In this document: positions 1 through 64,000 of the stretch, in pieces
Layout of the letters: each line of letters begins with the position of its first letter
Position numbering within the stretch: position 1 is the stretch's first letter
From: Prescottella agglutinans
GTDB taxonomy: Bacteria > Actinomycetota > Actinomycetes > Mycobacteriales > Mycobacteriaceae
Length of the DNA stretch: 64,000 bases
Direction of reading: 5' to 3'
NCBI RefSeq assembly: GCF_004011865.1
Contig: NZ_RKLP01000013.1
Span: 62,001-126,000 of the forward strand
Notes under the pieces: model-generated
Told to the model about the DNA's origin: nothing
Databases searched by the model: none
Seen by the model: the letters and a program-made list of their open reading frames with translations, nothing else
Made by a program: the position numbers and the translations under genes

Positions 1-105
1 GTGCTCGTCGGTGTGCTGCTCGCGCAGACGTGCGCGGTGGCGGTCGCGATCGAACTGGTCGCGCGCGGCGTGGTCCACCGGCCCGGGGCCCACCCGGTGT
101 ACTGA
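1..105 (+). CDS. C-terminal fragment of a possible membrane protein
   Basis: Frame 1 is open from the window edge to a TGA at 103-105. It encodes 34 residues with a hydrophobic stretch (VLVGVLLAQTCAVAVAIELV) followed by a short basic tail, as at the end of an integral membrane protein. The gene begins outside the window, so its family cannot be named. It is in the same direction as the phosphatase that follows. The reading frame is plausible but the fragment is too short to be certain that it is coding. Confidence 0.4.
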   Translation: MLVGVLLAQTCAVAVAIELVARGVVHRPGAHPVY

Positions 106-194
106 GCACCTGCACGAGTCGAACATCGGGTGAACACTCGGTACTTCTCCCCTTTCGAGTTGAACGAGCGTCCGAGATTCGTTGTGATCCAGTG

Positions 195-1880
195 GTGTTC
201 GAGAACATTGAGACCGGAGTAGTGAGCCGTCGCGGACTGCTGCGCGGCTCGGTGGTGCTGGCAGGTGCCGGCGTCGCCGCCGCGGCCACGGGACGCGCGT
301 CGGCCGGCGTTCCGGCACCCGGATTCGTGCACGGCGTCGCGTCGGGCGACCCGCTCCCGGACCGCGTGATCATCTGGACGCGGATCACGCCGTCCGGGGA
401 CGCGCTGCCGGGTTCGGGCGTGGGGCCGACGGTCTCGCTGACCTGGCAGGTCGCGACCGACCCGGGATTCGCGAACGTGGTGCGCGACGGCGCGGTGACC
501 GCCGGCCCCGACACCGACCACACCGTCAAGGTCGACGTCACGGGGCTGCGTCCCGGCACCGGCTACTACTACCGATTCACGGCGCTCGGACAGACGTCGC
601 CGGTCGGGCGCACCCGCACCGCCCCCGCCACCGACGCGGATCTCGGACGGCTGCGGTTCGGTGTCGTCTCGTGCTCCAACTGGGAGGCGGGCTACTTCGC
701 GTCGTACCGGTTCCTGGCCGAGCGCGACGATCTCGACGCGGTTCTGCACCTGGGCGACTACATCTACGAGTACGGCCGCGGCGAGTACGGGGCCCGCAAC
801 GGGTCCGTCCGCCTGCACGATCCGGCGCACGAGATCGTCTCGCTCGCCGACTACCGGATCCGCCACGCACAGTACAAGACCGATCCGGACCTCCTGGCGC
901 TGCACGCGAAGGTGCCGTTCGTCGCGACCTGGGACGACCACGAGTCGGCGGACAACTCGTACGCCGGCGGCGCCGAGAACCACGACCCGGCCACCGAGGG
1001 CGACTGGGCTGCCCGCAAGGCCGCGTCGGCGCGGGCCTACTTCGAGTGGATGCCGGTGCGGGTCAGCGGCTTCGGACCGGACACGCCCCTCTACCGACGG
1101 TTCCGGTTCGGAAATCTCGCCGAGATCTCGATGCTGGACCTGCGCACCTACCGTGACCAGGAGGCGTCCGCGGGCGCCGGGTGGCGAAAGGTCGACTCCC
1201 CCGACCGGACCATCACCGGTCGCGCGCAACTGGATTGGCTGACCAGCGGCATCGTCACCTCGCCGACGCAATGGAAGATCGTCGGCAATCCGGTGATGAT
1301 CACGCCGTGCGTGTTCCCCCCGCTCGACAACCGCACCATGGGGGCGATCACCGAGATGGTGGGCGTGCCCGACGCCGGCATTCCCTACAACACCGACCAG
1401 TGGGACGGCTACACCGCCGACCGCCGTCGACTGTTCGACGCGATCACCGCGAACGGGATCCGCAACACCGTCTTCCTCACCGGCGACATCCACACGTCGT
1501 GGGCGTGCGACCTGCCGGTCGATGCCGCGAACTACCCGGGCGCCGGCACCGTCGGCACCGAGTTCGTGGTGCCGTCGGTGACGTCCCCCAACATCGACGA
1601 CACACTCAACGTTCCGCCGCGCACCGCGACCGTCGCGATCGAGGAGGCGTTCAAGTCGATCAACCGTCACGTCCGGTACGTCGAACTCGACTCGCACGGC
1701 TACGGCGTCTTCGAGGTGGACAGGCAAGGGGCGCAGATGGACTGGTTCTACGTCAACGATCCGACGGATCCGCGTGGCACCGCGCGGCACGCGGCGAGCT
1801 ACCGGGTCGCTGACGGCACCCAGCAGGCCCATCCGGTCGCGGGCCCGGTCGATCCGGCGGGCTATCGTCCGGGCGCGTGA
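195..1880 (+). CDS. phoD: Tat-exported PhoD-like alkaline phosphatase/phosphodiesterase
   Basis: Predicted secreted phosphomonoesterase or phosphodiesterase of the PhoD family, about 561 residues. From the GTG at 195 the protein has a twin-arginine signal (SRRGLLRGS near residue 11, then an Ala-rich hydrophobic core ending in ASA), an N-terminal PhoD domain, then the metallophosphatase core. Visible metal-site motifs are SCSNW (about 158), HLGDYIYEYG (about 188), ATWDDHES (about 247) and TGDIHTSW (about 431). The frame is open upstream to position 30, but that stretch lacks signal-peptide character. GTG at 192 or 222 is also possible. PhoD enzymes act outside the membrane and release phosphate, usually with Ca and Fe cofactors. 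No PHO box was identified. Confidence 0.85.
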   Translation: MFENIETGVVSRRGLLRGSVVLAGAGVAAAATGRASAGVPAPGFVHGVASGDPLPDRVIIWTRITPSGDALPGSGVGPTVSLTWQVATDPGFANVVRDGAVTAGPDTDHTVKVDVTGLRPGTGYYYRFTALGQTSPVGRTRTAPATDADLGRLRFGVVSCSNWEAGYFASYRFLAERDDLDAVLHLGDYIYEYGRGEYGARNGSVRLHDPAHEIVSLADYRIRHAQYKTDPDLLALHAKVPFVATWDDHESADNSYAGGAENHDPATEGDWAARKAASARAYFEWMPVRVSGFGPDTPLYRRFRFGNLAEISMLDLRTYRDQEASAGAGWRKVDSPDRTITGRAQLDWLTSGIVTSPTQWKIVGNPVMITPCVFPPLDNRTMGAITEMVGVPDAGIPYNTDQWDGYTADRRRLFDAITANGIRNTVFLTGDIHTSWACDLPVDAANYPGAGTVGTEFVVPSVTSPNIDDTLNVPPRTATVAIEEAFKSINRHVRYVELDSHGYGVFEVDRQGAQMDWFYVNDPTDPRGTARHAASYRVADGTQQAHPVAGPVDPAGYRPGA

Positions 1881-1923
1881 GCGCACCGCGCCGAGAGCCC
1901 GTCCGCGCCGATATGTTCGACCG

Positions 1924-2148
1924 ATGAGCGCGGACCACAGCTATGACGTCTACACCCTCGAACTCGGCCCCTACGACACACTGGCGGAGTTGCATCGCGA
2001 CCTGTCCAATCACACTTCGACCTTCGCGAACGTCCTCTTCGAACGCGAGGACAGGGTCGTGGTCTCGATCTCGCATTCTGTTGTCGAGATCGGCGGCAAG
2101 CTGTTCGTTTCGGCGCTGACGACGACCGATTGCAGAACATCGCCGTAG
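1924..2148 (+). CDS. small hypothetical protein
   Basis: A 74-residue frame starting at ATG 1924, 43 bases after the phosphatase. The protein has no membrane segment or recognisable motif; its middle (VLFEREDRVVVSISHSVVEIG) looks like paired beta strands. Third codon positions are GC-rich over most of its length, as in real genes here, but the last six codons are not. It could be a genuine small gene or the remnant of a longer one whose end has decayed. ATATGTT about 10 bases before the ATG could be a -10 box for a leaderless transcript. Confidence 0.45.
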   Translation: MSADHSYDVYTLELGPYDTLAELHRDLSNHTSTFANVLFEREDRVVVSISHSVVEIGGKLFVSALTTTDCRTSP

Positions 2149-2177
2149 GCGACAGTCGTGCGCGGACGGCTGGACCT

Positions 2178-2738
2178 TCATTGAAGGATGTTTGTGGTGG
2201 TGGTACTCAGCGCGCCGAGTGCGGCGGTGACGGCATCCTCGAGTGCCGCGAGATCCTTTCCAGTTGCGCGTTTTCCGATGGCGCGTTCCTGTCGGCGAAG
2301 CTCGATCAATGGGCCGATCACGACGGCCGCAACCAGATGTGCGTTCGCGCCTGCAGCCAGTTGCCGGTCGTCGAGCCATTGGCGCAGCTGTGTGCCGAAG
2401 TCTTTTGCGTTGTGGCCTAGTCTGCCGTTCTTGGCTTCCGTTTCGATGAGCTTGGCCAGCTCGGGGTGTTGACGCGCCCATCGGCCATCGGATTCGGCAG
2501 CGGAGGCGTATCCGTGTGAGCGCAGTGCTGTCAGGAATTCGTCGGACCACTCCTCGAGCGCTGCGCCTGCCACGAGTTCGCGCACCCTCTCCAGCGACCC
2601 CAGATGGTGGTAGACACTCCCGTTGCTGATCCCCGACTCGCGAACCAGCGCTCGGATGGTCAGCGCCTCTGAGCCGTCACGATCGACGATCTCGAGTGCG
2701 GTCTGCAGAAGCTGTTGCGCTACAGGATTGAGGGGCAC
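2178..2738 (-). CDS. TetR-family transcriptional regulator
   Basis: A 186-residue one-component repressor. The N-terminal helix-turn-helix is clear (ALTIRALVRESGISNGSVYH, residues about 24-43). The C-terminal ligand domain is variable and gives no ligand clue. The start is a GTG at 2738. The gene is divergent from the hotdog-fold gene at 2789, and the 50-base gap holds two separate palindromes, so autoregulation and control of that neighbour are likely. GC content is somewhat lower than in the rest of the window. Confidence 0.85.
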   Translation of the reverse strand: MPLNPVAQQLLQTALEIVDRDGSEALTIRALVRESGISNGSVYHHLGSLERVRELVAGAALEEWSDEFLTALRSHGYASAAESDGRWARQHPELAKLIETEAKNGRLGHNAKDFGTQLRQWLDDRQLAAGANAHLVAAVVIGPLIELRRQERAIGKRATGKDLAALEDAVTAALGALSTTTTNILQ

Positions 2739-2775
2739 TCGGTTATGCTAACCGAAAAGTTAGAGCATTGCTCTA
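2739..2775. promoter_or_regulatory. two palindromic operators between tetR and hotdog gene
   Basis: Palindrome 1 is TCGGTTA-TGC-TAACCGA at 2739-2755, abutting the GTG of the TetR gene. Palindrome 2 is TAGAGCA-T-TGCTCTA at 2761-2775, just before the ribosome site of the hotdog gene. Both have perfect 7-base arms but unrelated sequences. Binding by the adjacent TetR protein to one or both is an inference. Confidence 0.65.
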
Positions 2776-2788
2776 GAGGGGGTTCTGA

Positions 2789-3232
2789 ATGGCTGCCACT
2801 GCTGATATGACCGAGATGCCCTGGATACGGTGGCTCGATCTGGACACCGAGTTCGGTAGCGACGGATCGTTTCGCGTCATCCAACGGCGTCCGAAGGCTG
2901 AACATTTGAACCACAATGGTCACGTGAACGCCCCGGTGATCTACGGAGTGGCCGAAGTTGCCGGCGCCGGCGCGGCGGTCATCGCGGCCGGGGTCGCAGG
3001 CACCGGGGCGTACACCGTCATAAAGCGCGCGGCCATCGAGTACCAGCGCCCGGCCCAGGGTGGTGTCACCGCAAGCGCCAAGGTCGACAGCGACCTTGCC
3101 GCCCACCTTCAAGCCGAGTTGATTGCTGGGCGCGGCTGCGATGTCCCCGTTGACGTCGAACTGCGCGACAGCACTGCCGCAACCACCGGCACCTGCCAGT
3201 TCGTCGTCACGCTGAGGCGCCCTCGGGGCTAG
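2789..3232 (+). CDS. hotdog-fold thioesterase-like protein (PaaI/DUF4442 type)
   Basis: A 147-residue protein with the layout of small acyl-CoA thioesterases and related hotdog proteins. It carries HLNHNGHVNAPVIYGVAEVA at about residues 38-57, where the family has its catalytic and substrate-binding loop and long central helix, followed by beta strands with a YQRPAQGGV turn. It probably acts on a cytoplasmic acyl-CoA. It is transcribed away from the TetR gene over two palindromes, so induction by an acyl-CoA or lipophilic ligand is plausible. The exact subfamily is not certain. Confidence 0.65.
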   Translation: MAATADMTEMPWIRWLDLDTEFGSDGSFRVIQRRPKAEHLNHNGHVNAPVIYGVAEVAGAGAAVIAAGVAGTGAYTVIKRAAIEYQRPAQGGVTASAKVDSDLAAHLQAELIAGRGCDVPVDVELRDSTAATTGTCQFVVTLRRPRG

Positions 3233-3330
3233 GTGCAGTATTTGGTAGGACTGTCGAACGAGCTTGCTTGTTAGTCGATTTCGGCTGTTCCTGCGAGCCG
3301 GACGCGCGCCATGTCGACAGTCGTTCGCTG

Positions 3331-4251
3331 TCAGCGATCTCGAACCGGGGACAGGTCGACGCCGGCGGGTGGGACCAGGCGGCGCAGTGTGCCGTCGAAG
3401 GCAGTGGCGTAAAGCGCAAAGCCGTCGCCGTTCGAACCGATGCGCACCGAGCTCGGCCCGGTCCACCCACTCGACAGGCCCGAAGCGATGGCGCACGCCT
3501 CGCCGCTGCGCGGGTCGACACGGTAGACCGCACCTTCGATATGAGCCGCGACGTACAGCGTTCCGTCCTGCGACATGGTCAGATCATCGGGACCAGGGAG
3601 CAAGCTGGGCAGCGTCGCCACGACCGTCCACTGGTCAGGATTGTCCAGTGGGACACGGAGGATCTGGCCCGTGAACAGATCGTCGGTGTACACCGCTCGG
3701 CGGTCCGGGCTCAGCGCCAGACCCTCCGACCGCCGAACCATCGACCAGTTGGGTGCGACCACGTCGGATTCGCGGAGGTACCGGGACAGCCCTTTCGACG
3801 GGTAGCCCTCCGTTCCCACCCAGGTCGTCAGGAGATCACCGTCGGGAAGACGCAGCAATCCGTTGCCCGCGAACGAAGTCGGCGACGACAGCTGACCGGT
3901 TGCGGTATCCAGGTCCCACAGCTTCCCGTCCTGGCGAGTCAGGAAGGTCAGATTCGAACCGTCGAGCTGCAAGCCACCCGGGGCTGCCAAATCATCGAGC
4001 ACCGTATGAACTTGGCCGGCGGCATCCACCTGGTAGAGCTTCGTATCTCCGGACAGATAGAACCCACCATTGCCGTCAGGTTCCAGGTTCTCGAGCTGCT
4101 CCAAACCCTGTACTACGGTTTCGACCTGCCAGTTGCCGCATTCCGGCAGGGGCGCGGCTTGCGCAGACGTCGCTGCAGTAGTGGTTCCCCCCACGATCGC
4201 AACGGCGACGAACAGCGCTCGAGCCCGATTGCTCAACTTCGTCACGCGCAC
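3331..4251 (-). CDS. secreted SMP-30/gluconolactonase-like beta-propeller protein
   Basis: 306 residues: a basic start, a hydrophobic signal segment (ALFVAVAIVGGTTTAATS) with an AQA-type cleavage site near residue 32, then repeated strands typical of six-bladed propellers (for example GGFYLSGDTKLYQVD, GNGLLRLPDGDLLTTW, DLTMSQDGTLYVAAHIEGAV). SMP-30-like propellers include calcium-dependent lactonases and many non-enzymatic sugar or ligand binders. The catalytic residues could not be assigned by eye. It is monocistronic, with a gap of about 340 bases upstream that it shares with the divergent helR gene. Confidence 0.65.
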   Translation of the reverse strand: MRVTKLSNRARALFVAVAIVGGTTTAATSAQAAPLPECGNWQVETVVQGLEQLENLEPDGNGGFYLSGDTKLYQVDAAGQVHTVLDDLAAPGGLQLDGSNLTFLTRQDGKLWDLDTATGQLSSPTSFAGNGLLRLPDGDLLTTWVGTEGYPSKGLSRYLRESDVVAPNWSMVRRSEGLALSPDRRAVYTDDLFTGQILRVPLDNPDQWTVVATLPSLLPGPDDLTMSQDGTLYVAAHIEGAVYRVDPRSGEACAIASGLSSGWTGPSSVRIGSNGDGFALYATAFDGTLRRLVPPAGVDLSPVRDR

Positions 4252-4594
4252 AACCTAGATGCAGCCGCGACGTTTGTCGCCGGATTCCCGAATCCGGTTG
4301 CTGCTTGTATCGCGGGACACGCCATTCGTTCGGGCGGATTCGGCAGGAGAGCTGACGCGAAACACCCTGTCGGGTCGGCGGTCCGTCAGAGCCGGCAAGC
4401 GCGGTGCGGCGTGGAGGTTTGCCCTGTTCGGGCCGGAGGCGGAAGGAGGAAACCCACTCCTTTCCACCTCCAACATATAGCCGACTGGGGGGCTTGCGGC
4501 AAGGCCCCGGTCATGCCCCAGAATCGCTGACCTGAGTCGAAACCCGTGGCCGTGAGTGCGCCCGAATCGCGGACCCGGGGAAAGTGAGGGGCCA
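4252..4594. other. intergenic region between propeller gene and helR
   Basis: This 343-base divergent gap holds no convincing gene. It contains the RAE at 4489-4507, a weaker inverted repeat AAGGAG-N8-CTCCTT at 4444-4463, and a possible -10 sequence (CATATA, 4474-4479). A five-codon frame (ATG 4513 to TGA 4530, MPQNR) lies between the RAE and helR and has no obvious ribosome site. AGTGAGGGG at 4583-4591 serves helR. Confidence 0.6.
4489..4507 (+). promoter_or_regulatory. rifamycin-associated element (RAE)
   Basis: The 19-base sequence GGGGCTTGCGGCAAGGCCC matches, as I remember it, the RAE found upstream of rifamycin-resistance genes in actinomycetes, which mediates induction by rifamycins. 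It has internal dyad symmetry (CTTG-CGG-CAAG). It lies 87 bases before the helR start codon and on the same strand. Confidence 0.85.
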
Positions 4595-6778
4595 ATGTCA
4601 GCACGGGAATACGAGGACGAACTGCAGGCGGAACAGGAGTACGTGACCGGGCTCTACGAGCGGCTCGACGCCGAGCGGGCGCGGGTGAAGTCGCGGTACG
4701 GCGCCGCGCTGCGCGATCACGGCGGGACGCTCGTGGATCGCGAGGTGGAGGTCCGCACGCTGGCGCGAGAGATGCAGCGGCTGGACGTGGCGGACAACGG
4801 GCTGTGCTTCGGCCGCCTGGACGCGGTCGCGGGGGAGCGGTCGTACATCGGCCGGATCGGCATCTTCGACGAGGAGCGCGACTTCGAACCTCTGCTCCTC
4901 GACTGGCGGGCGCCGGCCGCGCGCGCGTTCTACGTGGCGACCGCCGCCAACCCGGAGGGAATGAGCCGACGGCGTCAGTTCCACAGCCGCGGGCGTCGCG
5001 TGGTCGAGTTCACCGACGAGGTCCTGGGCCGCCCCGACGGCTCCGGCCCGGACCGCAGCGGTGATTCGGCTCTGCTCGCCGCCGTCAACGCACCGCGCGG
5101 TGACGGGATGAGCGACATCGTGGCGACCATCCAGGCGGAGCAGGACGAGATCATCCGGCTCGACCACCCGGGTGTGCTGGTGATCGAGGGTGGTCCCGGC
5201 ACCGGGAAGACCGTCGTCGCCCTGCACCGCGTCGCGTATCTGCTCTACACGCAGCGGGAGCAGATGGAACGTCACGGGGTGCTCGTGGTCGGGCCCAATG
5301 CGGCGTTCCTGCGCCACATCGATCGTGTTCTCCCTTCGCTCGGCGAGACGAACGTCGTGTTCACGACCACCGGCGACCTGATGCCGGGCGTGCACGTCAC
5401 CGGCGAGGACACCCCGGAGGCGGCGCGGCTGAAGGGCTCGCTGCAGATCCTGGACGTGCTTGCCGCGGCCATCGCCGATCGGCAGCGGTTGCCCGAGGAG
5501 CCGCTGCCGATCGAACTCTCGGGGGTCGCGCTGCAGATCGACGCCGCCACGGCGGAGTGGGCGCGCGAGGAGGCGCGTGCCGGCGGGCGGCCGCACAACG
5601 AGGCGCGGGCGGTGTTCCGGGAGATCGTCACGTACGTGCTCACCGAGCGCGCGATCGGCCGAATCGGCAAGGGTTGGCTGTCCCGCTCCGACCGGAAGGC
5701 GTGGGAGCAGATGCGCACCGAGTTGCTCGAGGAGCTTGCCCAGGACGCGGGCTTCGCCGTCGCGCTCGACGCACTGTGGCCGATCCTGGAGCCGGATTCA
5801 CTGCTTGCAGAGCTCTATTCGTCTCCGGGGCGGCTGAGTGCGGCGGGCGCAGATCCGGTACTGTGGCGCGCCGACGGTGGCGCCTGGACGGTGTCGGACG
5901 TGCCGCTGCTCGAAGAACTGGTCGAACTGCTGGGCCGCGATCAGCGGGTCGACCGGGCCGCCGAGCGGGAGCGGAAGGCGCGCACCGCATACGCCGAGAG
6001 CGTGCTGAGCGGCCTGGTCAGCCGCGCAGATCACATGGAGGACGACGAACTTCGGCTGTTCGCGACCGACGTGCTGGATGCCGAGGTGCTGGCCGAGCGG
6101 TTCGACGAGGTCGACACCCGCGACCTCGCCGAACGCGCTGCCGCGGACCGGGACTGGACGTACCGCCACATCGTGGTCGACGAAGCCCAGGAACTGTCCG
6201 AGATGGACTGGCGGGTGTTGATGCGGCGTTGCCCGAGCAAGTCCTTCACCATCGTCGGCGATCTGGCGCAGCGGCGGTCGTCGGCGGGCGCGACGTCGTG
6301 GGACGCGATGCTCGAGCCGTACGTGCCCGGCCGCTGGGTCTACCGGTCGCTGTCGGTGAACTACCGCACGCCGGCGGAGATCATGTCCGTCGCCGCCGCG
6401 CTGCTCGCCGAGTTCGCCCCCGGAGTCCGGCCGCCGGAGTCGGTCCGCGCGTGCGGCGTCAGGCCGTGGTCCCGACACGTCTCGGAGGACGAACTGGGAA
6501 CTGCCATCGACGAATTCGGCCGCGACGAGGCCGGCCGGGACGGCACCAGCGTGGTCATCGGGCCACCCGGTGTCCCCGGCACGGTTCCGGCGTCCGAGAC
6601 GAAGGGCCTGGAGTTCGATGCCGTCCTGGTGGTCGATCCGGCACGCATCCTCGCCGACGGCCCGCGCGGCGCGGCCGAACTCTATGTCGCCCTCACCCGC
6701 GCCACCCAGCGCCTCGGTGTCCTGCATCAGGGGCCGCTGCCGCCGGCCCTGACCGGTCTCGCCGACGTGTCGGCCTGA
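4595..6778 (+). CDS. helR: HelR-type RNA polymerase-recycling helicase-like ATPase
   Basis: 727 residues, superfamily 1 (UvrD/Rep-like) architecture. The N-terminal coiled coil is rich in Glu and Arg (first ~60 residues). Walker A GGPGTGKTVVALHR is at about 200, Walker B region VVDEAQELSEMDW at about 527, SVNYRTPAEI at about 588, and the terminal motif AELYVALTRATQRLGV at about 694. HelD/HelR proteins bind stalled or drug-bound RNA polymerase and release it from DNA; HelR protects the enzyme from rifamycins by displacing the drug. The RAE upstream favours HelR over a housekeeping HelD. The ATG at 4595 is preferred over an in-frame start at 4556 because of the AGTGAGGGG site just before it. 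Confidence 0.88.
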   Translation: MSAREYEDELQAEQEYVTGLYERLDAERARVKSRYGAALRDHGGTLVDREVEVRTLAREMQRLDVADNGLCFGRLDAVAGERSYIGRIGIFDEERDFEPLLLDWRAPAARAFYVATAANPEGMSRRRQFHSRGRRVVEFTDEVLGRPDGSGPDRSGDSALLAAVNAPRGDGMSDIVATIQAEQDEIIRLDHPGVLVIEGGPGTGKTVVALHRVAYLLYTQREQMERHGVLVVGPNAAFLRHIDRVLPSLGETNVVFTTTGDLMPGVHVTGEDTPEAARLKGSLQILDVLAAAIADRQRLPEEPLPIELSGVALQIDAATAEWAREEARAGGRPHNEARAVFREIVTYVLTERAIGRIGKGWLSRSDRKAWEQMRTELLEELAQDAGFAVALDALWPILEPDSLLAELYSSPGRLSAAGADPVLWRADGGAWTVSDVPLLEELVELLGRDQRVDRAAERERKARTAYAESVLSGLVSRADHMEDDELRLFATDVLDAEVLAERFDEVDTRDLAERAAADRDWTYRHIVVDEAQELSEMDWRVLMRRCPSKSFTIVGDLAQRRSSAGATSWDAMLEPYVPGRWVYRSLSVNYRTPAEIMSVAAALLAEFAPGVRPPESVRACGVRPWSRHVSEDELGTAIDEFGRDEAGRDGTSVVIGPPGVPGTVPASETKGLEFDAVLVVDPARILADGPRGAAELYVALTRATQRLGVLHQGPLPPALTGLADVSA

Positions 6779-6785
6779 CGGCGGT

Positions 6786-6801
6786 GGAGCGGTGACGCTC
6801 C
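6786..6801. terminator. hairpin after helR
   Basis: GGAGCG-GTGA-CGCTCC forms a perfect 6-base stem with a 4-base loop, eight bases after the helR stop codon, followed by GTTCCTTACC. There is no long T run, so it would be a weak intrinsic terminator or an mRNA end stabiliser. Confidence 0.5.
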
Positions 6802-6887
6802 GTTCCTTACCGTGAACCGGCCGCGGGCCGCCCCATCCCGGACGTAGAGTCCAGGGTGGGGCGGGTAGCGATCAGCGAGGGGGAACA

Positions 6888-7505
6888 GTGTCGTCGGTGA
6901 AGTCTGTGGTCATCGGGGTCGTGGCGAGTGTGCTCCTTGTGGGCTGCAGCAATGATCCATCTGTGCAAGCGGATTCGGGACCCGTCGCGCCTGTCACCTC
7001 CACCCCGGCCAACCGCACCGGACGGATGCAGATCGGTCCGACGCCCCCACCGCCGTCCACTCTCTCGGCGCCCGCCACCGATCTCCCGCCACCGGAGGTG
7101 TACACGCCCACGGTCGCCATCGACGACGTGCGGATCGAGGTCGACGCCGACACCGGAATCGAGCGGGTCGTCTACCTGTTCGCCGGCACGGGAATCCCCT
7201 TCTTCCGGGCGGGGTACGTCGCCGAGGCCGTGCCGCATCGCGGCGGTCCGAGCCTGGCCGTCACCGGCCAGGCGATCATGCAGGTCGACATCATGGGCAC
7301 CGCGACGCCGGCGCGGAACCTCTTCTTCGTCGCACCACCGTTGGCGGGACCGGAGGGGGCCCGTGTGACGCAGCTCTACCTGCTGCCCGACACGCGCGAC
7401 GTGAACGGAATCACCCAGTCCTTCATCGGTCTTCGTAGCGGACCGAGACCGTTCGAGGTTGTCACCGTCGAGGATCCGCCCCAGCTGATCATCGAGATCC
7501 GGTGA
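6888..7505 (+). CDS. AMIN-like domain lipoprotein
   Basis: 205 residues. A lipoprotein signal is clear: hydrophobic segment then LLVGC with the lipidated cysteine at residue 20. A Pro/Thr-rich linker (about 30-85) leads to a beta-rich C-terminal domain (about 90-205) resembling the AMIN-like domain of mycobacterial lipoproteins, with YLFAGTGIPFFRAGYV and LYLLPDTRDVNGITQSFIGL. It is expected to be anchored on the outer face of the membrane. The start is GTG at 6888. AMIN domains bind cell-wall components in other bacteria; here that is only an analogy. Confidence 0.7.
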   Translation: MSSVKSVVIGVVASVLLVGCSNDPSVQADSGPVAPVTSTPANRTGRMQIGPTPPPPSTLSAPATDLPPPEVYTPTVAIDDVRIEVDADTGIERVVYLFAGTGIPFFRAGYVAEAVPHRGGPSLAVTGQAIMQVDIMGTATPARNLFFVAPPLAGPEGARVTQLYLLPDTRDVNGITQSFIGLRSGPRPFEVVTVEDPPQLIIEIR

Positions 7506-7613
7506 GGCGGTGTCGGGCGAGGCTTCCCGCGCACGCGTGCTCCTCGGCAGTCTCCGCCCTGCTCTAGGATTGTCGGGGAGAATCCGACTACCGCTCACAG
7601 AGAGACGCGTGAC

Positions 7614-8225
7614 GTGTCAACCGATCCCGACCCCGACGATCTGCTACTCAGCGATGACGAGCGCATGCACGCGTTGAACGTGATCGGCGAGCACTATGCG
7701 GCAGGAAGATTGGACGCGAGCGAGTTCTACGACCGTTCGGGAGTGATCGCGTCGGCACGCACACTCGACGCGATGCGGGACTCGTTCCGCGGACTCCCCG
7801 GTGGACCGCCGCTCGCGGTCATCGACGGGCACGTCAGGAAGCTCCCCGTCGGCGGTCAGGTCGAGTCGACGGGGGCCGGGCGCACTCTCGCGTCCTCGGC
7901 CGCCCGCAGCGACGAATCCGATCTGTCGGCGCTGCGGAAGCGGGGTGGGTTGGTCGAGTCGCTCGACGGGGTGATCTTCGGGATCACCCTCGTGGCGTTC
8001 CTGGTGCTGCAGTTGATCGTCGACTGGGACTACGCCTGGATCGTGTGGCCCTCCTTGGTGGTGACCCTCAGCCTCCCCCGGATGATCCTCCGGTACAGCG
8101 ACACCGATGAGGAGATCTACGAGGAGTTGAAGGAGGAGGACGCGAAGTCGCGCAAGAAGCGCCTCCGCGAGGCCGCCGAACGGATCCAGGAACTCGAGGC
8201 CAAGCGCGACCTCGACGAGATCTGA
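7614..8225 (+). CDS. DUF1707 membrane protein
   Basis: 203 residues starting at GTG 7614. The first 60 residues form a DUF1707/SHOCT-like module (LLLSDDERMHALNVIGEHYA, then GRLDASEFYDR). Two adjacent hydrophobic segments follow (about 120-137, FGITLVAFLVLQLIVDW; and about 140-158), and then a highly charged helical C-terminus (EEIYEELKEEDAKSRKKRL). DUF1707 modules are common at the N-terminus of actinobacterial membrane proteins of unknown role. The next gene follows after 42 bases and may be co-transcribed. Confidence 0.75.
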   Translation: MSTDPDPDDLLLSDDERMHALNVIGEHYAAGRLDASEFYDRSGVIASARTLDAMRDSFRGLPGGPPLAVIDGHVRKLPVGGQVESTGAGRTLASSAARSDESDLSALRKRGGLVESLDGVIFGITLVAFLVLQLIVDWDYAWIVWPSLVVTLSLPRMILRYSDTDEEIYEELKEEDAKSRKKRLREAAERIQELEAKRDLDEI

Positions 8226-8267
8226 GCGTCTGTCGCCGCTCTCGCGTTTCCGGCTACATTCGAGGGC

Positions 8268-8864
8268 ATGAGCGCACAACCCGGCGTCCGTCGCCGCCGC
8301 CTCGCCGTCTGGATCGCCGCTGCGGTCGCGGTGCTCGCGGTGGCGGCGGGCGCGGTGCTGTTGTCGGTGCCCGCGCGGTACCTGCCCTGGGACACCGCGT
8401 CGTTCCCCGACGTGGACCGGACGGCGCTGTCGCCGCTGCAGGTGAAGGTCGTCGATCTGCTCGAGGCCGAGCACAGCGATCAGCGGCCGGGCACCTTCTA
8501 CTCCGACGGCGCCCAGGAGCCGTGGTGCGCCAACTTCGTCAGTTGGATCATGCGCGAGGCCGGCGAGCCGTTCTCGAACCCGAACTCCGGGTCGTGGCGC
8601 ATTCCCGGCGTCTACACGCTGCAGGAGTTCTACGAATCCCAGGGCCGGTTCGAGCCGGCCGGCAACGGCTACACCCCCAAGGTCGGCGACGTGGTGTTGT
8701 ACGACAACGAGTTCCGCCTCGGTCAGCACACCAACTTCGTCGTCGCCGTCGACGGTGACTCTGCCACCACGGTCGGCGGCAACGAACTCGGGAAGATCCG
8801 CGTGCACAGCCTCGACTGGCAGTCGGACGGCGCCGTCGTCGGGTTCGGGCGGCTCGATTCCTGA
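8268..8864 (+). CDS. membrane-anchored CHAP-domain protein
   Basis: 198 residues. An Arg-rich N-terminus and one long hydrophobic helix (about 13-35) anchor or export it. The rest is a CHAP-like cysteine amidase/peptidase domain with the predicted catalytic Cys87 in EPWCANFVSWIMR and His154 in GQHTNFVVAVDGD. CHAP enzymes cleave amide bonds in peptidoglycan. It lies downstream of two other envelope proteins, suggesting a small cell-surface cluster. The substrate is not visible from sequence. Confidence 0.75.
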   Translation: MSAQPGVRRRRLAVWIAAAVAVLAVAAGAVLLSVPARYLPWDTASFPDVDRTALSPLQVKVVDLLEAEHSDQRPGTFYSDGAQEPWCANFVSWIMREAGEPFSNPNSGSWRIPGVYTLQEFYESQGRFEPAGNGYTPKVGDVVLYDNEFRLGQHTNFVVAVDGDSATTVGGNELGKIRVHSLDWQSDGAVVGFGRLDS

Positions 8865-8886
8865 ACCGCGCGGACCGGCGGGCCTG

Positions 8887-9438
8887 TCAGGCCCGCATGC
8901 TCAGTCGGGCGCACAGATCCCGCGGTGCGTCCACGTGCAGGCTCACGCCGGTGACCGCCTGCGGGCGGGACGACCCGATCCGGGTGCCGGGTTCGACCCT
9001 GACGGGCGCGTCGAAGTCGATGTCGATCACCGTGCCGTCCGGACCGGGCAGGTAGCAGCGGCCGTCGTGGATGCCCGGCGTGGTGTGCTCGAATCGGCGG
9101 GCGGGAACGGCGCGGACGATTCGGCTGCGGTCCACCGAGAGCACCGTGTCGCGGCCGGATCGCAGCGTAAGTACGTCGGACGTGACCAAGTGGGGGTGGA
9201 CGGCGCGGGCCGCGAACCAGTTGGCCACGGCGACGACCGAGGCCACGGTGATCACGAGGAGCGCCGCGCGCAGCCAGGTCCAGGGCACGAGCAGGTGCAC
9301 CGCGACCGCCTCGACGAGGCTCGCGACGAGGAACGCCGCCGGGATCGCCAGGGTGCCGGCGGTGTAACCGAACGTCGACACGCCCTCACCGGCACCGTCG
9401 ACCCGTCCGCGGCACCACAGCCACAGTGGCCGGATCAC
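8887..9438 (-). CDS. hypothetical membrane protein
   Basis: 183 residues starting at GTG 9438, whose bases overlap the TGA of the MerR gene (GTGA), so the two are translationally coupled. Two or three hydrophobic helices are visible (FGYTAGTLAIPAAFLVASLV and WLRAALLVITVASVVAVANW), followed by a soluble C-terminal half with beta character (CYLPGPDGTVIDIDFDAPV) and no recognised motif. Coupling to the regulator suggests that MerR controls it or that it supplies the signal. Function unknown. Confidence 0.7.
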   Translation of the reverse strand: MIRPLWLWCRGRVDGAGEGVSTFGYTAGTLAIPAAFLVASLVEAVAVHLLVPWTWLRAALLVITVASVVAVANWFAARAVHPHLVTSDVLTLRSGRDTVLSVDRSRIVRAVPARRFEHTTPGIHDGRCYLPGPDGTVIDIDFDAPVRVEPGTRIGSSRPQAVTGVSLHVDAPRDLCARLSMRA

Positions 9439-10250
9439 GACGACGCCTCCGCCTGCGAACCGATGTCGAGTCGCCGCAGGACGCGGAGGACGACCTCGGC
9501 CTGCGCCGGGTCGGGGACGAGATCGGCGATCGGGATACCGGACCTGCGGTCGGGGTGGATCTCGGATTGCCATCGGTCCAGCACGCCCGACTCCAGGAAG
9601 AGGGCTCGGACAGCGCCCGTCATTGCCTCGGAGAGGGATTCGATCTCGGCGGTGTGCCCGTCCGCGTCGTGTCCACGAAGTGCCGCGAACCTCCGGTAGA
9701 GCACCACGATCCGCTCCCGGGCCGCCGGATCGGACAGCAGGCGTGTCGCGGATTCGAAGAACTCCTCGGGGGCCGACCCGGAGATCGCCACCAGTTCCCA
9801 GGCGTCGCGTTCGCGCGCGAACTCGGCCCGCACCGCCGGATCGGTCTCGCCCGCAATCAGTTCGCCGAACACCAGCGCGAGGTCCGGCGGCAGCGGCGAC
9901 ACCGGCCGTCCGGCGCGATGGGCGTCGAGCATCTGGTGCAGCCTGGCACTCTTCGCCGCGAGTACGCGTTGCTCGGCTTCGATGGTGTCGAGCCGCGCGG
10001 TGAGATCCGCCTCGAGGTCGTCGGCGGCGTCATCGTCGGTCGTCGCGGCCACGATCGCCGACACCGACCCGAGGGGCACGCCGGCCCCCGCGAGCCAGCG
10101 CACCCGCATGAGGCGAACCAGATCCGCCATGTCGTACTCGCGATAGCCGTTCGCCAGCCGGCGGGGCTCGTCGAGCAGGCCGAGTCGGTGGTAGTGGCGG
10201 ACGGTCCGAGGCGTCGTCCCGGCGGCCTGTGCGATGTCGCTGATACGCAT
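9435..10250 (-). CDS. MerR-family transcriptional regulator
   Basis: 271 residues with an N-terminal winged helix-turn-helix typical of MerR (ISDIAQAAGTTPRTVRHYHR, residues 3-22, then LGLLDEPRRLANGYREYD). A dimerisation helix covers about 75-110, and a longer all-helical C-terminal sensor domain follows. It lacks the Cys set of metal sensors, so an organic ligand is more likely. It is the first gene of a two-gene operon with the membrane protein that follows. A 23-base palindrome lies directly upstream. Confidence 0.85.
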   Translation of the reverse strand: MRISDIAQAAGTTPRTVRHYHRLGLLDEPRRLANGYREYDMADLVRLMRVRWLAGAGVPLGSVSAIVAATTDDDAADDLEADLTARLDTIEAEQRVLAAKSARLHQMLDAHRAGRPVSPLPPDLALVFGELIAGETDPAVRAEFARERDAWELVAISGSAPEEFFESATRLLSDPAARERIVVLYRRFAALRGHDADGHTAEIESLSEAMTGAVRALFLESGVLDRWQSEIHPDRRSGIPIADLVPDPAQAEVVLRVLRRLDIGSQAEASS

Positions 10251-10262
10251 ATCGACAGCATC

Positions 10263-10285
10263 GACTATGACGTTGCGTCATAGTC
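10263..10285. promoter_or_regulatory. MerR operator
   Basis: GACTATGACG-TTG-CGTCATAGTC is a perfect 10-base inverted repeat with a 3-base spacer. It lies 12 bases upstream of the MerR start codon, where MerR proteins bind between widely spaced -35 and -10 boxes. Autoregulation is inferred. Confidence 0.8.
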
Positions 10286-10304
10286 AAGTTCGCGAGGCGG
10301 GTTG

Positions 10305-10646
10305 TCAGGCGAGAAGCTTGGCCTTGGCAGCCGCGAACTCCTCGTCGGAGAGAACACCCGACTGGTGCAGTTGGCCGAGCTGCTGCAGCTTGGCGATCAG
10401 GTCGTCCCCGGAGGAACCCGAGGGTGCGGCGGCCGGCGGGGCCGTCTGCTGCTGAGCGGCGAATTGCTGCGCCATCGCCGCCTGCTGCTCGGCCGCCTGC
10501 TGGTCCGCGTATGCCTGCTGCTCGGCCGCGCGCCGCTGCGAACTCCGGTCCATCGCGTTGGTCGTCGCCCTCGCGGTGCCGGCGATGACGGCGGTGCGCG
10601 CCACCGTCCCCAACAGCCCCGGCCGGCCCATGCGCCTTCCGATCAT
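10305..10646 (-). CDS. SHOCT-domain protein
   Basis: 113 residues. The N-terminus has a weakly hydrophobic segment (GLLGTVARTAVIAGTARATT), the middle is a Gln/Ala-rich low-complexity helix (about 35-68), and the C-terminus is a SHOCT module (DLIAKLQQLGQLHQSGVLSD, then EEFAAAKAKLL). SHOCT modules occur at the ends of many small bacterial proteins and are thought to mediate oligomerisation. It lies 14 bases after the DUF6325 gene and is probably translated from the same message. Confidence 0.8.
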   Translation of the reverse strand: MIGRRMGRPGLLGTVARTAVIAGTARATTNAMDRSSQRRAAEQQAYADQQAAEQQAAMAQQFAAQQQTAPPAAAPSGSSGDDLIAKLQQLGQLHQSGVLSDEEFAAAKAKLLA

Positions 10647-10660
10647 GTGAACTCTCCCTT

Positions 10661-11086
10661 CTACCGTGCGTGCTCGACGGCGGCGACGACCGCGTCACGG
10701 GGTACCTGAACGTGCAGGGCCACCTCGCCGCCTGCGGCGCGGGCCGCCGTGGCGATCCGACGCGCCCAGGACTCCTCGTAGACGATGATCGCCGCGGACG
10801 TTCCGGGCTCGAGCGATGCGCGCACCACATCCAGGTCGTCGTCGCTGATCCAGTCCTGTGCCTCGATGGCCAGGTCGGCCAGGCCGGCGTCCGCGAGGTC
10901 CTCTTCGACGTCGATCTCGGTGAGGTTGCCCGCCGAGTCCTTCGCGATGTAGACGAGGTCGAGCAGGGTGACGTATCCACGGTCGACGACGTCCTGCAGC
11001 GCGGCGACGGTGGCGGGGTCGGCGGTGGTTCCGGGGAAGGTCAGCACGACCAGTTCCACGGGACCGATGTCGCTCGGTTGGGTCAT
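10661..11086 (-). CDS. DUF6325 family protein
   Basis: 141 residues from ATG 11086. It starts with the family hallmark IGPVELVVLTFPG, then has an acidic middle (DLVYIAKDSAGNLTEIDVEE) and an alternating strand-helix C-terminus including AAIIVYEESWA. It resembles small actinobacterial stress-associated proteins that sit beside SHOCT proteins, as here. The biochemical role is unknown. It probably forms a two-gene operon with the SHOCT gene. Confidence 0.7.
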   Translation of the reverse strand: MTQPSDIGPVELVVLTFPGTTADPATVAALQDVVDRGYVTLLDLVYIAKDSAGNLTEIDVEEDLADAGLADLAIEAQDWISDDDLDVVRASLEPGTSAAIIVYEESWARRIATAARAAGGEVALHVQVPRDAVVAAVEHAR

Positions 11087-11153
11087 GTCGGTCAGTCTGC
11101 CCCGGCGGAGCGGTCCTTGCCGGGACGAAACGCCGAAGGCGGGCGTGCACACC

Positions 11154-12527
11154 TCAGAACGCCCACCGCAGGGCCGCGGCGATCTCCCCGTCCGTCGCGT
11201 CTGCGAACCGCGCAACCTCCGCGCGGTGGACGTCGACGATGGTCGCGGACAGTTCGGTCCCGAAGGCCTCGATGAGCATCGTGTCGGCCTCGAAGGCGTC
11301 GGTGGCCTCGGCGAGCGAGACTGGAAGACGGCCGATCCCGCGGCGACCGCGCTCCTCGTCGGTGAGCGACGCCGGGTCGACGTCCACCGGATCCGGCAGG
11401 GCGGCGCCCGCGCGGACACCGGCCAGGCCGGCGAACACCATCCCGGCCACGCACAGGTACGGGTTGGCCGACAGGTCCAGCACCTTCACCTCGAGATTCG
11501 CGGCGTGCTCCTCCTCCCCGGCGCTGCCGGTCACCAGACGCACTGCGGTTTCCCGGTTCTCGTGCCCGCACGCCCGGAACGGTGCCGACCACTGGCCCGG
11601 CACCAGACGCAGGTAGCTCGCGACCGACGGCGCCCCCACCGCGAGCAGTCCCGGCAGGTGTTCGAGGACGCCCGCGGCGAACGCCTCCGCCGTCGCCGTC
11701 AGCCCGCACGGGCCGGCGCCACCGCTGTGCAGGTTCCGTCCCTCCCGCCACAGCGACAGATGGACATGCCCGCCGTTACCCACCCCGCCGGAAACCACCT
11801 TGGGGGAGAACGACACCCGCATGCCGTGGCGGATCGTCACCGCGCGGATCGTCTCCCGGACCAGGACCGAGGTGTCGGCGGACCCGAGTGGGTCCTCGGC
11901 AGCCACCGACAATTCGAACTGCCCCGACGCGTACTCGGGGTGGATCTGCTCCACCCGGACACCCTGCCGGCGCAGGGCGGTGACCACCTCGACGAGGTAG
12001 TCCGACCTCTCGACCACCCGCGTGTACCCGTACGCGGGCCCGCGGGTGGCGGGCACGAAGTCGTCGCAGTCCTGCCCGACGACCCATTCGATCTCGATCG
12101 CGGCCTTCGCGGTCAGCCCCTCGTCGGCGAGCAGCGCGACGGCGCCGCGGAGGACACTCCGTGCATCCTGCGGATGCAGGTCCCCGTCCTGCGTGTACCG
12201 GTCGACGGGCGCCCACGCCCACCCCGGCTGCGCCGCGAGCACCGTCAGCCGCCCGAGATCCGGGATCAGCCGCAGGTCGCCGACGGGGCCGCCGGCGTAG
12301 CGGCCGGCGACGATCGTGTCGTCCGGGGTGAACGCGTCGAACACCGGCGACGCCCCCACCCCCCATGCGGCGGCGTGCTCGAAACGGTCGATCGGGACGG
12401 CCTTGGTGCGCAGCACGCCGCTGTTGTCGACCCACGGCAGCGCGACCGCGACGACGCCGCGCTCGGCGAGGTCGCGGGTCAGCCGCGCGGCTTCCAGCGC
12501 CCGGCCTTCGCGTTCGTGCCGATCCAT
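11154..12527 (-). CDS. glutamine-synthetase-like gamma-glutamyl ligase
   Basis: 457 residues, class I glutamine-synthetase fold but divergent from GlnA. Recognisable elements are the first metal site EIEWVV (about 144), EYASGQFELSV (about 198), GGHVHLSLW (about 252), the RLVPGQWSAPF loop and the ENRETAVRL motif. Divergent actinobacterial members of this family (GlnA3, GlnA4 type) join glutamate to polyamines or ethanolamine for their catabolism. It is divergent from an amidohydrolase 36 bases away; the two protein types are fused in fungal FluG. Its substrate is inferred to be an amine other than ammonia. Confidence 0.75.
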   Translation of the reverse strand: MDRHEREGRALEAARLTRDLAERGVVAVALPWVDNSGVLRTKAVPIDRFEHAAAWGVGASPVFDAFTPDDTIVAGRYAGGPVGDLRLIPDLGRLTVLAAQPGWAWAPVDRYTQDGDLHPQDARSVLRGAVALLADEGLTAKAAIEIEWVVGQDCDDFVPATRGPAYGYTRVVERSDYLVEVVTALRRQGVRVEQIHPEYASGQFELSVAAEDPLGSADTSVLVRETIRAVTIRHGMRVSFSPKVVSGGVGNGGHVHLSLWREGRNLHSGGAGPCGLTATAEAFAAGVLEHLPGLLAVGAPSVASYLRLVPGQWSAPFRACGHENRETAVRLVTGSAGEEEHAANLEVKVLDLSANPYLCVAGMVFAGLAGVRAGAALPDPVDVDPASLTDEERGRRGIGRLPVSLAEATDAFEADTMLIEAFGTELSATIVDVHRAEVARFADATDGEIAAALRWAF

Positions 12528-12563
12528 CGCATCTCCCTCGCACCGGGCCCGGTCAGCGGCAGA

Positions 12564-13766
12564 ATGGCGGATGTGGCGTCATTCCCAGACGATACGCCGC
12601 GGCATTCCGGCGGCGATGCGATTGCGGAGATGGTCGACGCGCTACCGCTCGTCGACCACCACTGCCACGGCGTCGTGCGCGAAACCCTGGACCGACCGGC
12701 CTTCGAGGCGCTGCTGTGCGAGGCCGACCGGCCCGGGCCGTGGCACGGAAGTCTTTTCGACACGCAGGTCGGATTCTCGGTTCGTCGGCTGTGTGCGCCG
12801 ATCCTCGACCTGCCGCCGCACGTCGGTCCGGACGAATACCTCGAAAGGCGTGCCGAACTCGGCGCCGACGAGGTTGCCGGGCGCCTGCTGCGGGCGACCG
12901 GAATATCCGAATTCCTCGTCGACACAGGCTTTCTGCAGGATCGGTTGACCGGGCCGGACGAGCTGGCGGCGTACGTGGGCGCGAGGGCGCACGAGGTGGC
13001 GCGGCTCGAACCGGTCGCCGAGCAGGTGATCGCCGAGCGCGGTGCCGGCACGTTCGCGGACACGTGCCGCAGCAGGCTCGCCGACGCGTCCCGCACCGCA
13101 ATCGCCTTCAAATCCGTTGCGGCGTACCGGGTGGGCCTCGACCTGCCGCCGGAGCGCCCGTCGGACGCGGCCGTCTTCACCGCCGCGGTGCGGTGGGCGT
13201 CCGAGATCGCCGCCGGGGCCCCGGCGAGGCTGGCCGACGAGACCCTGGTCCGCTTCCTGATCTGGACCGCGGTGGACCTCGGTCTGCCTCTCCAGTTCCA
13301 CGTCGGTTACGGCGACGCCGATGCCGATCTCGCGCACGGGGACCCGCTGCTGCTGACGCCGCTCCTCCGCGCCACCGCCGGGCGCGGGGTGCCGATCATG
13401 TTGCTGCACAACTACCCGTTCCACCGTCACGCCGCGTACCTGGCGCAGGTGTTCGACCACGTGTTCGTCGACGTCGGGCTCGCGGTGCAGAACGTCGGCG
13501 GCGACGGCGCGGCCCGCGTGCTCGCCGAGCTGCTGGAACTGGCGCCGTTCGGGTCGGTGCTCTTCTCCACGGACGGCTGCGGCCTTCCGGAACTGTTCCA
13601 CGTCGGCACGGTGCAGTTCCGGACGGCGCTCACCGGGTTCCTCGAACGGGAGACGCGGCAGGGGCGGTGGTCACCCGTCGACGCCGAGCGGGTCGCGCGG
13701 CTGATCGCCGGCGACAACGCGCGCCGCGCCTACCGGCTCGGATCCGGCGCCCCACCGACCGATTAG
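12564..13766 (+). CDS. amidohydrolase (TIM-barrel, FluG N-domain-like)
   Basis: 400 residues from ATG 12564, metal-dependent amidohydrolase-2 type. Motifs are VDHHCHG near residue 31 (first metal ligands), LPLQFHVGYGD (about 250), MLLHNYPFHR (about 282) and LFSTDGCGLPELF (about 333), the latter carrying the catalytic Asp. The open frame extends far upstream only because it shadows the opposite-strand gene. In the inferred scheme it would hydrolyse a gamma-glutamyl amide or a related intermediate made by the divergent ligase. Confidence 0.75.
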   Translation: MADVASFPDDTPRHSGGDAIAEMVDALPLVDHHCHGVVRETLDRPAFEALLCEADRPGPWHGSLFDTQVGFSVRRLCAPILDLPPHVGPDEYLERRAELGADEVAGRLLRATGISEFLVDTGFLQDRLTGPDELAAYVGARAHEVARLEPVAEQVIAERGAGTFADTCRSRLADASRTAIAFKSVAAYRVGLDLPPERPSDAAVFTAAVRWASEIAAGAPARLADETLVRFLIWTAVDLGLPLQFHVGYGDADADLAHGDPLLLTPLLRATAGRGVPIMLLHNYPFHRHAAYLAQVFDHVFVDVGLAVQNVGGDGAARVLAELLELAPFGSVLFSTDGCGLPELFHVGTVQFRTALTGFLERETRQGRWSPVDAERVARLIAGDNARRAYRLGSGAPPTD

Positions 13767-13871
13767 TCCGAAACGCCGCGAAACGGGGCCCTGTGATCCA
13801 GGTCTCTCGCATGGCATAGTTTCGGGCCACACCGGCACGCCACATGGGGTGCATCGAGCGAGGAGCCGACA

Positions 13872-15494
13872 ATGCTGAGCACGATGAACGATCTACCGCT
13901 TTCCGTCGCGCAGTTGCTGCGGCACGGGAGCACCGTCCACGCGGACGCCGAGGTCGTCACCTGGACCGAGGCCGGTGCGCGGCGGCGCTCGTATGCGGAG
14001 GTCGGTCGCCGGTGTGCGCAGTTGGCGCACGCGCTGCGCGGTCTCGGCGTCGAGGGCGACGAGCGGGTCGCGACGTTCATGTGGAACAACGCCGAGCACC
14101 TCGAGGCGTACCTGGCGGTGCCGTCGATGGGCGCGGTGCTGCACACCCTGAACATCCGACTGTTCCCGGACCAGCTGATCCACGTGGCCAACCACGCGGA
14201 GGACCGGGTGATCATCGTCGACGCGACACTCGTCCCGCTGCTCGCCCCGCAGCTGGCGCAGATGAAGACCGTCGAGCACGTGATCGTCACCGGCGACTCG
14301 GCGGCCGGGCTCGAGGCGCCCGAGGGCGTCCAGGTGCACACCTACGAGGGACTGATCGCCGGTCAGCCCGGCGACTTCGACTGGCCGGAGCTCGACGAGC
14401 GCAGCGCCGCCGCGATGTGTTACACCTCCGGCACCACCGGTGATCCGAAAGGTGTTGTCTACTCGCACCGTTCGCTCTACCTGCATTCGATGCAGGTGTG
14501 CATGAGCGACGGTCCCAACCTGGCGCAGGGGGACCGGGCGCTGGCAGTGGTGCCGCAGTTCCACGCGATGTCGTGGGGTCTGCCGTACGCGGCGTTCATG
14601 ATCGGTGCGTCGTTGATCATGCCGGACCGGTTCCTGCAGCCCGGCCCGCTGGCGGAGCTGATCGCGGCCGAGCGCCCGACGTTCGCGGCGGCGGTGCCGA
14701 CGATCTGGCAGGGCCTGCACCTGTACCTCGAACAGCACCCGCAGGACATCTCGTCGATGCGAGAGGTGCTCATCGGTGGGGCCGCGGTGCCGCCGTCGCT
14801 GATGCACGCGTTCGAGAACGACCACCAGGTCTCGGTGCTGCACGCGTGGGGCATGACCGAGACCTCGCCGCTCGGGTCGGTCGCCCGTCCGCCGGCCGGC
14901 GCCGCCGGGGAGGATCGGTGGAAGTACCGCTACACGCAGGGCCGCTTCCCGGCATCGGTGGAGGCGCGCCTGATCGACGACGACGGCAACCGGGTGCCGC
15001 ACGACGGCCACAGCGTGGGCGAACTCGAGGTCCGCGGGCCGTGGATCACGGCGTCGTACTACGGCGTCGAGGCGCCGGACAAGTTCCGGGACGGCTGGCT
15101 GCGCACCGGTGACGTCGGCTCGATCACGCCCGACGGGTACCTGGCGCTGTCGGACCGGACCAAGGACATCATCAAGTCCGGTGGCGAGTGGATCTCCTCG
15201 GTCGACCTCGAGAACGCGGTGATGGGCCACCCGGCGGTCACCGAGGCCGCGGTGATCGCGGTGCCCGACGAGAAGTGGGACGAGCGGCCGCTCGTCGCGG
15301 TGGTGCTGCGCGAGGGCAGCGACACCACGCTCGACGAGTTGCGGGACTTCCTGGCCGACAAGGTGGCCAAGTGGCAGTTGCCGGAGAACTGGGCGGTGAT
15401 CCAGGAGGTCCCCAAGACCAGCGTCGGCAAGTTCGACAAGAAGCGGCTCCGCGCCGACTTCCACGACGGGAACCTCGACGTCACCCGCCTGTGA
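13872..15494 (+). CDS. fatty-acid-CoA ligase (AMP-binding, FadD family)
   Basis: 540 residues. The P-loop YTSGTTGDPKGVVYSH (about 177-192), WGMTETSPLG (about 326), the hinge region with GWLRTGDVG and LSDRTKDIIKSGGEW, and the C-terminal lysine motif PKTSVGKFDKK are all present, so the enzyme should be active. It adenylates a medium- or long-chain carboxylic acid and transfers it to CoA. The closest look-alikes are medium-chain acyl-CoA synthetases with the opening SVAQLLRHGS. It is monocistronic, and its end overlaps the convergent NUDIX gene by 14 bases. Confidence 0.88.
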   Translation: MLSTMNDLPLSVAQLLRHGSTVHADAEVVTWTEAGARRRSYAEVGRRCAQLAHALRGLGVEGDERVATFMWNNAEHLEAYLAVPSMGAVLHTLNIRLFPDQLIHVANHAEDRVIIVDATLVPLLAPQLAQMKTVEHVIVTGDSAAGLEAPEGVQVHTYEGLIAGQPGDFDWPELDERSAAAMCYTSGTTGDPKGVVYSHRSLYLHSMQVCMSDGPNLAQGDRALAVVPQFHAMSWGLPYAAFMIGASLIMPDRFLQPGPLAELIAAERPTFAAAVPTIWQGLHLYLEQHPQDISSMREVLIGGAAVPPSLMHAFENDHQVSVLHAWGMTETSPLGSVARPPAGAAGEDRWKYRYTQGRFPASVEARLIDDDGNRVPHDGHSVGELEVRGPWITASYYGVEAPDKFRDGWLRTGDVGSITPDGYLALSDRTKDIIKSGGEWISSVDLENAVMGHPAVTEAAVIAVPDEKWDERPLVAVVLREGSDTTLDELRDFLADKVAKWQLPENWAVIQEVPKTSVGKFDKKRLRADFHDGNLDVTRL

Positions 15495-15927
15495 TGCGAT
15501 GGACCTGCCACGCCGGGTCGGGGGTCGCCCCGGTCCACGCGCGCAGCAGCGCGTCGCTCGCGGGAAAGAGCGGGCGCGGCAGGTCCGCCGGGTCGACCCA
15601 GACCCATTCCGGAAAGATGTGCGGCTCACCGGGTCCCGTGGGGATGCCGGTGCTCCGCGCATGCACGCCGAAGACGACGCCTCCGCGGTGCGAACCGGCG
15701 TCGACCACCACCGTGAACCCCGCCGTCTCGGCAAGATCGGCGATCCCGGACTCCTCGAAGCACTCCCGTGCGGCCGCCTGCTCGATCGTCTCGCCGGCCT
15801 CGAGGTGACCCCCGGGCAGGCACCACGTCTCGGGCTCGGTGGGCTTGACCCTGCGACCCAGCAGGATTCGTCCGTCGGCGCGTTCGACGACGATGCCGAC
15901 GCCGACCACGGGGCGCGAGGTACTCAC
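15481..15927 (-). CDS. NUDIX hydrolase
   Basis: 148 residues from GTG 15927. A complete Nudix box is present, running from GGHLEAGETIEQAAA into ARECFEESGI (about residues 40-62), with the metal-binding REXXEE core. Such enzymes hydrolyse nucleoside diphosphates linked to another group, often housekeeping damaged nucleotides. The GTG overlaps the TGA of the LOG gene upstream by four bases, so both come from one operon; pairing with a nucleotide-releasing LOG enzyme is functionally coherent. The substrate is not readable. Confidence 0.85.
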   Translation of the reverse strand: MSTSRPVVGVGIVVERADGRILLGRRVKPTEPETWCLPGGHLEAGETIEQAAARECFEESGIADLAETAGFTVVVDAGSHRGGVVFGVHARSTGIPTGPGEPHIFPEWVWVDPADLPRPLFPASDALLRAWTGATPDPAWQVHRITGG

Positions 15928-16526
15928 GCGCGCTCGAGTCCGTCGTCGACGGACGGTGCGGGCGGGGCCGTCCACTTCGGCTCCGGCGGAGCCCAATTCG
16001 CCATCGCGTTGCGCACGTCGGAGAGGCGGTCGGCGATTCTCAGCGCGTCGCGCTGGTGGGCGCCGACGAAGCCGGTGTCGACCAGGTGATCGATCAACGT
16101 GACGAGTGGCCGCCAGAAGCCGTCGGCGGCGAGCAGGAACACCGGCTTGGTGTGCAGTCCGAGTTGCTGCCACGTCCAGATCTCGAAGAACTCGTCCAGC
16201 GTGCCGGCGCCGCCGGGCAGGACCACGAACGCGTCCGCCAGTGCGGCCATGCGCTGCTTGCGCGCGTGCATCGACTCGACGACCTCGAGGGACGTCAGGC
16301 GCGGATGGGCGATCTCCTTGTCCGCGAGATGCCGCGGAATCACCCCGATTGCCTCACCGCCACCGGCGACCACCGCGTCGGCCACGGCACCCATCAGTCC
16401 GACCCGGCCGCCGCCGTAGACCAGGCCGATGCCGGCCGCGGCGAGGTCGCGGCCGAACTCCGTCGCCGCCTCCAGGTGGGCGGGGTCGTGGCCGGTGGCC
16501 GATCCCATGAACGCGGTGATCCTCAT
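15924..16526 (-). CDS. LOG family nucleoside 5'-monophosphate phosphoribohydrolase
   Basis: 200 residues, Rossmann-like lysine-decarboxylase-fold (LOG) protein. Diagnostic motifs are LVYGGGRVGLMGAVAD (about 35-50) and LPGGAGTLDEFFE (about 104-116), plus HARKQRMAALA. LOG enzymes release free bases such as cytokinins from nucleotide monophosphates. The start is ATG 16526, followed by NUDIX in the same operon and divergent from a TetR gene over a perfect 18-base palindrome. Confidence 0.88.
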   Translation of the reverse strand: MRITAFMGSATGHDPAHLEAATEFGRDLAAAGIGLVYGGGRVGLMGAVADAVVAGGGEAIGVIPRHLADKEIAHPRLTSLEVVESMHARKQRMAALADAFVVLPGGAGTLDEFFEIWTWQQLGLHTKPVFLLAADGFWRPLVTLIDHLVDTGFVGAHQRDALRIADRLSDVRNAMANWAPPEPKWTAPPAPSVDDGLERA

Positions 16527-16542
16527 TCCACTCCCTCGAATG

Positions 16543-16560
16543 CAACGCAACGTTGCGTTG
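16543..16560. promoter_or_regulatory. palindromic operator between LOG and tetR genes
   Basis: CAACGCAACGTTGCGTTG is a perfect 18-base palindrome in the 61-base divergent gap. It sits where the adjacent TetR protein could repress both promoters. Confidence 0.75.
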
Positions 16561-16587
16561 TACTTTACCTCGTGGCAGGGTGTGGTC

Positions 16588-17178
16588 ATGCCGGTATCCA
16601 GCGCCGACGCCCGCCGAGGCGGGCCTCGCAAGCGTGACCTCGTGTTGCGCACGGTCGTCGACGAACTTGCCGTGACGACGTATGCGCAGCTGACGGTCGA
16701 ACGCATCGCGGAGGCGAGCGGGGTGCACAAGACGACGCTGTACCGGTGGTGGTCGGGCAAGCCCGAACTGGTGGCCGACGCCCTCGCGACCCTGATGGAC
16801 ACCGGGCCGGTGCCCGATACGGGCAGCACCCGCCGCGATCTCGTGGAATGGCTGACCGGGACCGCGCGCAACTATGCGGGCTCGCCGCTCGGCGTCGCGA
16901 TGCCGGCCCTCATCAGTGATCTGGCCCGCACGCCCGAGGGGCTCGCCGCGTTCCGCGTCGCGTTCCTCGCCGAACGTCGCGCCAACTGCGCCGAGGTGAT
17001 CGAGAGGGGAGTGGGCCGTGGGGATCTGCCGGCCGATCTCGACGTCGACCTGTTCATGGACACGCTCGCGGGCGCGGTGTTCTACCGTCAGGTGGTGACC
17101 GGCGGCCGCGTCGATTCGGACACCGCCGAGCGGGTGGTCGACCTGCTGCTACCTGCGGCGGGTGCCGCCCGCCGGTAG
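16588..17178 (+). CDS. TetR-family transcriptional regulator
   Basis: 196 residues from ATG 16588. The helix-turn-helix is LTVERIAEASGVHKTTLYRW (about 34-53). The C-terminal domain resembles the TetR_C_11 type (GVAMPALISDLARTPEGLAA). It is divergent from the LOG-NUDIX operon over the palindrome at 16543-16560 and is probably autoregulated. The ligand is unknown; a nucleobase or cytokinin-like compound would fit the neighbour but is speculative. Confidence 0.85.
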   Translation: MPVSSADARRGGPRKRDLVLRTVVDELAVTTYAQLTVERIAEASGVHKTTLYRWWSGKPELVADALATLMDTGPVPDTGSTRRDLVEWLTGTARNYAGSPLGVAMPALISDLARTPEGLAAFRVAFLAERRANCAEVIERGVGRGDLPADLDVDLFMDTLAGAVFYRQVVTGGRVDSDTAERVVDLLLPAAGAARR

Positions 17179-17351
17179 CGACTTCCGCGAGAACATCTGC
17201 GGCGCAGTGAAACCCGAGAAGAGTCTTCCGGCGGCGCGGTCGGCCGGATAAATCACGGGTGCGCATTCGAATCGAAACCCCAGCGTCGCCGTCGGGATCG
17301 AGATTCGTTGCTAGGCTCCACCTTGCTGCATCAATCGCAGAGGAGTCGGTC

Positions 17352-18224
17352 GTGATCGATTCGAGTACCCGAGTCATTCACCGCAATCTGGATGTCGACG
17401 GCGTCCGCGTCTTCTACCGGGAGTCCCTGCCGAAACGGACCGATGCGCCCGTGCTGCTTCTCCTGCACGGCTTTCCGTCGGCCTCGCACCAGTTCCGTCG
17501 ACTCATCGACGTGCTCGGTTCACGCTACCGGTTGATCGCTCCGGACTGTCCCGGCTCGGGCTACACCGAGACGCCGGATCGGTTCGTCTACTCGTTCGAC
17601 CGTCTCGCCGACGTCATCGAAGGCTTCGTCCAGCGACTGGGTCTGGAGCGCTTCGCGATGTACGTCTTCGACTTCGGCGCGCCGGTCGGATTCCGGGTCG
17701 CCGAACGCCACCCCGAGTGGATCTCCGGGCTGATCGTGCAGAACGGAAACGCCTACGCGGAGGGACTGGGCGACGCACTCCGTCAGCTCGTCGTCCTGGA
17801 CCCCGAATCGCCGGGGACCGTCGACACCGTCGGCAGCTTCATGACCGCGGGCGCCACGCGCGGCCAGTACGAGACCGGTGTCCCGGACCCCGACCTGCTC
17901 GACCCGGACAGCTGGACCCTCGATCAACACTTCCTCGACTCGCCCGGCCGCAAGGACGCGCAGGCGGCGCTGCTCTTCGACTACCACTCCAATGTCGAGC
18001 GCTACGACCGCTGGCAGACCTGGTTGCGGACGCACACCCCGCCGACGCTCGTCGTCTGGGGTCGTCACGATCCGTTCTTCACCGAACCCGGGGCGGTCGC
18101 CTACCTGAACGATCTGCCGCACGCCGAGCTCCACCTCTTCGACACGGGCCACTTCGCGCTCGAGACCCACCTGCCGCGAATCGCGCCGCTGATCGCCGAC
18201 TTCCTCGACCGGACGACGACCTAG
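17352..18224 (+). CDS. alpha/beta hydrolase with Asp nucleophile (dehalogenase/epoxide hydrolase type)
   Basis: 290 residues starting at GTG 17352 behind AGAGGAG. The oxyanion motif is LHGFPSASHQF (residues 39-49). The nucleophile elbow reads YVFDFGAPVG with Asp107 where lipases have Ser, which is typical of haloalkane dehalogenases and epoxide hydrolases. The acid and base are probably the Asp of WGRHDPFF and the His of DTGHFALE. The exact substrate cannot be told by eye. The stop overlaps the convergent MFS gene by four bases. Confidence 0.78.
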   Translation: MIDSSTRVIHRNLDVDGVRVFYRESLPKRTDAPVLLLLHGFPSASHQFRRLIDVLGSRYRLIAPDCPGSGYTETPDRFVYSFDRLADVIEGFVQRLGLERFAMYVFDFGAPVGFRVAERHPEWISGLIVQNGNAYAEGLGDALRQLVVLDPESPGTVDTVGSFMTAGATRGQYETGVPDPDLLDPDSWTLDQHFLDSPGRKDAQAALLFDYHSNVERYDRWQTWLRTHTPPTLVVWGRHDPFFTEPGAVAYLNDLPHAELHLFDTGHFALETHLPRIAPLIADFLDRTTT

Positions 18225-19369
18225 GGCGCTCCGCGGGGGCGGCGGGTGGCGCCCGCCAGCCCGGCGGCCAGCACGAGAACGAGTGCGGCGCAGACGAAGG
18301 CCGAGCGGAAGCCGTCGCCGAGCATCGGCGTCACGACGAGCGGTCCGAGGATCTGGCCCAGCCCGTAGACGGCGGTGAGCGCTGCTGCGGCGCGCGGAAT
18401 CCCCAGCCCGAGTGCCGAGTCCATGGCGAGCAGGGTGATACCCATGAAGGTCCCGCCGAACAGGACGGCCGCGACCAGGGCGGCCGCCGGACCGGCGACC
18501 AGCGCGGGCAGCAGCGCGGAGACGGCCTGCAGCAGCAGCGCGAGTGCGAGCAGTGACTCCGCGGACCAGCGGCGCAACGCTCTCGCCCACAGCAGCGGCG
18601 ACGGGATCGCGGCGAGCCCGACCACCACCCAGGCCGCGGGGCCCGTCCACTCGGCGCCCCCGGCCGACACCGCCGCAACCAGGAACGTGCCGAGGATGAT
18701 GTAGCCCAGGCCCTCGAGGAAGTAACCCGTGCCGAGGGTCCACCAGTGCACCGACGGGGAAGTGCGCGAGGGGGATCCGCCGGAAGGGGATGGGGGAGAA
18801 GCTCCCGGCGGCAGGTTCCAGGCGACGGCGGAGTAGCCGACCGTGACCGCGGCCGCGAGGACCCAGAGCACGGTCCACGACACGACCGGTCCGAGCGCCG
18901 CGACGAGAACGCCCGACGTCGCGATCCCGGCCCCGACGCCGGTGAACGTCACGCCCGCCGACGGATGGCCGACCACCGCGGTGGCGCAGTACACGAAGAC
19001 CGCGGCACTGGCCATGCCGGCCACGACCCGCGCGGCCAGCCACACGCGGACGTCGGTGCCGGTGACCATGACGAGTTCGCTCACGACGAGCGCCAGGATC
19101 GCCGAACGGAAGAGGGTGCGCGAGCGTGCCCCGGCGGGATGGACGGCCAGCGCGATGGCGCCCAGGAAGTAGCCGAGGTAGTTGGCTGTCGCGACGAGGG
19201 CGGTGTCCGTGTGCGAGACCCCGGCCTGCTCCTGCATGAGGGGGAGCAGGGGCGTGTACACGAATCGGCCGACGCCCATCGCCGCGGCGAGTCCGGCGGC
19301 GGCGCGAACCACCGTCGCGCGGGCGTACCGGCGCGGCGCGACCGTCTCGGTCCGCATCGGCAGGTTCAC
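18221..19369 (-). CDS. YbfB/YjiJ-type MFS transporter
   Basis: 382 residues with about twelve hydrophobic segments. The opening MGVGRFVYTPLLPLMQEQAG and the later FLEGLGYIILGTF match the YbfB/YjiJ subgroup of major-facilitator transporters, whose substrates are largely unknown. A Pro/Ser-rich loop separates the two halves (ASPPSPSGGSPSRTSPS). It starts at GTG 19369 and diverges from a LysR gene 86 bases away, its likely regulator. Confidence 0.82.
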   Translation of the reverse strand: MNLPMRTETVAPRRYARATVVRAAAGLAAAMGVGRFVYTPLLPLMQEQAGVSHTDTALVATANYLGYFLGAIALAVHPAGARSRTLFRSAILALVVSELVMVTGTDVRVWLAARVVAGMASAAVFVYCATAVVGHPSAGVTFTGVGAGIATSGVLVAALGPVVSWTVLWVLAAAVTVGYSAVAWNLPPGASPPSPSGGSPSRTSPSVHWWTLGTGYFLEGLGYIILGTFLVAAVSAGGAEWTGPAAWVVVGLAAIPSPLLWARALRRWSAESLLALALLLQAVSALLPALVAGPAAALVAAVLFGGTFMGITLLAMDSALGLGIPRAAAALTAVYGLGQILGPLVVTPMLGDGFRSAFVCAALVLVLAAGLAGATRRPRGAP

Positions 19370-19400
19370 TTCCTTCCCCCTTCGTCGCCTCGACGCTATG

Positions 19401-19440
19401 TGCGGCTCACGGCCGCACGGAAATGCCGGTTCGACGGCAT
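19401..19440. promoter_or_regulatory. LysR-type operator region
   Basis: Two inverted repeats sit between the MFS and LysR genes: TGCGGC-TCACG-GCCGCA (19401-19417) and ATGCCG-N6-CGGCAT (19423-19440). The second has the A/T-flanked dyad typical of LysR recognition sites and ends 15 bases before the LysR start. Confidence 0.6.
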
Positions 19441-19455
19441 CTATGCTCTGTGGTT

Positions 19456-20313
19456 ATGAATGTCGAGTTGCGGCATCTGCGGGCGTTGATCGCGGTGATC
19501 GACGCCGGCACGTTCACGGCCGCCGCCGAGCGGCTCAACATCACGCAACCCGCACTGACGCGCACGATCCAGCAACTCGAGGCGACACTCGGAACCCGGC
19601 TGCTCGAGCGGACGTCGCGGTCGATGGCGCCGACCGAGGACGGGCAGGCGTTCGCCGAACGTATTCGCCTCGTCCTCGGTGATCTGGACGTCGCGATCGC
19701 GTCCGCGCAGGCCAACCGGACGGTGCGGCTGGGATTCAGCTGGCTGCTTCCCGATCCGTGGGCGCACGACACGATCGCCGCCTGCGAGGAACGCTCCGGT
19801 GCGCGGGTGTTGCTGCAGCGGTGCGACGACCCGGTGGCGGCGCTGCGGGACGGCGTCGTCGACGCCGCCGTGATGCGCGGGGAGGTTCCGCGTGGGGCAC
19901 TGGCCGTGCATCACTTGTTCTCGGAGCCACGGATCGCCGCAGTCAGCGCCCGCTCACCCCTCGCGGAGCGGGACACCGTCACGTGGGGCGAGCTGGGAAC
20001 GTATCCGCTGGTCGTCAACACGCTGACCGGGACGACCCGTGCCGAGTCGTGGACCGAGCCCGACCCGAGCCGAGAGATCGTGACCTGCACCAACTTCGAC
20101 GAGTGGCTGGAACTGGTCGCGGCCGATCGGGGCGTGGGAGCGGTACCGGTGGCCGCCCGCCGCCGCGTGCACCATCACAACGTGCGTTTCGTCGACATCG
20201 CCGACGCGGCGCCCACCGCGGTGAGCCTCGTGTACGTCGCGAGCCGCGTGACTCCGCTGATGCGGGTCCTGCGGGACTGCGCGCTCGTCGAGGCCCACCG
20301 CCTCCGGGGCTGA
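19456..20313 (+). CDS. LysR-family transcriptional regulator
   Basis: 285 residues. The N-terminal helix-turn-helix is classic (FTAAAERLNITQPALTRTIQ, residues 17-36, then LEATLGTRLLER). The substrate-binding domain follows from about 90. The ATG at 19456 gives the canonical short MNVELRHLRAL start. It is divergent from the YbfB-type transporter, which it probably controls, and convergent with the flavin monooxygenase gene 11 bases away. Confidence 0.88.
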   Translation: MNVELRHLRALIAVIDAGTFTAAAERLNITQPALTRTIQQLEATLGTRLLERTSRSMAPTEDGQAFAERIRLVLGDLDVAIASAQANRTVRLGFSWLLPDPWAHDTIAACEERSGARVLLQRCDDPVAALRDGVVDAAVMRGEVPRGALAVHHLFSEPRIAAVSARSPLAERDTVTWGELGTYPLVVNTLTGTTRAESWTEPDPSREIVTCTNFDEWLELVAADRGVGAVPVAARRRVHHHNVRFVDIADAAPTAVSLVYVASRVTPLMRVLRDCALVEAHRLRG

Positions 20314-20324
20314 GTCAGCCGAGG

Positions 20325-21956
20325 TCAGCCGACCTGCCGGTCGCCGGCCGCCACCTCGGCGCCCACGGCCCGTCGCAGCGCGGCCGCGAGGGCCGGCCGG
20401 TCGCCGCCGTCGACCACCGCGGCGATGTGGGCGTCGGGCCGGACGACCCACACCTCGTTCTCCTCGGCATTGGTTGCGGCCGTGAGCAGTCCGCTGGTGT
20501 CGACGTCGGCCAGCGCATGCAGCCGGATCGGGGCGTGCGTCGCGGCCAGGGCGATCTGCCGGACGTCGGCCGGGTCGACGGCGGCGCCGTGCAGCAGCAG
20601 CACACCGTGCCGGGCGATCTCCCGCAGCCGCGCGCAGCTCTGCCCGCGCACGGTCACCGGGACGTCCGGCACCAGCACGCCCGGAACCGGGGCGGGTGAG
20701 ACACCCCGCTCCGGGCGGCCGGCGAACGGACGCCGCACGTCCGGCGTCGTCAGGGGGGAGTCGACGTACCAGAACGGTTCCGCCAGACGCCCCGAGTCCA
20801 CGGCGGCCCGTGCCGCCGGATCGGACGCCGCGGTCTCGAGCACGGCCTTGCGCCGGGCGTGCTGCTCGTCGGTCTGCGGGACGAGGAAATCCATCGTCGC
20901 CGACGTCACCTCGAGGTTCTCGGCCGCCGCGGCGCGTCGCTCGAGGTCGTAGGTCTCCAGCAGGGACGCGTCGGCCCAGCCACGCAGCACGAACGCGAGC
21001 TTCCACGCGGCGTTCTCGGCGTCACCGACGCCGGAGTTCAGGCCGCGCGCACCGAACGGCGAGACGATGTGCGCGCAGTCCCCGGCCAGCAGCACCCGGC
21101 CCACCCGCATGCGGTCCGCGAGCCGGGCGTGGAAGCGGTACACCGACTTCCACACGATCCGGTACGGGGTGTCGCCGATGATCTGGCGGATCCGGGTGTC
21201 CAGCGCGCCGCTCTCGACCTCGGCGTCGAGGTCGTAGTCGCCGGGCACCTGCCAGTCGATGCGGAACGTCGAGTCCGGGCACGGGTGGATCAGCACCTGC
21301 CGGCCCGGGTTCCACTCGGGGTCGAAGTAGAAGCGGCGCTCGTTGCCCCAGCCGGGGATGTCGGCCTGGATGTCGCAGATGAGGAACTTGTCGTCGAACG
21401 ACCGGCCGGGGAACCCGACGCCGAGCTGACGACGCAGCTCGCTGCTGCGCGAACCGGTGGCCATCACCGCGTAGTCGGCCGCCACCGTCACCGGGCCCGC
21501 GTCCGTCGCACACCCGAGCCGGACCTCGGCCGAGTCCTGGTCGATGCGCTCGACCGCGTGACCCCACCGCACCTCGATGAGCGGCTGCTCGGCGATGGCC
21601 TCGTCGAGCAGCTCCTCGGTGCGGGCTTGCGAGACGTTGACGAAGGGCGGGAACGGCGACAGTCCGTGGTCGACGAACTTCTGCGAGAACAGCTCGTTGT
21701 CGCGGTGGAACGTGCGCGCGGTGTCCCACGTGACGCCCTCGGACGCGATCTGCTCCCCGACGCCGATCGCGGCCCACACCTCGAGAACGTCCCGCTGCTG
21801 GCAGATGGCTTTGGACCCGATCGGGTCCCGCTCGGCCCGGCCGTCGAGCAGCACGACCCGTACGCCCCATCGGGCCAGCAGCAGCGCCGTGGTCTGGCCG
21901 ACCGGACCGTTGCCGATCACCGCCACGGTTCCGGTGTGAATGTGGTTGACACCCAT
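20325..21956 (-). CDS. FAD-dependent aromatic monooxygenase (MhpA/PheA type)
   Basis: 543 residues, class A flavoprotein hydroxylase. The N-terminal FAD fold GNGPVGQTTALLLARWG begins at residue 15, and the second FAD motif RVLLAGDCAHIVSPFGARGL is at about 298-317. The C-terminal thioredoxin-like domain typical of 3-(3-hydroxyphenyl)propionate and phenol hydroxylases covers about 430-540. Such enzymes hydroxylate phenolic rings with NAD(P)H and oxygen. AGGAG lies before the ATG at 21956. It is the second gene of an operon with the MBL-fold hydrolase (27-base gap). Confidence 0.82.
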   Translation of the reverse strand: MGVNHIHTGTVAVIGNGPVGQTTALLLARWGVRVVLLDGRAERDPIGSKAICQQRDVLEVWAAIGVGEQIASEGVTWDTARTFHRDNELFSQKFVDHGLSPFPPFVNVSQARTEELLDEAIAEQPLIEVRWGHAVERIDQDSAEVRLGCATDAGPVTVAADYAVMATGSRSSELRRQLGVGFPGRSFDDKFLICDIQADIPGWGNERRFYFDPEWNPGRQVLIHPCPDSTFRIDWQVPGDYDLDAEVESGALDTRIRQIIGDTPYRIVWKSVYRFHARLADRMRVGRVLLAGDCAHIVSPFGARGLNSGVGDAENAAWKLAFVLRGWADASLLETYDLERRAAAAENLEVTSATMDFLVPQTDEQHARRKAVLETAASDPAARAAVDSGRLAEPFWYVDSPLTTPDVRRPFAGRPERGVSPAPVPGVLVPDVPVTVRGQSCARLREIARHGVLLLHGAAVDPADVRQIALAATHAPIRLHALADVDTSGLLTAATNAEENEVWVVRPDAHIAAVVDGGDRPALAAALRRAVGAEVAAGDRQVG

Positions 21957-21983
21957 CGCAAATACTCCTGACGCTCGCCCGGA

Positions 21984-22946
21984 TCAGCCCTGCAGCTGAG
22001 CCCAGACCTCGCGGTCGCGGTCCGCGGTCCAGATCACCGGGCGCTCGATGCCGGACAGCTCGTCCCACACGCGGGAGACGTCGAACGGCAGGCAGTGCTC
22101 GAAGATCGGCCAGTGGCCGTACTTCTCGAACAGGGCGGCGTGGGTGGCCTCGAAGGCCTCCTTGAGCGTGCCGCCACGCTGCTGGACCGCACCGACCTCG
22201 GTGAGCATCACGTTCAGGAAGTGCCGGGTCTGCTCGATCGCGGCGTCGACCTCCTCGCGGCCGCGGCTGACGGCGCCGCGTCCACCGATCAGCGCCTCGG
22301 CGCCCAGCGCCTTGATGCCGTCGAGAGTGCCTGTGGCCCAGTCGCGGTGGAATGCGTCGCCGGTGTAGAGCGCGGCCTGCGCCTCGACGAGGTCGCCGGC
22401 GAAGAGGATCTTCTGCTGGGGCAGCCAAGCGACGATGTCGCCCTCGGTGTGCCCGCGGCCGAGGTGCTTGAGCACCAGATCGCCGCGGTCACCGCCGAGG
22501 TCGATGGTCAGTTCGTCGGAGAACGTCAGGGTGGGCCAGGTGAGGCCGGGGACCGAGTCGGCGCCCTTCGCCAGACGCGGCATGCGGCCGAACTCGGACG
22601 CCCAGTCCTCCTTGCCGCGCTCGGCGATCAGCTTGCGGGTGTTGTCGTGCGCGACGATGATCTCGGCGTCGAACGCGGACGCGCCCAGGACCCGCACCGC
22701 GTGGTAGTGGGAGAGCACCAGGTAGCGCACGGGCTTGTCGGTGTGCTGGCGCAGCTTCGCGAGCCAGTCCTGCGCGGCGACCGGTGTCGCAAGGGCCTCG
22801 AAGCAGACGAGGAAGTCCTCGCCCTCGATCGCTCCCAGGTTGGGATCGCCCTCGGCCGTGAGCGCGTAGACGCCGTCGGCGAGGACCTCCAGGGTCTGCT
22901 CCTTCTCGCCGAGGTCGGCAGAGGAGGCGAAGGACAGTGCGGCCAT
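21984..22946 (-). CDS. MBL-fold metallo-hydrolase with altered HxHxDH motif
   Basis: 320 residues from ATG 22946. Metallo-beta-lactamase fold elements are LSHYHAVRVLGAS (His80, His82), LGRGHTEGDIVAW (about 160) and LFAGDLVEAQ (about 178). The usual HxHxDH has Val and Arg in place of the Asp and third His, so the second metal site is changed or absent. It is the first gene of the operon with the flavin monooxygenase and starts 17 bases downstream of a MarR-like operator. It probably hydrolyses a ring-cleavage or ester intermediate; this is inferred from context. Confidence 0.78.
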   Translation of the reverse strand: MAALSFASSADLGEKEQTLEVLADGVYALTAEGDPNLGAIEGEDFLVCFEALATPVAAQDWLAKLRQHTDKPVRYLVLSHYHAVRVLGASAFDAEIIVAHDNTRKLIAERGKEDWASEFGRMPRLAKGADSVPGLTWPTLTFSDELTIDLGGDRGDLVLKHLGRGHTEGDIVAWLPQQKILFAGDLVEAQAALYTGDAFHRDWATGTLDGIKALGAEALIGGRGAVSRGREEVDAAIEQTRHFLNVMLTEVGAVQQRGGTLKEAFEATHAALFEKYGHWPIFEHCLPFDVSRVWDELSGIERPVIWTADRDREVWAQLQG

Positions 22947-22962
22947 GAGGTCACCTCGAATA

Positions 22963-22976
22963 GTCAAAGCTTTGAT
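22963..22976. promoter_or_regulatory. MarR-type operator copy 1
   Basis: GTCAAAGCTTTGAT contains the perfect 12-base palindrome TCAAAGCTTTGA (22964-22975). It lies just upstream of the MBL-hydrolase start. The core is shared with two other sites near the marR gene and the symporter operon. Confidence 0.7.
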
Positions 22977-23015
22977 TGATAATGCGGACAAGGTAAGCCG
23001 TGTCACACGAGATAT

Positions 23016-23029
23016 GCAAGTCTTTGACC
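23016..23029 (-). promoter_or_regulatory. MarR-type operator copy 2 (degenerate)
   Basis: Read on the minus strand this is GGTCAAAGACTTGC, matching the GTCAAAG-N-TTG core of the other two copies. It lies 46 bases upstream of the marR start codon, so it could mediate autoregulation. Confidence 0.5.
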
Positions 23030-23074
23030 AAATCCGATACGAAACTCGCGGGTGCGGGCTCTAATCTGTCCGGC

Positions 23075-23641
23075 ATGACCGACGCCGACCGCGTGAACGC
23101 TGCGAGCCGTGACGGCCGCGAGGACATCGACGACCTCGACTTCCTGTCGTTCGTCGACTTCGCGGTGCGCAAGACGACCCGGGCCATGCCCGACGTCGAC
23201 CCGGTGTCGATGAAACTCGTCCTGGAACTGACCCGTGTCGCCAGCGCGCTGGTCTACGACCTCGAATCCACCGTGCACCGTCCCGGCGGGTGGAGTTGGC
23301 CCGGCTTCCGGGTGCTGTTCGTGCTGTGGCTGGCCGGCCCCAGCGAGGCCAAGCGGGTGGCGAAGCTGTCGGGCATGAGCCGCGCGGCGGTGTCCGCCCT
23401 GGTCAACACCCTGGAACGCGATGGATACGTGACGCGTCGTCGCTCTGACGTGGATCGTCGGGCCGTCGAATTGCGGCTGACCGACGCCGGGCTCGAGGCC
23501 ATCACCACCACGTACGCCGAGCACAACCGTCGTGAGCAGGTCTGGGCGAGCGCGCTCACCAAGCCGGAGCGGACGATCCTGATCGGACTGCTCGAGAAGC
23601 TGGCTACGTCGTCGTCGCCGGAGCTCCACACCCGCGACTGA
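23075..23641 (+). CDS. MarR-family transcriptional regulator
   Basis: 188 residues from ATG 23075 (an in-frame start at 23000 would add 25 residues that overlap an operator-like site). The winged helix is clear: KRVAKLSGMSRAAVSALVNT (about 95-114), then LERDGYVTRRRSDVDRRAVE as the wing. MarR proteins usually release DNA on binding phenolic ligands, which fits the adjacent aromatic hydroxylase. It stands between the hydrolase-monooxygenase operon and the symporter operon, both bearing the same operator-like motif. Confidence 0.87.
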   Translation: MTDADRVNAASRDGREDIDDLDFLSFVDFAVRKTTRAMPDVDPVSMKLVLELTRVASALVYDLESTVHRPGGWSWPGFRVLFVLWLAGPSEAKRVAKLSGMSRAAVSALVNTLERDGYVTRRRSDVDRRAVELRLTDAGLEAITTTYAEHNRREQVWASALTKPERTILIGLLEKLATSSSPELHTRD

Positions 23642-23747
23642 CCCGACCGAAAGGTCCGGATCGGGTCGGTTGCGCAGGTTTCCTGCATCGGCTGGCCGCC
23701 CCCTTGCATATTGTGACTGCCCTCACCTACGGTATGCCCACCACGCA

Positions 23748-23767
23748 GTGGTCAAAGCATTGACCAC
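23748..23767. promoter_or_regulatory. MarR-type operator copy 3
   Basis: GTGGTCAA-AGCA-TTGACCAC is a perfect 8-base inverted repeat, 30 bases upstream of the DUF485 start codon. Its GTCAAAGC-TTGA core is the same as in copy 1. Confidence 0.75.
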
Positions 23768-23797
23768 ATGCCTCCCGCTCATATCCCCGAGGTGACC

Positions 23798-24157
23798 ATG
23801 TCGCTTGGCCTGTCGCCGGCCGATGCCGCGCGCCCAGACTCCCCGGCTTCGCCGGATCCGTTAGCCGCCGATGCCGGCCTCGACGCGATTCTCGCCGTCG
23901 CTCGCCGTCGCCGTCGCGTCTCGCTCGTCTCCGCGGCGGTGCTCTTGATCGTCTTCATGGGCTACATCGTGCTGACGACCTCGACCAGCGTGCTGTCCGG
24001 TCGATTCGCCGGCCTCGGCCTGGCCTACTGGGCCGGGTTCGGGGTCTTCGTCGGGATCCTCGTCGTCGCGCAGTTCTACGTCCGCTGGGCGCGCCGCATG
24101 GACGGGATCATCGACGCCCACCTGGCCGAGCTCGAACTCCCGAAGGACGGTGAGTGA
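23798..24157 (+). CDS. DUF485 membrane protein (YjcH-like)
   Basis: 119 residues from ATG 23798, preceded by GAGGTGACC. The alternative ATG at 23768 lies inside the operator's downstream edge. Two transmembrane helices are visible (VSLVSAAVLLIVFMGYIVLT and LAYWAGFGVFVGILVVAQFY). This is the usual layout of DUF485 proteins, which accompany acetate/solute:sodium symporters of the ActP type, as here. The stop overlaps an in-frame GTG of the symporter (GTGA). Confidence 0.85.
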   Translation: MSLGLSPADAARPDSPASPDPLAADAGLDAILAVARRRRRVSLVSAAVLLIVFMGYIVLTTSTSVLSGRFAGLGLAYWAGFGVFVGILVVAQFYVRWARRMDGIIDAHLAELELPKDGE

Positions 24158-24159
24158 CA

Positions 24160-25668
24160 ATGGGTTTGAGTGTCACCATCGTGGTCGCCATCATCGGCGT
24201 CACGCTCGCGATCACGTACCTGGCCGCCAAGCGCAACACCTCCACCGACTCCCACTACGTGGCCGAGGGGCAGGTGGGGCCGATCGGCAACGGCCTGGCC
24301 ATCTCGGGTGACTACGTCTCGGCGGCGTCGTTCCTCGGCATCACCGGCCTCATCGCGCTGTCCGGCTTCAACGGCTTCTACCTCGCGACCGCGGTCCCGC
24401 TGGCCTACCTGCTGGTGCTGCTGATCATCGCCGAGCCGCTGCGCAACCTCGGCCGGTTCACCCTCGCCGACGCCGTGGCCGCCCGGTTCGACGGTCGCGG
24501 GCTGCGCGCGTGCCTCGCCGTCACCACGATCGTCATCTCGGCGATGTACATGGTGATCCAGTTCGTCGGAGCCGGTCTGCTGGTGCAGGCCCTGCTCGGC
24601 ATCAAGTTCTGGGTGGCCGTCGTGGTCCTGGGTCTGCTCATGGTCGTCTACACGATGTTCGGCGGCATGCTCGCCACCACGTGGGTGCAGGTGCTCAAGA
24701 CGGGCCTGCTGCTCGGCGGCACCGCGCTGATCCTGTTCCTGGTGATGATGAAGTACGGCCCCAGCCCGTTCCACGTGGTCGACGCGGTTCCGGACGCGGT
24801 CGCGTCGTCGCACCCGCAGTCCACCACCAAGACGTTCGACATCATCTCGCAGCAGCTCGCGCTCGCCCTCGGCGTGATGGGTCTGCCGCACGTCATGGTC
24901 CGCTTCCTCACGGTCAAGGACGCCCGCGCCGCCCGCAAGTCCGGCGTCGTCGCGCTGTGGATCTTCAGCATCTTCTACCTGGTGCTGCCGTTCATCGGCT
25001 ACGGCGCCCTCCGCGCGATCGGCAAGGACGAGATCGCCAAGGCGCACCCGCAGGGCAACCTCGCGGTGGTCCAGCTGGCACGTGAACTCGGCGGCCCGGT
25101 CCTCGAGGCGGTCATCATCGGCATCACGCTCGCGACGATCCTCGCGGTGCTCGCCGGTGTCGCGATCGCCACGTCCGGCGCCTTCGCCCACGACCTCTAC
25201 ACGCACGTCATCAAGAACGGAAACGCCTCGGCGGAAAAGCAATTGAAGGTCGCGCGGCTGTCGCTGCTCGGCATCGCGATCGTCGCGATGTTCCTCGCGC
25301 TGGGTGCGAAGGGCTTCAACCTCGGCTTCCTCGCCAACGTCGCGTTCGCCGTCGCGGCGAGCACCAGCCTGCCGGTGCTGCTGCTGAGCATCTACTGGAA
25401 GGGCTTCAACCGGGTCGGTGCCACGTGGGCGCTGGTCGGTGGCCTGATCGTCAGCCTCGGCCTGGTCGCGATCAGCCCGAACATCCTCGGCCCCACCGGA
25501 CTGGTGCACGGGGTCGATCCGATCTTCCCGCTCACCATCCCCGCCCTGGTGTCGGTGCCCGCGGGCTTCCTGTTCGCCTACATCGGGTCGCTGGTCGGTC
25601 GTGGACGTCCCGACGCAGCCGGCACGGACTTCGCCGAGATCGAACGGCGGGCACTCATCGGTCGCTGA
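24160..25668 (+). CDS. solute:sodium symporter (ActP/acetate-permease type)
   Basis: About 502 residues with thirteen predicted transmembrane helices. The family signature ISGDYVSAASFLGITGLIAL is at about 48-67, followed by YMVIQFVGAGLLVQAL, GGMLATTWVQVLK and LPHVMVRFLTVKDA, all characteristic of SSS family acetate or short-chain carboxylate permeases. ATG at 24160 or GTG at 24154 may be used. It is co-transcribed with DUF485 and, given the shared operator, may import the aromatic or carboxylate substrate of the monooxygenase operon. Confidence 0.87.
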   Translation: MGLSVTIVVAIIGVTLAITYLAAKRNTSTDSHYVAEGQVGPIGNGLAISGDYVSAASFLGITGLIALSGFNGFYLATAVPLAYLLVLLIIAEPLRNLGRFTLADAVAARFDGRGLRACLAVTTIVISAMYMVIQFVGAGLLVQALLGIKFWVAVVVLGLLMVVYTMFGGMLATTWVQVLKTGLLLGGTALILFLVMMKYGPSPFHVVDAVPDAVASSHPQSTTKTFDIISQQLALALGVMGLPHVMVRFLTVKDARAARKSGVVALWIFSIFYLVLPFIGYGALRAIGKDEIAKAHPQGNLAVVQLARELGGPVLEAVIIGITLATILAVLAGVAIATSGAFAHDLYTHVIKNGNASAEKQLKVARLSLLGIAIVAMFLALGAKGFNLGFLANVAFAVAASTSLPVLLLSIYWKGFNRVGATWALVGGLIVSLGLVAISPNILGPTGLVHGVDPIFPLTIPALVSVPAGFLFAYIGSLVGRGRPDAAGTDFAEIERRALIGR

Positions 25669-25710
25669 CCGGAGTTCTACCAAGCCCCACCGAGTGCCGG
25701 CGGCTTCCAG

Positions 25711-25758
25711 CGGTCGTCGCAACACCCGATATCGGGAGTTGCGGCGACCGTGCTGTTT
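25711..25758 (+). terminator. intrinsic terminator of the symporter operon
   Basis: Arms at 25711-25730 and 25731-25750 are complementary at 18 of 20 positions (one T opposite G and one A opposite A), centred on CCCGATATCGGG. They are followed by TGCTGTTTTC, a short T run, 42 bases after the symporter stop. Confidence 0.8.
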
Positions 25759-25775
25759 TCACGTCCGGAATGCCG

Positions 25776-26651
25776 CTACCTGAGCGGGTCGGTATGCCCG
25801 AGTAGGGTGCGCAGGATCGTTTCGGCACGGGTCCACAAGACCGCGCCGCCTATACCGGGCACGATATGTCGTCGCGCTTCGGGAATGCGGTCAGCCAGCG
25901 AACTTCCGAGGTCTGGGGAGTGGCTGGTGTCCTGTTCGCCGTACCAGAGATCGACGGGCACACTGATCGTCGTCAGATCGAACGGCCAGCGGCCCATGGC
26001 CAGGACCGTGTCACGGGCGTAGCCGGCAGGGCCCGAGGTGAACGCCTCCCTCAGACAGCGACGGTAGATGCGCTCGAACGTGGGGTCACGGTAGACGGCG
26101 AGGTCGGAGGCGGGGCTCGAGTCGATGACCATCTGCCACATGGTGTCTGCGTCCAATGTCGCGAAGAAGCGCTCCGCTTCGTCAGGGTCCGATGCAGTCA
26201 GGTCGACCAGTCCGCGGAGTTGCTCAGGCAGGGCGTCCGCGAACCACGGGGCTGCCACCTCGTCGGCGCCCGACACGATCGCGAGCGCGCCACTGATGCC
26301 CTCCGCCGCGCAGGCAAGCGCAAAGGGCGCGCCCTGAGAGTTGCCGACCATCGCGGGCCTGCCCAGCCCGCGCAGCGCGGCGAACTCGTCGACATCTGCG
26401 GCGAAGTCGCGAAACGACTTGCCGGGCTGCGGCGTCGACGCTCCCAAGCCTGGACGGTCGAGCGAGATGAGACGCACGCCGAGTGCCTCCAGGGCGCCCG
26501 CGCCGAAACCGAGTGATCGGGTGGTGGCAGCGCCCGATCACAGCAACACGGGAATCCCGTCGGGGCGACCCCATTCGGCCCACCCGATTACCCGCCCGTT
26601 TGCCACATGCAGTTCGCCCAACCGGGTCGGCTCCGAGATGTCGACACTCAT
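25776..26651 (-). pseudogene. alpha/beta hydrolase interrupted by an in-frame TGA
   Basis: From ATG 26651 the frame reads 37 codons of a normal hydrolase N-terminus (MSVDISEPTRLGELHVANGR, then WAEWGRPDG and PVLL), then TGA at 26538-26540. The same frame continues without another stop for about 250 codons. The rest has a serine-hydrolase elbow VGNSQGAPFALACA, an acid region DLWYGEQDTSHSPDLG and a putative catalytic His in EARRHIVPG. A restart at GTG 26477 would lack the oxyanion strand. The missing residue falls in the stretch normally reading PVLL-x-GxP. It is either a nonsense mutation or a base-call error. GC is slightly lower than in the neighbours. Confidence 0.75.
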
Positions 26652-26745
26652 AGTCGCAATTGTCGCCGACAGTGATCGCGGCTCGCCACCCGATTACGGC
26701 GGCCCTGCCTGCTTGCGGCGGGGCCTTCGTTGTCGAGAAGGTCGT

Positions 26746-27153
26746 CTACGACGCGCTGCCGGACCCGAACGGCGAGGGTGACACGTCGAACTGCATTGTG
26801 GTCGTGGCCTGTTCGCCCTCCGGCGGCGCGAAGGTGAAGACTGCGGTGTAGCGCCCGGCCTCGTGCAGCCGAACGGCCGACGTCGCGCCACCGATCGTGA
26901 GCGGCACCGTCGTGGTGTGGGTATCGCCGTCCGGCTCGGTGATCTCGAGCAGCACGGGTGAGGTTCCATCCGCGCCGACGGGCGTCGGCGTGACGACGAC
27001 GGCGAGCGTGGTGATCGTGGAGGCGTACACCGTTCCGATCGGTGGTACCGCGGTGATCTGATACGTGGTCGCGGCGGATGCGGTAGGTGCCAACGCGAGC
27101 CAGGTGGCGCCGGCGAGGACGGCCACGGCGGCGGACGTGCGCGGGAAGGTCAT
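26746..27153 (-). CDS. small secreted beta-rich protein
   Basis: 135 residues from ATG 27153. A typical Sec signal peptide (AAVAVLAGATWLALAPTASA, cleavage after ASA near residue 28) precedes an all-beta domain of about 105 residues with an Ig-like look (PVLLEITEPDGDTHTTTVPL and AGRYTAVFTFAPPEG). There are no cysteines and no catalytic motif. It is probably an exported structural or binding protein of unknown role. It is a single gene between the interrupted hydrolase and eis. Confidence 0.7.
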   Translation of the reverse strand: MTFPRTSAAVAVLAGATWLALAPTASAATTYQITAVPPIGTVYASTITTLAVVVTPTPVGADGTSPVLLEITEPDGDTHTTTVPLTIGGATSAVRLHEAGRYTAVFTFAPPEGEQATTTMQFDVSPSPFGSGSAS

Positions 27154-27260
27154 ACGAAATCCCTTCGTGTCGACGGCAACGACGGTCGATCGTCCGAAAG
27201 TTGCCACGCTACCGGTCCGCACCGTCGTTGGATTTCACCCGGATCGGGTGAAATTCGGCC

Positions 27261-28466
27261 TCAGAATCCCCAACCGAGCACGGCCGGACGGTCCGAGGCG
27301 AACGCCGAGTCGAGCAGGGCCAGATCGCGATCCGACTTCGCGTGCACCCGACCGGCGGCGGCGAACGGACGGGCGCGGTGGGACCCCAGATACAGACTGC
27401 CCAGCACGTCGAGATCGAGTGAGACGCGGGGTGATGCGTCGGTGCGTCGGCACCGCGCGCTGCCGTCACGTACCGTCAGCGCGAACGTGCCCCCGGCGCC
27501 GAGATACGGGTCGCGGACCTCGATGACCGTGTCGATGTCGACGGCGTACGTCCGGGCCTCCAGGGCCGCGGGTACATCCATGATCCGCAGCCACAGGTCG
27601 TCGGCCACGCGGGTGGTGCGCACCAGTCGAGAGTCGGTGAGCATCAGGCGCAGTGGATCGTCGACGGGCACGCTCGCCTCGATGAACGCCATCAGATCCA
27701 GCCCGCACAGGGCTCGCCACAGCGCGGCGTGGGCGTCGTCGGTGACCGCGATCAGTTCCTCGACGACAGCGGTGCGATTGTCGCCGTCACCGCGGCGCCG
27801 GAATATCGCGTAACCGTCGTGGCGCAGCAGGAAGAACAACGCCGTACCGCCACCGCGGCCGGACTCGGGGTCGGTGAACGTGAAGTCCCAGTGGGGTTTC
27901 GGGCGTGCCTGCGCGCCGGGTGTGATGCGCCGCCAGCGATCGTAGATCCCGGGCAGGTGCTGCTCGGCGGTCGCAGCATCGACCACTCGGACGCCGCCCG
28001 GGTCGGGCGCGTCGTCGCGGAATCGGGCGAAGCGGCGGTCGAGTGTCACTTCGGACGTGACAGTGGCGGGACCGTACCCGAACCGACCGTAGATTCCGGC
28101 TTCGCTCGCGGTCAGCGCGGCCAGCGGCACACCGTCGGCCACGATCTCGCGATGCAGGTGCGTGAACATCGCGCGCAGGACGCCGCGCCGCCGATGCGTT
28201 GGCGCCACCGACACCCAGGAGACGCCGCGGGTGGCTGACCGGTACCCGCCGGGGACCGTGATCTCGAGCGGCAGGTGGAGCGCGACACCGACCGGTACGC
28301 CGTCGTCGGTGGCCAGAACGACGTCCTCGATCTGCGTCAACGCCCTACCGAGGGACCGGTCCGGTTCCGCCGGGTGGTAGCCGAATCCCACCGAATCGAG
28401 AAGCTCGATCGCCGGCCAATCGCTATCGGTGGCGGTGCGGACCTGGATACCTGCTGTGGGCGTCAT
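27261..28466 (-). CDS. eis: Eis-type GNAT N-acetyltransferase
   Basis: 401 residues, the size of Mycobacterium tuberculosis Eis. The N-terminal GNAT core includes GVSWVSVAPTHRRRGVLRAM (about 83-102), the acetyl-CoA loop. The second GNAT-like region and C-terminal SCP2-like domain follow (LDLDVLGSLYLGSHRARPFA). The chain ends in GWGF; the free C-terminal carboxylate acts as catalytic base in Eis. Eis enzymes acetylate several amines of aminoglycosides and lysines on host or self proteins. It is monocistronic, 73 bases downstream of the ppm1 stop. Confidence 0.87.
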   Translation of the reverse strand: MTPTAGIQVRTATDSDWPAIELLDSVGFGYHPAEPDRSLGRALTQIEDVVLATDDGVPVGVALHLPLEITVPGGYRSATRGVSWVSVAPTHRRRGVLRAMFTHLHREIVADGVPLAALTASEAGIYGRFGYGPATVTSEVTLDRRFARFRDDAPDPGGVRVVDAATAEQHLPGIYDRWRRITPGAQARPKPHWDFTFTDPESGRGGGTALFFLLRHDGYAIFRRRGDGDNRTAVVEELIAVTDDAHAALWRALCGLDLMAFIEASVPVDDPLRLMLTDSRLVRTTRVADDLWLRIMDVPAALEARTYAVDIDTVIEVRDPYLGAGGTFALTVRDGSARCRRTDASPRVSLDLDVLGSLYLGSHRARPFAAAGRVHAKSDRDLALLDSAFASDRPAVLGWGF

Positions 28467-28539
28467 GCTTGCCGATGGTGGCAGCTTTCGGCACGGAACG
28501 CCCGCGAATATTCGGGCGGGTGCTCGACGACGGTGCGGC

Positions 28540-29274
28540 TCAGCGCTTCTTGCCGAACCGCAGCTTCCACGGCACCAGTGCCGATTCGAGCTGGACCCCG
28601 AGGCTCATCTTCGACACGCCCTCGGTGCGCTCCTCGAAACGGATCGGGACCTCGGCGATGCGCATGCCGCGGCTGGTGGTCCGGTAATTCATCTCCACCT
28701 GGAACGAGTAGCCGTTGCTGTGGATCGACGCGACGTCGATCGCCTCGAGGGTGCGGGCGTGCCACGCCTTGAAGCCGGCGGTCGCGTCCCGCACGCCGAG
28801 CCGCAGGATCGCGTTGACGTAGAAGTTGGCCCACGCCGACAGCGCCTTGCGGTGCCACGGCCAGTCGCTCGCGACCGCGCCGCCCGCGACGTACCGGGAG
28901 CCGAGGACGACGGCGGCATCGGTGGTGGTGAGGGTGCGGATCATCGTGGGGATGACCTCGGCCGGGTGCGAGAGGTCGGCATCCATCTGGATGACGATGT
29001 CGGCGCCGTCCTCGAGTGCGCGCGTCATGCCCGCGACGTAGGCGCGTCCGAGGCCGTCCTTGACGGTGCGGTGCAGCACCCGGATCGGGATCGCCCCGTC
29101 GATCGCCAGCTTCTCGGCGACCTCTCCGGTGCCGTCGGGGGAGTTGTCGTCGACGACCAGCAGGTGCAGGTTCGGTACCTCCAACGCCGCCAGCCGCTCG
29201 ACGAGTTTCGGCAGATTGTCGCGTTCGTTGTACGTGGGTACAACGACGGTCGTCTTCGGCGAGCTGGTGTCCAT
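28540..29274 (-). CDS. ppm1: polyprenol monophosphomannose synthase
   Basis: 244 residues, GT2-family glycosyltransferase. The nucleotide-sugar motifs are VVVPTYNERDNLPKLVERL (residues 10-28), VVDDNSPDGTG (about 40) and IQMDADLSHP (about 95), with GSRYVAGGAV and the C-terminal FEERTEGVSKMS loop typical of dolichol-phosphate-mannose synthases. It transfers mannose from GDP-mannose to polyprenyl phosphate on the cytoplasmic face, feeding lipoarabinomannan and mannoprotein synthesis. It is a stand-alone catalytic domain without the fused apolipoprotein N-acyltransferase domain of M. tuberculosis Ppm1. Confidence 0.87.
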   Translation of the reverse strand: MDTSSPKTTVVVPTYNERDNLPKLVERLAALEVPNLHLLVVDDNSPDGTGEVAEKLAIDGAIPIRVLHRTVKDGLGRAYVAGMTRALEDGADIVIQMDADLSHPAEVIPTMIRTLTTTDAAVVLGSRYVAGGAVASDWPWHRKALSAWANFYVNAILRLGVRDATAGFKAWHARTLEAIDVASIHSNGYSFQVEMNYRTTSRGMRIAEVPIRFEERTEGVSKMSLGVQLESALVPWKLRFGKKR

Positions 29275-29378
29275 GGTGCCTTCCTGGAGATCACACGGTG
29301 TCGTCTCCCGCGAAACCGAGTCTGGTCATGAATGCAGGCGAAGGCAACTTACCTGGGGGATTCCGCGCGTTCACGGGG

Positions 29379-29777
29379 CTACTGGGTGATGTTCACCATC
29401 CACGAGACGCCGAACCGGTCGGCGCAGGCGCCGAACAGATCGCCCCACATCTGCTTCTCGAGGGGCACCTGGACGGTGCCCGACGAGGACAACTTCTCCC
29501 AGTAGCCGCGGAGTTCGTCGGCGTCGTCGCCGCTCAGGCTCACCGCCATGTCGGTGCCGACCTTGTGTTCCATACCAGGCGGTGTGTCGGCGCCCATGAT
29601 CGTGAAACCGTTGTCGGTCTCGAGCATCGCGTGCATGATCTTGTCCCCGTCTTCGGGCGACCCGAACTCGCCGAAGGTGCTCATGTTCAGGGTGCCGCCG
29701 AAGACGCTCTTGTAGAACTCCATCGCCTCGCGCGCATTGCCGGCGAAGCTGATGTAGGGATTGAGGCGAGAGGCCAC
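29379..29777 (-). CDS. VOC-family (PhnB-like) protein
   Basis: 132 residues from GTG 29777 behind TTAGGAG. The vicinal-oxygen-chelate fold is recognisable from LNPYISFAGNAREAMEFYKS and FGGTLNMSTFGEF at the start, the central MHAMLETDNGFTIMGADTP and the final WGDLFGACADRFGVSWMVNI. PhnB-like members are of unknown catalytic function and often lack metal ligands. It is monocistronic between ppm1 and the DUF418 gene. Confidence 0.82.
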   Translation of the reverse strand: MASRLNPYISFAGNAREAMEFYKSVFGGTLNMSTFGEFGSPEDGDKIMHAMLETDNGFTIMGADTPPGMEHKVGTDMAVSLSGDDADELRGYWEKLSSSGTVQVPLEKQMWGDLFGACADRFGVSWMVNITQ

Positions 29778-29824
29778 GGGATGCTCCTAAGGTCGTCCGG
29801 AATCTGTCGATCGGTGACGCGGAA

Positions 29825-31069
29825 CTACTCTTCGCGTCCTCGACGGTACCGCCGATCACTGCGACTCGGGGCGGTTCGCGGGGAGCGCCACGGCGGGACG
29901 GCGGCGAGCGTCACGGCCCGCAGCACCCATTCGGCGGGGCCGTACGGATGTCCCCGCAGCCAGAGGCGGCTCGCCGCCATCTGCCCGGCGAACACGACCG
30001 GCACGACGGCCATCACCGCGAGCGGCGGCAGCCGATCGACCAGACCGAGGCCGTAGCCGGTGAACAGCACACCGAGAAGTAACGACTGGACCAGGTAGTT
30101 GGTGAGTGCCGTCTTGCCCATCGGCGCCAGTGCGGTCTCGACCCGACGGCCGAGGGTGGTCCGGAACAGCAGCAGCGCTGCCACCACGTAAGCCGCGGAG
30201 AGTGCGGGCGCGGTGAGCTGCCCGAATCCGAACGCCACCGTCTCCAGCCCGCCTCCGGGTGCGTACGCGGCGGCGAGGGCATACGTCGCGGCACCGATCA
30301 GGCCGATCGGGAGACCGAACGCGAGCACGCGCTTCATGACGTCGCGGTACCGCTCGGGATCGGCGAACACCCGCAGTCGACCGGCGGCGAAGCCGAAGAA
30401 GAACATCGCCATCGCGCTCGGACCCTGCAGCACCCACAGGGCACCGAGCGTGTCCGGGAGATGCCCGGAGTGGAAGCCCAGGGTGGCCGCCGCGTCGCCC
30501 CGGAACGCCGTGAGCTTGTCGGCCGCGTCGGAGGCGGCCGGGCCGGTGACGTCGCCGGTGGCGAGTTGCGCGCCGCCCAGGAGCATCCACACGGCGGACG
30601 ACGCGACGATCAGCGTCGTCCCCACCCGGAGCGCGGTGGTCGGTGAGACGTTCCGGCAGGCCAGGAGGACGAGCCCGAGAAGGGCGTACGTGGAGAGGAT
30701 CTCGCCGTAGTACAGGGCGGCACCGTGCAACAGCCCGATCACCAGCAGCCCGCCCTGCCGGCGCAGCATCCGCGGCACGAACCCGCGGCCCGCCCGCTCC
30801 GCCGCGGCCATCTGCAGCGTGAAGCTGTACCCGAACAGGAACGAGAACAACAGGTAGAACTTGGTCTCGAACAGCAGCGACACGACGAAACGCACGACGT
30901 GATCGAGCCCGGAGTCGAAGCCCGGGTTCGTCTCCGTCGATGCGTAGTACGGATCCGCGAAGGCCCAGATGTTGACCGCCAGGATGCCGAACAGGGCGAA
31001 CCCGCGCAGCGCGTCGACGTTCTGCAGGCGGCGGGCGCGTTCCGGAGCCCGCGTCGTGGCTTCGCTCAT
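29825..31069 (-). CDS. DUF418 (YeiB-like) membrane protein
   Basis: 414 residues with about ten hydrophobic segments. The opening RLQNVDALRGFALFGILAVN and the C-terminal signature region (MGKTALTNYLVQSLLLGVLF, FAGQMAASRLWLRGHPYGPA, EWVLRAVT) are diagnostic of the DUF418/YeiB family, proposed transporters related to acyltransferases. The ATG at 31069 overlaps the TetR stop (ATGA), so the pair is an operon and the regulator probably represses it. Confidence 0.85.
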   Translation of the reverse strand: MSEATTRAPERARRLQNVDALRGFALFGILAVNIWAFADPYYASTETNPGFDSGLDHVVRFVVSLLFETKFYLLFSFLFGYSFTLQMAAAERAGRGFVPRMLRRQGGLLVIGLLHGAALYYGEILSTYALLGLVLLACRNVSPTTALRVGTTLIVASSAVWMLLGGAQLATGDVTGPAASDAADKLTAFRGDAAATLGFHSGHLPDTLGALWVLQGPSAMAMFFFGFAAGRLRVFADPERYRDVMKRVLAFGLPIGLIGAATYALAAAYAPGGGLETVAFGFGQLTAPALSAAYVVAALLLFRTTLGRRVETALAPMGKTALTNYLVQSLLLGVLFTGYGLGLVDRLPPLAVMAVVPVVFAGQMAASRLWLRGHPYGPAEWVLRAVTLAAVPPWRSPRTAPSRSDRRYRRGREE

Positions 31070-31680
31070 GACGGCACTCCCCGGAGAAGCTGGCTGACGA
31101 TGCGGCGCAGCACCGCGGACTGCGCTTCGGGTCGGAAGGCGGGATCGGCGGCGACGCGGGCGAACATGCCGTCGACGAGCGCGGCGATCCAGGTCGCCGC
31201 GTCCTCGGTGGTCAGATCGGTATCGAGTTGGCCCGCCGCCGCCGCGCGTTCGAGCAGGTCCTCGAGACCCTTCCGGAAACCCAGATCGCCGGCCTTGAAC
31301 CGCACCGCGACGTCCTCGTCGCGGTGGGCGAGCGCCGAGACCTCCAGCGCCAATCCGGAGTATGTGGAGTCGGCGGCCAGGCGGCAGACGTCGTCGAGCA
31401 GTCCCAACAGCGCGTCGAACGGGTCGTCCGCCGTGGCGAGTTCCGCGACCGACGACGCGGTCTGGGTGCCGTCACGCTCGATCAGCGCCAGCAACACCGC
31501 CTGCTTGGTCGGGAAGTAGTGGAAGAGGTTGCCGGAACTCATGCCCGCCTGCGCGCAGATGTCCGCCGTGCGGGTCGCGTGGTACCCGCGCTCGGCGAAG
31601 CAGCGGGCCGCGGCGTCGAGTAGTTCGGTTCGCTTGGCCGCCCGGGCAGCCTCGTCGACGGTTCGCACGCGTCCTCCCAC
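31066..31680 (-). CDS. TetR-family transcriptional regulator
   Basis: 204 residues. The helix-turn-helix is TRTADICAQAGMSSGNLFHY (about 36-55) followed by FPTKQAVLLALIERD. The C-terminal domain is typical for TetR regulators of membrane proteins. First gene of the operon with DUF418. An AT-rich inverted repeat stands just upstream of its start, so it is probably self-repressed. A shorter start at the GTG about five codons in is possible. Confidence 0.86.
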   Translation of the reverse strand: MGGRVRTVDEAARAAKRTELLDAAARCFAERGYHATRTADICAQAGMSSGNLFHYFPTKQAVLLALIERDGTQTASSVAELATADDPFDALLGLLDDVCRLAADSTYSGLALEVSALAHRDEDVAVRFKAGDLGFRKGLEDLLERAAAAGQLDTDLTTEDAATWIAALVDGMFARVAADPAFRPEAQSAVLRRIVSQLLRGVPS

Positions 31681-31690
31681 CGTTCGAAAC

Positions 31691-31718
31691 TATTAATTGA
31701 GCAGTCACTTAATTAATA
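31691..31718. promoter_or_regulatory. AT-rich operator of tetR-DUF418 operon
   Basis: TATTAATT (31691-31698) and AATTAATA (31711-31718) are perfect inverted arms around a 12-base centre that itself keeps partial symmetry (AG and CT at matched positions). It begins 11 bases upstream of the TetR start codon. It is strikingly AT-rich for this genome. Confidence 0.7.
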
Positions 31719-31768
31719 ACTCGAGTGTTCGGCGGGTGCAACACATGGACTCCGGCGTCCGCGCAGAA

Positions 31769-31810
31769 GAAAACCCGGGCGGTCCTGGTCGGGGTCAGGA
31801 CCGCCCGGGT
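31769..31810 (-). terminator. intrinsic terminator of the phosphatase gene
   Basis: A perfect 15-base stem (arms 31773-31787 and 31796-31810, beginning ACCCGGGCGGTCCTG) with an 8-base loop. On the minus strand it is followed by TTTTCTTCT, a proper T tract, 18 bases after the phosphatase stop codon. Confidence 0.9.
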
Positions 31811-31827
31811 GCTTGGGGGCGAGCTCG

Positions 31828-32901
31828 TCAGAGGACGAGCTTCTTCGCCAGCTTCGCGATCGTCATCTGCTCCATACCGAGGCCGTCGGCCAGGTAGGCG
31901 ATCGGGCCGCCGTAGTCCGCGCGCATCTGCTCGAACGCGGCTGCGAGGTAGGTCTTGTCGACACCCAGGACGGGTTCGATGTTCAGCGCGGCCTGTTCGC
32001 CGAGGCCGGCCCGGATCTGGGCGAGCGCCTGCGCGTTCGACTCCGCCAGGTACTCGTTGCTGAGCAGGTAGTCGTCGATGATGGTCTGCTCCTGCACGCC
32101 GGAGAGGGTCAGCAGGAGAGCGGAGATCCAGCCGGTGCGGTCCTTGCCCCCGGTGCAGTGGATGAGCACGGGCCCGTCGCTGTCCGCGATCGCGGTCAGC
32201 GCCTGCTTGAGGCCCTCACGCTTGGCCGGGTCGGTGATGAAGCTGCGGTTGACGTCCACCATGAACTGCCGACCCTCGTCGGGCGACTGGAGCGACTGTG
32301 CCAGCGCCGCCAGATCGCCGAAGTCGATCGGGATGTTCGTGTAGTCGGCCCCGGCCGGGATCTTGTCGGCGCCGCCGACCAGCGGATCGGCGATCTCGGT
32401 GGCGCTGCGCAGGTCGTAGACGTGCTTGATGTTCAGTGACGCCAGGGTCGCCAGGTCCTCGTCGCTGGCGGACGCCAGATCGTTCGAGCGGTAGATCACA
32501 CCACGCTTCAGGTGGCGGTTGGCGAGGGCCTCGTAGCCGCCGCCCTCGTTGCCGGCGACGTCGCGGAAGTTGGCGATCGACGACAGGCGCGGTGTCGGGT
32601 CGAGGTGGACGTCGGCCGAGCCGGAGCCGAGGGATCCCATCGCCCCGGCAGGGTTGGGCGGTGCGGTGGTGGTCGGGTCCGGAGTGGTCGTCCCGTCCGG
32701 GTCCGGGGTGGTGCCGAGGGATCCCAGCAGCTCCGCAGGGATTTCCAGCGTGGGCGGTGGAGTGGTGGTGGTGGTGGGCGTTTCGGTCGTGTCCTGCGCG
32801 GAGGCGATCATGTTGCCGGTGAGGAGCATTCCGCCGGCGAGAAGCAGGGCCGTGGCGGACCGGGTGGTCCGCACGCGTAACGGGCTGGAGCCTGCCTGCA
32901 T
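31828..32901 (-). CDS. secreted PtpB-like tyrosine/dual-specificity phosphatase
   Basis: 357 residues. A signal peptide (TALLLAGGMLLTGNMIASAQ, cleavage near residue 36) is followed by a Thr/Pro-rich linker (about 37-85) and a phosphatase domain. The domain starts with the conserved LSSIANFRDVAG and ERGVIYRS-like KRGVIYRSNDL and carries the P-loop HCTGGKDRTGW (about 246-256), the Cys-x5-Arg signature of PtpB/LipA-type phosphatases that act on phosphotyrosine, phosphoserine or phosphoinositides. It is exported, so targets are extracellular or on the cell surface. A strong terminator follows. Confidence 0.85.
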   Translation of the reverse strand: MQAGSSPLRVRTTRSATALLLAGGMLLTGNMIASAQDTTETPTTTTTPPPTLEIPAELLGSLGTTPDPDGTTTPDPTTTAPPNPAGAMGSLGSGSADVHLDPTPRLSSIANFRDVAGNEGGGYEALANRHLKRGVIYRSNDLASASDEDLATLASLNIKHVYDLRSATEIADPLVGGADKIPAGADYTNIPIDFGDLAALAQSLQSPDEGRQFMVDVNRSFITDPAKREGLKQALTAIADSDGPVLIHCTGGKDRTGWISALLLTLSGVQEQTIIDDYLLSNEYLAESNAQALAQIRAGLGEQAALNIEPVLGVDKTYLAAAFEQMRADYGGPIAYLADGLGMEQMTIAKLAKKLVL

Positions 32902-32934
32902 ATCGGTTCCTTTCGTTGTGTGGGGCTGTGTGTT

Positions 32935-34095
32935 TCAGGGGGCGACGTCGGCGGCGCCGGTGAATCCGTATCGGTCGCAGGGGCCGATGATTCCGACCTC
33001 GAACAGGCCGGAGCCGACGTGGGTGTCGCCGTTTTCGGTGAGGGTGAAGCGGGCGAGGTTGTCGACGGGGCAGAAGAGTTTCTTCCAGGGTTCGATGTCG
33101 GCGACCTTTTCGCGCAGGCCTTGGACGACGAGTTCGCCCTGCCACATGCCGTGGCGCCAGTCCTGTTCGAGTCCGTAGCCGGTGCCGACGCCGAGGTAGT
33201 GGGGGAGTACGGGTTCGCATGTGACGGTGAGAATCTCGTCGGGCTTGCCGTAGCCGCCGGGGCGGTGGAATTCGAGGGTGGCGCGGTCGACCTCGCGGGT
33301 GCCCGGCACGAACGTGAGGTCGTGTTCGGGCCGGCCGAGCCATTCGGGTTCACGCGAGCGGTCCGTCCAGACGCGGGTGGCGTCCTCGATGATCCGGCGA
33401 CCGTGCCGGTCTTCCTGCATGATCGCGACGATGGAGAAGTCGTCGAACTGCATGATGGTGTAGATCCAGAAGAAGTTCTGCTCGGCGGCGAGCGCGGGAT
33501 CGGCGCGGCGTCCGGGCGGTTCGGCCTCGCCGACGGGGCGCACGCCCCAGGAGCGGTCGCGGTTGCCGCGCCAGGTGTCGGGGGTGACGGGGATGGTCTC
33601 GCCGTCGACGGTGAGCGTCCCGCTCCAGCGGCCGGTCTGCACGAACCGTTGGGTGTCGAAGGTGACCCGCTCGAGCTGGCGGTGGAAGTGGCGGGCCTCC
33701 AACGCTGCCGGGACGTCGGATTCGAAGACCAGGTCGAAGGACAGGTCCGGTGCCTCCGCGGTGGGTTCGAGGACGACGCGCAGGCGGTGCAGGCCCTCGA
33801 GGACTTCGATGCGCAGCGGCCCGACGGTGACGTCCATGCGGTCGGAGCCGAGGGCCTTGGAGGCGCGGGTGACGATGTGGTCGTCGCCGCGGCGCAGGAC
33901 CGCGAAGCCGTCGGTGACACCGAGATTCGGATACTGCCCCAGGCCGACAATGAGGAACAGGGGCTGCCCGTCGTGGTCGAGTCCGGGATGGCAGTTGAAG
34001 TAGTAGCGGTCGTAGAAGTTGCGGTCCGAGGTGCCGACGTGTCGGATCGGTTCGGCGATCTGGTGGACCGGGAAATCGTCCATGGGCGAAAGCAT
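32935..34095 (-). CDS. DUF7064/DUF7065-like protein
   Basis: 386 residues from ATG 34095, which overlaps the stop of the upstream phosphotransferase gene (TGATG). No signal peptide. The protein has the beta-rich look of a lipocalin- or AttH-like two-domain fold: YYFNCHPGLDHDGQPLFLIV near 30, repeated WSGTLTVDGETIPVTPDTWR and RGNRDRSWGVRPVGE near 180, and FFWIYTIMQFDDFSIVAIMQ near 215. Related proteins sit beside phosphotransferase genes in mycobacteria and rhodococci; their function is unknown. AttH-like isomerase folds act on terpenoids and carotenoids, which is only a structural analogy. Confidence 0.6.
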   Translation of the reverse strand: MLSPMDDFPVHQIAEPIRHVGTSDRNFYDRYYFNCHPGLDHDGQPLFLIVGLGQYPNLGVTDGFAVLRRGDDHIVTRASKALGSDRMDVTVGPLRIEVLEGLHRLRVVLEPTAEAPDLSFDLVFESDVPAALEARHFHRQLERVTFDTQRFVQTGRWSGTLTVDGETIPVTPDTWRGNRDRSWGVRPVGEAEPPGRRADPALAAEQNFFWIYTIMQFDDFSIVAIMQEDRHGRRIIEDATRVWTDRSREPEWLGRPEHDLTFVPGTREVDRATLEFHRPGGYGKPDEILTVTCEPVLPHYLGVGTGYGLEQDWRHGMWQGELVVQGLREKVADIEPWKKLFCPVDNLARFTLTENGDTHVGSGLFEVGIIGPCDRYGFTGAADVAP

Positions 34096-35285
34096 CACGC
34101 GACCTCCTGCCCGGCGACGCGGGCCCAGTAGGTGCCGTCGAGCATCTCCTCGACCGTCTTGCGGTGCAGGATCATGTCGTCGGGGTCGGCGGGGGCTTCG
34201 GCCTGGCCGAACGCGACGGCCCGGCTCTGGACGCGGAACATGATGATGGCGTGCCGCAGGGCGGCGTAGAGGGTGTAGAAGTCGAGATCTGTTGCACGAT
34301 GGCCGGTGAGGTCGCGGTAGGTGCCCACGACGTCGTCGCGGCGCAGGAGATCCGGGAGTCCGGGTAGCCCCGCCATCGTGGCCAGATCCTCGAAGAACCT
34401 GTGGATGAAGATCATCCAGGCCAGGTCCAGTTCGCGGGGGCCGAGGGTGGCCATCTCCCAGTCGAGGACCGCGACGGGTTCGAAGTCGCGGTAGATGATG
34501 TTCCCGATCCGCGAGTCGCCCCAGCACAGGACGGCCGGTCCGGCGGGGGTGGGCCAATTGTTGTCGAGCCAGTCGAGCCCGCGCTCGATGAGCGGCGAGC
34601 GGGGACCGGTCTGCACCGCCCATTCGTAGTAGCGGCGCTGGCCGTCCACGTGCGCGCGCAGCGCGGCGTCCGCGGTCACGGTGTCGGTCCCGGGGGCCGG
34701 GTTCAGGCTCGGAAACAGCTGCGCGGGTGCGGGTATCGCGTGCAGGTCGGCGAGCACACGGACCGACGAATCCTGCAGGCGCCGGCGCTCCTCCGGCGAG
34801 CCCTCGGACAGCCAGGACCCGCCGAAGTTGTAGGGCATCACGTCCGGCGGGACCTGCCCGTCGAGTCGTTCCATCACGAAGAACTCCCCGCCGAGGGCCT
34901 CCGGGGAGGTTTCGGACCAGTACACGCGCGGCACCGGCACCGACGAGTGCGCGCCGACCGCCTTGATCACCTGGTACTGCTGGTCCAGGTCGTAGGTGGG
35001 GAAGATCGGCACCCCCGACGGGGCCGGCGCGATCCGCGCGACCAGGTAATGGTGGTGACGTCCGTCGTCCTCGTTCCACAGCGCGTCGAACAGGATCGTC
35101 TCGTTCGACATCCCGTTCGCGGCCGGGACCTGCACGTCGGTGACCTCGGGGTCCGCGCCGGCGGGGAGCTTGGTGCCCAACCATGCCTGCAGGCGGGTGG
35201 CGAGTTCGCCGGGGTCGGTGCGGGAGGCGACGGGCCGGGCGACCTCGGAGAAGTCCTGATCCCCGGTTGCCTTCTCGGAACTCAT
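34095..35285 (-). CDS. phosphotransferase-family (APH-like) kinase
   Basis: 396 residues from ATG 35285. Protein-kinase-like phosphotransferase: NGMSNETILFDALW forms the nucleotide loop, FFVMERLDGQVPPDVM the hinge, LCWGDSRIGNIIY the catalytic loop (Asp and Asn kept, the usual His replaced by Trp), and VLDWEMATLGPRELDLAWM the metal-binding loop. In actinomycetes such enzymes are common in lipid and steroid gene neighbourhoods, where they are thought to phosphorylate hydroxylated small molecules. Operon with the DUF7064-like gene; divergent from a TetR gene. Confidence 0.82.
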   Translation of the reverse strand: MSSEKATGDQDFSEVARPVASRTDPGELATRLQAWLGTKLPAGADPEVTDVQVPAANGMSNETILFDALWNEDDGRHHHYLVARIAPAPSGVPIFPTYDLDQQYQVIKAVGAHSSVPVPRVYWSETSPEALGGEFFVMERLDGQVPPDVMPYNFGGSWLSEGSPEERRRLQDSSVRVLADLHAIPAPAQLFPSLNPAPGTDTVTADAALRAHVDGQRRYYEWAVQTGPRSPLIERGLDWLDNNWPTPAGPAVLCWGDSRIGNIIYRDFEPVAVLDWEMATLGPRELDLAWMIFIHRFFEDLATMAGLPGLPDLLRRDDVVGTYRDLTGHRATDLDFYTLYAALRHAIIMFRVQSRAVAFGQAEAPADPDDMILHRKTVEEMLDGTYWARVAGQEVA

Positions 35286-35409
35286 GGCGACCTTTCGACG
35301 GTCGGAGGCGCGCGACGCCTCACGTGCGTTGAAAAACGGTGCGGCACAGCTGGTACAGCGAGTTCTGGTTGCGGCCCGGTGACACTCTCGGGGCGCAAGG
35401 AGCGCTAGT

Positions 35410-35426
35410 CGATACGTTGCGTATCG
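35410..35426. promoter_or_regulatory. operator between phosphotransferase and tetR
   Basis: CGATACG-TTG-CGTATCG is a perfect 7-base inverted repeat with a 3-base spacer in the 197-base divergent gap. It lies 57 bases from the TetR start. GTGACACAATGTAAC at 35434-35448 is a second, imperfect dyad in the same gap. Confidence 0.7.
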
Positions 35427-35482
35427 TCTTTGACGTGACACAATGTAACGACCATCACACTTCGACGCAAGGGGTCTCCTCG

Positions 35483-36079
35483 ATGCCCAGGAAGCGGCAG
35501 GTCCAGCATCGCCTCGGCCCGCAGCGGGATCCTGCGATCGACGAGGCGGTGTTGCGGGCGACGCGGGAGTTGCTGATCGAGAACGGCTACGCCGGGACCT
35601 CGATCGATGCGATCGCCACGCGCGCCGGAGTGGGACGGCCCGCCATCTACCGGCGCTGGCCGTCGAAGGCGCACATCGTGCACGACGCGGTGTATCCGGT
35701 GATGGAGTCGGAGGACGTGTCCGACGATGTCGAGATCGGCGAGGAGATCGCCCGACTGACCTACGGCGCGGTCGCGTTGTTCGGCGACGCGGCCGCGCGT
35801 GAGGCCGTGCCCGGGCTGATGAGCGAGGGACGCGGCGACCCGGAGCTGCGCAAGGCTCTGGTCACCGACCAGCTCGAGGTGATCCGTGAGGAACTCGGCC
35901 AGCGGATCGCGCGGGCGGTCGATTCCGGTGAACTGCGCGCGGGGATCGACGCGGACACCCTGCTCGACGTCATCGCCGGCGCCGCGATCTTCGCGCAGTC
36001 GGCCCGCGACGTCCAGGACCAGGAGCGGCTCGCGTCGACGCTCGTCGATCTGGTGCTGAACGGCGTGCTGCCGCGGTGA
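35483..36079 (+). CDS. TetR-family transcriptional regulator
   Basis: 198 residues from ATG 35483. A basic N-terminal arm (MPRKRQVQHRLGPQRDP) precedes the helix-turn-helix TSIDAIATRAGVGRPAIYRR (about 39-58). The C-terminal domain is of the TetR_C_11 type. It faces the phosphotransferase/DUF7064 operon across a palindrome and is its likely repressor. Confidence 0.86.
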   Translation: MPRKRQVQHRLGPQRDPAIDEAVLRATRELLIENGYAGTSIDAIATRAGVGRPAIYRRWPSKAHIVHDAVYPVMESEDVSDDVEIGEEIARLTYGAVALFGDAAAREAVPGLMSEGRGDPELRKALVTDQLEVIREELGQRIARAVDSGELRAGIDADTLLDVIAGAAIFAQSARDVQDQERLASTLVDLVLNGVLPR

Positions 36080-36091
36080 GGCGAGGCGGGT

Positions 36092-36238
36092 TCAGCCCGC
36101 CAGATCGTCCGGGCCGATCGCGTCCTCGCGCCATTCTTGTGCGCTGAGTGGGGCGTCGAATCGCGGCCGGCGCCGGAAGAACCAGACGCCGGCCGCGGCA
36201 GTTCCGAGGACGAGCATGATCCGGCTGCGACTGGTCAT
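36092..36238 (-). CDS. small single-span membrane protein
   Basis: 48 residues from ATG 36238. One hydrophobic helix (IMLVLGTAAAGVWFF, residues 7-21) is followed by a basic stop-transfer patch (RRRPRF) and an acidic tail ending in DAIGPDDLAG. It lies 20 bases downstream of the P450 stop on the same strand, so it may be co-transcribed and could tether or modulate that enzyme; this is inferred from position only. Confidence 0.6.
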   Translation of the reverse strand: MTSRSRIMLVLGTAAAGVWFFRRRPRFDAPLSAQEWREDAIGPDDLAG

Positions 36239-36258
36239 GCGACCATTCTGCCGCCCTG

Positions 36259-37467
36259 TCAGCGATCCCACTCCACGAGAAGTGAATTGGGTCCGCGCAG
36301 GGCGACGCCGACCTGGCTGGTGACCCGTGCACCATCGGCCGCGCCCTCCTGTAGGCGCAGGCCGGGAAGGCGATCGAGCAGGATCGTCAGGGCCGTGTTC
36401 AACTCGGCGAGCGCCAACCAGCTGCCCGCGCAGCTGTGTGGGCCCTGCCCGAATGCGAGCATCGACGTGGTTCTCCGGGTGATGTCGAACCGGTGCGGGT
36501 CGTCGTGGATCGCGGGGTCGCGCAGCGCCGCGTTGATCGAGAAGATCATCGGTGTGAGTGCGGGGATCTCGATCCCGTTCCACGTGGTTGCCTCCGGGCA
36601 GGCGCGGGGCAGCAGGCCCACCGGAGGCTCCCAGCGCAGGCCCTCCCAGATCGCCCACTGGACGTTCTCGGCCGGGTTCGACCGCACCAGGTCCAGCTGG
36701 TCGGGGTGCGTGAGCAGCGCGGAGAGGGTGTTGCCGAGGGCGAGCATCGTGGTGTCGGCGCCCGCCGGGAACAACAGTCGCAGGAAGGACAGGATCTGCT
36801 CGTCGTCGAGGGTCTCGCCCTCCGCCGACTCGGTGACGAGCATCGAGATCAGGTCGTCGCCGGGGTTCCGCCGCCGTTCGGCGAGGATCGGCGTGACGTG
36901 GTCGGTGAACTCCTGGGACGCGCGCATCGCCGCCTCGGGATCGAGGGGGAAGTAGAAGAGATCGTGCGCCCAGCGGTGCACGGTGGCCTCGTCCTCGACG
37001 GGCAGTCCGAGCAGGCGGCTGATGATCAACACGGGGTATCGCGTGGTGAACTCCGCGACGAGATCGGCGGTCCCGCGATCGGCGAACCGGTCGATCAACT
37101 CGTGCGCGAGGGGCTCGAGGACCGGCGCGATGTAGGAGGCGATCCTGCTGCGGCGGAACGGCGGCGAGACGATCGCGCGGTTGACCCGATGCTCACGGCC
37201 GGCCATGCACTGCAGCGTCTTTCCGAGCACCGGGCCGGTGGTCATGGGGTAGATCGCGGAGGCTGGGAAGGTCTCCTCGTCCTTGAAGGCGGCCGACACG
37301 AGGTCGTGGGTGAGCAGCAGGACGGCCTGGACCCCGGCGAACGGGACCACGGCGTACGGCTTCTCGGCGCGCAGGCGCTCGAGGATCGCGTGGATCTCCG
37401 GGGCGTCCTGGAACGCGAAGTCGACCCCCTCGATGTCGACGGTGTCGAGCAGGGACGGTGCGGTCAT
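36259..37467 (-). CDS. cytochrome P450 monooxygenase
   Basis: 402 residues, soluble bacterial P450. The oxygen-binding I helix is FPAGADTTMLAL (about 236), the ExxR motif is WEGLRWEPP (about 275), and the haem loop is AFGQGPHSCAGSWLAL (about 343-358) with the thiolate Cys. Nearly 400 residues and no membrane anchor are normal for this class, which uses ferredoxin partners; none is encoded nearby. It is divergent from the IclR-type regulator over an 18-base palindrome. Together with the epoxide hydrolase gene beyond, it suggests oxidation of an alkene to an epoxide or a hydroxylation of a terpenoid-like substrate. Confidence 0.9.
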   Translation of the reverse strand: MTAPSLLDTVDIEGVDFAFQDAPEIHAILERLRAEKPYAVVPFAGVQAVLLLTHDLVSAAFKDEETFPASAIYPMTTGPVLGKTLQCMAGREHRVNRAIVSPPFRRSRIASYIAPVLEPLAHELIDRFADRGTADLVAEFTTRYPVLIISRLLGLPVEDEATVHRWAHDLFYFPLDPEAAMRASQEFTDHVTPILAERRRNPGDDLISMLVTESAEGETLDDEQILSFLRLLFPAGADTTMLALGNTLSALLTHPDQLDLVRSNPAENVQWAIWEGLRWEPPVGLLPRACPEATTWNGIEIPALTPMIFSINAALRDPAIHDDPHRFDITRRTTSMLAFGQGPHSCAGSWLALAELNTALTILLDRLPGLRLQEGAADGARVTSQVGVALRGPNSLLVEWDR

Positions 37468-37491
37468 CGTCGGGACCCTTCCGAGAAAGGC

Positions 37492-37509
37492 GACACGAAT
37501 ATTCGTGTC
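37492..37509. promoter_or_regulatory. operator between P450 and IclR-type genes
   Basis: GACACGAATATTCGTGTC is a perfect 18-base palindrome in the 86-base divergent gap, 24 bases upstream of the P450 start codon. It is the natural target for the IclR-like protein. Confidence 0.8.
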
Positions 37510-37553
37510 ACAGGAGCCGAATATCGGTTACAGTGCCGAGGGTAGGAGGAAAC

Positions 37554-38450
37554 ATGGACCGTGACAAGGGTGGAAGTGGATCGCCGCCGACCGATCGCGT
37601 CGTGGCGGTCATCGAACTGCTCGCGGGGCGTGAGACGCCCTGCACCATCGCCGAGATCGCCGACGCGCTGCATCTGAGCCGCTCGACCGTCGGCGCGGTG
37701 CTCGGTGCGCTCGACACGCACGGCTGGGTGCAGCGGGGCGCGGATCTGCGGTACCGGCTCGGGTCGCGCTTGGCGGGGGTCTCCGAGGCGGCGCGCGCGG
37801 CGATGGGTGCGCCGCCCGGGCTCGACGACGCCCTCGCGCGCCTGGCCGCCCAGGTCGACTGTGGCGCGGCGCTCGGCGTCGTGTCCGCCACGGAGCTCAC
37901 CTTCGTGGCGGTCGATGCGGGACGGGGGCGGCTGCCGGCGGGCATCGCCGCCGGCGCGCGGTTGCCGTTGCGGGCGCCGGCGGGCGCGGCCGTCATCGCC
38001 TTCGCGGACGAGGCGCGGCAGCGTCGCTGGCTCGGCACCCTCCCGCGGGACGCGCAGGCCGAGACCGCGGCGGTGCTCGAGCAGATCCGGGCGACGGGCG
38101 TCGGCGTGTGGGGCATCGGCGCTGCCGATCCCGGCACGCTCGACGTCCTCGCCGACGTGGTCGAGTTGCTGGCCGTGGATCCGTCGCAGCACACCCTCCG
38201 GGCACGTGTCCTCGCGCTGCTCGCGGGGATCAGTGGACGGCCTTACGGTGCAAGGGATCTCGACAGCAACGACGCCCTGCCGATCAGCTATCTCGTGGCG
38301 CCGGTGTTCGACTCCGGCGGTCGCGCGGTGTGGGAACTGCAGATCGGTCCGTTGCGTTCCGCGGTCACCCCCGAGGAACGTGCACGCTACATCGAACACC
38401 TGACCCGAACCGCTCGGGAACTGGATGCGAGAACAGGAGAGAACACATGA
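37554..38450 (+). CDS. IclR-like transcriptional regulator
   Basis: 298 residues from ATG 37554 behind TAGGAGGA. The N-terminal winged helix is CTIAEIADALHLSRSTVGAV (about 29-48), then LGALDTHGWVQRGADLRYRL. The C-terminal part resembles a GAF-like effector domain of the IclR type, with VDAGRGRLPAGIAAGARLPL, though it is longer than usual. It is divergent from the P450 gene and its stop overlaps the next ATG (ATGA), so it is co-expressed with the epoxide-hydrolase-type gene. Confidence 0.78.
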   Translation: MDRDKGGSGSPPTDRVVAVIELLAGRETPCTIAEIADALHLSRSTVGAVLGALDTHGWVQRGADLRYRLGSRLAGVSEAARAAMGAPPGLDDALARLAAQVDCGAALGVVSATELTFVAVDAGRGRLPAGIAAGARLPLRAPAGAAVIAFADEARQRRWLGTLPRDAQAETAAVLEQIRATGVGVWGIGAADPGTLDVLADVVELLAVDPSQHTLRARVLALLAGISGRPYGARDLDSNDALPISYLVAPVFDSGGRAVWELQIGPLRSAVTPEERARYIEHLTRTARELDARTGENT

Positions 38451-38818
38451 GTGCTGCCGCCGACCTGGTCACGGAGTTCTGTGGGCTGTGGTCCGACCCG
38501 GACCCCGCCGTGATCGCGGAGTACTTCACCGAAGATGCTGTGTACCACAACATTCCGATGGATCCCGTGAAGGGCCGCGACGCCATCCGGGAGTTCCTCG
38601 AGGGTTTCCTGGCCACGTTCGACGGCATCGACTTCCAGATCCACAGGCAGGTCGAGGCTGACGGTGTCGTGATGAACGAACGCACCGACGTGCTCCGTGG
38701 GCTCGGCAAGGAGACCCCGCTGCCGGTGATGGGCGTGTTCGAGGTGGTCGATGGGAAGATCGCGGCCTGGCGCGACTACTTCGACATGGGTGCGATCACC
38801 GCGGCATTCGGCGGCTGA
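38447..38818 (+). CDS. limonene-1,2-epoxide-hydrolase-type enzyme
   Basis: 123 residues, SnoaL/NTF2-like cone fold. All five residues of the limonene epoxide hydrolase active site can be placed: Tyr33 and Asn35 (AVYHNIPMD), Arg79 and Asp81 (MNERTDVL), and Asp110 (AWRDYFDMG). Enzymes of this type open small epoxides to diols in one step, without a covalent intermediate. It is translationally coupled to the IclR-like gene and lies in the same block as a P450 and an acyl-CoA ligase. The presence of the whole catalytic set makes a mere SnoaL-like polyketide cyclase less likely. Confidence 0.82.
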   Translation: MSAAADLVTEFCGLWSDPDPAVIAEYFTEDAVYHNIPMDPVKGRDAIREFLEGFLATFDGIDFQIHRQVEADGVVMNERTDVLRGLGKETPLPVMGVFEVVDGKIAAWRDYFDMGAITAAFGG

Positions 38819-38905
38819 GCGCCGCGCGGGTGCGCGAAACTACACAATCCGGGCGCGGAAAGAAAGCCCTTACGCAATAGTTGGACGTCCTATAACCTGC
38901 GTCAC

Positions 38906-40444
38906 ATGAGTGAGGATCCGCGTACCGACACCGTCGACGGAGTGCTCCGCCGGTCCGCCGCACGGCAGCCCGATCGCACTGCTCTGACATTCGACGACCG
39001 CACCTGGACGTACCGCGAACTCGACGCCGCCGTCACCCGCGCCGCCGGGCGTCTGCTCGGACTCGGGCTGGCGCCCGGCGACCGGGTGGCGGGCTACGGC
39101 GTCAACTCCGACGCGTACGTCATCGGCTTCCTGGCCTGCGCGCGCGCAGGCCTCGTCCACGTTCCGGTGAACTATGCCCTCACCGGCGGCGAACTGCACT
39201 ACCTGCTCGCACAGTCCGGGACGCGCGCGGTGCTCGTCGACCCGGCGCTCGCGGCCAACCTCGAATCGGTGCGGGCGGATCTCGACCTCGACCACGTCCT
39301 CCCGCTGCGCGACTCGTCCGGCTCGCTGCTCGAGTCCGTTCGGGCCGGTGACGTCCCTCAGTTGGCCGTCGGCGTGTCGAGCGGTGATCTCGTCCAGCTG
39401 CTCTACACCTCCGGGACGACATCGAAGCCCAAGGGCGCGATGATGACTCACGGCGCGCTGGTCCACGAGTACGTGTCGTCGGTGATCGCGCTCGGATTGA
39501 GTGCCGAGGACAACCCGCTGATCTGCATGCCGCTGTACCACTCGGCCGGGATGCACGTGTTCATGCTTCCCTACCTGTCGGTGGGGGCGACCGTGCACCT
39601 GATGCAGACCCCCGACATCCCCGAGATCCTGCGGCGCATCGAGGCCGAGCGGATCGGTTCGTTGTTCCTCGCGCCCACGGTCTGGGTCCCGCTCGCCGGG
39701 CACCCGGACCTGGACACCCGGGACCTCTCGTCGCTGAAGAAGGCGCAGTACGGCGCGTCGATCATGCCGGTCACCGTTCTCAACCGTCTCCGCGAGCGGT
39801 ACCCGGACCTCGGCTTCTACAACTGCTTCGGGCAGTCGGAGATCGGACCGCTGGCCACGGTGCTCGGGCCCGCGGACCACGAGGAGCGACCGTCCTCGTG
39901 CGGGCGCGCGGTGTTCTTCGTCGAGACCAGGGTGGTCGACGCCGACGGAAACGATGTGCCCGACGGCGAGCCGGGGGAGATCCTCTACCGCTCTCCGCAA
40001 CTGTGCCAAGGGTATTGGGACAACCCGGAGGCCACCGCGGAGGCGTTCCGCGACGGCTGGTTCCATTCGGGCGACATGGTGACGCGCGACCCGGCGGGCT
40101 ACATCACCGTGGTGGACCGCATCAAGGATGTGATCAACACCGGCGGCATCCTCGTCGCGTCACGGGAGGTGGAGGACGCCCTGTACACGCACCCCGCGGT
40201 GGCGGAGGTGGCCGTGATCGGCATGCCCGACGAGAAGTGGATCGAGGCGGTGACGGCGGTCGTGGCGCTGCGCGACGACGCCGACCCGGATGCGGTCACC
40301 GCGGACGTGCTGATCGAGCACGTCCGTCAGCACATCGCACCCTTCAAGGTGCCCAAGCGAATTCGCTTCGTCCCTGCCCTGCCGCGCAACCAGAGCGGCA
40401 AGCTCCTCAAGCGTGAACTGCGGAGCGAACTCGATCCGGCCTGA
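38906..40444 (+). CDS. acyl-CoA synthetase (AMP-binding, FadD family)
   Basis: 512 residues. The adenylation P-loop YTSGTTSKPKGAMMTH (about 168-183), FYNCFGQSEIGPLA (about 308), the hinge GWFHSGDMVTRD with VDRIKDVINTGGILV, and the terminal lysine motif LPRNQSGKLLKREL are intact. It activates a carboxylate to its CoA thioester through an acyl-adenylate. It follows the IclR-epoxide hydrolase genes by 87 bases, so it may be a separate unit of the same pathway. A large hairpin ends it. Confidence 0.87.
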   Translation: MSEDPRTDTVDGVLRRSAARQPDRTALTFDDRTWTYRELDAAVTRAAGRLLGLGLAPGDRVAGYGVNSDAYVIGFLACARAGLVHVPVNYALTGGELHYLLAQSGTRAVLVDPALAANLESVRADLDLDHVLPLRDSSGSLLESVRAGDVPQLAVGVSSGDLVQLLYTSGTTSKPKGAMMTHGALVHEYVSSVIALGLSAEDNPLICMPLYHSAGMHVFMLPYLSVGATVHLMQTPDIPEILRRIEAERIGSLFLAPTVWVPLAGHPDLDTRDLSSLKKAQYGASIMPVTVLNRLRERYPDLGFYNCFGQSEIGPLATVLGPADHEERPSSCGRAVFFVETRVVDADGNDVPDGEPGEILYRSPQLCQGYWDNPEATAEAFRDGWFHSGDMVTRDPAGYITVVDRIKDVINTGGILVASREVEDALYTHPAVAEVAVIGMPDEKWIEAVTAVVALRDDADPDAVTADVLIEHVRQHIAPFKVPKRIRFVPALPRNQSGKLLKRELRSELDPA

Positions 40445-40456
40445 CGGAAGCCGCTG

Positions 40457-40504
40457 CGCCGACGGCCCGGCCCCACCGGATGCGGTGGGGCCGGGCCGTC
40501 GGCG
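40457..40504. terminator. bidirectional 22-bp stem terminator
   Basis: Perfect 22-base arms at 40457-40478 and 40483-40504 (starting CGCCGACGGCCCGG) with a GATG loop. It lies between the convergent acyl-CoA ligase and M23 peptidase genes, 12 and 21 bases from their stops. No T run follows on either strand, so termination would rely on stem strength. Confidence 0.85.
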
Positions 40505-40525
40505 ACCGTGCTGCTGCGGGTGCTC

Positions 40526-41359
40526 CTACCAGCTGAGGGCAACGCCGTGCTCGGGCAACCAGATCATCGGATCGACCTGGTAGCCGTTCGGATCCCAGAC
40601 CTCGAGGTGGAGGTGCGGGCCGGTGGACTGGCCGCGGTTGCCGACCGTCGCGATCTGCTGACCGGCGATCACGCGCTCACCGACGCCTGCCGTGAAGCTG
40701 TCGACATGGCCGTACACGCTGATGGTGCCGTCGTCGTGCTGGACGCGGACCCACTGGCCGAATCCGGACGCCGGGCCGGCATTGATGACGACCCCGTCCG
40801 CGACCGAGAAGATCGGCGTGCCGAGGTTGGCGCCCACGTCGATGCCGTTGTGGTGCGTACCCCAGCGCGGGCCGTAGCTGGAGGTGAGGAAGCCCGACAC
40901 GGGCTGGACGAAGAGGGGGCGCGGCGGCGGCGCGATGAACGGGGCCGGCATGGGGGCGGGAACCGGTGCTGCCTCGGGCGCGGGTGCCGGTGCCGGTGCG
41001 GGCAGCGGCGCGGGCATCGGTGCCGGCTGCGGTTCGGGCGCCGGCGCGGGGGCGATCAGCTTGGGTGCGGGCGTCCACTGCTCGGCGGACGGCGGGGTCC
41101 ACCCCTGCTGTGCGGCGTCGGAGAGCGCCGGGATGTTGATGCCGGGCAGGAACTGCCCGGCGGGCAGCTGAAGCTGGATGTTGCCGACGTCGGGCAGCCG
41201 CAGGGGCGCCGCGGACGCGGTGGCGGCGCCGACTTGCACGCTTCCTGCGAGCAGAGCGCCGGTGGCGACGGCCACCGCCGCCGCCTTCAGGGAGCGGTGA
41301 CCGCGGGGGGTCGTGGCAGTCTGGGTTTCGGAACTAAACGTCCTGTGGTGATTGGCCAC
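40526..41359 (-). CDS. secreted M23 (LytM-type) peptidoglycan endopeptidase
   Basis: 277 residues from GTG 41359. A long signal peptide (AAAVAVATGALLAGSVQVGA, cleavage near ASA at residue 50) leads to a Pro/Ala-rich linker of about 60 residues and a C-terminal LytM domain. Zinc ligands are visible in HHNGIDVGANLG (His and Asp) and GPHLHLEVW (last His of HxH), with VYGHVDSF between. Such enzymes cut peptide cross-links in cell-wall peptidoglycan. A direct repeat resembling MtrA boxes lies in the upstream gap, consistent with cell-cycle control of wall hydrolases. Confidence 0.88.
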   Translation of the reverse strand: MANHHRTFSSETQTATTPRGHRSLKAAAVAVATGALLAGSVQVGAATASAAPLRLPDVGNIQLQLPAGQFLPGINIPALSDAAQQGWTPPSAEQWTPAPKLIAPAPAPEPQPAPMPAPLPAPAPAPAPEAAPVPAPMPAPFIAPPPRPLFVQPVSGFLTSSYGPRWGTHHNGIDVGANLGTPIFSVADGVVINAGPASGFGQWVRVQHDDGTISVYGHVDSFTAGVGERVIAGQQIATVGNRGQSTGPHLHLEVWDPNGYQVDPMIWLPEHGVALSW

Positions 41360-41418
41360 AGCGGTTACCTCATTTGTGGTCTCTGGTCGGTCCTGCGGAC
41401 GGCGACCTCGGATCTTTC

Positions 41419-41434
41419 GTCACGGAAAAGTAAC
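41419..41434 (+). promoter_or_regulatory. MtrA-like direct repeat upstream of M23 peptidase
   Basis: GTCAC-GGAAAA-GTAAC is a pair of five-base half sites in direct repeat, of the kind bound by the response regulator MtrA upstream of resuscitation factors and wall peptidases in actinomycetes. It lies 60 bases upstream of the M23 start codon. The assignment is by resemblance only. Confidence 0.45.
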
Positions 41435-41789
41435 AAAGAGGTATCGACTCGTCCACCGTGATCGGATCTTTATCTTGATAGGTTATGAACCGACCGGTTT
41501 CGAGGAAATCTGCTGGTCAGGCGCTTGAGTGCTCCGAAATCGAGCTCGGGCGGGGGCCGGGGCGGCCCGAAGTGGACCGTCGGGTCCGAACGCCTGGGGC
41601 GCCGTCCATCGAGGTCGAGCACCCAATCGGCGTGACGGGCGGACGAATTACGTCACTGTGACATGGAACCCCGGTCGGCGCTTGCGACCGCTCGACCAGA
41701 ACAAGATCGAATGGGCCCGCGAATCGACGGCCGGCTCGGCCCCCTTGTGACCGTGATCTCAGCCGAATGGCATGCGGACGCAAAGAAGC

Positions 41790-41817
41790 CGGCCCCGGCG
41801 CTGGGGCGCGGGGGCCG
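41790..41817 (-). terminator. intrinsic terminator of lrp gene
   Basis: CGGCCCC (41790-41796) pairs with GGGGCCG (41811-41817), with an inner GCGC-TGGG-GCGC hairpin and one G/G mismatch. On the minus strand it is followed by GCTTCTTTG, 11 bases after the lrp stop. Confidence 0.7.
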
Positions 41818-41828
41818 ACTCTCCGGGT

Positions 41829-42263
41829 CTAGCCCTTGAGCTTCTTCATCGTCAGGTGCGACTCGATCTTCGAGATCGCCGGCTGCTCCATCAGCTTGGT
41901 GCGCAGGAACACCTCGAAGGCGTTGAGGTCGGCGACAGCGACGCGGATGAAGTAGTCGGGCAGGCCGATCATGCGGCGGAACTCGACCACCTCGTCGAAG
42001 GCGCCCACCTCGTTCTCGAACTGCTCGACGGTCTTGCGGTCCTGCGACACGATCTCGGCGTTGACGATCACCTCGCATCCGCGTCCGACCGCGTCGGGAT
42101 CGACGACGGCTTGGTAGCCGACGATGACACCGTCGGCCTCGAGTCGTCGGACTCGCCGCAGGCACGGCGACGGCGTGAGCCCGACGCGATCGGCCAGTTC
42201 GGCATTCGTCAGCCGGGCGTTGGCGCGTAGCTCGCGCAATATTGCGCGGTCGAGATCATCCAC
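41829..42263 (-). CDS. Lrp/AsnC-family regulator
   Basis: 144 residues from GTG 42263. The N-terminal helix-turn-helix is LTNAELADRVGLTPSPCLRR (about 18-37), and the C-terminal RAM domain includes FRRMIGLPDYFIRVAVADLN. Lrp-type regulators of this size sense amino acids and commonly control the divergent AzlCD branched-chain amino-acid exporter, as placed here. A 16-base palindrome overlaps its own first codons, suggesting tight autoregulation. Confidence 0.88.
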   Translation of the reverse strand: MDDLDRAILRELRANARLTNAELADRVGLTPSPCLRRVRRLEADGVIVGYQAVVDPDAVGRGCEVIVNAEIVSQDRKTVEQFENEVGAFDEVVEFRRMIGLPDYFIRVAVADLNAFEVFLRTKLMEQPAISKIESHLTMKKLKG

Positions 42264-42304
42264 AGCAGAATATTGCGCCGAATAAGCCGTTCAGGCAATA
42301 TCCG
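42233..42304. promoter_or_regulatory. cluster of Lrp-type sites
   Basis: CGCGCAATATTGCGCG at 42233-42248 is a perfect 16-base palindrome inside the first codons of lrp. AATATTGCGCC (42269-42279), GGCAATATCCGG (42294-42305) and TATTATTGCGG (42331-42341) repeat the half site ATTGCG or its complement. Spaced repeats of one half site fit the multimeric binding of Lrp proteins. Confidence 0.65.
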
Positions 42305-42330
42305 GCAATCAAATGCCAGTCCCTCGACAC

Positions 42331-42336
42331 TATTAT
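42331..42336 (+). promoter_or_regulatory. -10 box of a leaderless azlC transcript
   Basis: TATTAT ends six bases before the GTG start at 42343. No ribosome site fits, so the transcript probably begins at the start codon. Confidence 0.5.
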
Positions 42337-42342
42337 TGCGGG

Positions 42343-43077
42343 GTGACCAGCGCGTTTCCCGAACCGGGCCTCCGAGCCCACGCCACCGAGTCGCGCAGGT
42401 CCGATCTCCGTGCGGCGGCCCGAGACACCGTCTCGGTCGGGTTCGGGCTGTTCCCGCTCGGTCTGGCGTTCGGACTGCTTCTCGTCCAGTCCGGCTTCCA
42501 CTGGTGGTGGGCGCCGATCTTCTCCCTCATGATCTACGCGGGTTCGCTCGAGTTCCTCGCGATCGGGTTGGTGCTCGCGGTCACGCCCCTCGCCTCCGTG
42601 GCGATGACGACGTTCCTCGTGAACTTCCGCCACGTCTTCTACGGGCTGTCGTTCCCGCTGCATCGGGTGAAGGGGCCGGCGGCGCGGCTCTACAGCATGT
42701 ACGCGTTGACCGACGAGGCGTACGCCGTCACCGCTGCCAAGGATCCGCGTTCGCTGAGCAGTCGGCGCATCCTCTTCATCCAGGTGTTCTGCCAGCTGTA
42801 CTGGGTACTCGGCGGTGTCGTCGGAGCGGTCGTCGGCAACGTGATCCCGATGCAGCTCCTCGGTCTGGACTTCGCGCTCACCGCGCTGTTCGTGGTGCTG
42901 GCGATCGACGCGTACCGGGTCCGCCCGGATGTGCCCACACCGATCCTGGCGTTGCTGAGCGCCCTGGTCGCGCTGGTGGTCGCGCGCGATCAGATGCTGG
43001 TGGTCGCGATGTCGGTGTTCGTGGTGACGCTGCTGGCCCGCTTCGCGCTGGACCGACGGAGGCGCGCCCGTGCCTGA
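42343..43077 (+). CDS. azlC: AzlC-type branched-chain amino-acid exporter subunit
   Basis: About 244 residues from GTG 42343. Multiple hydrophobic helices with the family signature VGFGLFPLGLAFGLLLVQSG near the start, FSLMIYAGSLEFLAIGLVLA, and FLVNFRHVFYGLSFPLHRVK. AzlC forms the large subunit of the AzlCD exporter for branched-chain or azaleucine-like amino acids. Its end overlaps azlD by eight bases. It is divergent from lrp. Confidence 0.88.
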   Translation: MTSAFPEPGLRAHATESRRSDLRAAARDTVSVGFGLFPLGLAFGLLLVQSGFHWWWAPIFSLMIYAGSLEFLAIGLVLAVTPLASVAMTTFLVNFRHVFYGLSFPLHRVKGPAARLYSMYALTDEAYAVTAAKDPRSLSSRRILFIQVFCQLYWVLGGVVGAVVGNVIPMQLLGLDFALTALFVVLAIDAYRVRPDVPTPILALLSALVALVVARDQMLVVAMSVFVVTLLARFALDRRRRARA

Positions 43078-43396
43078 CGTGTCGTACATCCTGTCGGCGC
43101 TCGTGGTGATCATGGCCGTCACCTTCGCGCTGCGGGCCGTGCCGTTCGCCGTGATCGCGCCGCTGCGCTCGTCCGCGCTGGTGCACTACCTGGGCGCCCA
43201 CATGCCGGTCGGCATCATGTTGATCCTCGCCGTCTACACGCTGCGGAACGTCTCGATCGCGCCGGCGTCGCTCGGGCCCGCGGTCGCCGCGCTCGGCGTG
43301 ACGATCGGTCTGCATCTCTGGCGTCGACACGCGCTGCTCAGCATCGTCGGGGGCACCGCGGCTTACATGGTTCTCCTGAATTGGGTGTTCGGCTGA
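43070..43396 (+). CDS. azlD: AzlD-type branched-chain amino-acid exporter subunit
   Basis: 108 residues from GTG 43070, inside the end of azlC. Four short hydrophobic helices, with FALRAVPFAVIAPLRSSALV and YLGAHMPVGIMLILAVYTLR, match the AzlD small subunit, which has no function without AzlC. The overlap indicates translational coupling and a matched subunit ratio. Confidence 0.88.
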   Translation: MPDVSYILSALVVIMAVTFALRAVPFAVIAPLRSSALVHYLGAHMPVGIMLILAVYTLRNVSIAPASLGPAVAALGVTIGLHLWRRHALLSIVGGTAAYMVLLNWVFG

Positions 43397-43559
43397 ACCG
43401 GAGTACGCAGCTCGTCGCGGCGATTCGCGCGCTCGTCGCACAGTTCGGTCCCGTCGCCGATCCGGATCCCCGATTTTGGGACAGAACTTGCATGTCAGAG
43501 GCATTTCGATTGATTGTGGGCGCAATTTCACCGGAGTGTCGGCCGTTAGCCTTGTCACT

Positions 43560-45113
43560 GTGACGTCGCACGTGGATGAACCCGGATCGCTGGCCACACC
43601 GACCAGGATTCGCAGCTCGGTATTCCGGAACAAGGTGACCTCCGCGCAGGCGGCCGTCGAGTTCATCCACCCCCACGACACTGTGGCGATCAGCGGCTTC
43701 GCCAGCGCCGGCACGCCCAAGGCGATCATCCCGGCGCTCGCCGACCGCATCCACGCCGTGCGCGGCGCCGGGTCGAACTTCACCATCAACCTGCTGACGG
43801 GTGCGTCGGTGTCCGCGGGCACCGAGCGCTTGCTGGCCGAGGTCGACGGCATCTCGCTGCGCATGCCCTACCAGTCGGAGCCGACCGCCCGCCGCAACAT
43901 CAACAGCGGCCGCATGGACTACGTCGACATCCACCTGTCGCACGTCGCGCAGCAGGTGTGGGAGGGCTACTACGGCAACGTCGACGTGGCGGTCGTCGAG
44001 GTCGCGGGCATCACGGAGTCGGGCGAACTCGTCCCGTCGGCGTCCATCGGCAACAACAAGACCTGGCTCGACGTCGCCGACAAGATCATCCTCGAGGTGA
44101 ACTCGTGGGTGCCCGAGGCGATGGCCGGAATCCACGACATCTACTACGGCACCGCGCTGCCGCCGTACCGCAAGCCGATCCAGCTCACCTCGGTCGAGGA
44201 CCGCATCGGCCAGCCCACCCTGAAGGTGGACCCGAACAAGGTGGTCGCGGTAGTCGAGACCGACGCCCGCGACAGCGCGAGCCCGCTCACCCCGCCCGAC
44301 GAGATCAGCCAGGCCATCGCCGCGCACGTGCTCGACTTCTTCGAGCACGAGGTTGCGCAGGGCCGGCTGCCCGCCGACGGCCTGCTGCCGCTGCAGTCGG
44401 GCATCGGCAACGTCGCGAACGCGGTCCTGCAGGGTCTCGACGCCGGCCCGCACAAGGGGCTGACCTGCTTCTCCGAGGTGATCCAGGACGGCATGCTGCA
44501 CCTCATCAAGCACGGCACCGTGCGCTACGCCTCGGCGACGTCGCTGGCGTTGTCGGAGGCCGGCATCGACGAACTGGTGTCGAACATCGACTTTTACCGC
44601 AAGCACATCGTGTTGCGCCCGCAGGAGATCAGCAATCACCCGGAGATCGTCCGCCGCCTCGGCATCATCGCGATGAACGGCATGCTCGAGGCGGACATCT
44701 ACGGCAACGTGAACTCGACGCATGTCATGGGCACCAAGATCATGAACGGGATCGGTGGCTCCGGCGACTTCGCCCGCAACGGCTACCTGTCGATGTTCCT
44801 GAGCCCGTCCACAGCAAAGGGGGGTGCGATCTCGTCGATCGTGCCGATGGTCCCGCACGTCGACCACACCGAGCACGACGTCCAGGTGCTCGTCACGGAG
44901 CAGGGTCTCGCGGACCTGCGCGGGCTGTCGCCGCGCAAGCGCTCCCGTGTGGTGATCGACAAGTGCGCGCACCCGGACTACCGGGCGATGCTGCTCGACT
45001 ACGTCGACCGCGCCGAGGCCTACCCGTCGGCCGGGCACACCCCGCACCTGCTGGGCGAGTCGCTGTCGTTCCACCAGCGGTTCAACGAGACCGGTTCGAT
45101 GCTGCCGAACTGA
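43560..45113 (+). CDS. acetyl-CoA hydrolase/CoA-transferase (succinyl-CoA:acetate type)
   Basis: 517 residues from GTG 43560; the frame is open to 43476 but the added residues are not conserved-looking. Class I CoA-transferase of the Cat1/Ach1 family. The N-terminal DTVAISGFASAGTPKAIIPA and the catalytic Glu in LTCFSEVIQDGML (about 297-309) are clear, as are GNVNSTHVMGTKIMNGIGGS and LVTEQGLADLRGLSPRKRS in the C-terminal domain. It moves CoA between succinyl-CoA and acetate or related acids. TAGCCT ends seven bases before the GTG, so the transcript may be leaderless. Confidence 0.87.
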   Translation: MTSHVDEPGSLATPTRIRSSVFRNKVTSAQAAVEFIHPHDTVAISGFASAGTPKAIIPALADRIHAVRGAGSNFTINLLTGASVSAGTERLLAEVDGISLRMPYQSEPTARRNINSGRMDYVDIHLSHVAQQVWEGYYGNVDVAVVEVAGITESGELVPSASIGNNKTWLDVADKIILEVNSWVPEAMAGIHDIYYGTALPPYRKPIQLTSVEDRIGQPTLKVDPNKVVAVVETDARDSASPLTPPDEISQAIAAHVLDFFEHEVAQGRLPADGLLPLQSGIGNVANAVLQGLDAGPHKGLTCFSEVIQDGMLHLIKHGTVRYASATSLALSEAGIDELVSNIDFYRKHIVLRPQEISNHPEIVRRLGIIAMNGMLEADIYGNVNSTHVMGTKIMNGIGGSGDFARNGYLSMFLSPSTAKGGAISSIVPMVPHVDHTEHDVQVLVTEQGLADLRGLSPRKRSRVVIDKCAHPDYRAMLLDYVDRAEAYPSAGHTPHLLGESLSFHQRFNETGSMLPN

Positions 45114-45124
45114 GCTCCTCCCCG

Positions 45125-45145
45125 GTCGGATTCCGCGAATCCGAC
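45125..45145. terminator. hairpin between CoA-transferase and MFS genes
   Basis: GTCGGATTC-CGC-GAATCCGAC is a perfect 9-base stem with a 3-base loop in the convergent gap, 12 bases after the CoA-transferase stop. Confidence 0.75.
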
Positions 45146-45187
45146 ACCTCGGGCTCACGCCGACATTCCGGCGCGTCACGGTGGGGT

Positions 45188-46825
45188 TCAGGGAGTCTCG
45201 GTCACCGTGTCGGGTCCCTCGTCGCGCTCGCCCACCGGCCTGCGGGGAATTCTCCCGGTGAAGAACAGCGCGCCGACGGCCAGCAGCGCCGCCACCGACA
45301 GTGCGCTCTGCAGCGCCTCGAGGCGGGCGTCGGTGTTGGCGGCGACCACCGCGTCGGCGACTGGCGGGTCGACGTTCGCGTCCGCCAGGGCCGCGTCGAG
45401 TTGGGTGTCGCTGAGGAACGGCACGCCGCTCGCGAGGTCGACGGTGGCCTGTTCCTGCACCGCCGGGGGGACCCGCGGATCGTTCTCGATGCCGGCGACG
45501 ATCGACGCACCGAGCGTCGTGATCAGCACCGAGCCGATCAGCGCGGTGCCGAGGGAGGCCCCGAGATTGGTGGCGGTGTTCTGCAGTCCGCCGACCTCGG
45601 CGCTGCGCGAGTCCGGGACGGCGGAGACCGTGACCGCGCCCAACTGCGAGGAGAGGGCGCCCAGCCCGAGGCCCATCAGCAGCATCGGGACGGCGACGAT
45701 CCCGGCGCCGGCGCCGGGATCCATCCCGGCCGCGAGGATGAGAATGCCCACGGTCATCGACGCCAGCCCGAGCCTGACCACGCGCCGGGGCATCGCCTGC
45801 GGCCACAGCTTGGGAATGCCCACCGCGGCCGCCAGCAGCGCCACCGACAGCGGCAGCAGTCGCACGCCTGTCTGCAGCGCGCTCAGCTCGAGTACGACGG
45901 ACAGGAACAGCGGCACGGTGAAGAAGACGCCCGCCTGAATCATGAACTGTGCGAAGAACATCGTCAGCCCGCCGGCCAGTTGGCGGTTGCCGAACAGCCG
46001 GGTGTCGAGCAGGGGATCTCGGCCGCGGCGGGTCAGGTATGCCTCCCACCGCGTGAGGGCGTAGACCACCAGGAGTCCGCCGAGGACCAGCCACACCACC
46101 GGAGACAGTCCCAGCACCTCGGGACCGCCGGTGCGGCTGCGCAGCCACCCCCACTCGCCGGACCGGAGCACGCCGTACACCACGAGACCGAGACCGAGCA
46201 CCGACAGCGCCGACCCGACGAGATCGAGGCGCACCCGCGACGGCGGGGCGTCCTCGATCCTGCGCAGCACCGGCAGGATCAGCAGGACCAGGACCACCTC
46301 GCCCGCGAAGACGTACCGCCACGACGCGAACGTCGTCACGGCGCCGCCGATCAGTGGTCCCGCCGCGACCGCGATCGCGCCCGACGCCGCGATCAATCCG
46401 TATGCGCTCGAACGTCTCTCGGGGGCGAAGTTGGACGCGACCAGCGCAACGATTGCCGGCATGATCAGTGCGGCGCCGATGCCCTCGAGCAGCGACCACC
46501 CGATCAGCAGGACGGCGAGATTCGGGGCGAGCGCGGTGGTGAGCGAGCCCGAACCGTAGATCACCAGTCCGATTGCGAACGCCCGCCGCCGTCCGATGAT
46601 GCTGCCGACCTTGCCTCCGGTGATCATCAGCGTCGCCATCACGAGCGTGTACAGCGTGATCGCGGTCTGGATTCCGGTGATCGTGGTGCCCAGGTCGGAC
46701 GCGACCATCGCCATCGACACGTTCATCACCGAACTGTCGAGGGTCATTAGGAACTGCCCGGCCGACAGCGTCGCCAGCACGAGCGTCGCCCGTGCCCCGG
46801 CCCGCGATCCGGTGTCGGCCTGCAT
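45188..46825 (-). CDS. DHA2-family (EmrB/QacA-type) MFS efflux transporter
   Basis: 545 residues from ATG 46825 with about fourteen transmembrane helices. The signature FLMTLDSSVMNVSMAMVASD (about 26-45) with Asp in helix 1, then GGKVGSIIGRRRAF (motif A) and the motif C region YGLIAASGAIAVAAGPLIGG (about 141-160), identify a drug:H+ antiporter of the DHA2 group. A large extracellular loop near the C-terminus (about 440-500) is typical. It follows a MalT/LuxR-type regulator on the same strand by 44 bases and is its probable target. Confidence 0.87.
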   Translation of the reverse strand: MQADTGSRAGARATLVLATLSAGQFLMTLDSSVMNVSMAMVASDLGTTITGIQTAITLYTLVMATLMITGGKVGSIIGRRRAFAIGLVIYGSGSLTTALAPNLAVLLIGWSLLEGIGAALIMPAIVALVASNFAPERRSSAYGLIAASGAIAVAAGPLIGGAVTTFASWRYVFAGEVVLVLLILPVLRRIEDAPPSRVRLDLVGSALSVLGLGLVVYGVLRSGEWGWLRSRTGGPEVLGLSPVVWLVLGGLLVVYALTRWEAYLTRRGRDPLLDTRLFGNRQLAGGLTMFFAQFMIQAGVFFTVPLFLSVVLELSALQTGVRLLPLSVALLAAAVGIPKLWPQAMPRRVVRLGLASMTVGILILAAGMDPGAGAGIVAVPMLLMGLGLGALSSQLGAVTVSAVPDSRSAEVGGLQNTATNLGASLGTALIGSVLITTLGASIVAGIENDPRVPPAVQEQATVDLASGVPFLSDTQLDAALADANVDPPVADAVVAANTDARLEALQSALSVAALLAVGALFFTGRIPRRPVGERDEGPDTVTETP

Positions 46826-46869
46826 ACCTGATTGAAGCAGGCCGGGGCGTCGACCTGGGGTCGATCGGC

Positions 46870-49467
46870 TCAGTCGATCAAACCCGTCCGGTATGCGATC
46901 TCGAGCGCCTCGTCCCGCGAGTGCGCACCGATCTTGCGGTACAGCGTCCGCAGCTGGCTCTTGACAGTGTTGCTCGACACGAACAGCTTTCGCGCGATCT
47001 CGAGCGTCGACAGTCCCTGCGCCAACTCGACGAGCACCGCATGCTCCCGCTCGGTCAGCTCGACGTGGTGCACCGCGGCCGGGTAGATCTCGGGCACATC
47101 GGACGCCAGGAACGCCGCCGCCGCCGTGGACGACAGGGGCGCCGCCGCGTCGAGACCGGCGACCAGTTCGCGCGGCACGGTCGCGAGTGTGCCGACGAGG
47201 CCGGTGCGATCGGCGATGGCGGCGGCGTGGGCCCACGCCCGGGCCGCCGCGGCCTTCTCGCCGAGCGTGCGGTGGGCCGCCGCCTCGATGAGCAGCACCT
47301 CGAGCTGGGTGCGGGTGAACGGATGGCTGAACCAGTCGCACTTCCGGCACAGTGCCAGTGCGGTGGCGGGCGAGCCGGTGAGCAGGTGCACGCGGGCGGC
47401 CGTGGCCACGATCAACGGCGCTTCGACCGGCTGCGCCTCGATTGTCGCCAGCGCCCGATTGCCTTCGCCGAGCGCCAGGCGCAGATCGAGCTCGAGGGAG
47501 GTCATGAGCCGTGCGATAGCGGAACCGTTGCGGATCGCCGCCGAGTGCGAGGTGACGGCCCGCTGGAGGACGGCCATGCCCGTGTACGCCTGCCCGGTCG
47601 CCAACGCGTGGCGGCAGTGCGCATAGGTGATGTACGGCCACAGTTCCTCTCGCTCCGACGCTTCCCCCAGTTCGTCGAGCCATCGTCCGGCGGCGGCGAG
47701 ATCGAGGTGGTCGAGCGCGACGAGGGTCCGTGCGACCAGGCCACCCACCTTGACCATCGGTTCGAGCCAGCCGTCCGGGTCCGGGTGCGCGTCCTCGAGC
47801 TCGAGCCACTCCTCGGTTCGCCGGGGCTCCCCGATGATCGCCCAGTTCATCGCCGAGTTGCCGGCCGCGTTGCGGGCGACGAAATCGACCCGCTGTCCCA
47901 GCGCGCCACGGTGGGCCAACCGCAGTTCCACCGCGGATTCGGCGAACGCCCCGGCCAGCTGGTAGGTGATCCCCCACTGCAGTCGCATCACCGGCAGCTG
48001 GGGACCGACGTCCTCCGGCCGCGCCTCCAGCGCCCCGCGGACCAGGTGCGACAGGCGTCGCGTCATCTCGGCGGCGCGATCGTGCTCGCCGGCCAGCCGC
48101 AGCATGAGCGACTGCACGCAACCGATGGCGAGGGCATCACGCGCCTCCGCGGTCGTCCCGAGCTTCTCGAGCGCCGCCGGATCCCGCGGCAGCGCGTCGG
48201 CGGGAATCGTCGGCTGTGAGCCGAGGAGGACGAACAGATCGCGGCCGGCCTTGATGACCGGACGTTCCTCGACGAGATCCGGCGGTAGTTCACGCAGCGC
48301 CGAACGCAGGAGGCCGAAATGACCGCCGACGAGCCGGACCCAGTGCTCCTCGAGCAGTTCGATCGCCAGTTCCCAGTTGCGCGCCTCGAGGGCGTAGGAC
48401 AATGCCTCGGCCACTTCGCCCCGGGCCGCGGCATTGCGTGCGAGCGCGGTCAGCCGCCGGGCGGGTTCGAGCCCGGTTCGCTCCTGGACAACGAGGAGCC
48501 GGTCGCGAACCGCCGGCGTGTACTCCCAGGCATCGCCCACAGTTGTCTCGCAATGATTGACGATTCCGGCGGTTTCGAGAACGGCGAGGCGGTGCGCGGC
48601 ATCGTCGGCGCCGGTCAGTAGCCGCGCGACCTCGGGTGTGATCATGCGCGCGGCCGCGATGCCGATGACGAAGTCTCGATCGGCGTCAACCGAAGGATGT
48701 TGGAGGACAACCGATTGCACGAACCGGTCGATCGCGACGTCCAGGCGGTACACGAGGAGCCCGCGCCGATCGCGGGCGGCGGGGAGGCTCTTGGCGACGA
48801 CGACCGCGATCCGCATCAAGGCCGGCACGGCGGAGACGCGCCCGAGAATGTACTCCAATTCACCAGGTCTGAGGCTGATTTCCGCATGCGCAAACAGATC
48901 CTCGGCTTCCGCCGGTGTGTACATCAGGTCCCGCGCGAGAATGAGTTCGTGCGTCGGCTCCATCAAGATCGGATCACCGAACAACGAGCGCCCGCAGGCC
49001 GTGGCAACGATGTTCACGTTGTGACAGCGGTCGAGGAGATGCAGGATCTCCTCCTCGATCCGCTCGTCCTCCACCAGGTCGATGCGGTCCAGCACGAGCA
49101 GGACCGGTGCGCCACTGCGGGCGAGGGATTCTCGAACCTCCTCGGCACCGGACCCGGATCGGGTGCTCGGAATCGTTTCTCCGGCAACGATGCCCGACGC
49201 CCGGATTCGGTCGGCCATGGACTGCCAGTAGATCTCGGCATCCGTGCAGCCCGCGAAGGCCGGAATCCGCAGCACCGCGCGGACGTCCGATCGAGTCGCC
49301 TCCAGCCACGACACGACCAGTTCGGTCTTGCCGAACCCGCGCGGTGCTCGGATGACGGTGATGGGCGAGTTCCGGTCCAGCCGGGCCAGGAGTCGCGTGC
49401 GCGGAGGCGCCCATGCGGCATTGCGGCTCGGTACAGGACTCGAACTGCTGCCGTCTCGCCGTGTCAT
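46870..49467 (-). CDS. large ATP-dependent LuxR-family regulator (MalT/LAL type)
   Basis: About 865 residues from ATG 49467 (in-frame starts up to 49542 exist). An N-terminal STAND-type ATPase has Walker A IRAPRGFGKTELV (about 40) and a Walker B-like VLLVLDRIDLVEDER (about 120). A long helical, TPR-like middle region (about 330-790) follows, and a C-terminal LuxR helix-turn-helix ELAQGLSTLEIARKLFVSSN (about 815-834). Such proteins act as ATP-switched activators. It lies directly upstream of the DHA2 efflux gene. Confidence 0.85.
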   Translation of the reverse strand: MTRRDGSSSSPVPSRNAAWAPPRTRLLARLDRNSPITVIRAPRGFGKTELVVSWLEATRSDVRAVLRIPAFAGCTDAEIYWQSMADRIRASGIVAGETIPSTRSGSGAEEVRESLARSGAPVLLVLDRIDLVEDERIEEEILHLLDRCHNVNIVATACGRSLFGDPILMEPTHELILARDLMYTPAEAEDLFAHAEISLRPGELEYILGRVSAVPALMRIAVVVAKSLPAARDRRGLLVYRLDVAIDRFVQSVVLQHPSVDADRDFVIGIAAARMITPEVARLLTGADDAAHRLAVLETAGIVNHCETTVGDAWEYTPAVRDRLLVVQERTGLEPARRLTALARNAAARGEVAEALSYALEARNWELAIELLEEHWVRLVGGHFGLLRSALRELPPDLVEERPVIKAGRDLFVLLGSQPTIPADALPRDPAALEKLGTTAEARDALAIGCVQSLMLRLAGEHDRAAEMTRRLSHLVRGALEARPEDVGPQLPVMRLQWGITYQLAGAFAESAVELRLAHRGALGQRVDFVARNAAGNSAMNWAIIGEPRRTEEWLELEDAHPDPDGWLEPMVKVGGLVARTLVALDHLDLAAAGRWLDELGEASEREELWPYITYAHCRHALATGQAYTGMAVLQRAVTSHSAAIRNGSAIARLMTSLELDLRLALGEGNRALATIEAQPVEAPLIVATAARVHLLTGSPATALALCRKCDWFSHPFTRTQLEVLLIEAAAHRTLGEKAAAARAWAHAAAIADRTGLVGTLATVPRELVAGLDAAAPLSSTAAAAFLASDVPEIYPAAVHHVELTEREHAVLVELAQGLSTLEIARKLFVSSNTVKSQLRTLYRKIGAHSRDEALEIAYRTGLID

Positions 49468-49657
49468 CAAGAAGCACCCCCCGGCTCGGTCATGGCTGAG
49501 CCCGCCTCGTGGGAACGACGGGCGGAACAGTCGCTCCATCAACCTATTCGATCTCGATCATTGCAAACTACGGTTTCGGGGGTCGTCGTGGCCTGCGGTT
49601 CCCGCGGGGTGAGACCTCGTATTGCTCGCCCGGCAGCCCTGCGGCACTCTCGGCGAG

Positions 49658-50623
49658 ATGAGCGAGCGTGTACCGGATCCGGCGTTGCACGGGTCGGTCC
49701 GCGCACCGCGACCCGATTCCCCGAAGGTGCATCCGAGTTCCGTCCGGCGCGTCGCATACCTCGACATCGACCGACCGGACGGAGTCGGTGGGACCCTCGT
49801 CCTCGGCGGGCGCGCGTGGGATTTCGCGATCGACGCGGACCGGCGGCCGTCGGTCCGCGAGGCGGTCACGCTGCGGGCCTCGGTGGATTACCACGGCGGC
49901 CGAACCCTCTCCGGCATCGAGACTTCGCCGGCCGTGCCGGAACTCGCCGCCCTCGTCGGGCACTCCGCGATCGCCGGGTTCCGCGGGCGCGTGGCCGATG
50001 CCGCCCCGCGGGTGTCCGCGCCACTGGCCCTGCTGCTGGACGACGTTCCGATGGGGACGCTGATCTCCGGCCACGCGGTGTCCGCGGCCAGGGAACGGGA
50101 CGGCGATAGCGTGACCGCCAGTACCGGATATGTCCCCGTCGGTGACCAGTGCGCGGGCTACTCCGCGAACGGAGCGTTGATCACGACGATCGCGGTGCGT
50201 GGACGCAGCCCCGTCGCGGACGGGCCGGCCGCCCCGCCCGCCCACGATGCGTTCGGGCGCTCACCGCGCCCGCTCGCGGTTCACTCGATGCGCCGGCGGC
50301 GGCGAATCGACCGGTGGGTCGTCGACGGCGCGATCCACATCGACGCGATGTTCCGCGACACGTACGGTCGGGCCGACGGCGTCGAGACCGTGATCCACGA
50401 GTACGAACTGACCGTGATCGCGGACGAGGGCACCGGGGTGATCCGCGAGGCCGTCGCGACCCCGCGGGTGTTGCCGTGGTTCGACTGCCCGGGTGCGGTG
50501 GCGAGCGCCGGACGTCTGGTCGGCATGACGCTCGACCGGGTGGAGGGGACGGTGCGTCGTGAACTGCGGGGCGTGGACACCTGCACCCACCTCAACGACC
50601 TGCTGCGGAGCATCGCCCACTGA
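49658..50623 (+). CDS. DUF2889 domain protein
   Basis: 321 residues from ATG 49658. The C-terminal signature GVDTCTHLNDLLRSI (about 304-318) together with RRIDRWVVDGAIHIDAMFRD is typical of DUF2889 proteins, which occur beside catabolic genes and have no known function. No signal peptide. It is divergent from the LuxR-type regulator, separated by 190 bases, and convergent with the sensor kinase. Confidence 0.75.
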   Translation: MSERVPDPALHGSVRAPRPDSPKVHPSSVRRVAYLDIDRPDGVGGTLVLGGRAWDFAIDADRRPSVREAVTLRASVDYHGGRTLSGIETSPAVPELAALVGHSAIAGFRGRVADAAPRVSAPLALLLDDVPMGTLISGHAVSAARERDGDSVTASTGYVPVGDQCAGYSANGALITTIAVRGRSPVADGPAAPPAHDAFGRSPRPLAVHSMRRRRRIDRWVVDGAIHIDAMFRDTYGRADGVETVIHEYELTVIADEGTGVIREAVATPRVLPWFDCPGAVASAGRLVGMTLDRVEGTVRRELRGVDTCTHLNDLLRSIAH

Positions 50624-50690
50624 GGTGATGCCGGCATCGCACCTCGAGCCGGCCCCGCGACGATCCGGTGAGCCTCCGGTGGGCCGACGG

Positions 50691-52103
50691 TCAACCCGGC
50701 CGATCCGCTGTTGCCGCGCGTGCCGCGCCGGGCAACCGGACTGTGAAGGTGTTGCCCGCCGGGTCCGAGGTCACGGTGATCGTCCCGCCGTGAAGAACCA
50801 CGTTCTCCTCGGCGAGCGCGAGCCCGATGCCACTGCCGCTGGTCCGGCCCCGGGACGCGTCGGCCTTGTAGAACCGCTCGAACAAGTGCTCGCGAACGTC
50901 CTCCGGGATGGCGGTGCCGTGGTCGGTCACGGTGATCACGGCATCGTCGCCGTCGGCGCACACAGTGACCTCCACCGGTGGGCTACCGTGCGCGAACGCA
51001 TTGGAGACGAGGTTCCCGACCGCGATGTCGATCCGCCGCCGATCCGCGACGACGACCACGGGTGCGGTGGCCTCCATGCGTACGCGGGACTCGAATCCGC
51101 GGGTCTGCAACGACTCCCGCACGACGTCGACGAGGTCGTGCGGTTCGGTGGCGAGATCGGCGCGGCCGGAGTCGAAGCGAGAGATCTCGATGACGTCCTC
51201 GGTGAGCCGGGACAATCGCCCCGCGCCCCGGCTCACGATGCGGGCGGCCCGTGCTGTGTCGGCGTCCATCGACTCGGCATCCTCCTCGAGCACCTCGGCG
51301 ACCGCGACCAGCGCCGCGATCGGCGTGCGGAGTTCGTGGAAGACGTCGGCGACGAACCGCCTGGCGTCGGCCTCCTTGGCCGCGAGATCGGCGACGGTGC
51401 GGTCGAGTTCGGCGGCGGAGCGGTTGAAGGTGGCAACCAGGTCGGCAAGCTCGTGGCTGGCACCGGCGGTGAGTTCCTGGCGTGGCCGACCCGGGACCAG
51501 TTCGGCCGCGGCAGCACTGAGCCGACGCAAGGGAAGCACGAGTCGACGCGCGGTCCACAGCCCGATCACTGCGGCCAGGACCGACACGACGACGGCGACC
51601 GCCGCCGCGCGACGCTCGAGCGAATCGATCTGGGACTGGGCCTCTGCCAGGTCGAACACGGCTGTGACATACGTCGGCGTCGACAGCGGCAGGTCGCGTT
51701 CTCCGACACGACCGCCCACGTAGAAGAGCGGTTTGCCGGCGTTGTCGACGCGCTGGAAGACCGGCAGCTCCGACCGCTCCAGGCGCGCGAGCAACTCCGG
51801 CGGCGGCCCGGGCACATCCGCGGGCCACGTGTCGGTGCGGACGTCGCCGGACCACGCCGTGCTGCCGTCGCCGATGCCGGTGAACTCGTACAGGTCTCGG
51901 CGCGTGGGGTGCGCGTCGAACCAGGGAACCGCGGAATCGAGGGTGTCGGTGAACGCGGTCAGCATCTGGTCCTGCGCGGTCGAGAAGATGTTGGCGCGTG
52001 CCTGCAGATACACGGCGGCGGACGTCGCGACCGCGGCGATGAAGGCGACCGACGCGACGAGTGCGGTGAGCCGGGCCTGCAGTCCCGGCGGGCGAATGTT
52101 CAT
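50691..52103 (-). CDS. two-component sensor histidine kinase
   Basis: 470 residues from ATG 52103. Two transmembrane helices (about 10-33 and 165-187) flank an extracellular sensor of about 130 residues. A HAMP-like linker follows, then the dimerisation/phospho-acceptor helix with FHELRTPIAALV (about 255) and the ATP-binding domain (VGNLVSNAFAHG, SGSGIGLALAEENVVLHGG). It is translationally coupled to the response regulator (ATGA). The layout resembles the envelope-stress pair CseBC. Confidence 0.85.
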   Translation of the reverse strand: MNIRPPGLQARLTALVASVAFIAAVATSAAVYLQARANIFSTAQDQMLTAFTDTLDSAVPWFDAHPTRRDLYEFTGIGDGSTAWSGDVRTDTWPADVPGPPPELLARLERSELPVFQRVDNAGKPLFYVGGRVGERDLPLSTPTYVTAVFDLAEAQSQIDSLERRAAAVAVVVSVLAAVIGLWTARRLVLPLRRLSAAAAELVPGRPRQELTAGASHELADLVATFNRSAAELDRTVADLAAKEADARRFVADVFHELRTPIAALVAVAEVLEEDAESMDADTARAARIVSRGAGRLSRLTEDVIEISRFDSGRADLATEPHDLVDVVRESLQTRGFESRVRMEATAPVVVVADRRRIDIAVGNLVSNAFAHGSPPVEVTVCADGDDAVITVTDHGTAIPEDVREHLFERFYKADASRGRTSGSGIGLALAEENVVLHGGTITVTSDPAGNTFTVRLPGAARAATADRPG

Positions 52104-52783
52104 GCGACAGGTCCGAACCGGTAGCCGAAGCCGCGAACCGTCTGCACGTACCGGGGATTCGACGGCTCCTTCTCGAGCTTCGCGCGCAGCCGCTGCACGC
52201 ACGCGTCGACCAGCCGAGAGCCGCCGAGGTGGTCGAAGCCCCACACCCTTTCGAGTAGCTGCTCGCGCGAGAACACCTGGCCGGGGCGCTCGGAGAGGGC
52301 CAGCAACAGCTGCCATTCGGTACGGGTGAGCTCGGGCTGCCGGGCGCCCTCGGTGATCGTCAGCGCGGCTCGGTCGATGACGAGGTCACCGTGCACCTCG
52401 CGCGCGGCGGGGGCGGCCACCGCCGGGGCGCGGCGCAACACCGCCTTGATGCGGGCGTCGAGAATGCGGGGCTGCACGGGTTTGACGACGTAGTCGTCGG
52501 CGCCTGTCTCGAGCCCCGACACGACATCGAAGTCCTCGCCGCGCGCGGTGAGCATGATGATCGGGACCGTGCTGCGGGCGCGGATCCGCCGGCACACCTC
52601 GAACCCGTCGATACCGGGCAGCATCACGTCCAGCACGACGATGTCCACGGGCCGGTCCGCCAGCGCGGACAGGCCGGCCTCGCCGCTCGGGGCCGGCGCC
52701 ACCGTGTGCCCGTAGCGGTGCAGGGCGAGGCTCAGCGCGTCGCGCAGGTTGTCGTCGTCCTCGATCAGCAGCACCGCAGTCAT
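52100..52783 (-). CDS. OmpR-family response regulator
   Basis: 227 residues from ATG 52783 behind GGGAGG. The receiver domain has the acidic pocket IEDDD, the phospho-acceptor Asp in VLDVMLPGIDGFEVCRR, and the Lys in DDYVVKPV. A winged-helix DNA-binding domain (EWQLLLALSERPGQVFSREQ, then YVQTVRGFGYRFG) completes it. It forms an operon with the kinase downstream and is divergent from a D,D-carboxypeptidase, a probable target. Confidence 0.9.
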   Translation of the reverse strand: MTAVLLIEDDDNLRDALSLALHRYGHTVAPAPSGEAGLSALADRPVDIVVLDVMLPGIDGFEVCRRIRARSTVPIIMLTARGEDFDVVSGLETGADDYVVKPVQPRILDARIKAVLRRAPAVAAPAAREVHGDLVIDRAALTITEGARQPELTRTEWQLLLALSERPGQVFSREQLLERVWGFDHLGGSRLVDACVQRLRAKLEKEPSNPRYVQTVRGFGYRFGPVA

Positions 52784-52894
52784 GGCGCCCATCCTCCCGG
52801 CCACCGGCGGCGGCAGGATGGGCGCCACACCTTGTAGCAGAACGGTGACGCAACACCCGCAGGATTCGGACACCCGGCCGCGACGGTGGACGTC

Positions 52895-53785
52895 ATGCAC
52901 ATCATTCGCAGGGGAGTCGCCTTCCCCATCGCCGTCGTGATCCTGCTGGTCGGAGTGACGCTGTGGTTCGTCGATGTCATGGCCCGGCCGGGATCGAGCG
53001 GACCCGTCGGCCTGTCCCGGCACGGTGCCACGACCGCGTACACCTTCGTCGACGATCCGAACGGCGAGATCCGGGTGGGTGGGGCTCGCGAGCAACGTCC
53101 CCGGCCCACCGCGAGCACCGCAAAGCTCATCACCGCTCTGACGGTGCTCGAGCGGAGGCCGCTGGCGCCGGGTGAGGACGGGCCGGTACTGACGATGACG
53201 GGCGCCGACACCGATCTCTACAGCAGCTACGCCGGACGGGGCGGTTCGGCGGTCGCCGTGGGAGACGGACAGGAGTTGTCCGAGTACGAGATGCTCGTCG
53301 GCATGCTGCTGCCGTCGGCGAACAATCTCGCGGACAGCCTCGCCGTGTGGGCGTTCGGTTCCCTGTCCGAATATCGGACGGCGGCAAACGAGTTGGTCCG
53401 CGCGCTGGGGATGACCTCGACGACCGTGGGTACGGACGCGAGCGGCTTCTCGCCGACGACGACGAGCACCGCGCGGGACCTGACCCTGCTCGCGGCGGCG
53501 GCCGTGCGAAATCCGGTGATCGCCGAGATCGTCGCGCAGGAGGAGGCGGTGCTTTCGGGCGTCGGGGTTGTCCGCAACACGAACCGGCTTCTCGGCCGGC
53601 AGGGTGTCGTGGGCCTCAAGACCGGCACGACCGGCGAGGCGGGCGGGGTGTTCCTGTTCGCCGCGAGGGTCGGTGTCCCGGGCCGGCTCGTGGTGGGGGC
53701 GGTGCAGGGCGAGGGCCGCTCGGCGGACGACGCCATCGACCGGGCGTCCCGGCTGCTCGACGAGATCGGGGGTACCGAGAGTTGA
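52895..53785 (+). CDS. membrane-anchored serine D,D-carboxypeptidase (low-MW PBP)
   Basis: 296 residues from ATG 52895. One N-terminal hydrophobic helix (about 8-29) anchors or exports it. The three penicillin-binding motifs are Ser74-x-x-Lys77 (ASTAKLIT), SAN at 141-143 (PSANN) and KTG at 242-244 (LKTGTTG). It trims the terminal D-Ala of peptidoglycan stems or acts as an endopeptidase outside the membrane. Divergent from the two-component system over 111 bases, which suggests envelope-linked control. Confidence 0.87.
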   Translation: MHIIRRGVAFPIAVVILLVGVTLWFVDVMARPGSSGPVGLSRHGATTAYTFVDDPNGEIRVGGAREQRPRPTASTAKLITALTVLERRPLAPGEDGPVLTMTGADTDLYSSYAGRGGSAVAVGDGQELSEYEMLVGMLLPSANNLADSLAVWAFGSLSEYRTAANELVRALGMTSTTVGTDASGFSPTTTSTARDLTLLAAAAVRNPVIAEIVAQEEAVLSGVGVVRNTNRLLGRQGVVGLKTGTTGEAGGVFLFAARVGVPGRLVVGAVQGEGRSADDAIDRASRLLDEIGGTES

Positions 53786-53796
53786 CGTCGTGACGC

Positions 53797-54609
53797 TCAG
53801 TGACCGACGGGGGCGTCGAACCCCTTCTCCGCCAACCACTCGAGGACGGTGTCGGCGACCTCCGGCCAGCCGTGGTCGATGGTGAGCGAGTGCCCACGGT
53901 CGGCGAACACGACGTAGTCGTTGTCCGTGTGGGCCTTGCGGTAGCGGTGATGCGCCGACCGGCTCACCGATTCGGGCACCGAGTGGTCCTGGCCGCCGCC
54001 GAGGATCAGCAGCGGACCCCGTTCGACGTTCGTGTCGACGTGCGCGGGCGAACCGGGCAGGACGTTCGCGAACGCCGCCTGGAACAGCGGGCGGCCCGGG
54101 GACGGGATGGACCAGTGCTCGTACAGCGCGTCGGACTCGCTGCGGTCGAGGGCGTTGCCGAACCTGTACGCGAACGCGTCCGGGGTGAGGGTCACGCTCC
54201 GTTTCGCGTTCGCGGGATTGCCGAGCACGGGGAACGAGGTCCTCAACTGGGCGAACGGCAGCGCCTTCACACCCTGGATCTGTGCGGGGTCGATCGCGAC
54301 GGCGGCCGCGGCGACGTCGGCGGCGAGGAGCTTCTGCGCGATCAGGCCGCCGAACGAATGGCCGATGACGATCGGTTTGCGGCCGAGCGGGGCGATCGCC
54401 TCCGCGAAGTGTGCGGTGATCTCGTCGATGCCGTTGCCGGCCTGGTCCTCGGCGTGCGCGCGGGTGTCGGAGATGCTCGGCGCCTCGCCGGGCCACGTGG
54501 GTGCGACGGTCCGGAATCCGGCCGCTCCGAACTTCGCGCGCCACGGGTCCCAGGACGACGCGGCGAGCCAGAGGCCGTGGATGAACATGACAGGCGGGGT
54601 GTCGGGCAT
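53797..54609 (-). CDS. alpha/beta hydrolase (serine esterase type)
   Basis: 270 residues from ATG 54609. FIHGLWLAASSWDPW carries the oxyanion hole, IGHSFGGLIAQKL the nucleophile Ser (about 108), GGGQDHSVPE the acid and FADRGHSLTIDHGW the catalytic His. Such esterases act on small acyl or lipid-like esters. It shares a divergent promoter region with kshA, which contains a KstR-like box, so it may belong to steroid metabolism; this is inferred. Confidence 0.82.
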   Translation of the reverse strand: MPDTPPVMFIHGLWLAASSWDPWRAKFGAAGFRTVAPTWPGEAPSISDTRAHAEDQAGNGIDEITAHFAEAIAPLGRKPIVIGHSFGGLIAQKLLAADVAAAAVAIDPAQIQGVKALPFAQLRTSFPVLGNPANAKRSVTLTPDAFAYRFGNALDRSESDALYEHWSIPSPGRPLFQAAFANVLPGSPAHVDTNVERGPLLILGGGQDHSVPESVSRSAHHRYRKAHTDNDYVVFADRGHSLTIDHGWPEVADTVLEWLAEKGFDAPVGH

Positions 54610-54888
54610 GGTTCGCGTCCTTCCGGATCGTGGAACGGGTACCCAGTACTCGTTTCTCACCATGCCCTTCCCCGCGGCGTCGTCGGCCGACAAACGCCGT
54701 GGCGGGCCGTAACGATATGGACTTTGGTCACCAATCAAGGACAAACGGTCCGATTCGGTCCCGTTCAGTGAGATTCGTGCAACCCTCGACTGACACGTGT
54801 TCCAGTGTGAAGCGGGACACATTTGATCAAACGAGTGGTTGATCCGAGTAATCGGACGTTTTCACTGGAAAGGGTTCGGGGAGCTGAC
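54610..54888. other. divergent promoter region of hydrolase and kshA
   Basis: 279 bases without a supported gene. It contains the KstR-like box (54791-54804) and a possible ribosome site (GGGGAGCTGAC) before kshA. The remainder shows nothing distinctive. Confidence 0.55.
54791..54804 (+). promoter_or_regulatory. KstR-like box upstream of kshA
   Basis: TGACACGTGTTCCA matches the KstR consensus TnnAACnnGTTnnA except for one base (C for A at the fourth position). It contains the perfect palindrome ACACGTGT. It lies 84 bases upstream of the kshA start codon. KstR represses steroid catabolic genes in mycolic-acid actinomycetes. Confidence 0.55.
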
Positions 54889-56040
54889 ATGACGACGATG
54901 GAGACGGACAACGAGGAAGTTCGGATGATCGACGCCGGTGAGGCTCCGGCTCGGTTCGCCCGGGGTTGGCACTGTGTGGGTCTGACGCGTGAACTGCGCG
55001 ACGGGAAGCCGCACTCGATCCACGCCTTCGGCACCAAGCTGGTGGTGTTCGCCGACAGCCAGGGCGATCTGAAGGTGCTCGACGCGTACTGCCGGCACAT
55101 GGGTGGCGACCTGAGCCAGGGTGAGATCAAGGGCGATTCGGTCGCGTGCCCGTTCCACGACTGGCGCTGGAACGGCAACGGCAAGTGCACCGACATCCCG
55201 TATGCCCGCCGGGTTCCGCCGCTCGCGAAGACCCGCGCGTGGACCACGATGGAGAAGGACGGCCTGCTGTTCGTCTGGCACGACCCGGAGGGCAACCCGC
55301 CGCCGGCGGAGGTCACGATCCCGGACATGAGTCAGCCGGGTGAGGAGTGGACCGACTGGGTGTGGAAGCAGATCACCATCGACACCAACTGTCGCGAGAT
55401 CATCGACAACGTCGTCGACATGGCGCACTTCTTCTACGTGCACTACGGCTTCCCGATCAAGTTCAAGAACGTCTTCGAGGGCCACATCGCGACCCAGTAC
55501 TACGAGGGCGTCGGCCGTGACGACATGGTCCGCCCGACCAGCACGCAGCCGGCCGCGACCGGCAACGATTCGGTGGCGTCCTACTACGGCCCCTCGTTCA
55601 TGATCGACGAGCTCGCCTACCACTACCCCGATTTCTCGATCGACTCGATCCTCATCAACTGCCACTACCCGATCGCGCCGGACAAGTTCGTGCTCATGTA
55701 CGGCATCAAGGTCAAGCAGACCGACGCGATCCAGGGCGAGAAGGCACAGGATCTCGCGACGACGATGGCGTCGTACATCACGATCGGTTTCGAGCAGGAC
55801 GTCGCGATCTGGAAGAACAAGACCCGGATCGAGAACCCGCTGCTGTGCGAGGAGGACGGCCCGGTCTACCAGCTGCGCCGCTGGTACGAGCAGTTCTACG
55901 TCGACGTCGCCGACATCACGCCCGACATGGTGGCCCGCTTCGAGTTCGAGATGGACACCACCAAGCCGGTCGCGGCCTGGCGGCGCGAGGTCGCCGAGAA
56001 CCTGGAGCGCCGGGCCGCCGAGATCGCCGCTTCGAACTAG
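54889..56040 (+). CDS. kshA: 3-ketosteroid 9-alpha-hydroxylase, oxygenase component
   Basis: 383 residues, Rieske non-haem iron oxygenase. The Rieske cluster ligands are Cys68 and His70 (YCRHMGG) and Cys87 and His90 (CPFHDW). The mononuclear iron ligands are His180, His185 (DMAHFFYVHYGFP) and Asp304 (FEQDVAIW), matching KshA numbering almost exactly. It hydroxylates C9 of androstenedione-type steroids, triggering ring B opening. The reductase partner KshB is not in the window. The ATG at 54889 follows GGGGAGCTGAC. Next comes a quinone oxidoreductase. Confidence 0.93.
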   Translation: MTTMETDNEEVRMIDAGEAPARFARGWHCVGLTRELRDGKPHSIHAFGTKLVVFADSQGDLKVLDAYCRHMGGDLSQGEIKGDSVACPFHDWRWNGNGKCTDIPYARRVPPLAKTRAWTTMEKDGLLFVWHDPEGNPPPAEVTIPDMSQPGEEWTDWVWKQITIDTNCREIIDNVVDMAHFFYVHYGFPIKFKNVFEGHIATQYYEGVGRDDMVRPTSTQPAATGNDSVASYYGPSFMIDELAYHYPDFSIDSILINCHYPIAPDKFVLMYGIKVKQTDAIQGEKAQDLATTMASYITIGFEQDVAIWKNKTRIENPLLCEEDGPVYQLRRWYEQFYVDVADITPDMVARFEFEMDTTKPVAAWRREVAENLERRAAEIAASN

Positions 56041-56054
56041 CGATCGAACCGAGG

Positions 56055-56074
56055 CCGCCGGGAATACCCGGCGG
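56055..56074 (+). terminator. hairpin between kshA and oxidoreductase
   Basis: CCGCCGGG-AATA-CCCGGCGG is a perfect 8-base stem with a 4-base loop, 14 bases after the kshA stop and 20 before the next ATG. Without a T tract it may attenuate rather than end transcription. Confidence 0.6.
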
Positions 56075-56094
56075 TGTCCCGGGGTTGTCCGGTC

Positions 56095-57024
56095 ATGGCG
56101 AAAACCGTTGTGGCCAACGCATATGGTGGGCCGGAGGTCCTCGAAGTGATCGACGAGGACCTCCCGTCGCCCGGCCCCGGCCAGGTCGTCGTGGAGATGC
56201 GCGCGATCGGCGTCAATCCCATCGACTACAAGCTCTACAGCGGCGAGTTCGGGCGGGACCCCGCGCGGCTGCCGGTCCGCCCGGGCGTCGAGGGGGCGGG
56301 TGTCGTCGTCGCCGTCGGAGACGAGGAAACGGACGTCCGGGTCGGGGAGGAAGTGGTCGTCTACGCGGGTGCCGGCGCCTATTCCGAGCGGGTGCTGGTG
56401 TCCGCGGCGGACGTTCTGCCCAAACCGGAGCCCGTGCCGTGGGAGTCCGCGGCGTGTCTGCTCGTCGCGGGCGGCACCGCGGTCGACGCCCTGACCGTGA
56501 CCCGGGTCGGGGAGGGAGATGTCGTCGTCGTCCAGGGCGCCGCCGGTGGTGTCGGCGAGCTGGTGGTGCAGCTCGCCGTGGCGCGGGGCGCGATCGTCGT
56601 CGGTGTGGCCTGGGAGAAACACCACGACTTTCTGCGGACACTCGGCGCGGCGCCGGTGTTGCCCGGTGACGGCCTGCCGGAGCGGATCCGGGCTGTCGCC
56701 CCGGACGGCGTCGACGCGGTGATCGACACGGTCGGCACCGACGACGTCGTCGACGCCTCGCTCGCCCTGGGTGCCCCCCTCGACCGCATCGTCACGATCG
56801 TCGCGTTCGAACGGGCGGCGCGGGACGGCTTCCTCGCGATCGGTGCGGGCAACGAGAACAGCGATCGGATCCGCAGGGAGGCGCGCCCACTCCTCATCGA
56901 CATGGCGGGCAACGGTGGCCTGAACGTGGTGGTCGGCACCCGGTTCCCGCTCGCCCAGGCCGCCGATGCCCATCGCGCCCTCCGCGAGCCTCACGCGCGC
57001 GGAAAGTTCGTGCTGATTCCCTAG
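56095..57024 (+). CDS. NADPH:quinone oxidoreductase (zinc-free MDR family)
   Basis: 309 residues from ATG 56095. GroES-like N-domain with GPGQVVVEMRAIGVNPIDYK, then the Rossmann motif VVVQGAAGGVGELVVQLAVA (about 143-162), typical of quinone oxidoreductases that lack the structural zinc Cys cluster. It reduces quinones or enones with NADPH. It follows kshA by 54 bases and may share its transcript. The stop overlaps the convergent MFS gene by four bases. Confidence 0.85.
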   Translation: MAKTVVANAYGGPEVLEVIDEDLPSPGPGQVVVEMRAIGVNPIDYKLYSGEFGRDPARLPVRPGVEGAGVVVAVGDEETDVRVGEEVVVYAGAGAYSERVLVSAADVLPKPEPVPWESAACLLVAGGTAVDALTVTRVGEGDVVVVQGAAGGVGELVVQLAVARGAIVVGVAWEKHHDFLRTLGAAPVLPGDGLPERIRAVAPDGVDAVIDTVGTDDVVDASLALGAPLDRIVTIVAFERAARDGFLAIGAGNENSDRIRREARPLLIDMAGNGGLNVVVGTRFPLAQAADAHRALREPHARGKFVLIP

Positions 57025-58340
57025 CCCGCCCGGACCCGCGGCGACTTCGCGATCGCCAACGACATCACGGCCGCGATCGCACACAGCCCGCCGGCCACGT
57101 AGAACGCCGCGTCGTAGCCGCCGAACCGATCGCGCACGAGTCCCGCAAGGAACGCCACCAGGCCCGCGCCGATCTGGTGCGACGCCAGCACCCAGCCGAA
57201 GACGATCGGGCCGTCGGCGCCGAAGTGTTTGCGGCACAGCGCGACCGTGGGTGGAACCGTCGCGACCCAGTCGAGGCCGTAGAAGATGATGAACGCGATC
57301 ATCGGCGGGTGCACCGTCTCGGCGAACAGCAGCGGCAGCACCATCAGGGACAGACCGCGCAGCAGGTAGTAGATCCCGAGCAGTTTGCGGGCGTCGAACC
57401 GGTCCGTGAACCATCCCGACGCGATGGTGCCGACCAGGTCGAAGATGCCGATCACCGCCAGCAGGCTCGCCGCCGCGGTGACCGGCATGCCGTGGTCGTG
57501 CGCGGCCGGAACGAAGTGCGTGCCGACCAGTCCGTTGGTGCTGGCGCCGCAGATCGCGAACGTGCCTGCGAGCAACCAGAACACGCGGGTCCGCGCGGCC
57601 GACCGCAGCACCCCGAGCGCGCGTCCGACCGCGCCGCCGGGCGCGTCCGGGACCGCCGGGCGGACGTAGTCGGCCGGTGCCCCATAGGGTGTCGTCCCGA
57701 CGTCCTCGGGGCGGTCGCGGAGGAACATCAGCACCAGGGGCACCACGGCGAGGGCGGCGGCCGCCACGGTGAGCGACACCGTCTGCCAGTCGTAGCGCTC
57801 GGCGAGCATGGCGAGGACCGGGAGGAACACCAATTGTCCGGCCGCGCCGCCCGCGGTGAGGATGCCGGTGACCAGGCCGCGGCGGGCGACGAACCAGCGG
57901 TCGGTGACGGTCGCGACGAACGCGAGCGCCATCGACCCGGTCCCGAGACCCACCAGCACGCCCCACAGCAGGATCAACTGCCACGTCGTGGTCATGAACA
58001 CCGTGAGGCCGCTGCCCAGGGCGACGAGGGCCAACGCCGAGGCCACGATCCGGCGCATGCCGAACCGCTCCATCAGGGCGGCGGCGAACGGGGCGGTGAG
58101 CCCGTAGAGCACGAGGTTGACCGACACGGCCGCCGAGATGCTCGCCCGCGACCATCCGAAGTCGTCGTGCAGGGGGTCGATCAGCACGGACGGCGCGGCC
58201 CGGAAACTGGCGGCACCGACCAGCGCCAGGAACGCGACGGCGGCGGCCAGCCACGCCGGGTGGATCCGAGGGCCGCGCCCGGAGGGGGTCGAGCTGGGGG
58301 TGGAACGGGGCGGGGCGATCTCGGAACTCACGGCGTACAT
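57021..58340 (-). CDS. MFS transporter
   Basis: 439 residues from ATG 58340 (or GTG 58331). Twelve predicted helices; GAASFRAAPSVLIDPLHDDF at the start and LVLYGLTAPFAAALMERFGM as motif A place it in the oxalate/formate-like or YbfB-unlike carboxylate transporter groups. The substrate is not evident; steroid intermediates or monocarboxylates would fit the neighbourhood. It lies 43 bases downstream of an SDR gene on the same strand. Confidence 0.82.
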   Translation of the reverse strand: MYAVSSEIAPPRSTPSSTPSGRGPRIHPAWLAAAVAFLALVGAASFRAAPSVLIDPLHDDFGWSRASISAAVSVNLVLYGLTAPFAAALMERFGMRRIVASALALVALGSGLTVFMTTTWQLILLWGVLVGLGTGSMALAFVATVTDRWFVARRGLVTGILTAGGAAGQLVFLPVLAMLAERYDWQTVSLTVAAAALAVVPLVLMFLRDRPEDVGTTPYGAPADYVRPAVPDAPGGAVGRALGVLRSAARTRVFWLLAGTFAICGASTNGLVGTHFVPAAHDHGMPVTAAASLLAVIGIFDLVGTIASGWFTDRFDARKLLGIYYLLRGLSLMVLPLLFAETVHPPMIAFIIFYGLDWVATVPPTVALCRKHFGADGPIVFGWVLASHQIGAGLVAFLAGLVRDRFGGYDAAFYVAGGLCAIAAVMSLAIAKSPRVRAG

Positions 58341-58383
58341 TGTGGCGTTCGCCCTCGGGACCGCGCTGGTCGGCCCGACGGAA

Positions 58384-59175
58384 CTAGTTCGGCAGCAGCG
58401 CCGGCGGCGTGCCCGGCAGACCCGGGTAGTAGGTGCCGGCCGACCAGCCGCCGTCCACGGCCAGTTCGGCGCCCGAGATGTACGACGCCTCGTCACTGGC
58501 GACGAACAGCGTGGCGCGCGCGATGTCCTCCGATTCGCCGATCCGCTGGAGCGGCACACCCACGTACTTGCTCTGCAGGTCGTCGCCGACCAGGCCGCCC
58601 GGATTGCCGAGCGTGGTGTCCACGCCGCCGGGATGGACCGAGCACACGCGGATACCCGCCGGCCCCAACTCGTAGGCGAGGGCCTTGGTGAGGCCGCGCA
58701 CCGCCCACTTGCTCGCGGTGTAGGCGGCGAGCCCGTTGACGCCGCGCAGTCCGTCGACCGAGGAGATGTTGACGATCACGCCGCGCCCGGCCTTCTTCAT
58801 GGTCGGCACGACGGCCTTGGCGCCCAGCAGGTTTCCGAGAACATTGACGTCGAGCAGACGTTCGGTCCTGGCGACGTCGATGTCCTCGATCGGCGCCCAG
58901 TGCATCACGCCGGCGTTGTTGACGAGGATGTCGATCGCGCCGAACCGCTCGGCGGTCTGCGCGGTGAACGCCGTCCACGAGTTCTCGCTGCTCACGTCCA
59001 GCGGGGCGAAGAACGCCGCGTCGCCCAGTTCCTCGGCGAGGGCGCGGCCCTGCTCCTCCAGGACGTCGCCGAGTGCCACGCGCGCACCCTCGGCGACGAA
59101 CAACCGGGCCGTGGCTGCTCCCATGCCCTGCGCTGCTCCGGTGATGATCGCGACCTTGCCGTCGAGCCGTGCCAT
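58384..59175 (-). CDS. short-chain dehydrogenase/reductase (hydroxysteroid-DH-like)
   Basis: 263 residues from ATG 59175. Classical SDR with the NAD-binding ITGAAQGMGAATARLFVAEG (about 10-29), NNAG (about 86), the catalytic Ser in VNISSVDGL and Tyr/Lys in AAYTASKWAV (about 152). The start MARLDGKVAIITGAAQGMG resembles 3-alpha/20-beta-hydroxysteroid dehydrogenases. Likely oxidises a hydroxyl of a steroid or other secondary alcohol with NAD. Near kshA this is coherent, though SDR specificity cannot be read by eye. Confidence 0.82.
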   Translation of the reverse strand: MARLDGKVAIITGAAQGMGAATARLFVAEGARVALGDVLEEQGRALAEELGDAAFFAPLDVSSENSWTAFTAQTAERFGAIDILVNNAGVMHWAPIEDIDVARTERLLDVNVLGNLLGAKAVVPTMKKAGRGVIVNISSVDGLRGVNGLAAYTASKWAVRGLTKALAYELGPAGIRVCSVHPGGVDTTLGNPGGLVGDDLQSKYVGVPLQRIGESEDIARATLFVASDEASYISGAELAVDGGWSAGTYYPGLPGTPPALLPN

Positions 59176-59288
59176 GCGTCCTCCGAAATCCGTTGCAGGC
59201 CGGACTGTCCGGCCCACGACGGACCATCGCGCGATCGACGGCGGAAGGGAAGGGCGTTTCTCGCTCAGTGGTACGCGTCACACCGTGG

Positions 59289-60059
59289 TCAGTGCACCAC
59301 CGATCCGCCGTCGGCGACGATCACCTGTCCGGTGATGTAGCTGCCGGCATCGGACGCGAGCAGCAGCGCGGGGCCGACCATCTCGGACGGGGAGGCGATG
59401 CGTTGCTGCAGCGACATCTGCCGCATGGCCTCGATCGCTTCGGGCGGGTTGTTGCGCACCATGTCGGTGTCGACCGAGCCCGGAGCGAGTGCGTTGACGC
59501 GGATCCCGCGCGACGCGAACTCCGCGGCCATCGAGCGGGTGTACGACAACAGCGCGTTCTTGCCCGCCGCGTACATGGCGACCTTCGGCGAGAACATGAA
59601 CGCGCCCACCGAGATGACATTGATGACGGCGGCGTGCTCACTGGCCTCGAGGTAGGGCAGTGCCGCCTGGGTCAGGAACACCGGACCGCGCAGGTTCACG
59701 TCGTACGACTTGGACCACGCCTCCGGGGTGAACTTGCCGAGCGGCAGGGTGAGCGGGTTCGCCGCGGCATTGACCAGGATGTCGATGCCGCCGAACTCGT
59801 CCGCGGTGCCCTCGGCGAGTGCCGTGAGGTCGTCGAGTTCACCCATGTGCGTGGCGATCCCGATCGCGTTGCCGCCGAGCTCCCGGAGGTGGCGGGACGC
59901 CTCGGTGCATGCGTCGGGCTTGCGGCTGGCGACGACGACGTCGGCGCCGGCGGCCGCGAACCCCTCTGCGATCGCCAGTCCGATTCCTCGGGTGCCGCCG
60001 GTGACGACCGCGGTGCGCCCGGTGAGGTCGAAGAGGCGGTGCAGTTCTCGTCGGTTCAT
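59289..60059 (-). CDS. short-chain dehydrogenase/reductase
   Basis: 256 residues from ATG 60059. The glycine motif is VVTGGTRGIGLAIAEGFAAA (about 18-37). The NNAG region reads VNAAANPL and the active-site pair is in VAMYAAGKNALLSY (Tyr and Lys, with VISVGAF supplying Ser). Its ATG overlaps the stop of the enoyl-CoA hydratase gene (ATGA), so the two enzymes are made together, as in a beta-oxidation-like hydratase and dehydrogenase pair. Confidence 0.85.
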   Translation of the reverse strand: MNRRELHRLFDLTGRTAVVTGGTRGIGLAIAEGFAAAGADVVVASRKPDACTEASRHLRELGGNAIGIATHMGELDDLTALAEGTADEFGGIDILVNAAANPLTLPLGKFTPEAWSKSYDVNLRGPVFLTQAALPYLEASEHAAVINVISVGAFMFSPKVAMYAAGKNALLSYTRSMAAEFASRGIRVNALAPGSVDTDMVRNNPPEAIEAMRQMSLQQRIASPSEMVGPALLLASDAGSYITGQVIVADGGSVVH

Positions 60060-60874
60060 GCTCGTTCTCCCGTCTGCGCCCACGCGGGCGGTCTGCGTTC
60101 GATGAATGCTGCGGCGGCTTCCGCGAACTCGCCGCCGGTGCCGGCCAGGATCTGGGTGCGGTTCTCGAGGGCGATCGCGCCATCGATGCCGCCGGCGTAG
60201 GCGTTCGCGGTGAGGACCTGCTTGGTCATCGCCAGCGCGAACGGGCTGTGACCGCACAGGGTGGCCGCGAGCTCCCGTGCCGTGTCCAGCAGTTCGGCGT
60301 CGGGCACGACGCGGGTGACGAACCCGATCCGCTCGGCCTCGGCGGTGTCGAACTCCCGGGCGGTGGTGATCAGCTCGGTGGCACGTCCCGCGCCGACCAG
60401 CCGGGGCAGGGTATAGCTGATCCCGATGTCGCATCCGGAGATGCCGATCTTGATGAACTGCACGCCGAATCGCGCCGAGGTCGCCGCGATCCGCAGGTCG
60501 CACGCGGCCGCCAGCGCCAGTCCGCCGCCGAACGCCGGACCGTTGATCGCGGCGATCACCGTCTGTGGGAGTCGTTGCAGGCGGGGGACGAGCGAGGCGA
60601 TGTACTCCTGGGTGCGCATCCCGGCCGCGGGTCCGGTGAGGCCTGCCGCGGTCGGTGCCGTGCGCGTCGGGTCCTTCAGGTCGAGGCCGGCGCTGAACCC
60701 CCGACCCGCCCCGGTGAGGATCACCACGCGGCAGGTGTTGTCGTTCTCGAGAGCGGTGAGTGCCGCGTGCAGTTCCTCGACCAGTGCGAAGCTCAGGGCG
60801 TTGAGCCGCTCGGGTCGGTTGAGGGTGATGGTGGCGACGGCCGGGTCCGGTCGTGCAATGTCGATCAAAGTCAT
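60056..60874 (-). CDS. enoyl-CoA hydratase/isomerase family protein
   Basis: 272 residues. Crotonase fold with the oxyanion loops GAGRGFSAGLDLKD (about 54-67) and AAINGPAFGGGLALAAACDL (about 109-128), and the downstream KIGISGCDIGISYTLPRLVG. In canonical hydratases two Glu residues act; here only partial equivalents are visible, so a related isomerase or hydrolase activity is possible. It is the first gene of the operon with the SDR, divergent from a TetR gene over an inverted repeat. Confidence 0.85.
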   Translation of the reverse strand: MTLIDIARPDPAVATITLNRPERLNALSFALVEELHAALTALENDNTCRVVILTGAGRGFSAGLDLKDPTRTAPTAAGLTGPAAGMRTQEYIASLVPRLQRLPQTVIAAINGPAFGGGLALAAACDLRIAATSARFGVQFIKIGISGCDIGISYTLPRLVGAGRATELITTAREFDTAEAERIGFVTRVVPDAELLDTARELAATLCGHSPFALAMTKQVLTANAYAGGIDGAIALENRTQILAGTGGEFAEAAAAFIERRPPAWAQTGERA

Positions 60875-60925
60875 TCGGGCTCCGCATCGTTCGGAACGTT
60901 CGCGTCGATTCGTCCGACTATTACG

Positions 60926-60940
60926 CTTACACGATGTAAG
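60926..60940. promoter_or_regulatory. operator between enoyl-CoA hydratase and tetR genes
   Basis: CTTAC-ACGAT-GTAAG is a perfect inverted repeat, flanked by TTAC and GTAA as an outer pair displaced by one base (60921-60944). It overlaps the divergent promoter region. Confidence 0.65.
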
Positions 60941-60975
60941 GTAATTTGTCAGTAGTTCTCGAGAACGGAGTCGTC

Positions 60976-61569
60976 TTGGATGGGAACGGCCCCACGCGGG
61001 GCAGGCCGCGCGATCCCGCCCGCCATCGGGCGGTGCTCGACGCGACCGCGGCGCTGCTGATCGAGGCCGGCTACGAGGCGCTCACCTTCGCTGCGGTGGC
61101 TCGCCGGGCCGACGTCGGGCGCCCGCTGTTGTACCAGTGGTGGGGGAGCAAGGCGGCACTCGTGCAGGAGGCCCTGTTCCGGCGGGAGCCGCTGTCGGCG
61201 AGCGCGATTCCGGAGGGTGCACCGTTCGTCGAGACCTTCACCGCGATGGTGCGGGACATGGTCGCACTCCAGTTGTTGCCCGAGTACCGGCGTGGCATGC
61301 CAGGACTGATCGCGGACATGGTCGCCGATCCCACGCTCCAGCACGAGGCCGAGCGACGGTTCATCGCACCGGTGCGGGCGCGATACGCCGCGGTGTTCGA
61401 CCGGGCGATCGAAGCCGGCGACATCAGGCCGGACGTGGACGGCGCGCTCGTGCTGGACACGCTCCGCGGAGCGCTCACGACGCTGACTCTCGTGCGGTCC
61501 GATTGGAGCGAGGACGACTTCGTCGACTACCTCGTCCGGCTGGTGCTCGACGGAATCACCGCATCCTGA
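60976..61569 (+). CDS. TetR-family transcriptional regulator
   Basis: About 197 residues from TTG 60976, preceded by CGGAG; another TTG at 60946 would add ten residues. The helix-turn-helix is LTFAAVARRADVGRPLLYQW (about 36-55). The C-terminal domain is TetR_C_11-like. Divergent from the enoyl-CoA hydratase-SDR operon, which it probably represses. TTG starts are unusual in this window. Confidence 0.83.
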   Translation: MDGNGPTRGRPRDPARHRAVLDATAALLIEAGYEALTFAAVARRADVGRPLLYQWWGSKAALVQEALFRREPLSASAIPEGAPFVETFTAMVRDMVALQLLPEYRRGMPGLIADMVADPTLQHEAERRFIAPVRARYAAVFDRAIEAGDIRPDVDGALVLDTLRGALTTLTLVRSDWSEDDFVDYLVRLVLDGITAS

Positions 61570-61853
61570 CCCGCCGCGATCACCGCGCGGACGGTGCGGC
61601 GCGGTAATTCGATTGCGCGTCGCCCGGGGCGCCGCCTATCGTTCAGCGCATCCGGCCCCGGGCCGGCAACTACGCACATGGAAGTGGTGAACTATGCCCC
61701 GGACAGCCGCCGAGCTCCTTCGCGATCCCGCGAACCGCTCGGACCGGTGATCCGTACCCGACATCGGATCTCCTGTCCGGTGTGAGTCTTCCGCGGGATC
61801 GAGTGCGCTCGGCCGACCTTGCCGACCGATCGATCTCACAGAGGAGAACTCTC
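61570..61853. other. leader region upstream of the tandem RNHCP genes
   Basis: 284 bases with no supported gene. They hold a palindromic CCGGCCC-C-GGGCCGG (61652-61666), a hairpin GATCCG-N10-CGGATC (61749-61770) and a good ribosome site (GAGGAG) before the first RNHCP gene. The length of the leader and the spaced hairpins could mean a regulated 5' untranslated region. Confidence 0.5.
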
Positions 61854-62189
61854 GTGTCCAGCAGTGGCACACCAATTTCACACCTGTCCACCTTCACGTG
61901 CATCCGGTGCGGACTCGCGGTGTCCGTGGCCGCTCCGAGCGCGGAGCCCCGGACTCACTGTCCCAACTGCCTGACCGGTACGCACGGGCAGTGCCGTGCC
62001 CGCACACATCCCATCGCTGTGGCCGTCCTGCGCGACGGCGACTGGATGCTGATTCATCGGTGTACGGGCTGCGATCATCTCGCGGCTCATCCGGTCGTCG
62101 ACGACGACAACCAACTGCTGTTGATTCGCATTGCGGTGAAACCGTTGGCGCAGCCGCCGTTCCCGCTCGAACACCTCGCGCAACTCTGA
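61854..62189 (+). CDS. RNHCP-type zinc-ribbon protein (copy 1)
   Basis: 111 residues from GTG 61854 behind GAGGAG. Two Cys pairs are visible: FTCIRCGL (about 15-22) and RTHCPNCLTG (about 36-45), the second being this copy's form of the RNHCP motif. Further along is IHRCTGCDHLAAH (about 76-88), then a strand LLLIRIAVKPLAQPPF. The spacing suggests two zinc knuckles. RNHCP proteins are small actinobacterial proteins of unknown function. Copy 2 follows after ten bases. Confidence 0.82.
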   Translation: MSSSGTPISHLSTFTCIRCGLAVSVAAPSAEPRTHCPNCLTGTHGQCRARTHPIAVAVLRDGDWMLIHRCTGCDHLAAHPVVDDDNQLLLIRIAVKPLAQPPFPLEHLAQL

Positions 62190-62199
62190 CGCGGCCGGG

Positions 62200-62601
62200 G
62201 TGATCGACGTGTCACGCAGGAACGGCCGAATCGAGCGTCCGCAGCGCGCGAAGCCCGTTCATCGAGACGGACCCGCGCGCCGCAGGACGTCGTTTCGTTG
62301 TCTCGGTTGCGGTTTGGACGTGCCGATGTGGGCCCCCGGCACCGCGCACCGCAACCACTGTCCGACGTGCCTGTGCAGCAGGCACGTCGACCGGGACCTG
62401 CCCGGCGACCGTGCGTCGTCGTGCGGGGGTCGGATGGACCCGATCTCGATCTCGGTGCGCGGTGATGGCGAATGGGTGATCATCCACCGTTGCAGTGCGT
62501 GCGGTGCGATGGGCGCCAACCGGACCGCCGGCGACGACAATCCGCTCGCACTGGTGCGCATCGCGGTGCGCCCGCTGTCGCGCCTCGGCCGTATTCACTG
62601 A
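62200..62601 (+). CDS. RNHCP-type zinc-ribbon protein (copy 2)
   Basis: 133 residues from GTG 62200. It has the canonical RNHCP string in AHRNHCPTCLCSRHVD (about 49-64), preceded by FRCLGCGLDVPMW and followed by IIHRCSACGAMGANR, then LALVRIAVRPLSRL, which aligns along its whole length with copy 1. A basic N-terminal extension of about 28 residues (RRNGRIERPQRAKPVHRDG) is extra. A tandem duplicate of copy 1, probably co-transcribed. A very long hairpin follows. Confidence 0.82.
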   Translation: MIDVSRRNGRIERPQRAKPVHRDGPARRRTSFRCLGCGLDVPMWAPGTAHRNHCPTCLCSRHVDRDLPGDRASSCGGRMDPISISVRGDGEWVIIHRCSACGAMGANRTAGDDNPLALVRIAVRPLSRLGRIH

Positions 62602-62642
62602 CGAGTTCGGGGGCGGCGCGGAGGGCTCGCGCAGTGCCGTGC

Positions 62643-62691
62643 GGCCGGTGGAAGGCCCGTCCGCGGTGAGCGGATGGGCCTTCCACCGGCC
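62643..62691. terminator. bidirectional 22-bp stem terminator
   Basis: Arms 62643-62664 and 62670-62691 pair over 22 positions (one G opposite T) around a GGTGA loop. It stands between the convergent RNHCP and SRPBCC genes and ends 41 bases after the RNHCP stop. Confidence 0.85.
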
Positions 62692-62720
62692 TCGGTCCTA
62701 CCGACCCCTGGGGGCACGCC

Positions 62721-63164
62721 CTAGTTCCAGTCGTCGATCTTGACGTCTCGGGGATCCGGTGCGCCCGTGCCGGTTTCGATCATCGATTTCAGGCTCATCA
62801 GGAAGAGCGCCCATTTGGTGCTGCAGTGGTGCATGAACTCCACGGGTTCCTTCCATCCCTCGTGCGCGAAGAGGACGACCGTGTAGTCGCCGTCGCGTCG
62901 GAGATCCCACACCACCCGGGTGCCGACCCATTCCGCGGGGCCGTCGGTCACCTCCCACGCCACTCGTTTCGCGGGCTGGAGCTCGGTCACCTTCATATCG
63001 AATCCGCCTTCCCCGAAGCGGAACCGGAGTGTTCCCCCGACGTTCGGGTCGCCGTCCGTGTCGCTGGCCCACCAGCCTGCGAGACCGTCGACCGTCGTCA
63101 ACGCCGCGTAGACGTCGTCGACGGAAGACGACTCGATTCCGACCCTGTGCAGAATGTCGACCAT
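62721..63164 (-). CDS. SRPBCC (AHSA1-like) protein
   Basis: 147 residues from ATG 63164. A START/AHSA1-like fold: VDDVYAALTTVDGLAGWWAS near the start, GGTLRFRFGEGGF, then VAWEVTDGPAEWVGTRVVWD and a long C-terminal helix (HHCSTKWALFLMSLKSMIET). Such proteins bind hydrophobic ligands. Third gene of an operon with an ArsR regulator and a second SRPBCC gene; the ligand is unknown. Confidence 0.82.
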   Translation of the reverse strand: MVDILHRVGIESSSVDDVYAALTTVDGLAGWWASDTDGDPNVGGTLRFRFGEGGFDMKVTELQPAKRVAWEVTDGPAEWVGTRVVWDLRRDGDYTVVLFAHEGWKEPVEFMHHCSTKWALFLMSLKSMIETGTGAPDPRDVKIDDWN

Positions 63165-63187
63165 CTCGATTTCCACCCTCTCTTCTC

Positions 63188-63526
63188 TCACGTCTGACTG
63201 TTGCGTTGGATTGCTTCTGCGATCCGCTTGATGCGCTGGAGCCTGGCGTCCCACGTCGACCCCACCGAATTGAGTTGTGCCACGGCGCGGGCGAGTTGTT
63301 CATCGTCGACCCGGTAGAGCCTCTCGCGGCCCACGGGCGTCGCATGCACCAGGCCGACGCGGTCGAGAACGCCGAGGTGCTTCGCGACAGCTTGACGGGT
63401 CACGGGTAGCTGCTCGCTGAGGGTGGTCGCCGTCCCCTCGCCGTCGGCCAGCAGCAGGTCGAGCATTCGTCGCCGTGTCGGGTCCCCGATCGCGGACCAG
63501 AGGTCGTCGTCGACTCCGGAGTTCAT
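63188..63526 (-). CDS. ArsR-family winged-helix regulator
   Basis: 112 residues from ATG 63526. The winged helix is obvious: WSAIGDPTRRRMLDLLLADG, then TLSEQLPVTRQAVAKHLGVL and DRVGLVHATPVGRERLYRVD. It lacks Cys, so it is not a metal sensor. ArsR proteins of this type (SdpR-like) are typically paired with SRPBCC proteins, as here on both sides. The ATG overlaps the stop of the upstream SRPBCC gene (ATGA). Confidence 0.87.
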   Translation of the reverse strand: MNSGVDDDLWSAIGDPTRRRMLDLLLADGEGTATTLSEQLPVTRQAVAKHLGVLDRVGLVHATPVGRERLYRVDDEQLARAVAQLNSVGSTWDARLQRIKRIAEAIQRNSQT

Positions 63527-63990
63527 CGGCTCGCACCCAGTCGGCCGGCGTACTCGACGAGTCGCGGTAGATACCGGTGCCACCCCTCGATGTGCGAGTT
63601 GAACTGTTCCTCGAGAACGGCGATCTCCCAACCCATCTCGCGGAACCCGGTTTCCGTCATCCGGACCGTCGTGCCCTCTCCCGAAGGGGTGAGCTCGAAC
63701 GTCACCAACAGGGAGTTGTCGGGGACCGCGGCTTCGTCGGTCAGGTGAGCCCAGCGGAAGGCGAACAATCGGGGTGGCTGAGCGTCGACCACCGTGATCC
63801 GGGCGACGTGCCCATCGGGCGAGGTCCTGTCGCCCCACACGAGTTCGCCGACGGAGCCGGGGACCGGTTCCAGGTCGACGACCTCGTCGGGCCACCACTC
63901 CTGCAGGTGCTCGGGACTGCTGATGACTTCGTAAACCACGTCCGGTGTGGCTTCGATGTACAGCGAGCGCTCGATTCGTCCGTATTCCAC
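63523..63990 (-). CDS. SRPBCC (AHSA1-like) protein
   Basis: 155 residues from ATG 63990. An AHSA1-type fold with RSLYIEATPDVVYEVISSPE, LQEWWPDEVVDLEPVPGS, GGHVARI-like GHVARITVVDAQPPRLFAFR, and a C-terminal helix LEEQFNSHIEGWHRYLPRLV. First visible gene of the SRPBCC-ArsR-SRPBCC operon; any promoter lies at the window edge. Ligand unknown. Confidence 0.83.
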   Translation of the reverse strand: MEYGRIERSLYIEATPDVVYEVISSPEHLQEWWPDEVVDLEPVPGSVGELVWGDRTSPDGHVARITVVDAQPPRLFAFRWAHLTDEAAVPDNSLLVTFELTPSGEGTTVRMTETGFREMGWEIAVLEEQFNSHIEGWHRYLPRLVEYAGRLGASR

Positions 63991-64000
63991 GTCGGCTCCA

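Follow-up and report, generated by a model that had tools for sequence, protein, structure and literature searches.

A 19-bp element, GGGGCTTGCGGCAAGGCCC, lies at 4489-4507 on the forward strand of a 64-kb stretch of Prescottella agglutinans DNA (contig NZ_RKLP01000013.1, positions 62,001 to 126,000; hereafter the window), close upstream of a helicase-like gene. The arrangement raises the question of whether element and gene form a rifamycin-resistance unit, and of how such an element might respond to the drug. Published work is cited below from the available parts of the respective texts.

The element is an exact rifamycin-associated element (RAE) and occurs once in the window. Base composition predicts ~9e-6 exact copies in 64 kb and 8e-4 in 5.43 Mb, and shuffled windows held a mean of 0.07 RAE matches even with up to three mismatches allowed. 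The RAE also matches itself on the minus strand with three mismatches because its halves are near-complementary; the palindrome is imperfect, the pair at -6/+6 from its center being G/G. The mechanical open reading frame downstream begins at GTG 4556 and helR itself at ATG 4595, which leaves the gap of 87 bp that the original prediction had given between the 19-mer and the helicase-like gene. The features of the locus are as follows:

4489..4507, + strand: RAE core, 19 bp, near-palindrome with center at 4498; exact, once in the window
4494..4499, + strand: putative sense -35 of helR, TTGCGG, within the RAE (sequence and conservation across sites)
4519..4524, + strand: putative sense -10, CAGAAT, 21-26 bp right of the RAE center (conservation across non-redundant sites)
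4529..4531, + strand: predicted sense transcript start of helR, 5-7 nt past the -10 (from alignment)
4497..4502, - strand: putative antisense -35, TTGCCG, in the opposite RAE half (sequence and alignment)
4472..4477, - strand: putative antisense -10, TATGTT (a TANNNT match), mirroring the sense -10 about the RAE center (conservation)
4441..4465, - strand: hairpin running from the predicted antisense start onward (4465, 33 bp left of center; folding; no T-run)
4595..6778, + strand: helR, 727 aa, class II HelD/HelR RNA polymerase recycling ATPase (profiles, tree)
3331..4251, - strand: SMP-30/gluconolactonase-like divergent neighbor (context only)

The gene downstream of the RAE encodes a HelR-type protein

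The window protein scores 1347.2 bits against NF041258 (motor_HelR_2; cut-off 1100) and likewise exceeds the cut-off of the M. smegmatis-type HelD model, NF041465 (HelD_MYCSM); it misses the second HelR model, NF041254, with 465 of 750. In our tree, it falls inside a HelR-subfamily clade of 22 rows with support of 100/100, outside of which stand 30 HelD-type rows, among them the HelD copy encoded by this genome, and the second HelR subfamily with 10 rows. The original prediction had called the gene HelR-type and had proposed its placement relative to housekeeping HelD as one test; with the NF041258 cut-off passed and the protein inside the HelR clade, apart from the HelD-type rows, this call stands.

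The M. smegmatis HelD structure 6yxu, a close relative, aligns to the window protein over 1-725, and the ATPase motifs GGPGTGKT and VVDEAQ are conserved. The acidic tip of the PCh loop reads MEDDEL, compared with MDDEDH in M. smegmatis HelD; residue D485 is reported to clash with rifampicin (PMC11464796). This tip does not separate HelR from HelD, as the HelD-type paralogue carries DLEDDLD. That second copy in the genome (L004; L272 in the tree set) shares 48% identity with the window protein and lies below both profile cut-offs, and no RAE was found within 400 bp of it.

HelR proteins with an RAE are known from Mycobacterium abscessus and Streptomyces venezuelae (Hurst-Hess 2022 and Surette 2022, via PMC10719064 and PMC8655204). 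As here, these are class II HelD proteins with an RAE a short distance upstream, encoded in genomes that contain further genes controlled by an RAE or by rifampicin (rox, arr); the present unit comes from another species, and its induction and resistance are predicted from sequence. Closer to P. agglutinans, Larsen 2021 named REQ_15310 (Rhodococcus equi) as a potential helR variant, a grouping tied to upstream RAEs, and rhod_09075 of Rhodococcus sp. 008 is a further potential variant (both PMC8655204). Both belong to the same family and organism group as the gene in the window, and the available part of that paper describes the RAE only, with no wider module. The combination of helR and RAE is already known in this organism group.

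RAE sites in the genome, the genus, and a wider census

The whole genome contains one further RAE within one mismatch. It lies on a different contig, outside the window (C18:199041-199059), and precedes the rifampin monooxygenase gene rox, whose product scores 908.6 bits against NF033145 (cut-off 800). At three mismatches, a reversed control pattern gave 11 and 6 matches genome-wide compared with 2 and 2 for the real RAE, and therefore only near-exact matches are meaningful. Together, helR and rox are a two-gene RAE regulon in this genome. The predicted pairing of helR and RAE is confirmed, but it is not alone, with rox having an RAE of its own elsewhere. Single queries for Arr- and Rgt-like proteins, run without a positive control, gave no match in the genome, and a query with an Rph fragment matched two proteins, at no more than 40% and 34%.

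Across the genus, all 17 RAE sites examined (at most one mismatch) precede either helR (11) or rox (6), and of 14 genomes, the 3 that lack an RAE yielded no HelR match either; at the P. equi locus (L096), an RAE without mismatch lies 109 bp upstream. Among the named HelR loci listed, 67 of 80 have an RAE, 53 within 350 bp and 14 farther upstream; at the other 13, none was found in the DNA examined around the locus. RAEs within 400 bp number 0 of 30 at HelD-type loci. In the mycobacteria, no RAE was present in the DNA examined at 4 of 30 loci or at 5 of 11 further loci, where one more RAE appeared only at three mismatches. Long mycobacterial open frames had suggested Rgt-HelR fusions, an idea we set aside; a single one of the 11 loci is fused, probably in the same genome as locus L073.

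The same 19-bp core is found upstream of rox, rgt, arr, rph, and two HelR subfamilies. This gene-association census, and not the letters of a published consensus, is what the probable identity of the 19-mer as an RAE rests on, and it agrees with the original assignment. The original reading of the locus as a rifamycin-resistance unit is likewise supported by the HelR clade (100/100), by the core shared with rox, rgt, arr, and rph, and by its absence from all 30 HelD-type loci; rifamycin would presumably induce the unit in this organism.

Conserved elements on both sides of the RAE

To compare the flanks of the RAE, we assembled sites that make up a part of the matches listed. Site orientation and gene class were assigned partly by hand from BLAST, with the class set by eye for arr, rph, and the sites unclassified at first. 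An NCBIfam check of single representatives (Arr, an ABC ATPase, and one fragment each of Rph, Rgt, and Rox) gave rifamycin families as the best match of the three fragments, yet below full-length cut-offs. Removal of 53 near-copies or sites with flank gaps from 232 classified sites left 179 non-redundant sites (helR, rox, rgt, arr, and rph), including 25 of the 30 mycobacterial loci. Stem tests used 178 of these, one site without upstream sequence being dropped. A held-out genus (g50) supplied 30 sites, one per genome and unthinned.

The half-sites TTGC/GCAA of the near-palindromic RAE are invariant across sites. On the sense side, a -10 element, CANAAT, occupies +21 to +26 from the RAE center, and an antisense -10 element, TANNNT, occupies the mirror positions, -21 to -26. 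Both are conserved, with A+22 and T+26 present in 175 of 179 non-redundant sites and the trio A-26, T-22, and A-21 complete in 171 of them, and each element is seen in every one of eight site sets. The held-out genus has the antisense -10 in 30 of 30 sites and both elements in 29. On each side, 19 nt separate TTGCGG from the -10, a long spacer for a promoter of the sigma-70 type. TATATG at a spacing of 17 nt was considered for the antisense -10 and discarded, since what stays invariant in the wider alignment is TANNNT at 19 nt. The mirror correlation of the flanks is weak; it is best at offset 0 (1.02) but reaches 0.80 at +5 and +6. Judged by this conservation, the RAE is the middle of a larger, rigid candidate promoter module, of which the 19-mer is only the center.

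Of 140 scanned RAE-like sites, 17 had no classified gene at first. Eight of these carry the full module, with rox, arr, rgt-like, or ABC transporter genes or a broken rox-like frame on the sense side; three have a partial module, and six have neither -10 in either orientation and no recognizable rifamycin gene. The full module looks to be more specific than the 19-mer alone. In the open-access literature searched, we found neither an antisense promoter nor a flanking module described for the RAE; an earlier description in Spanogiannopoulos 2014, Hurst-Hess 2022, or Surette 2022 is possible.

A terminator-like hairpin accompanies the antisense element at some sites. With stems required to begin at -33, the predicted antisense start, terminator-like matches occur at 26 of 178 sites, a minority outside genus g50, compared with 5 of 1780 shuffles. 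Control antisense starts from -41 to -61 gave at most 1 match in 178 sites each, and 40 sense starts together gave 1 in all. In the held-out genus, 20 of 30 sites have the terminator-like hairpin, whereas none of the 30 has one at any of twelve control starts, six of them elsewhere on the antisense strand and six on the sense strand. The paired positions covary, with pair 3 being A-T in 40, C-G in 14, and G-C in 4 of 68 stems. The start is not sharp, in that starts from -30 to -38 also yield 8 to 22 terminator-like matches, partly of the same stems. Signals from the mean folding energy of the antisense leader were weak, and it was the register test that proved informative. One genus has a strong antisense stem at 0 of 12 sites. 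The window's own antisense hairpin lacks a T-run and folds no better than shuffles (z = 0.21).

Two side observations concern the antisense flank. In the window, antisense read-through, if any, would run into the leader of the SMP-30/gluconolactonase-like gene (context only). A link between a divergent gene and a missing terminator appeared in one genus only, with six loci where a frame of 395-422 aa lies on the antisense side at a distance of 79-84 bp.

How the RAE might respond to rifamycin

Taking these observations together, we consider it probable that the locus is a rifamycin-resistance unit of the HelR kind, in a regulon with rox, and that its RAE forms the center of a two-way promoter module. 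When rifamycin is present, transcription from the RAE promoter would increase; HelR, a class II HelD protein, would then enter RNA polymerase, move its PCh loop toward the active site, and displace the drug, thereby freeing the stalled polymerase. At the RAE, the palindrome TTGCNGCAA would supply a -35 to each -10, sense and antisense. Because this -35 palindrome is shared and the -10 elements are mirrored, only one RNA polymerase would bind at a time, and because the terminator-like hairpin begins at the first base, the antisense RNA would be limited to ~30 nt at some sites. The conserved elements point to an RAE centered between two promoters, one of which would produce a futile antisense stub; use of both -10 elements by sigma-A RNA polymerase, the start sites, and mutual exclusion are all predicted on this basis.

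A further step, which we put forward tentatively and hold to be possible though rather doubtful, is that the RAE is the shared -35 of a two-way sigma-A promoter and that the promoter pair itself senses rifamycin, with no dedicated transcription factor. RNA polymerase would normally favor the antisense start, where a ~30-nt RNA would be terminated at once and the sense promoter kept shut; drug-bound polymerase would upset this balance, opening the sense promoter of helR, rox, rgt, arr, or rph.

The strongest competing explanation, a serious one that in our judgment falls somewhat short of probable, is that the RAE is the ordinary operator of an unknown rifamycin-responsive dimeric factor, with the antisense -10 and hairpin being incidental or part of the binding site. 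The near-palindrome with its invariant half-sites would suit such a factor, which is suggested by both the FEMS review PMC10719064 and the 2026 NAR paper PMC12802891. Deletion of half the RAE is reported to abolish induction, but it also removes the -35 of P2, which the RAE overlaps in M. smegmatis (PMC10719064). An operator alone leaves unexplained the mirrored TANNNT in 171 of 179 sites and the terminator-like hairpins found around the predicted start on the antisense strand only.

We think it unlikely that the upstream element, read as CANNNTA, is instead the -10 of a sense promoter P1, with the RAE lying between two tandem sense promoters. [C/T]ANNNT could also serve as a sense -10, and two sense promoters are reported in M. 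smegmatis (PMC10719064). In the same source, however, P1 starts ~20 bp before the RAE, and at L172, from a near relative of M. smegmatis (97% over 204 aa), G-TACCCT fits this start and CACCATA falls downstream of it, by our reading without the published figure. The first base of such a -10 would mostly be C (83%), with T in 13%, and the near-invariant A at -21 and the antisense hairpin would have no explanation. A P1-type sense promoter, as reported in M. smegmatis, may exist elsewhere too.

Action of the RAE as RNA, in a leader hairpin transcribed from an upstream promoter, seems very improbable; the 19-mer could fold and lies in the 5' UTR of P1 according to PMC10719064, but its arms are invariant rather than covarying, and opposite -6, which is mostly G, position +6 has A or G, neither of which pairs with G. 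That the gene is a housekeeping HelD gene with a chance RAE we reject as next to inconceivable, despite the kinship of HelD and HelR and the NF041465 score, given the tree, the paralogue below both profile cut-offs and lacking an RAE, the lack of RAEs at HelD-type loci, and the 17 genus sites, all at helR or rox.

The proposed two-way module would resemble the dual-promoter rifampicin alarm of Bacillus subtilis (helD and pps; PMC12802891), in which promoters of both orientations, sense and antisense, lie upstream of a HelD gene. The antisense one dominates there, and the putative antisense promoter would be expected to be the stronger here too. The B. subtilis promoters converge and need room, with shortening by 17 bp abolishing induction, whereas here they would diverge and share one -35, with an antisense terminator-like hairpin at some sites. 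We do not carry the convergent mechanism over as it stands, as the geometry differs and steric overlap abolished induction in B. subtilis (PMC12802891). In the M. smegmatis rpoBC operon, rifampicin favors the second of two promoters at the expense of the first (Zhu 2018, via PMC10719064), a mycobacterial response by promoter interference like that proposed here. Those promoters are tandem, not divergent, and the response is 2-fold compared with 25-fold for M. abscessus helD (PMC10719064).

The new part of this work is the wider promoter module, the helR/RAE pair itself being of a known kind. RAE-based sensing of rifamycin in actinobacteria is treated as an open question in the available parts of PMC10719064 and PMC12802891, the latter stating that the RAE mechanism remains to be elucidated. 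A two-way promoter at the RAE, if true, would be a clue to how rifamycin is sensed, and the module may aid the search for new rifamycin-response genes.

An RAE-linked HelR gene and a second RAE in the same genome

The sequence GGGGCTTGCGGCAAGGCCC at 4489-4507 is a rifamycin-associated element (RAE), a 19-bp near-palindrome, and lies 87 bp before the ATG (4595) of a gene for a 727-residue protein, so that element and spacing are both as the original prediction had placed them before a helicase-like gene. Exact copies of the RAE expected by chance in 64 kb number about 9e-6. Against NCBIfam, the protein scores 1347 bits with motor_HelR_2 (cut-off 1100) and 1364 bits with HelD_MYCSM (cut-off 1051), above the cut-off in both cases, and stays below it with HelR NF041254 (465 bits, cut-off 750); its top match among solved structures is Mycobacterium smegmatis HelD (6yxu, residues 1-725). 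It is 89 and 78% identical to the HelR proteins of two records named Prescottella defluvii (L075 and L056, respectively); judged from this protein, the source organism is a Prescottella/Rhodococcus relative.

In a 62-row tree, for which every row was cut to 480 aa to accommodate the many short loci, the window protein falls inside a 22-row HelR clade (support 100/100), outside of which lie 30 HelD-type rows, several on long branches and forming no single group, and 10 rows of another HelR subfamily. This placement, proposed with the prediction as a check, puts the protein with HelR and speaks against a housekeeping HelD. The second HelD-type gene of the genome (L004) encodes a protein 48% identical to the window HelR and below both profile cut-offs. 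A search of the 400 bp ahead of each of the 30 HelD-type loci, at ≤2 mismatches, gave no RAE at any of them. The window unit is a further case of a combination already known from the accessible part of its description (PMC8655204).

At ≤1 mismatch, the genome (G000) has just one further RAE; it lies on contig C18, where a rifampin monooxygenase gene (rox) has its ATG 47 bp downstream:

L002 (G000:C18:197541-200559), 23-1453, minus strand: rox, with the RAE at 1501-1519 and both halves of the promoter module described below

The rox product scores 908.6 bits against NF033145 (cut-off 800) and matches PDB entries 5kow and 5vqb; helR and rox make up a two-gene RAE regulon in this genome. Two further proteins, encoded at L332 (G000:C1:804521-805201) and L333 (G000:C20:98756-99475), are 40 and 34% identical to an Rph fragment, and their contigs carry neither RAE. 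Across the genus, 17 RAE sites at ≤1 mismatch occur in 11 of 14 genomes, preceding helR at 11 (one of the other subfamily) and rox at 6; a looser pattern gave one additional site (G002), outside the 17 classified. The three genomes lacking an RAE (G011-G013) had no HelR match when searched with a HelD query. In G008, the other HelR subfamily lies behind the RAE (L013) and the usual type is unmatched, which suggests replacement or transfer.

A conserved, probably two-way promoter arrangement around the RAE

Downstream genes served to orient 232 RAE sites, namely helR (173, three sets), rox (31), the glycosyltransferase gene rgt (17, counting operons and rgt remnants ahead of helR), arr (6), and rph (5); thinning left 179 sites with flanks <75% identical. 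Most flanking positions, counted from the RAE center (4498 in the window), are variable, and C-17 (89%), C-34 (88%), and G+20 (87%) are fairly conserved. Near-invariant positions form two blocks, A-26 (97%), T-22 (98%), A-21 (96%), and C-33 (96%) on the left and C+21 (96%), A+22 (98%), A+24 (97%), and T+26 (97%) on the right.

By its sequence, the right block is a predicted sense -10 element, CANAAT, with the TTGCGG of the RAE 19 nt upstream, a placement that agrees with the overlap of the RAE and the P2 -35 in M. smegmatis given in the accessible text of PMC10719064. On the minus strand, the left block reads TANNNT at the exact mirror position (21-26 from the center), with 19 nt between it and the other TTGC. 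Of the 179 sites, 171, drawn from every site set, have the full trio of antisense -10 bases, and a register shift of one base seems to account for four or more of the eight exceptions; 175 sites have the sense pair A+22/T+26. Antisense transcription is predicted to start seven bases past the antisense -10, at C-33 (G on the minus strand). We consider it probable that the RAE module is a two-way promoter.

Antisense transcription, if real, would yield an RNA starting at -33. When stems were scored per start position on the minus strand of 178 sites, the mean score was highest at -33, where 38% of sites (68) have a strong stem versus 7% in shuffles; pair 3 of these 68 stems covaries (A-T 40, C-G 14, G-C 4). 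Terminator-like hairpins, defined as a strong stem plus ≥5 T among the 9 bases that follow, have -33 as their start in 26/178 sites versus 5/1780 shuffles, with ≤1/178 at each antisense start from -41 to -61 and a single match over 40 sense starts; starts -30 to -38 also yield 8 to 22 matches, partly because the same stems cover them. In the window, the hairpin (4441-4465) lacks a T-run and its fold is no more stable than those of shuffled sequences (z 0.21), and the rox-copy hairpin is strong (z -3.8, for a stretch starting six bases before the predicted start, four of them used in the fold) with no clear T-run, so the terminator is a trait shown for part of the RAE sites and not for the window copy.

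In a held-out set of 30 sites from genus g50 (bare RAE pattern, one per genome, not thinned for relatedness), preceding rox (14), helR (8), rgt (7), and rph (1), the antisense -10 occurs in 30/30, both module halves in 29/30, the stem at -33 in 26/30, and a terminator in 20/30; at twelve control starts, six antisense and six sense, no site has a terminator (0/30). The hairpin arms left of these RAEs (L302-L331) are often GGCAAGGAG/CTCCTTGCC, repeating the GCAAG of the RAE half-site; the repeat may reflect chance or a second binding site.

Genes and genomes carrying the module

Among 140 RAE-like sites scanned, 17 had no gene classified at first. Eight of these have the full module, and inspection by eye identified sense-side genes for rox (L137), arr (L160), rgt-like products (L216, L241), a broken rox-like frame (L266), and ABC transporter ATPases:

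L255:1498, plus strand: ABC transporter ATPase gene behind a full module
L257:1498, minus strand: ABC transporter ATPase gene behind a full module
L259:1492, minus strand: ABC transporter ATPase gene behind a full module

The L255 product exceeds the cut-off of the drrA model TIGR01188 (325.8 bits, cut-off 312.45), and the other two were identified by eye; the three, from three genomes and three genera of one family (f15), are candidate rifamycin-response exporters. Modules are partial at L109, L111, and L203, the last (L203:1501, minus strand) having the antisense half alone at an RAE-like site upstream of what by eye is an alpha/beta hydrolase-like frame. At six sites (L108, L252, L264, L268, L270, L271), both elements are missing whichever way the site is read, and no rifamycin gene is recognizable; by eye, L252 resembles a decayed module. 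In genus g4, six loci (L109-L113, L115) carry a 395-422-aa frame on the antisense side, 79-84 bp from the RAE and divergent from helR, methyltransferase-like in the two inspected. None of 12 g4 sites has a strong antisense stem, and it looks as if the antisense promoter there drives a gene.

For 80 named loci, the best 80 of 449 matches to the window HelR, the RAE lies ≤350 bp from helR in 53 and farther upstream in 14, and was not found in the DNA examined at 13. Between the 14 distant RAEs and helR lie a near-complete rgt (10), rgt remnants only (3), or rox (1). At the remnant loci (L022, L033, L037), it is as if helR had taken over the RAE of a decayed rgt-helR operon. An Amycolatopsis bin (L101) has rox and then helR behind a single RAE. 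In Mycobacterium deserti (L073, RAE at 1777), rgt and helR share one unbroken 1131-residue frame, possibly encoding a glycosyltransferase-HelR fusion; in G649 (L341), the two are adjacent in different frames. The RAE is absent from 4 of 30 mycobacterial HelR loci and, within the ~1.7 kb examined, from 5 of 11 further ones. Loci L081, L083, and L094 (Kibdelosporangium, Rhodococcus rhodnii) have nearly identical upstream DNA with no RAE in the part examined, and the L081 and L083 HelR proteins are nearly identical, likely reflecting recent helR transfer with another promoter. Sites at one mismatch occur in 286/401 genomes family-wide and 142/296 class-wide, searches in which the reversed control likewise matches some genomes; with no mismatch allowed, 51/61 g50 genomes have the RAE, versus 1/61 for the control.

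A possible route to rifamycin sensing

In the accessible part of PMC11464796, class II HelD is described as reaching close to the active site with its PCh loop and displacing rifampicin. The accessible text of PMC10719064 gives a 25-fold rise of M. abscessus helD with rifampicin and states that deleting half of the RAE, which also takes out the P2 -35, abolishes induction. We infer that sigma-A RNA polymerase would bind the module in either direction, never both simultaneously. The antisense side would hold the better -10, and the sense side would probably be weak, keeping its conserved C as the first -10 base. Where the antisense product would stop at once, the antisense half seems to owe its retention to an influence on the sense half, not to the RNA itself.

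In Bacillus subtilis, an arrested polymerase at a convergent antisense promoter ceases to interfere (PMC12802891, accessible part); that model requires space for both polymerases, whereas the RAE module would hold one at a time. A polymerase stalled by the drug on the antisense side should obstruct the sense side if it is not cleared quickly, which would call for an unstable stalled complex, removal by HelR, or a further factor at the palindrome. That the module senses rifamycin factor-free is conceivable but, in our view, doubtful.

We found no description of the two-way module in the part of the open-access literature searched, and it may be partly known already. Should it hold up, promoter-based sensing of rifamycin would gain a new variant in the two-way module.
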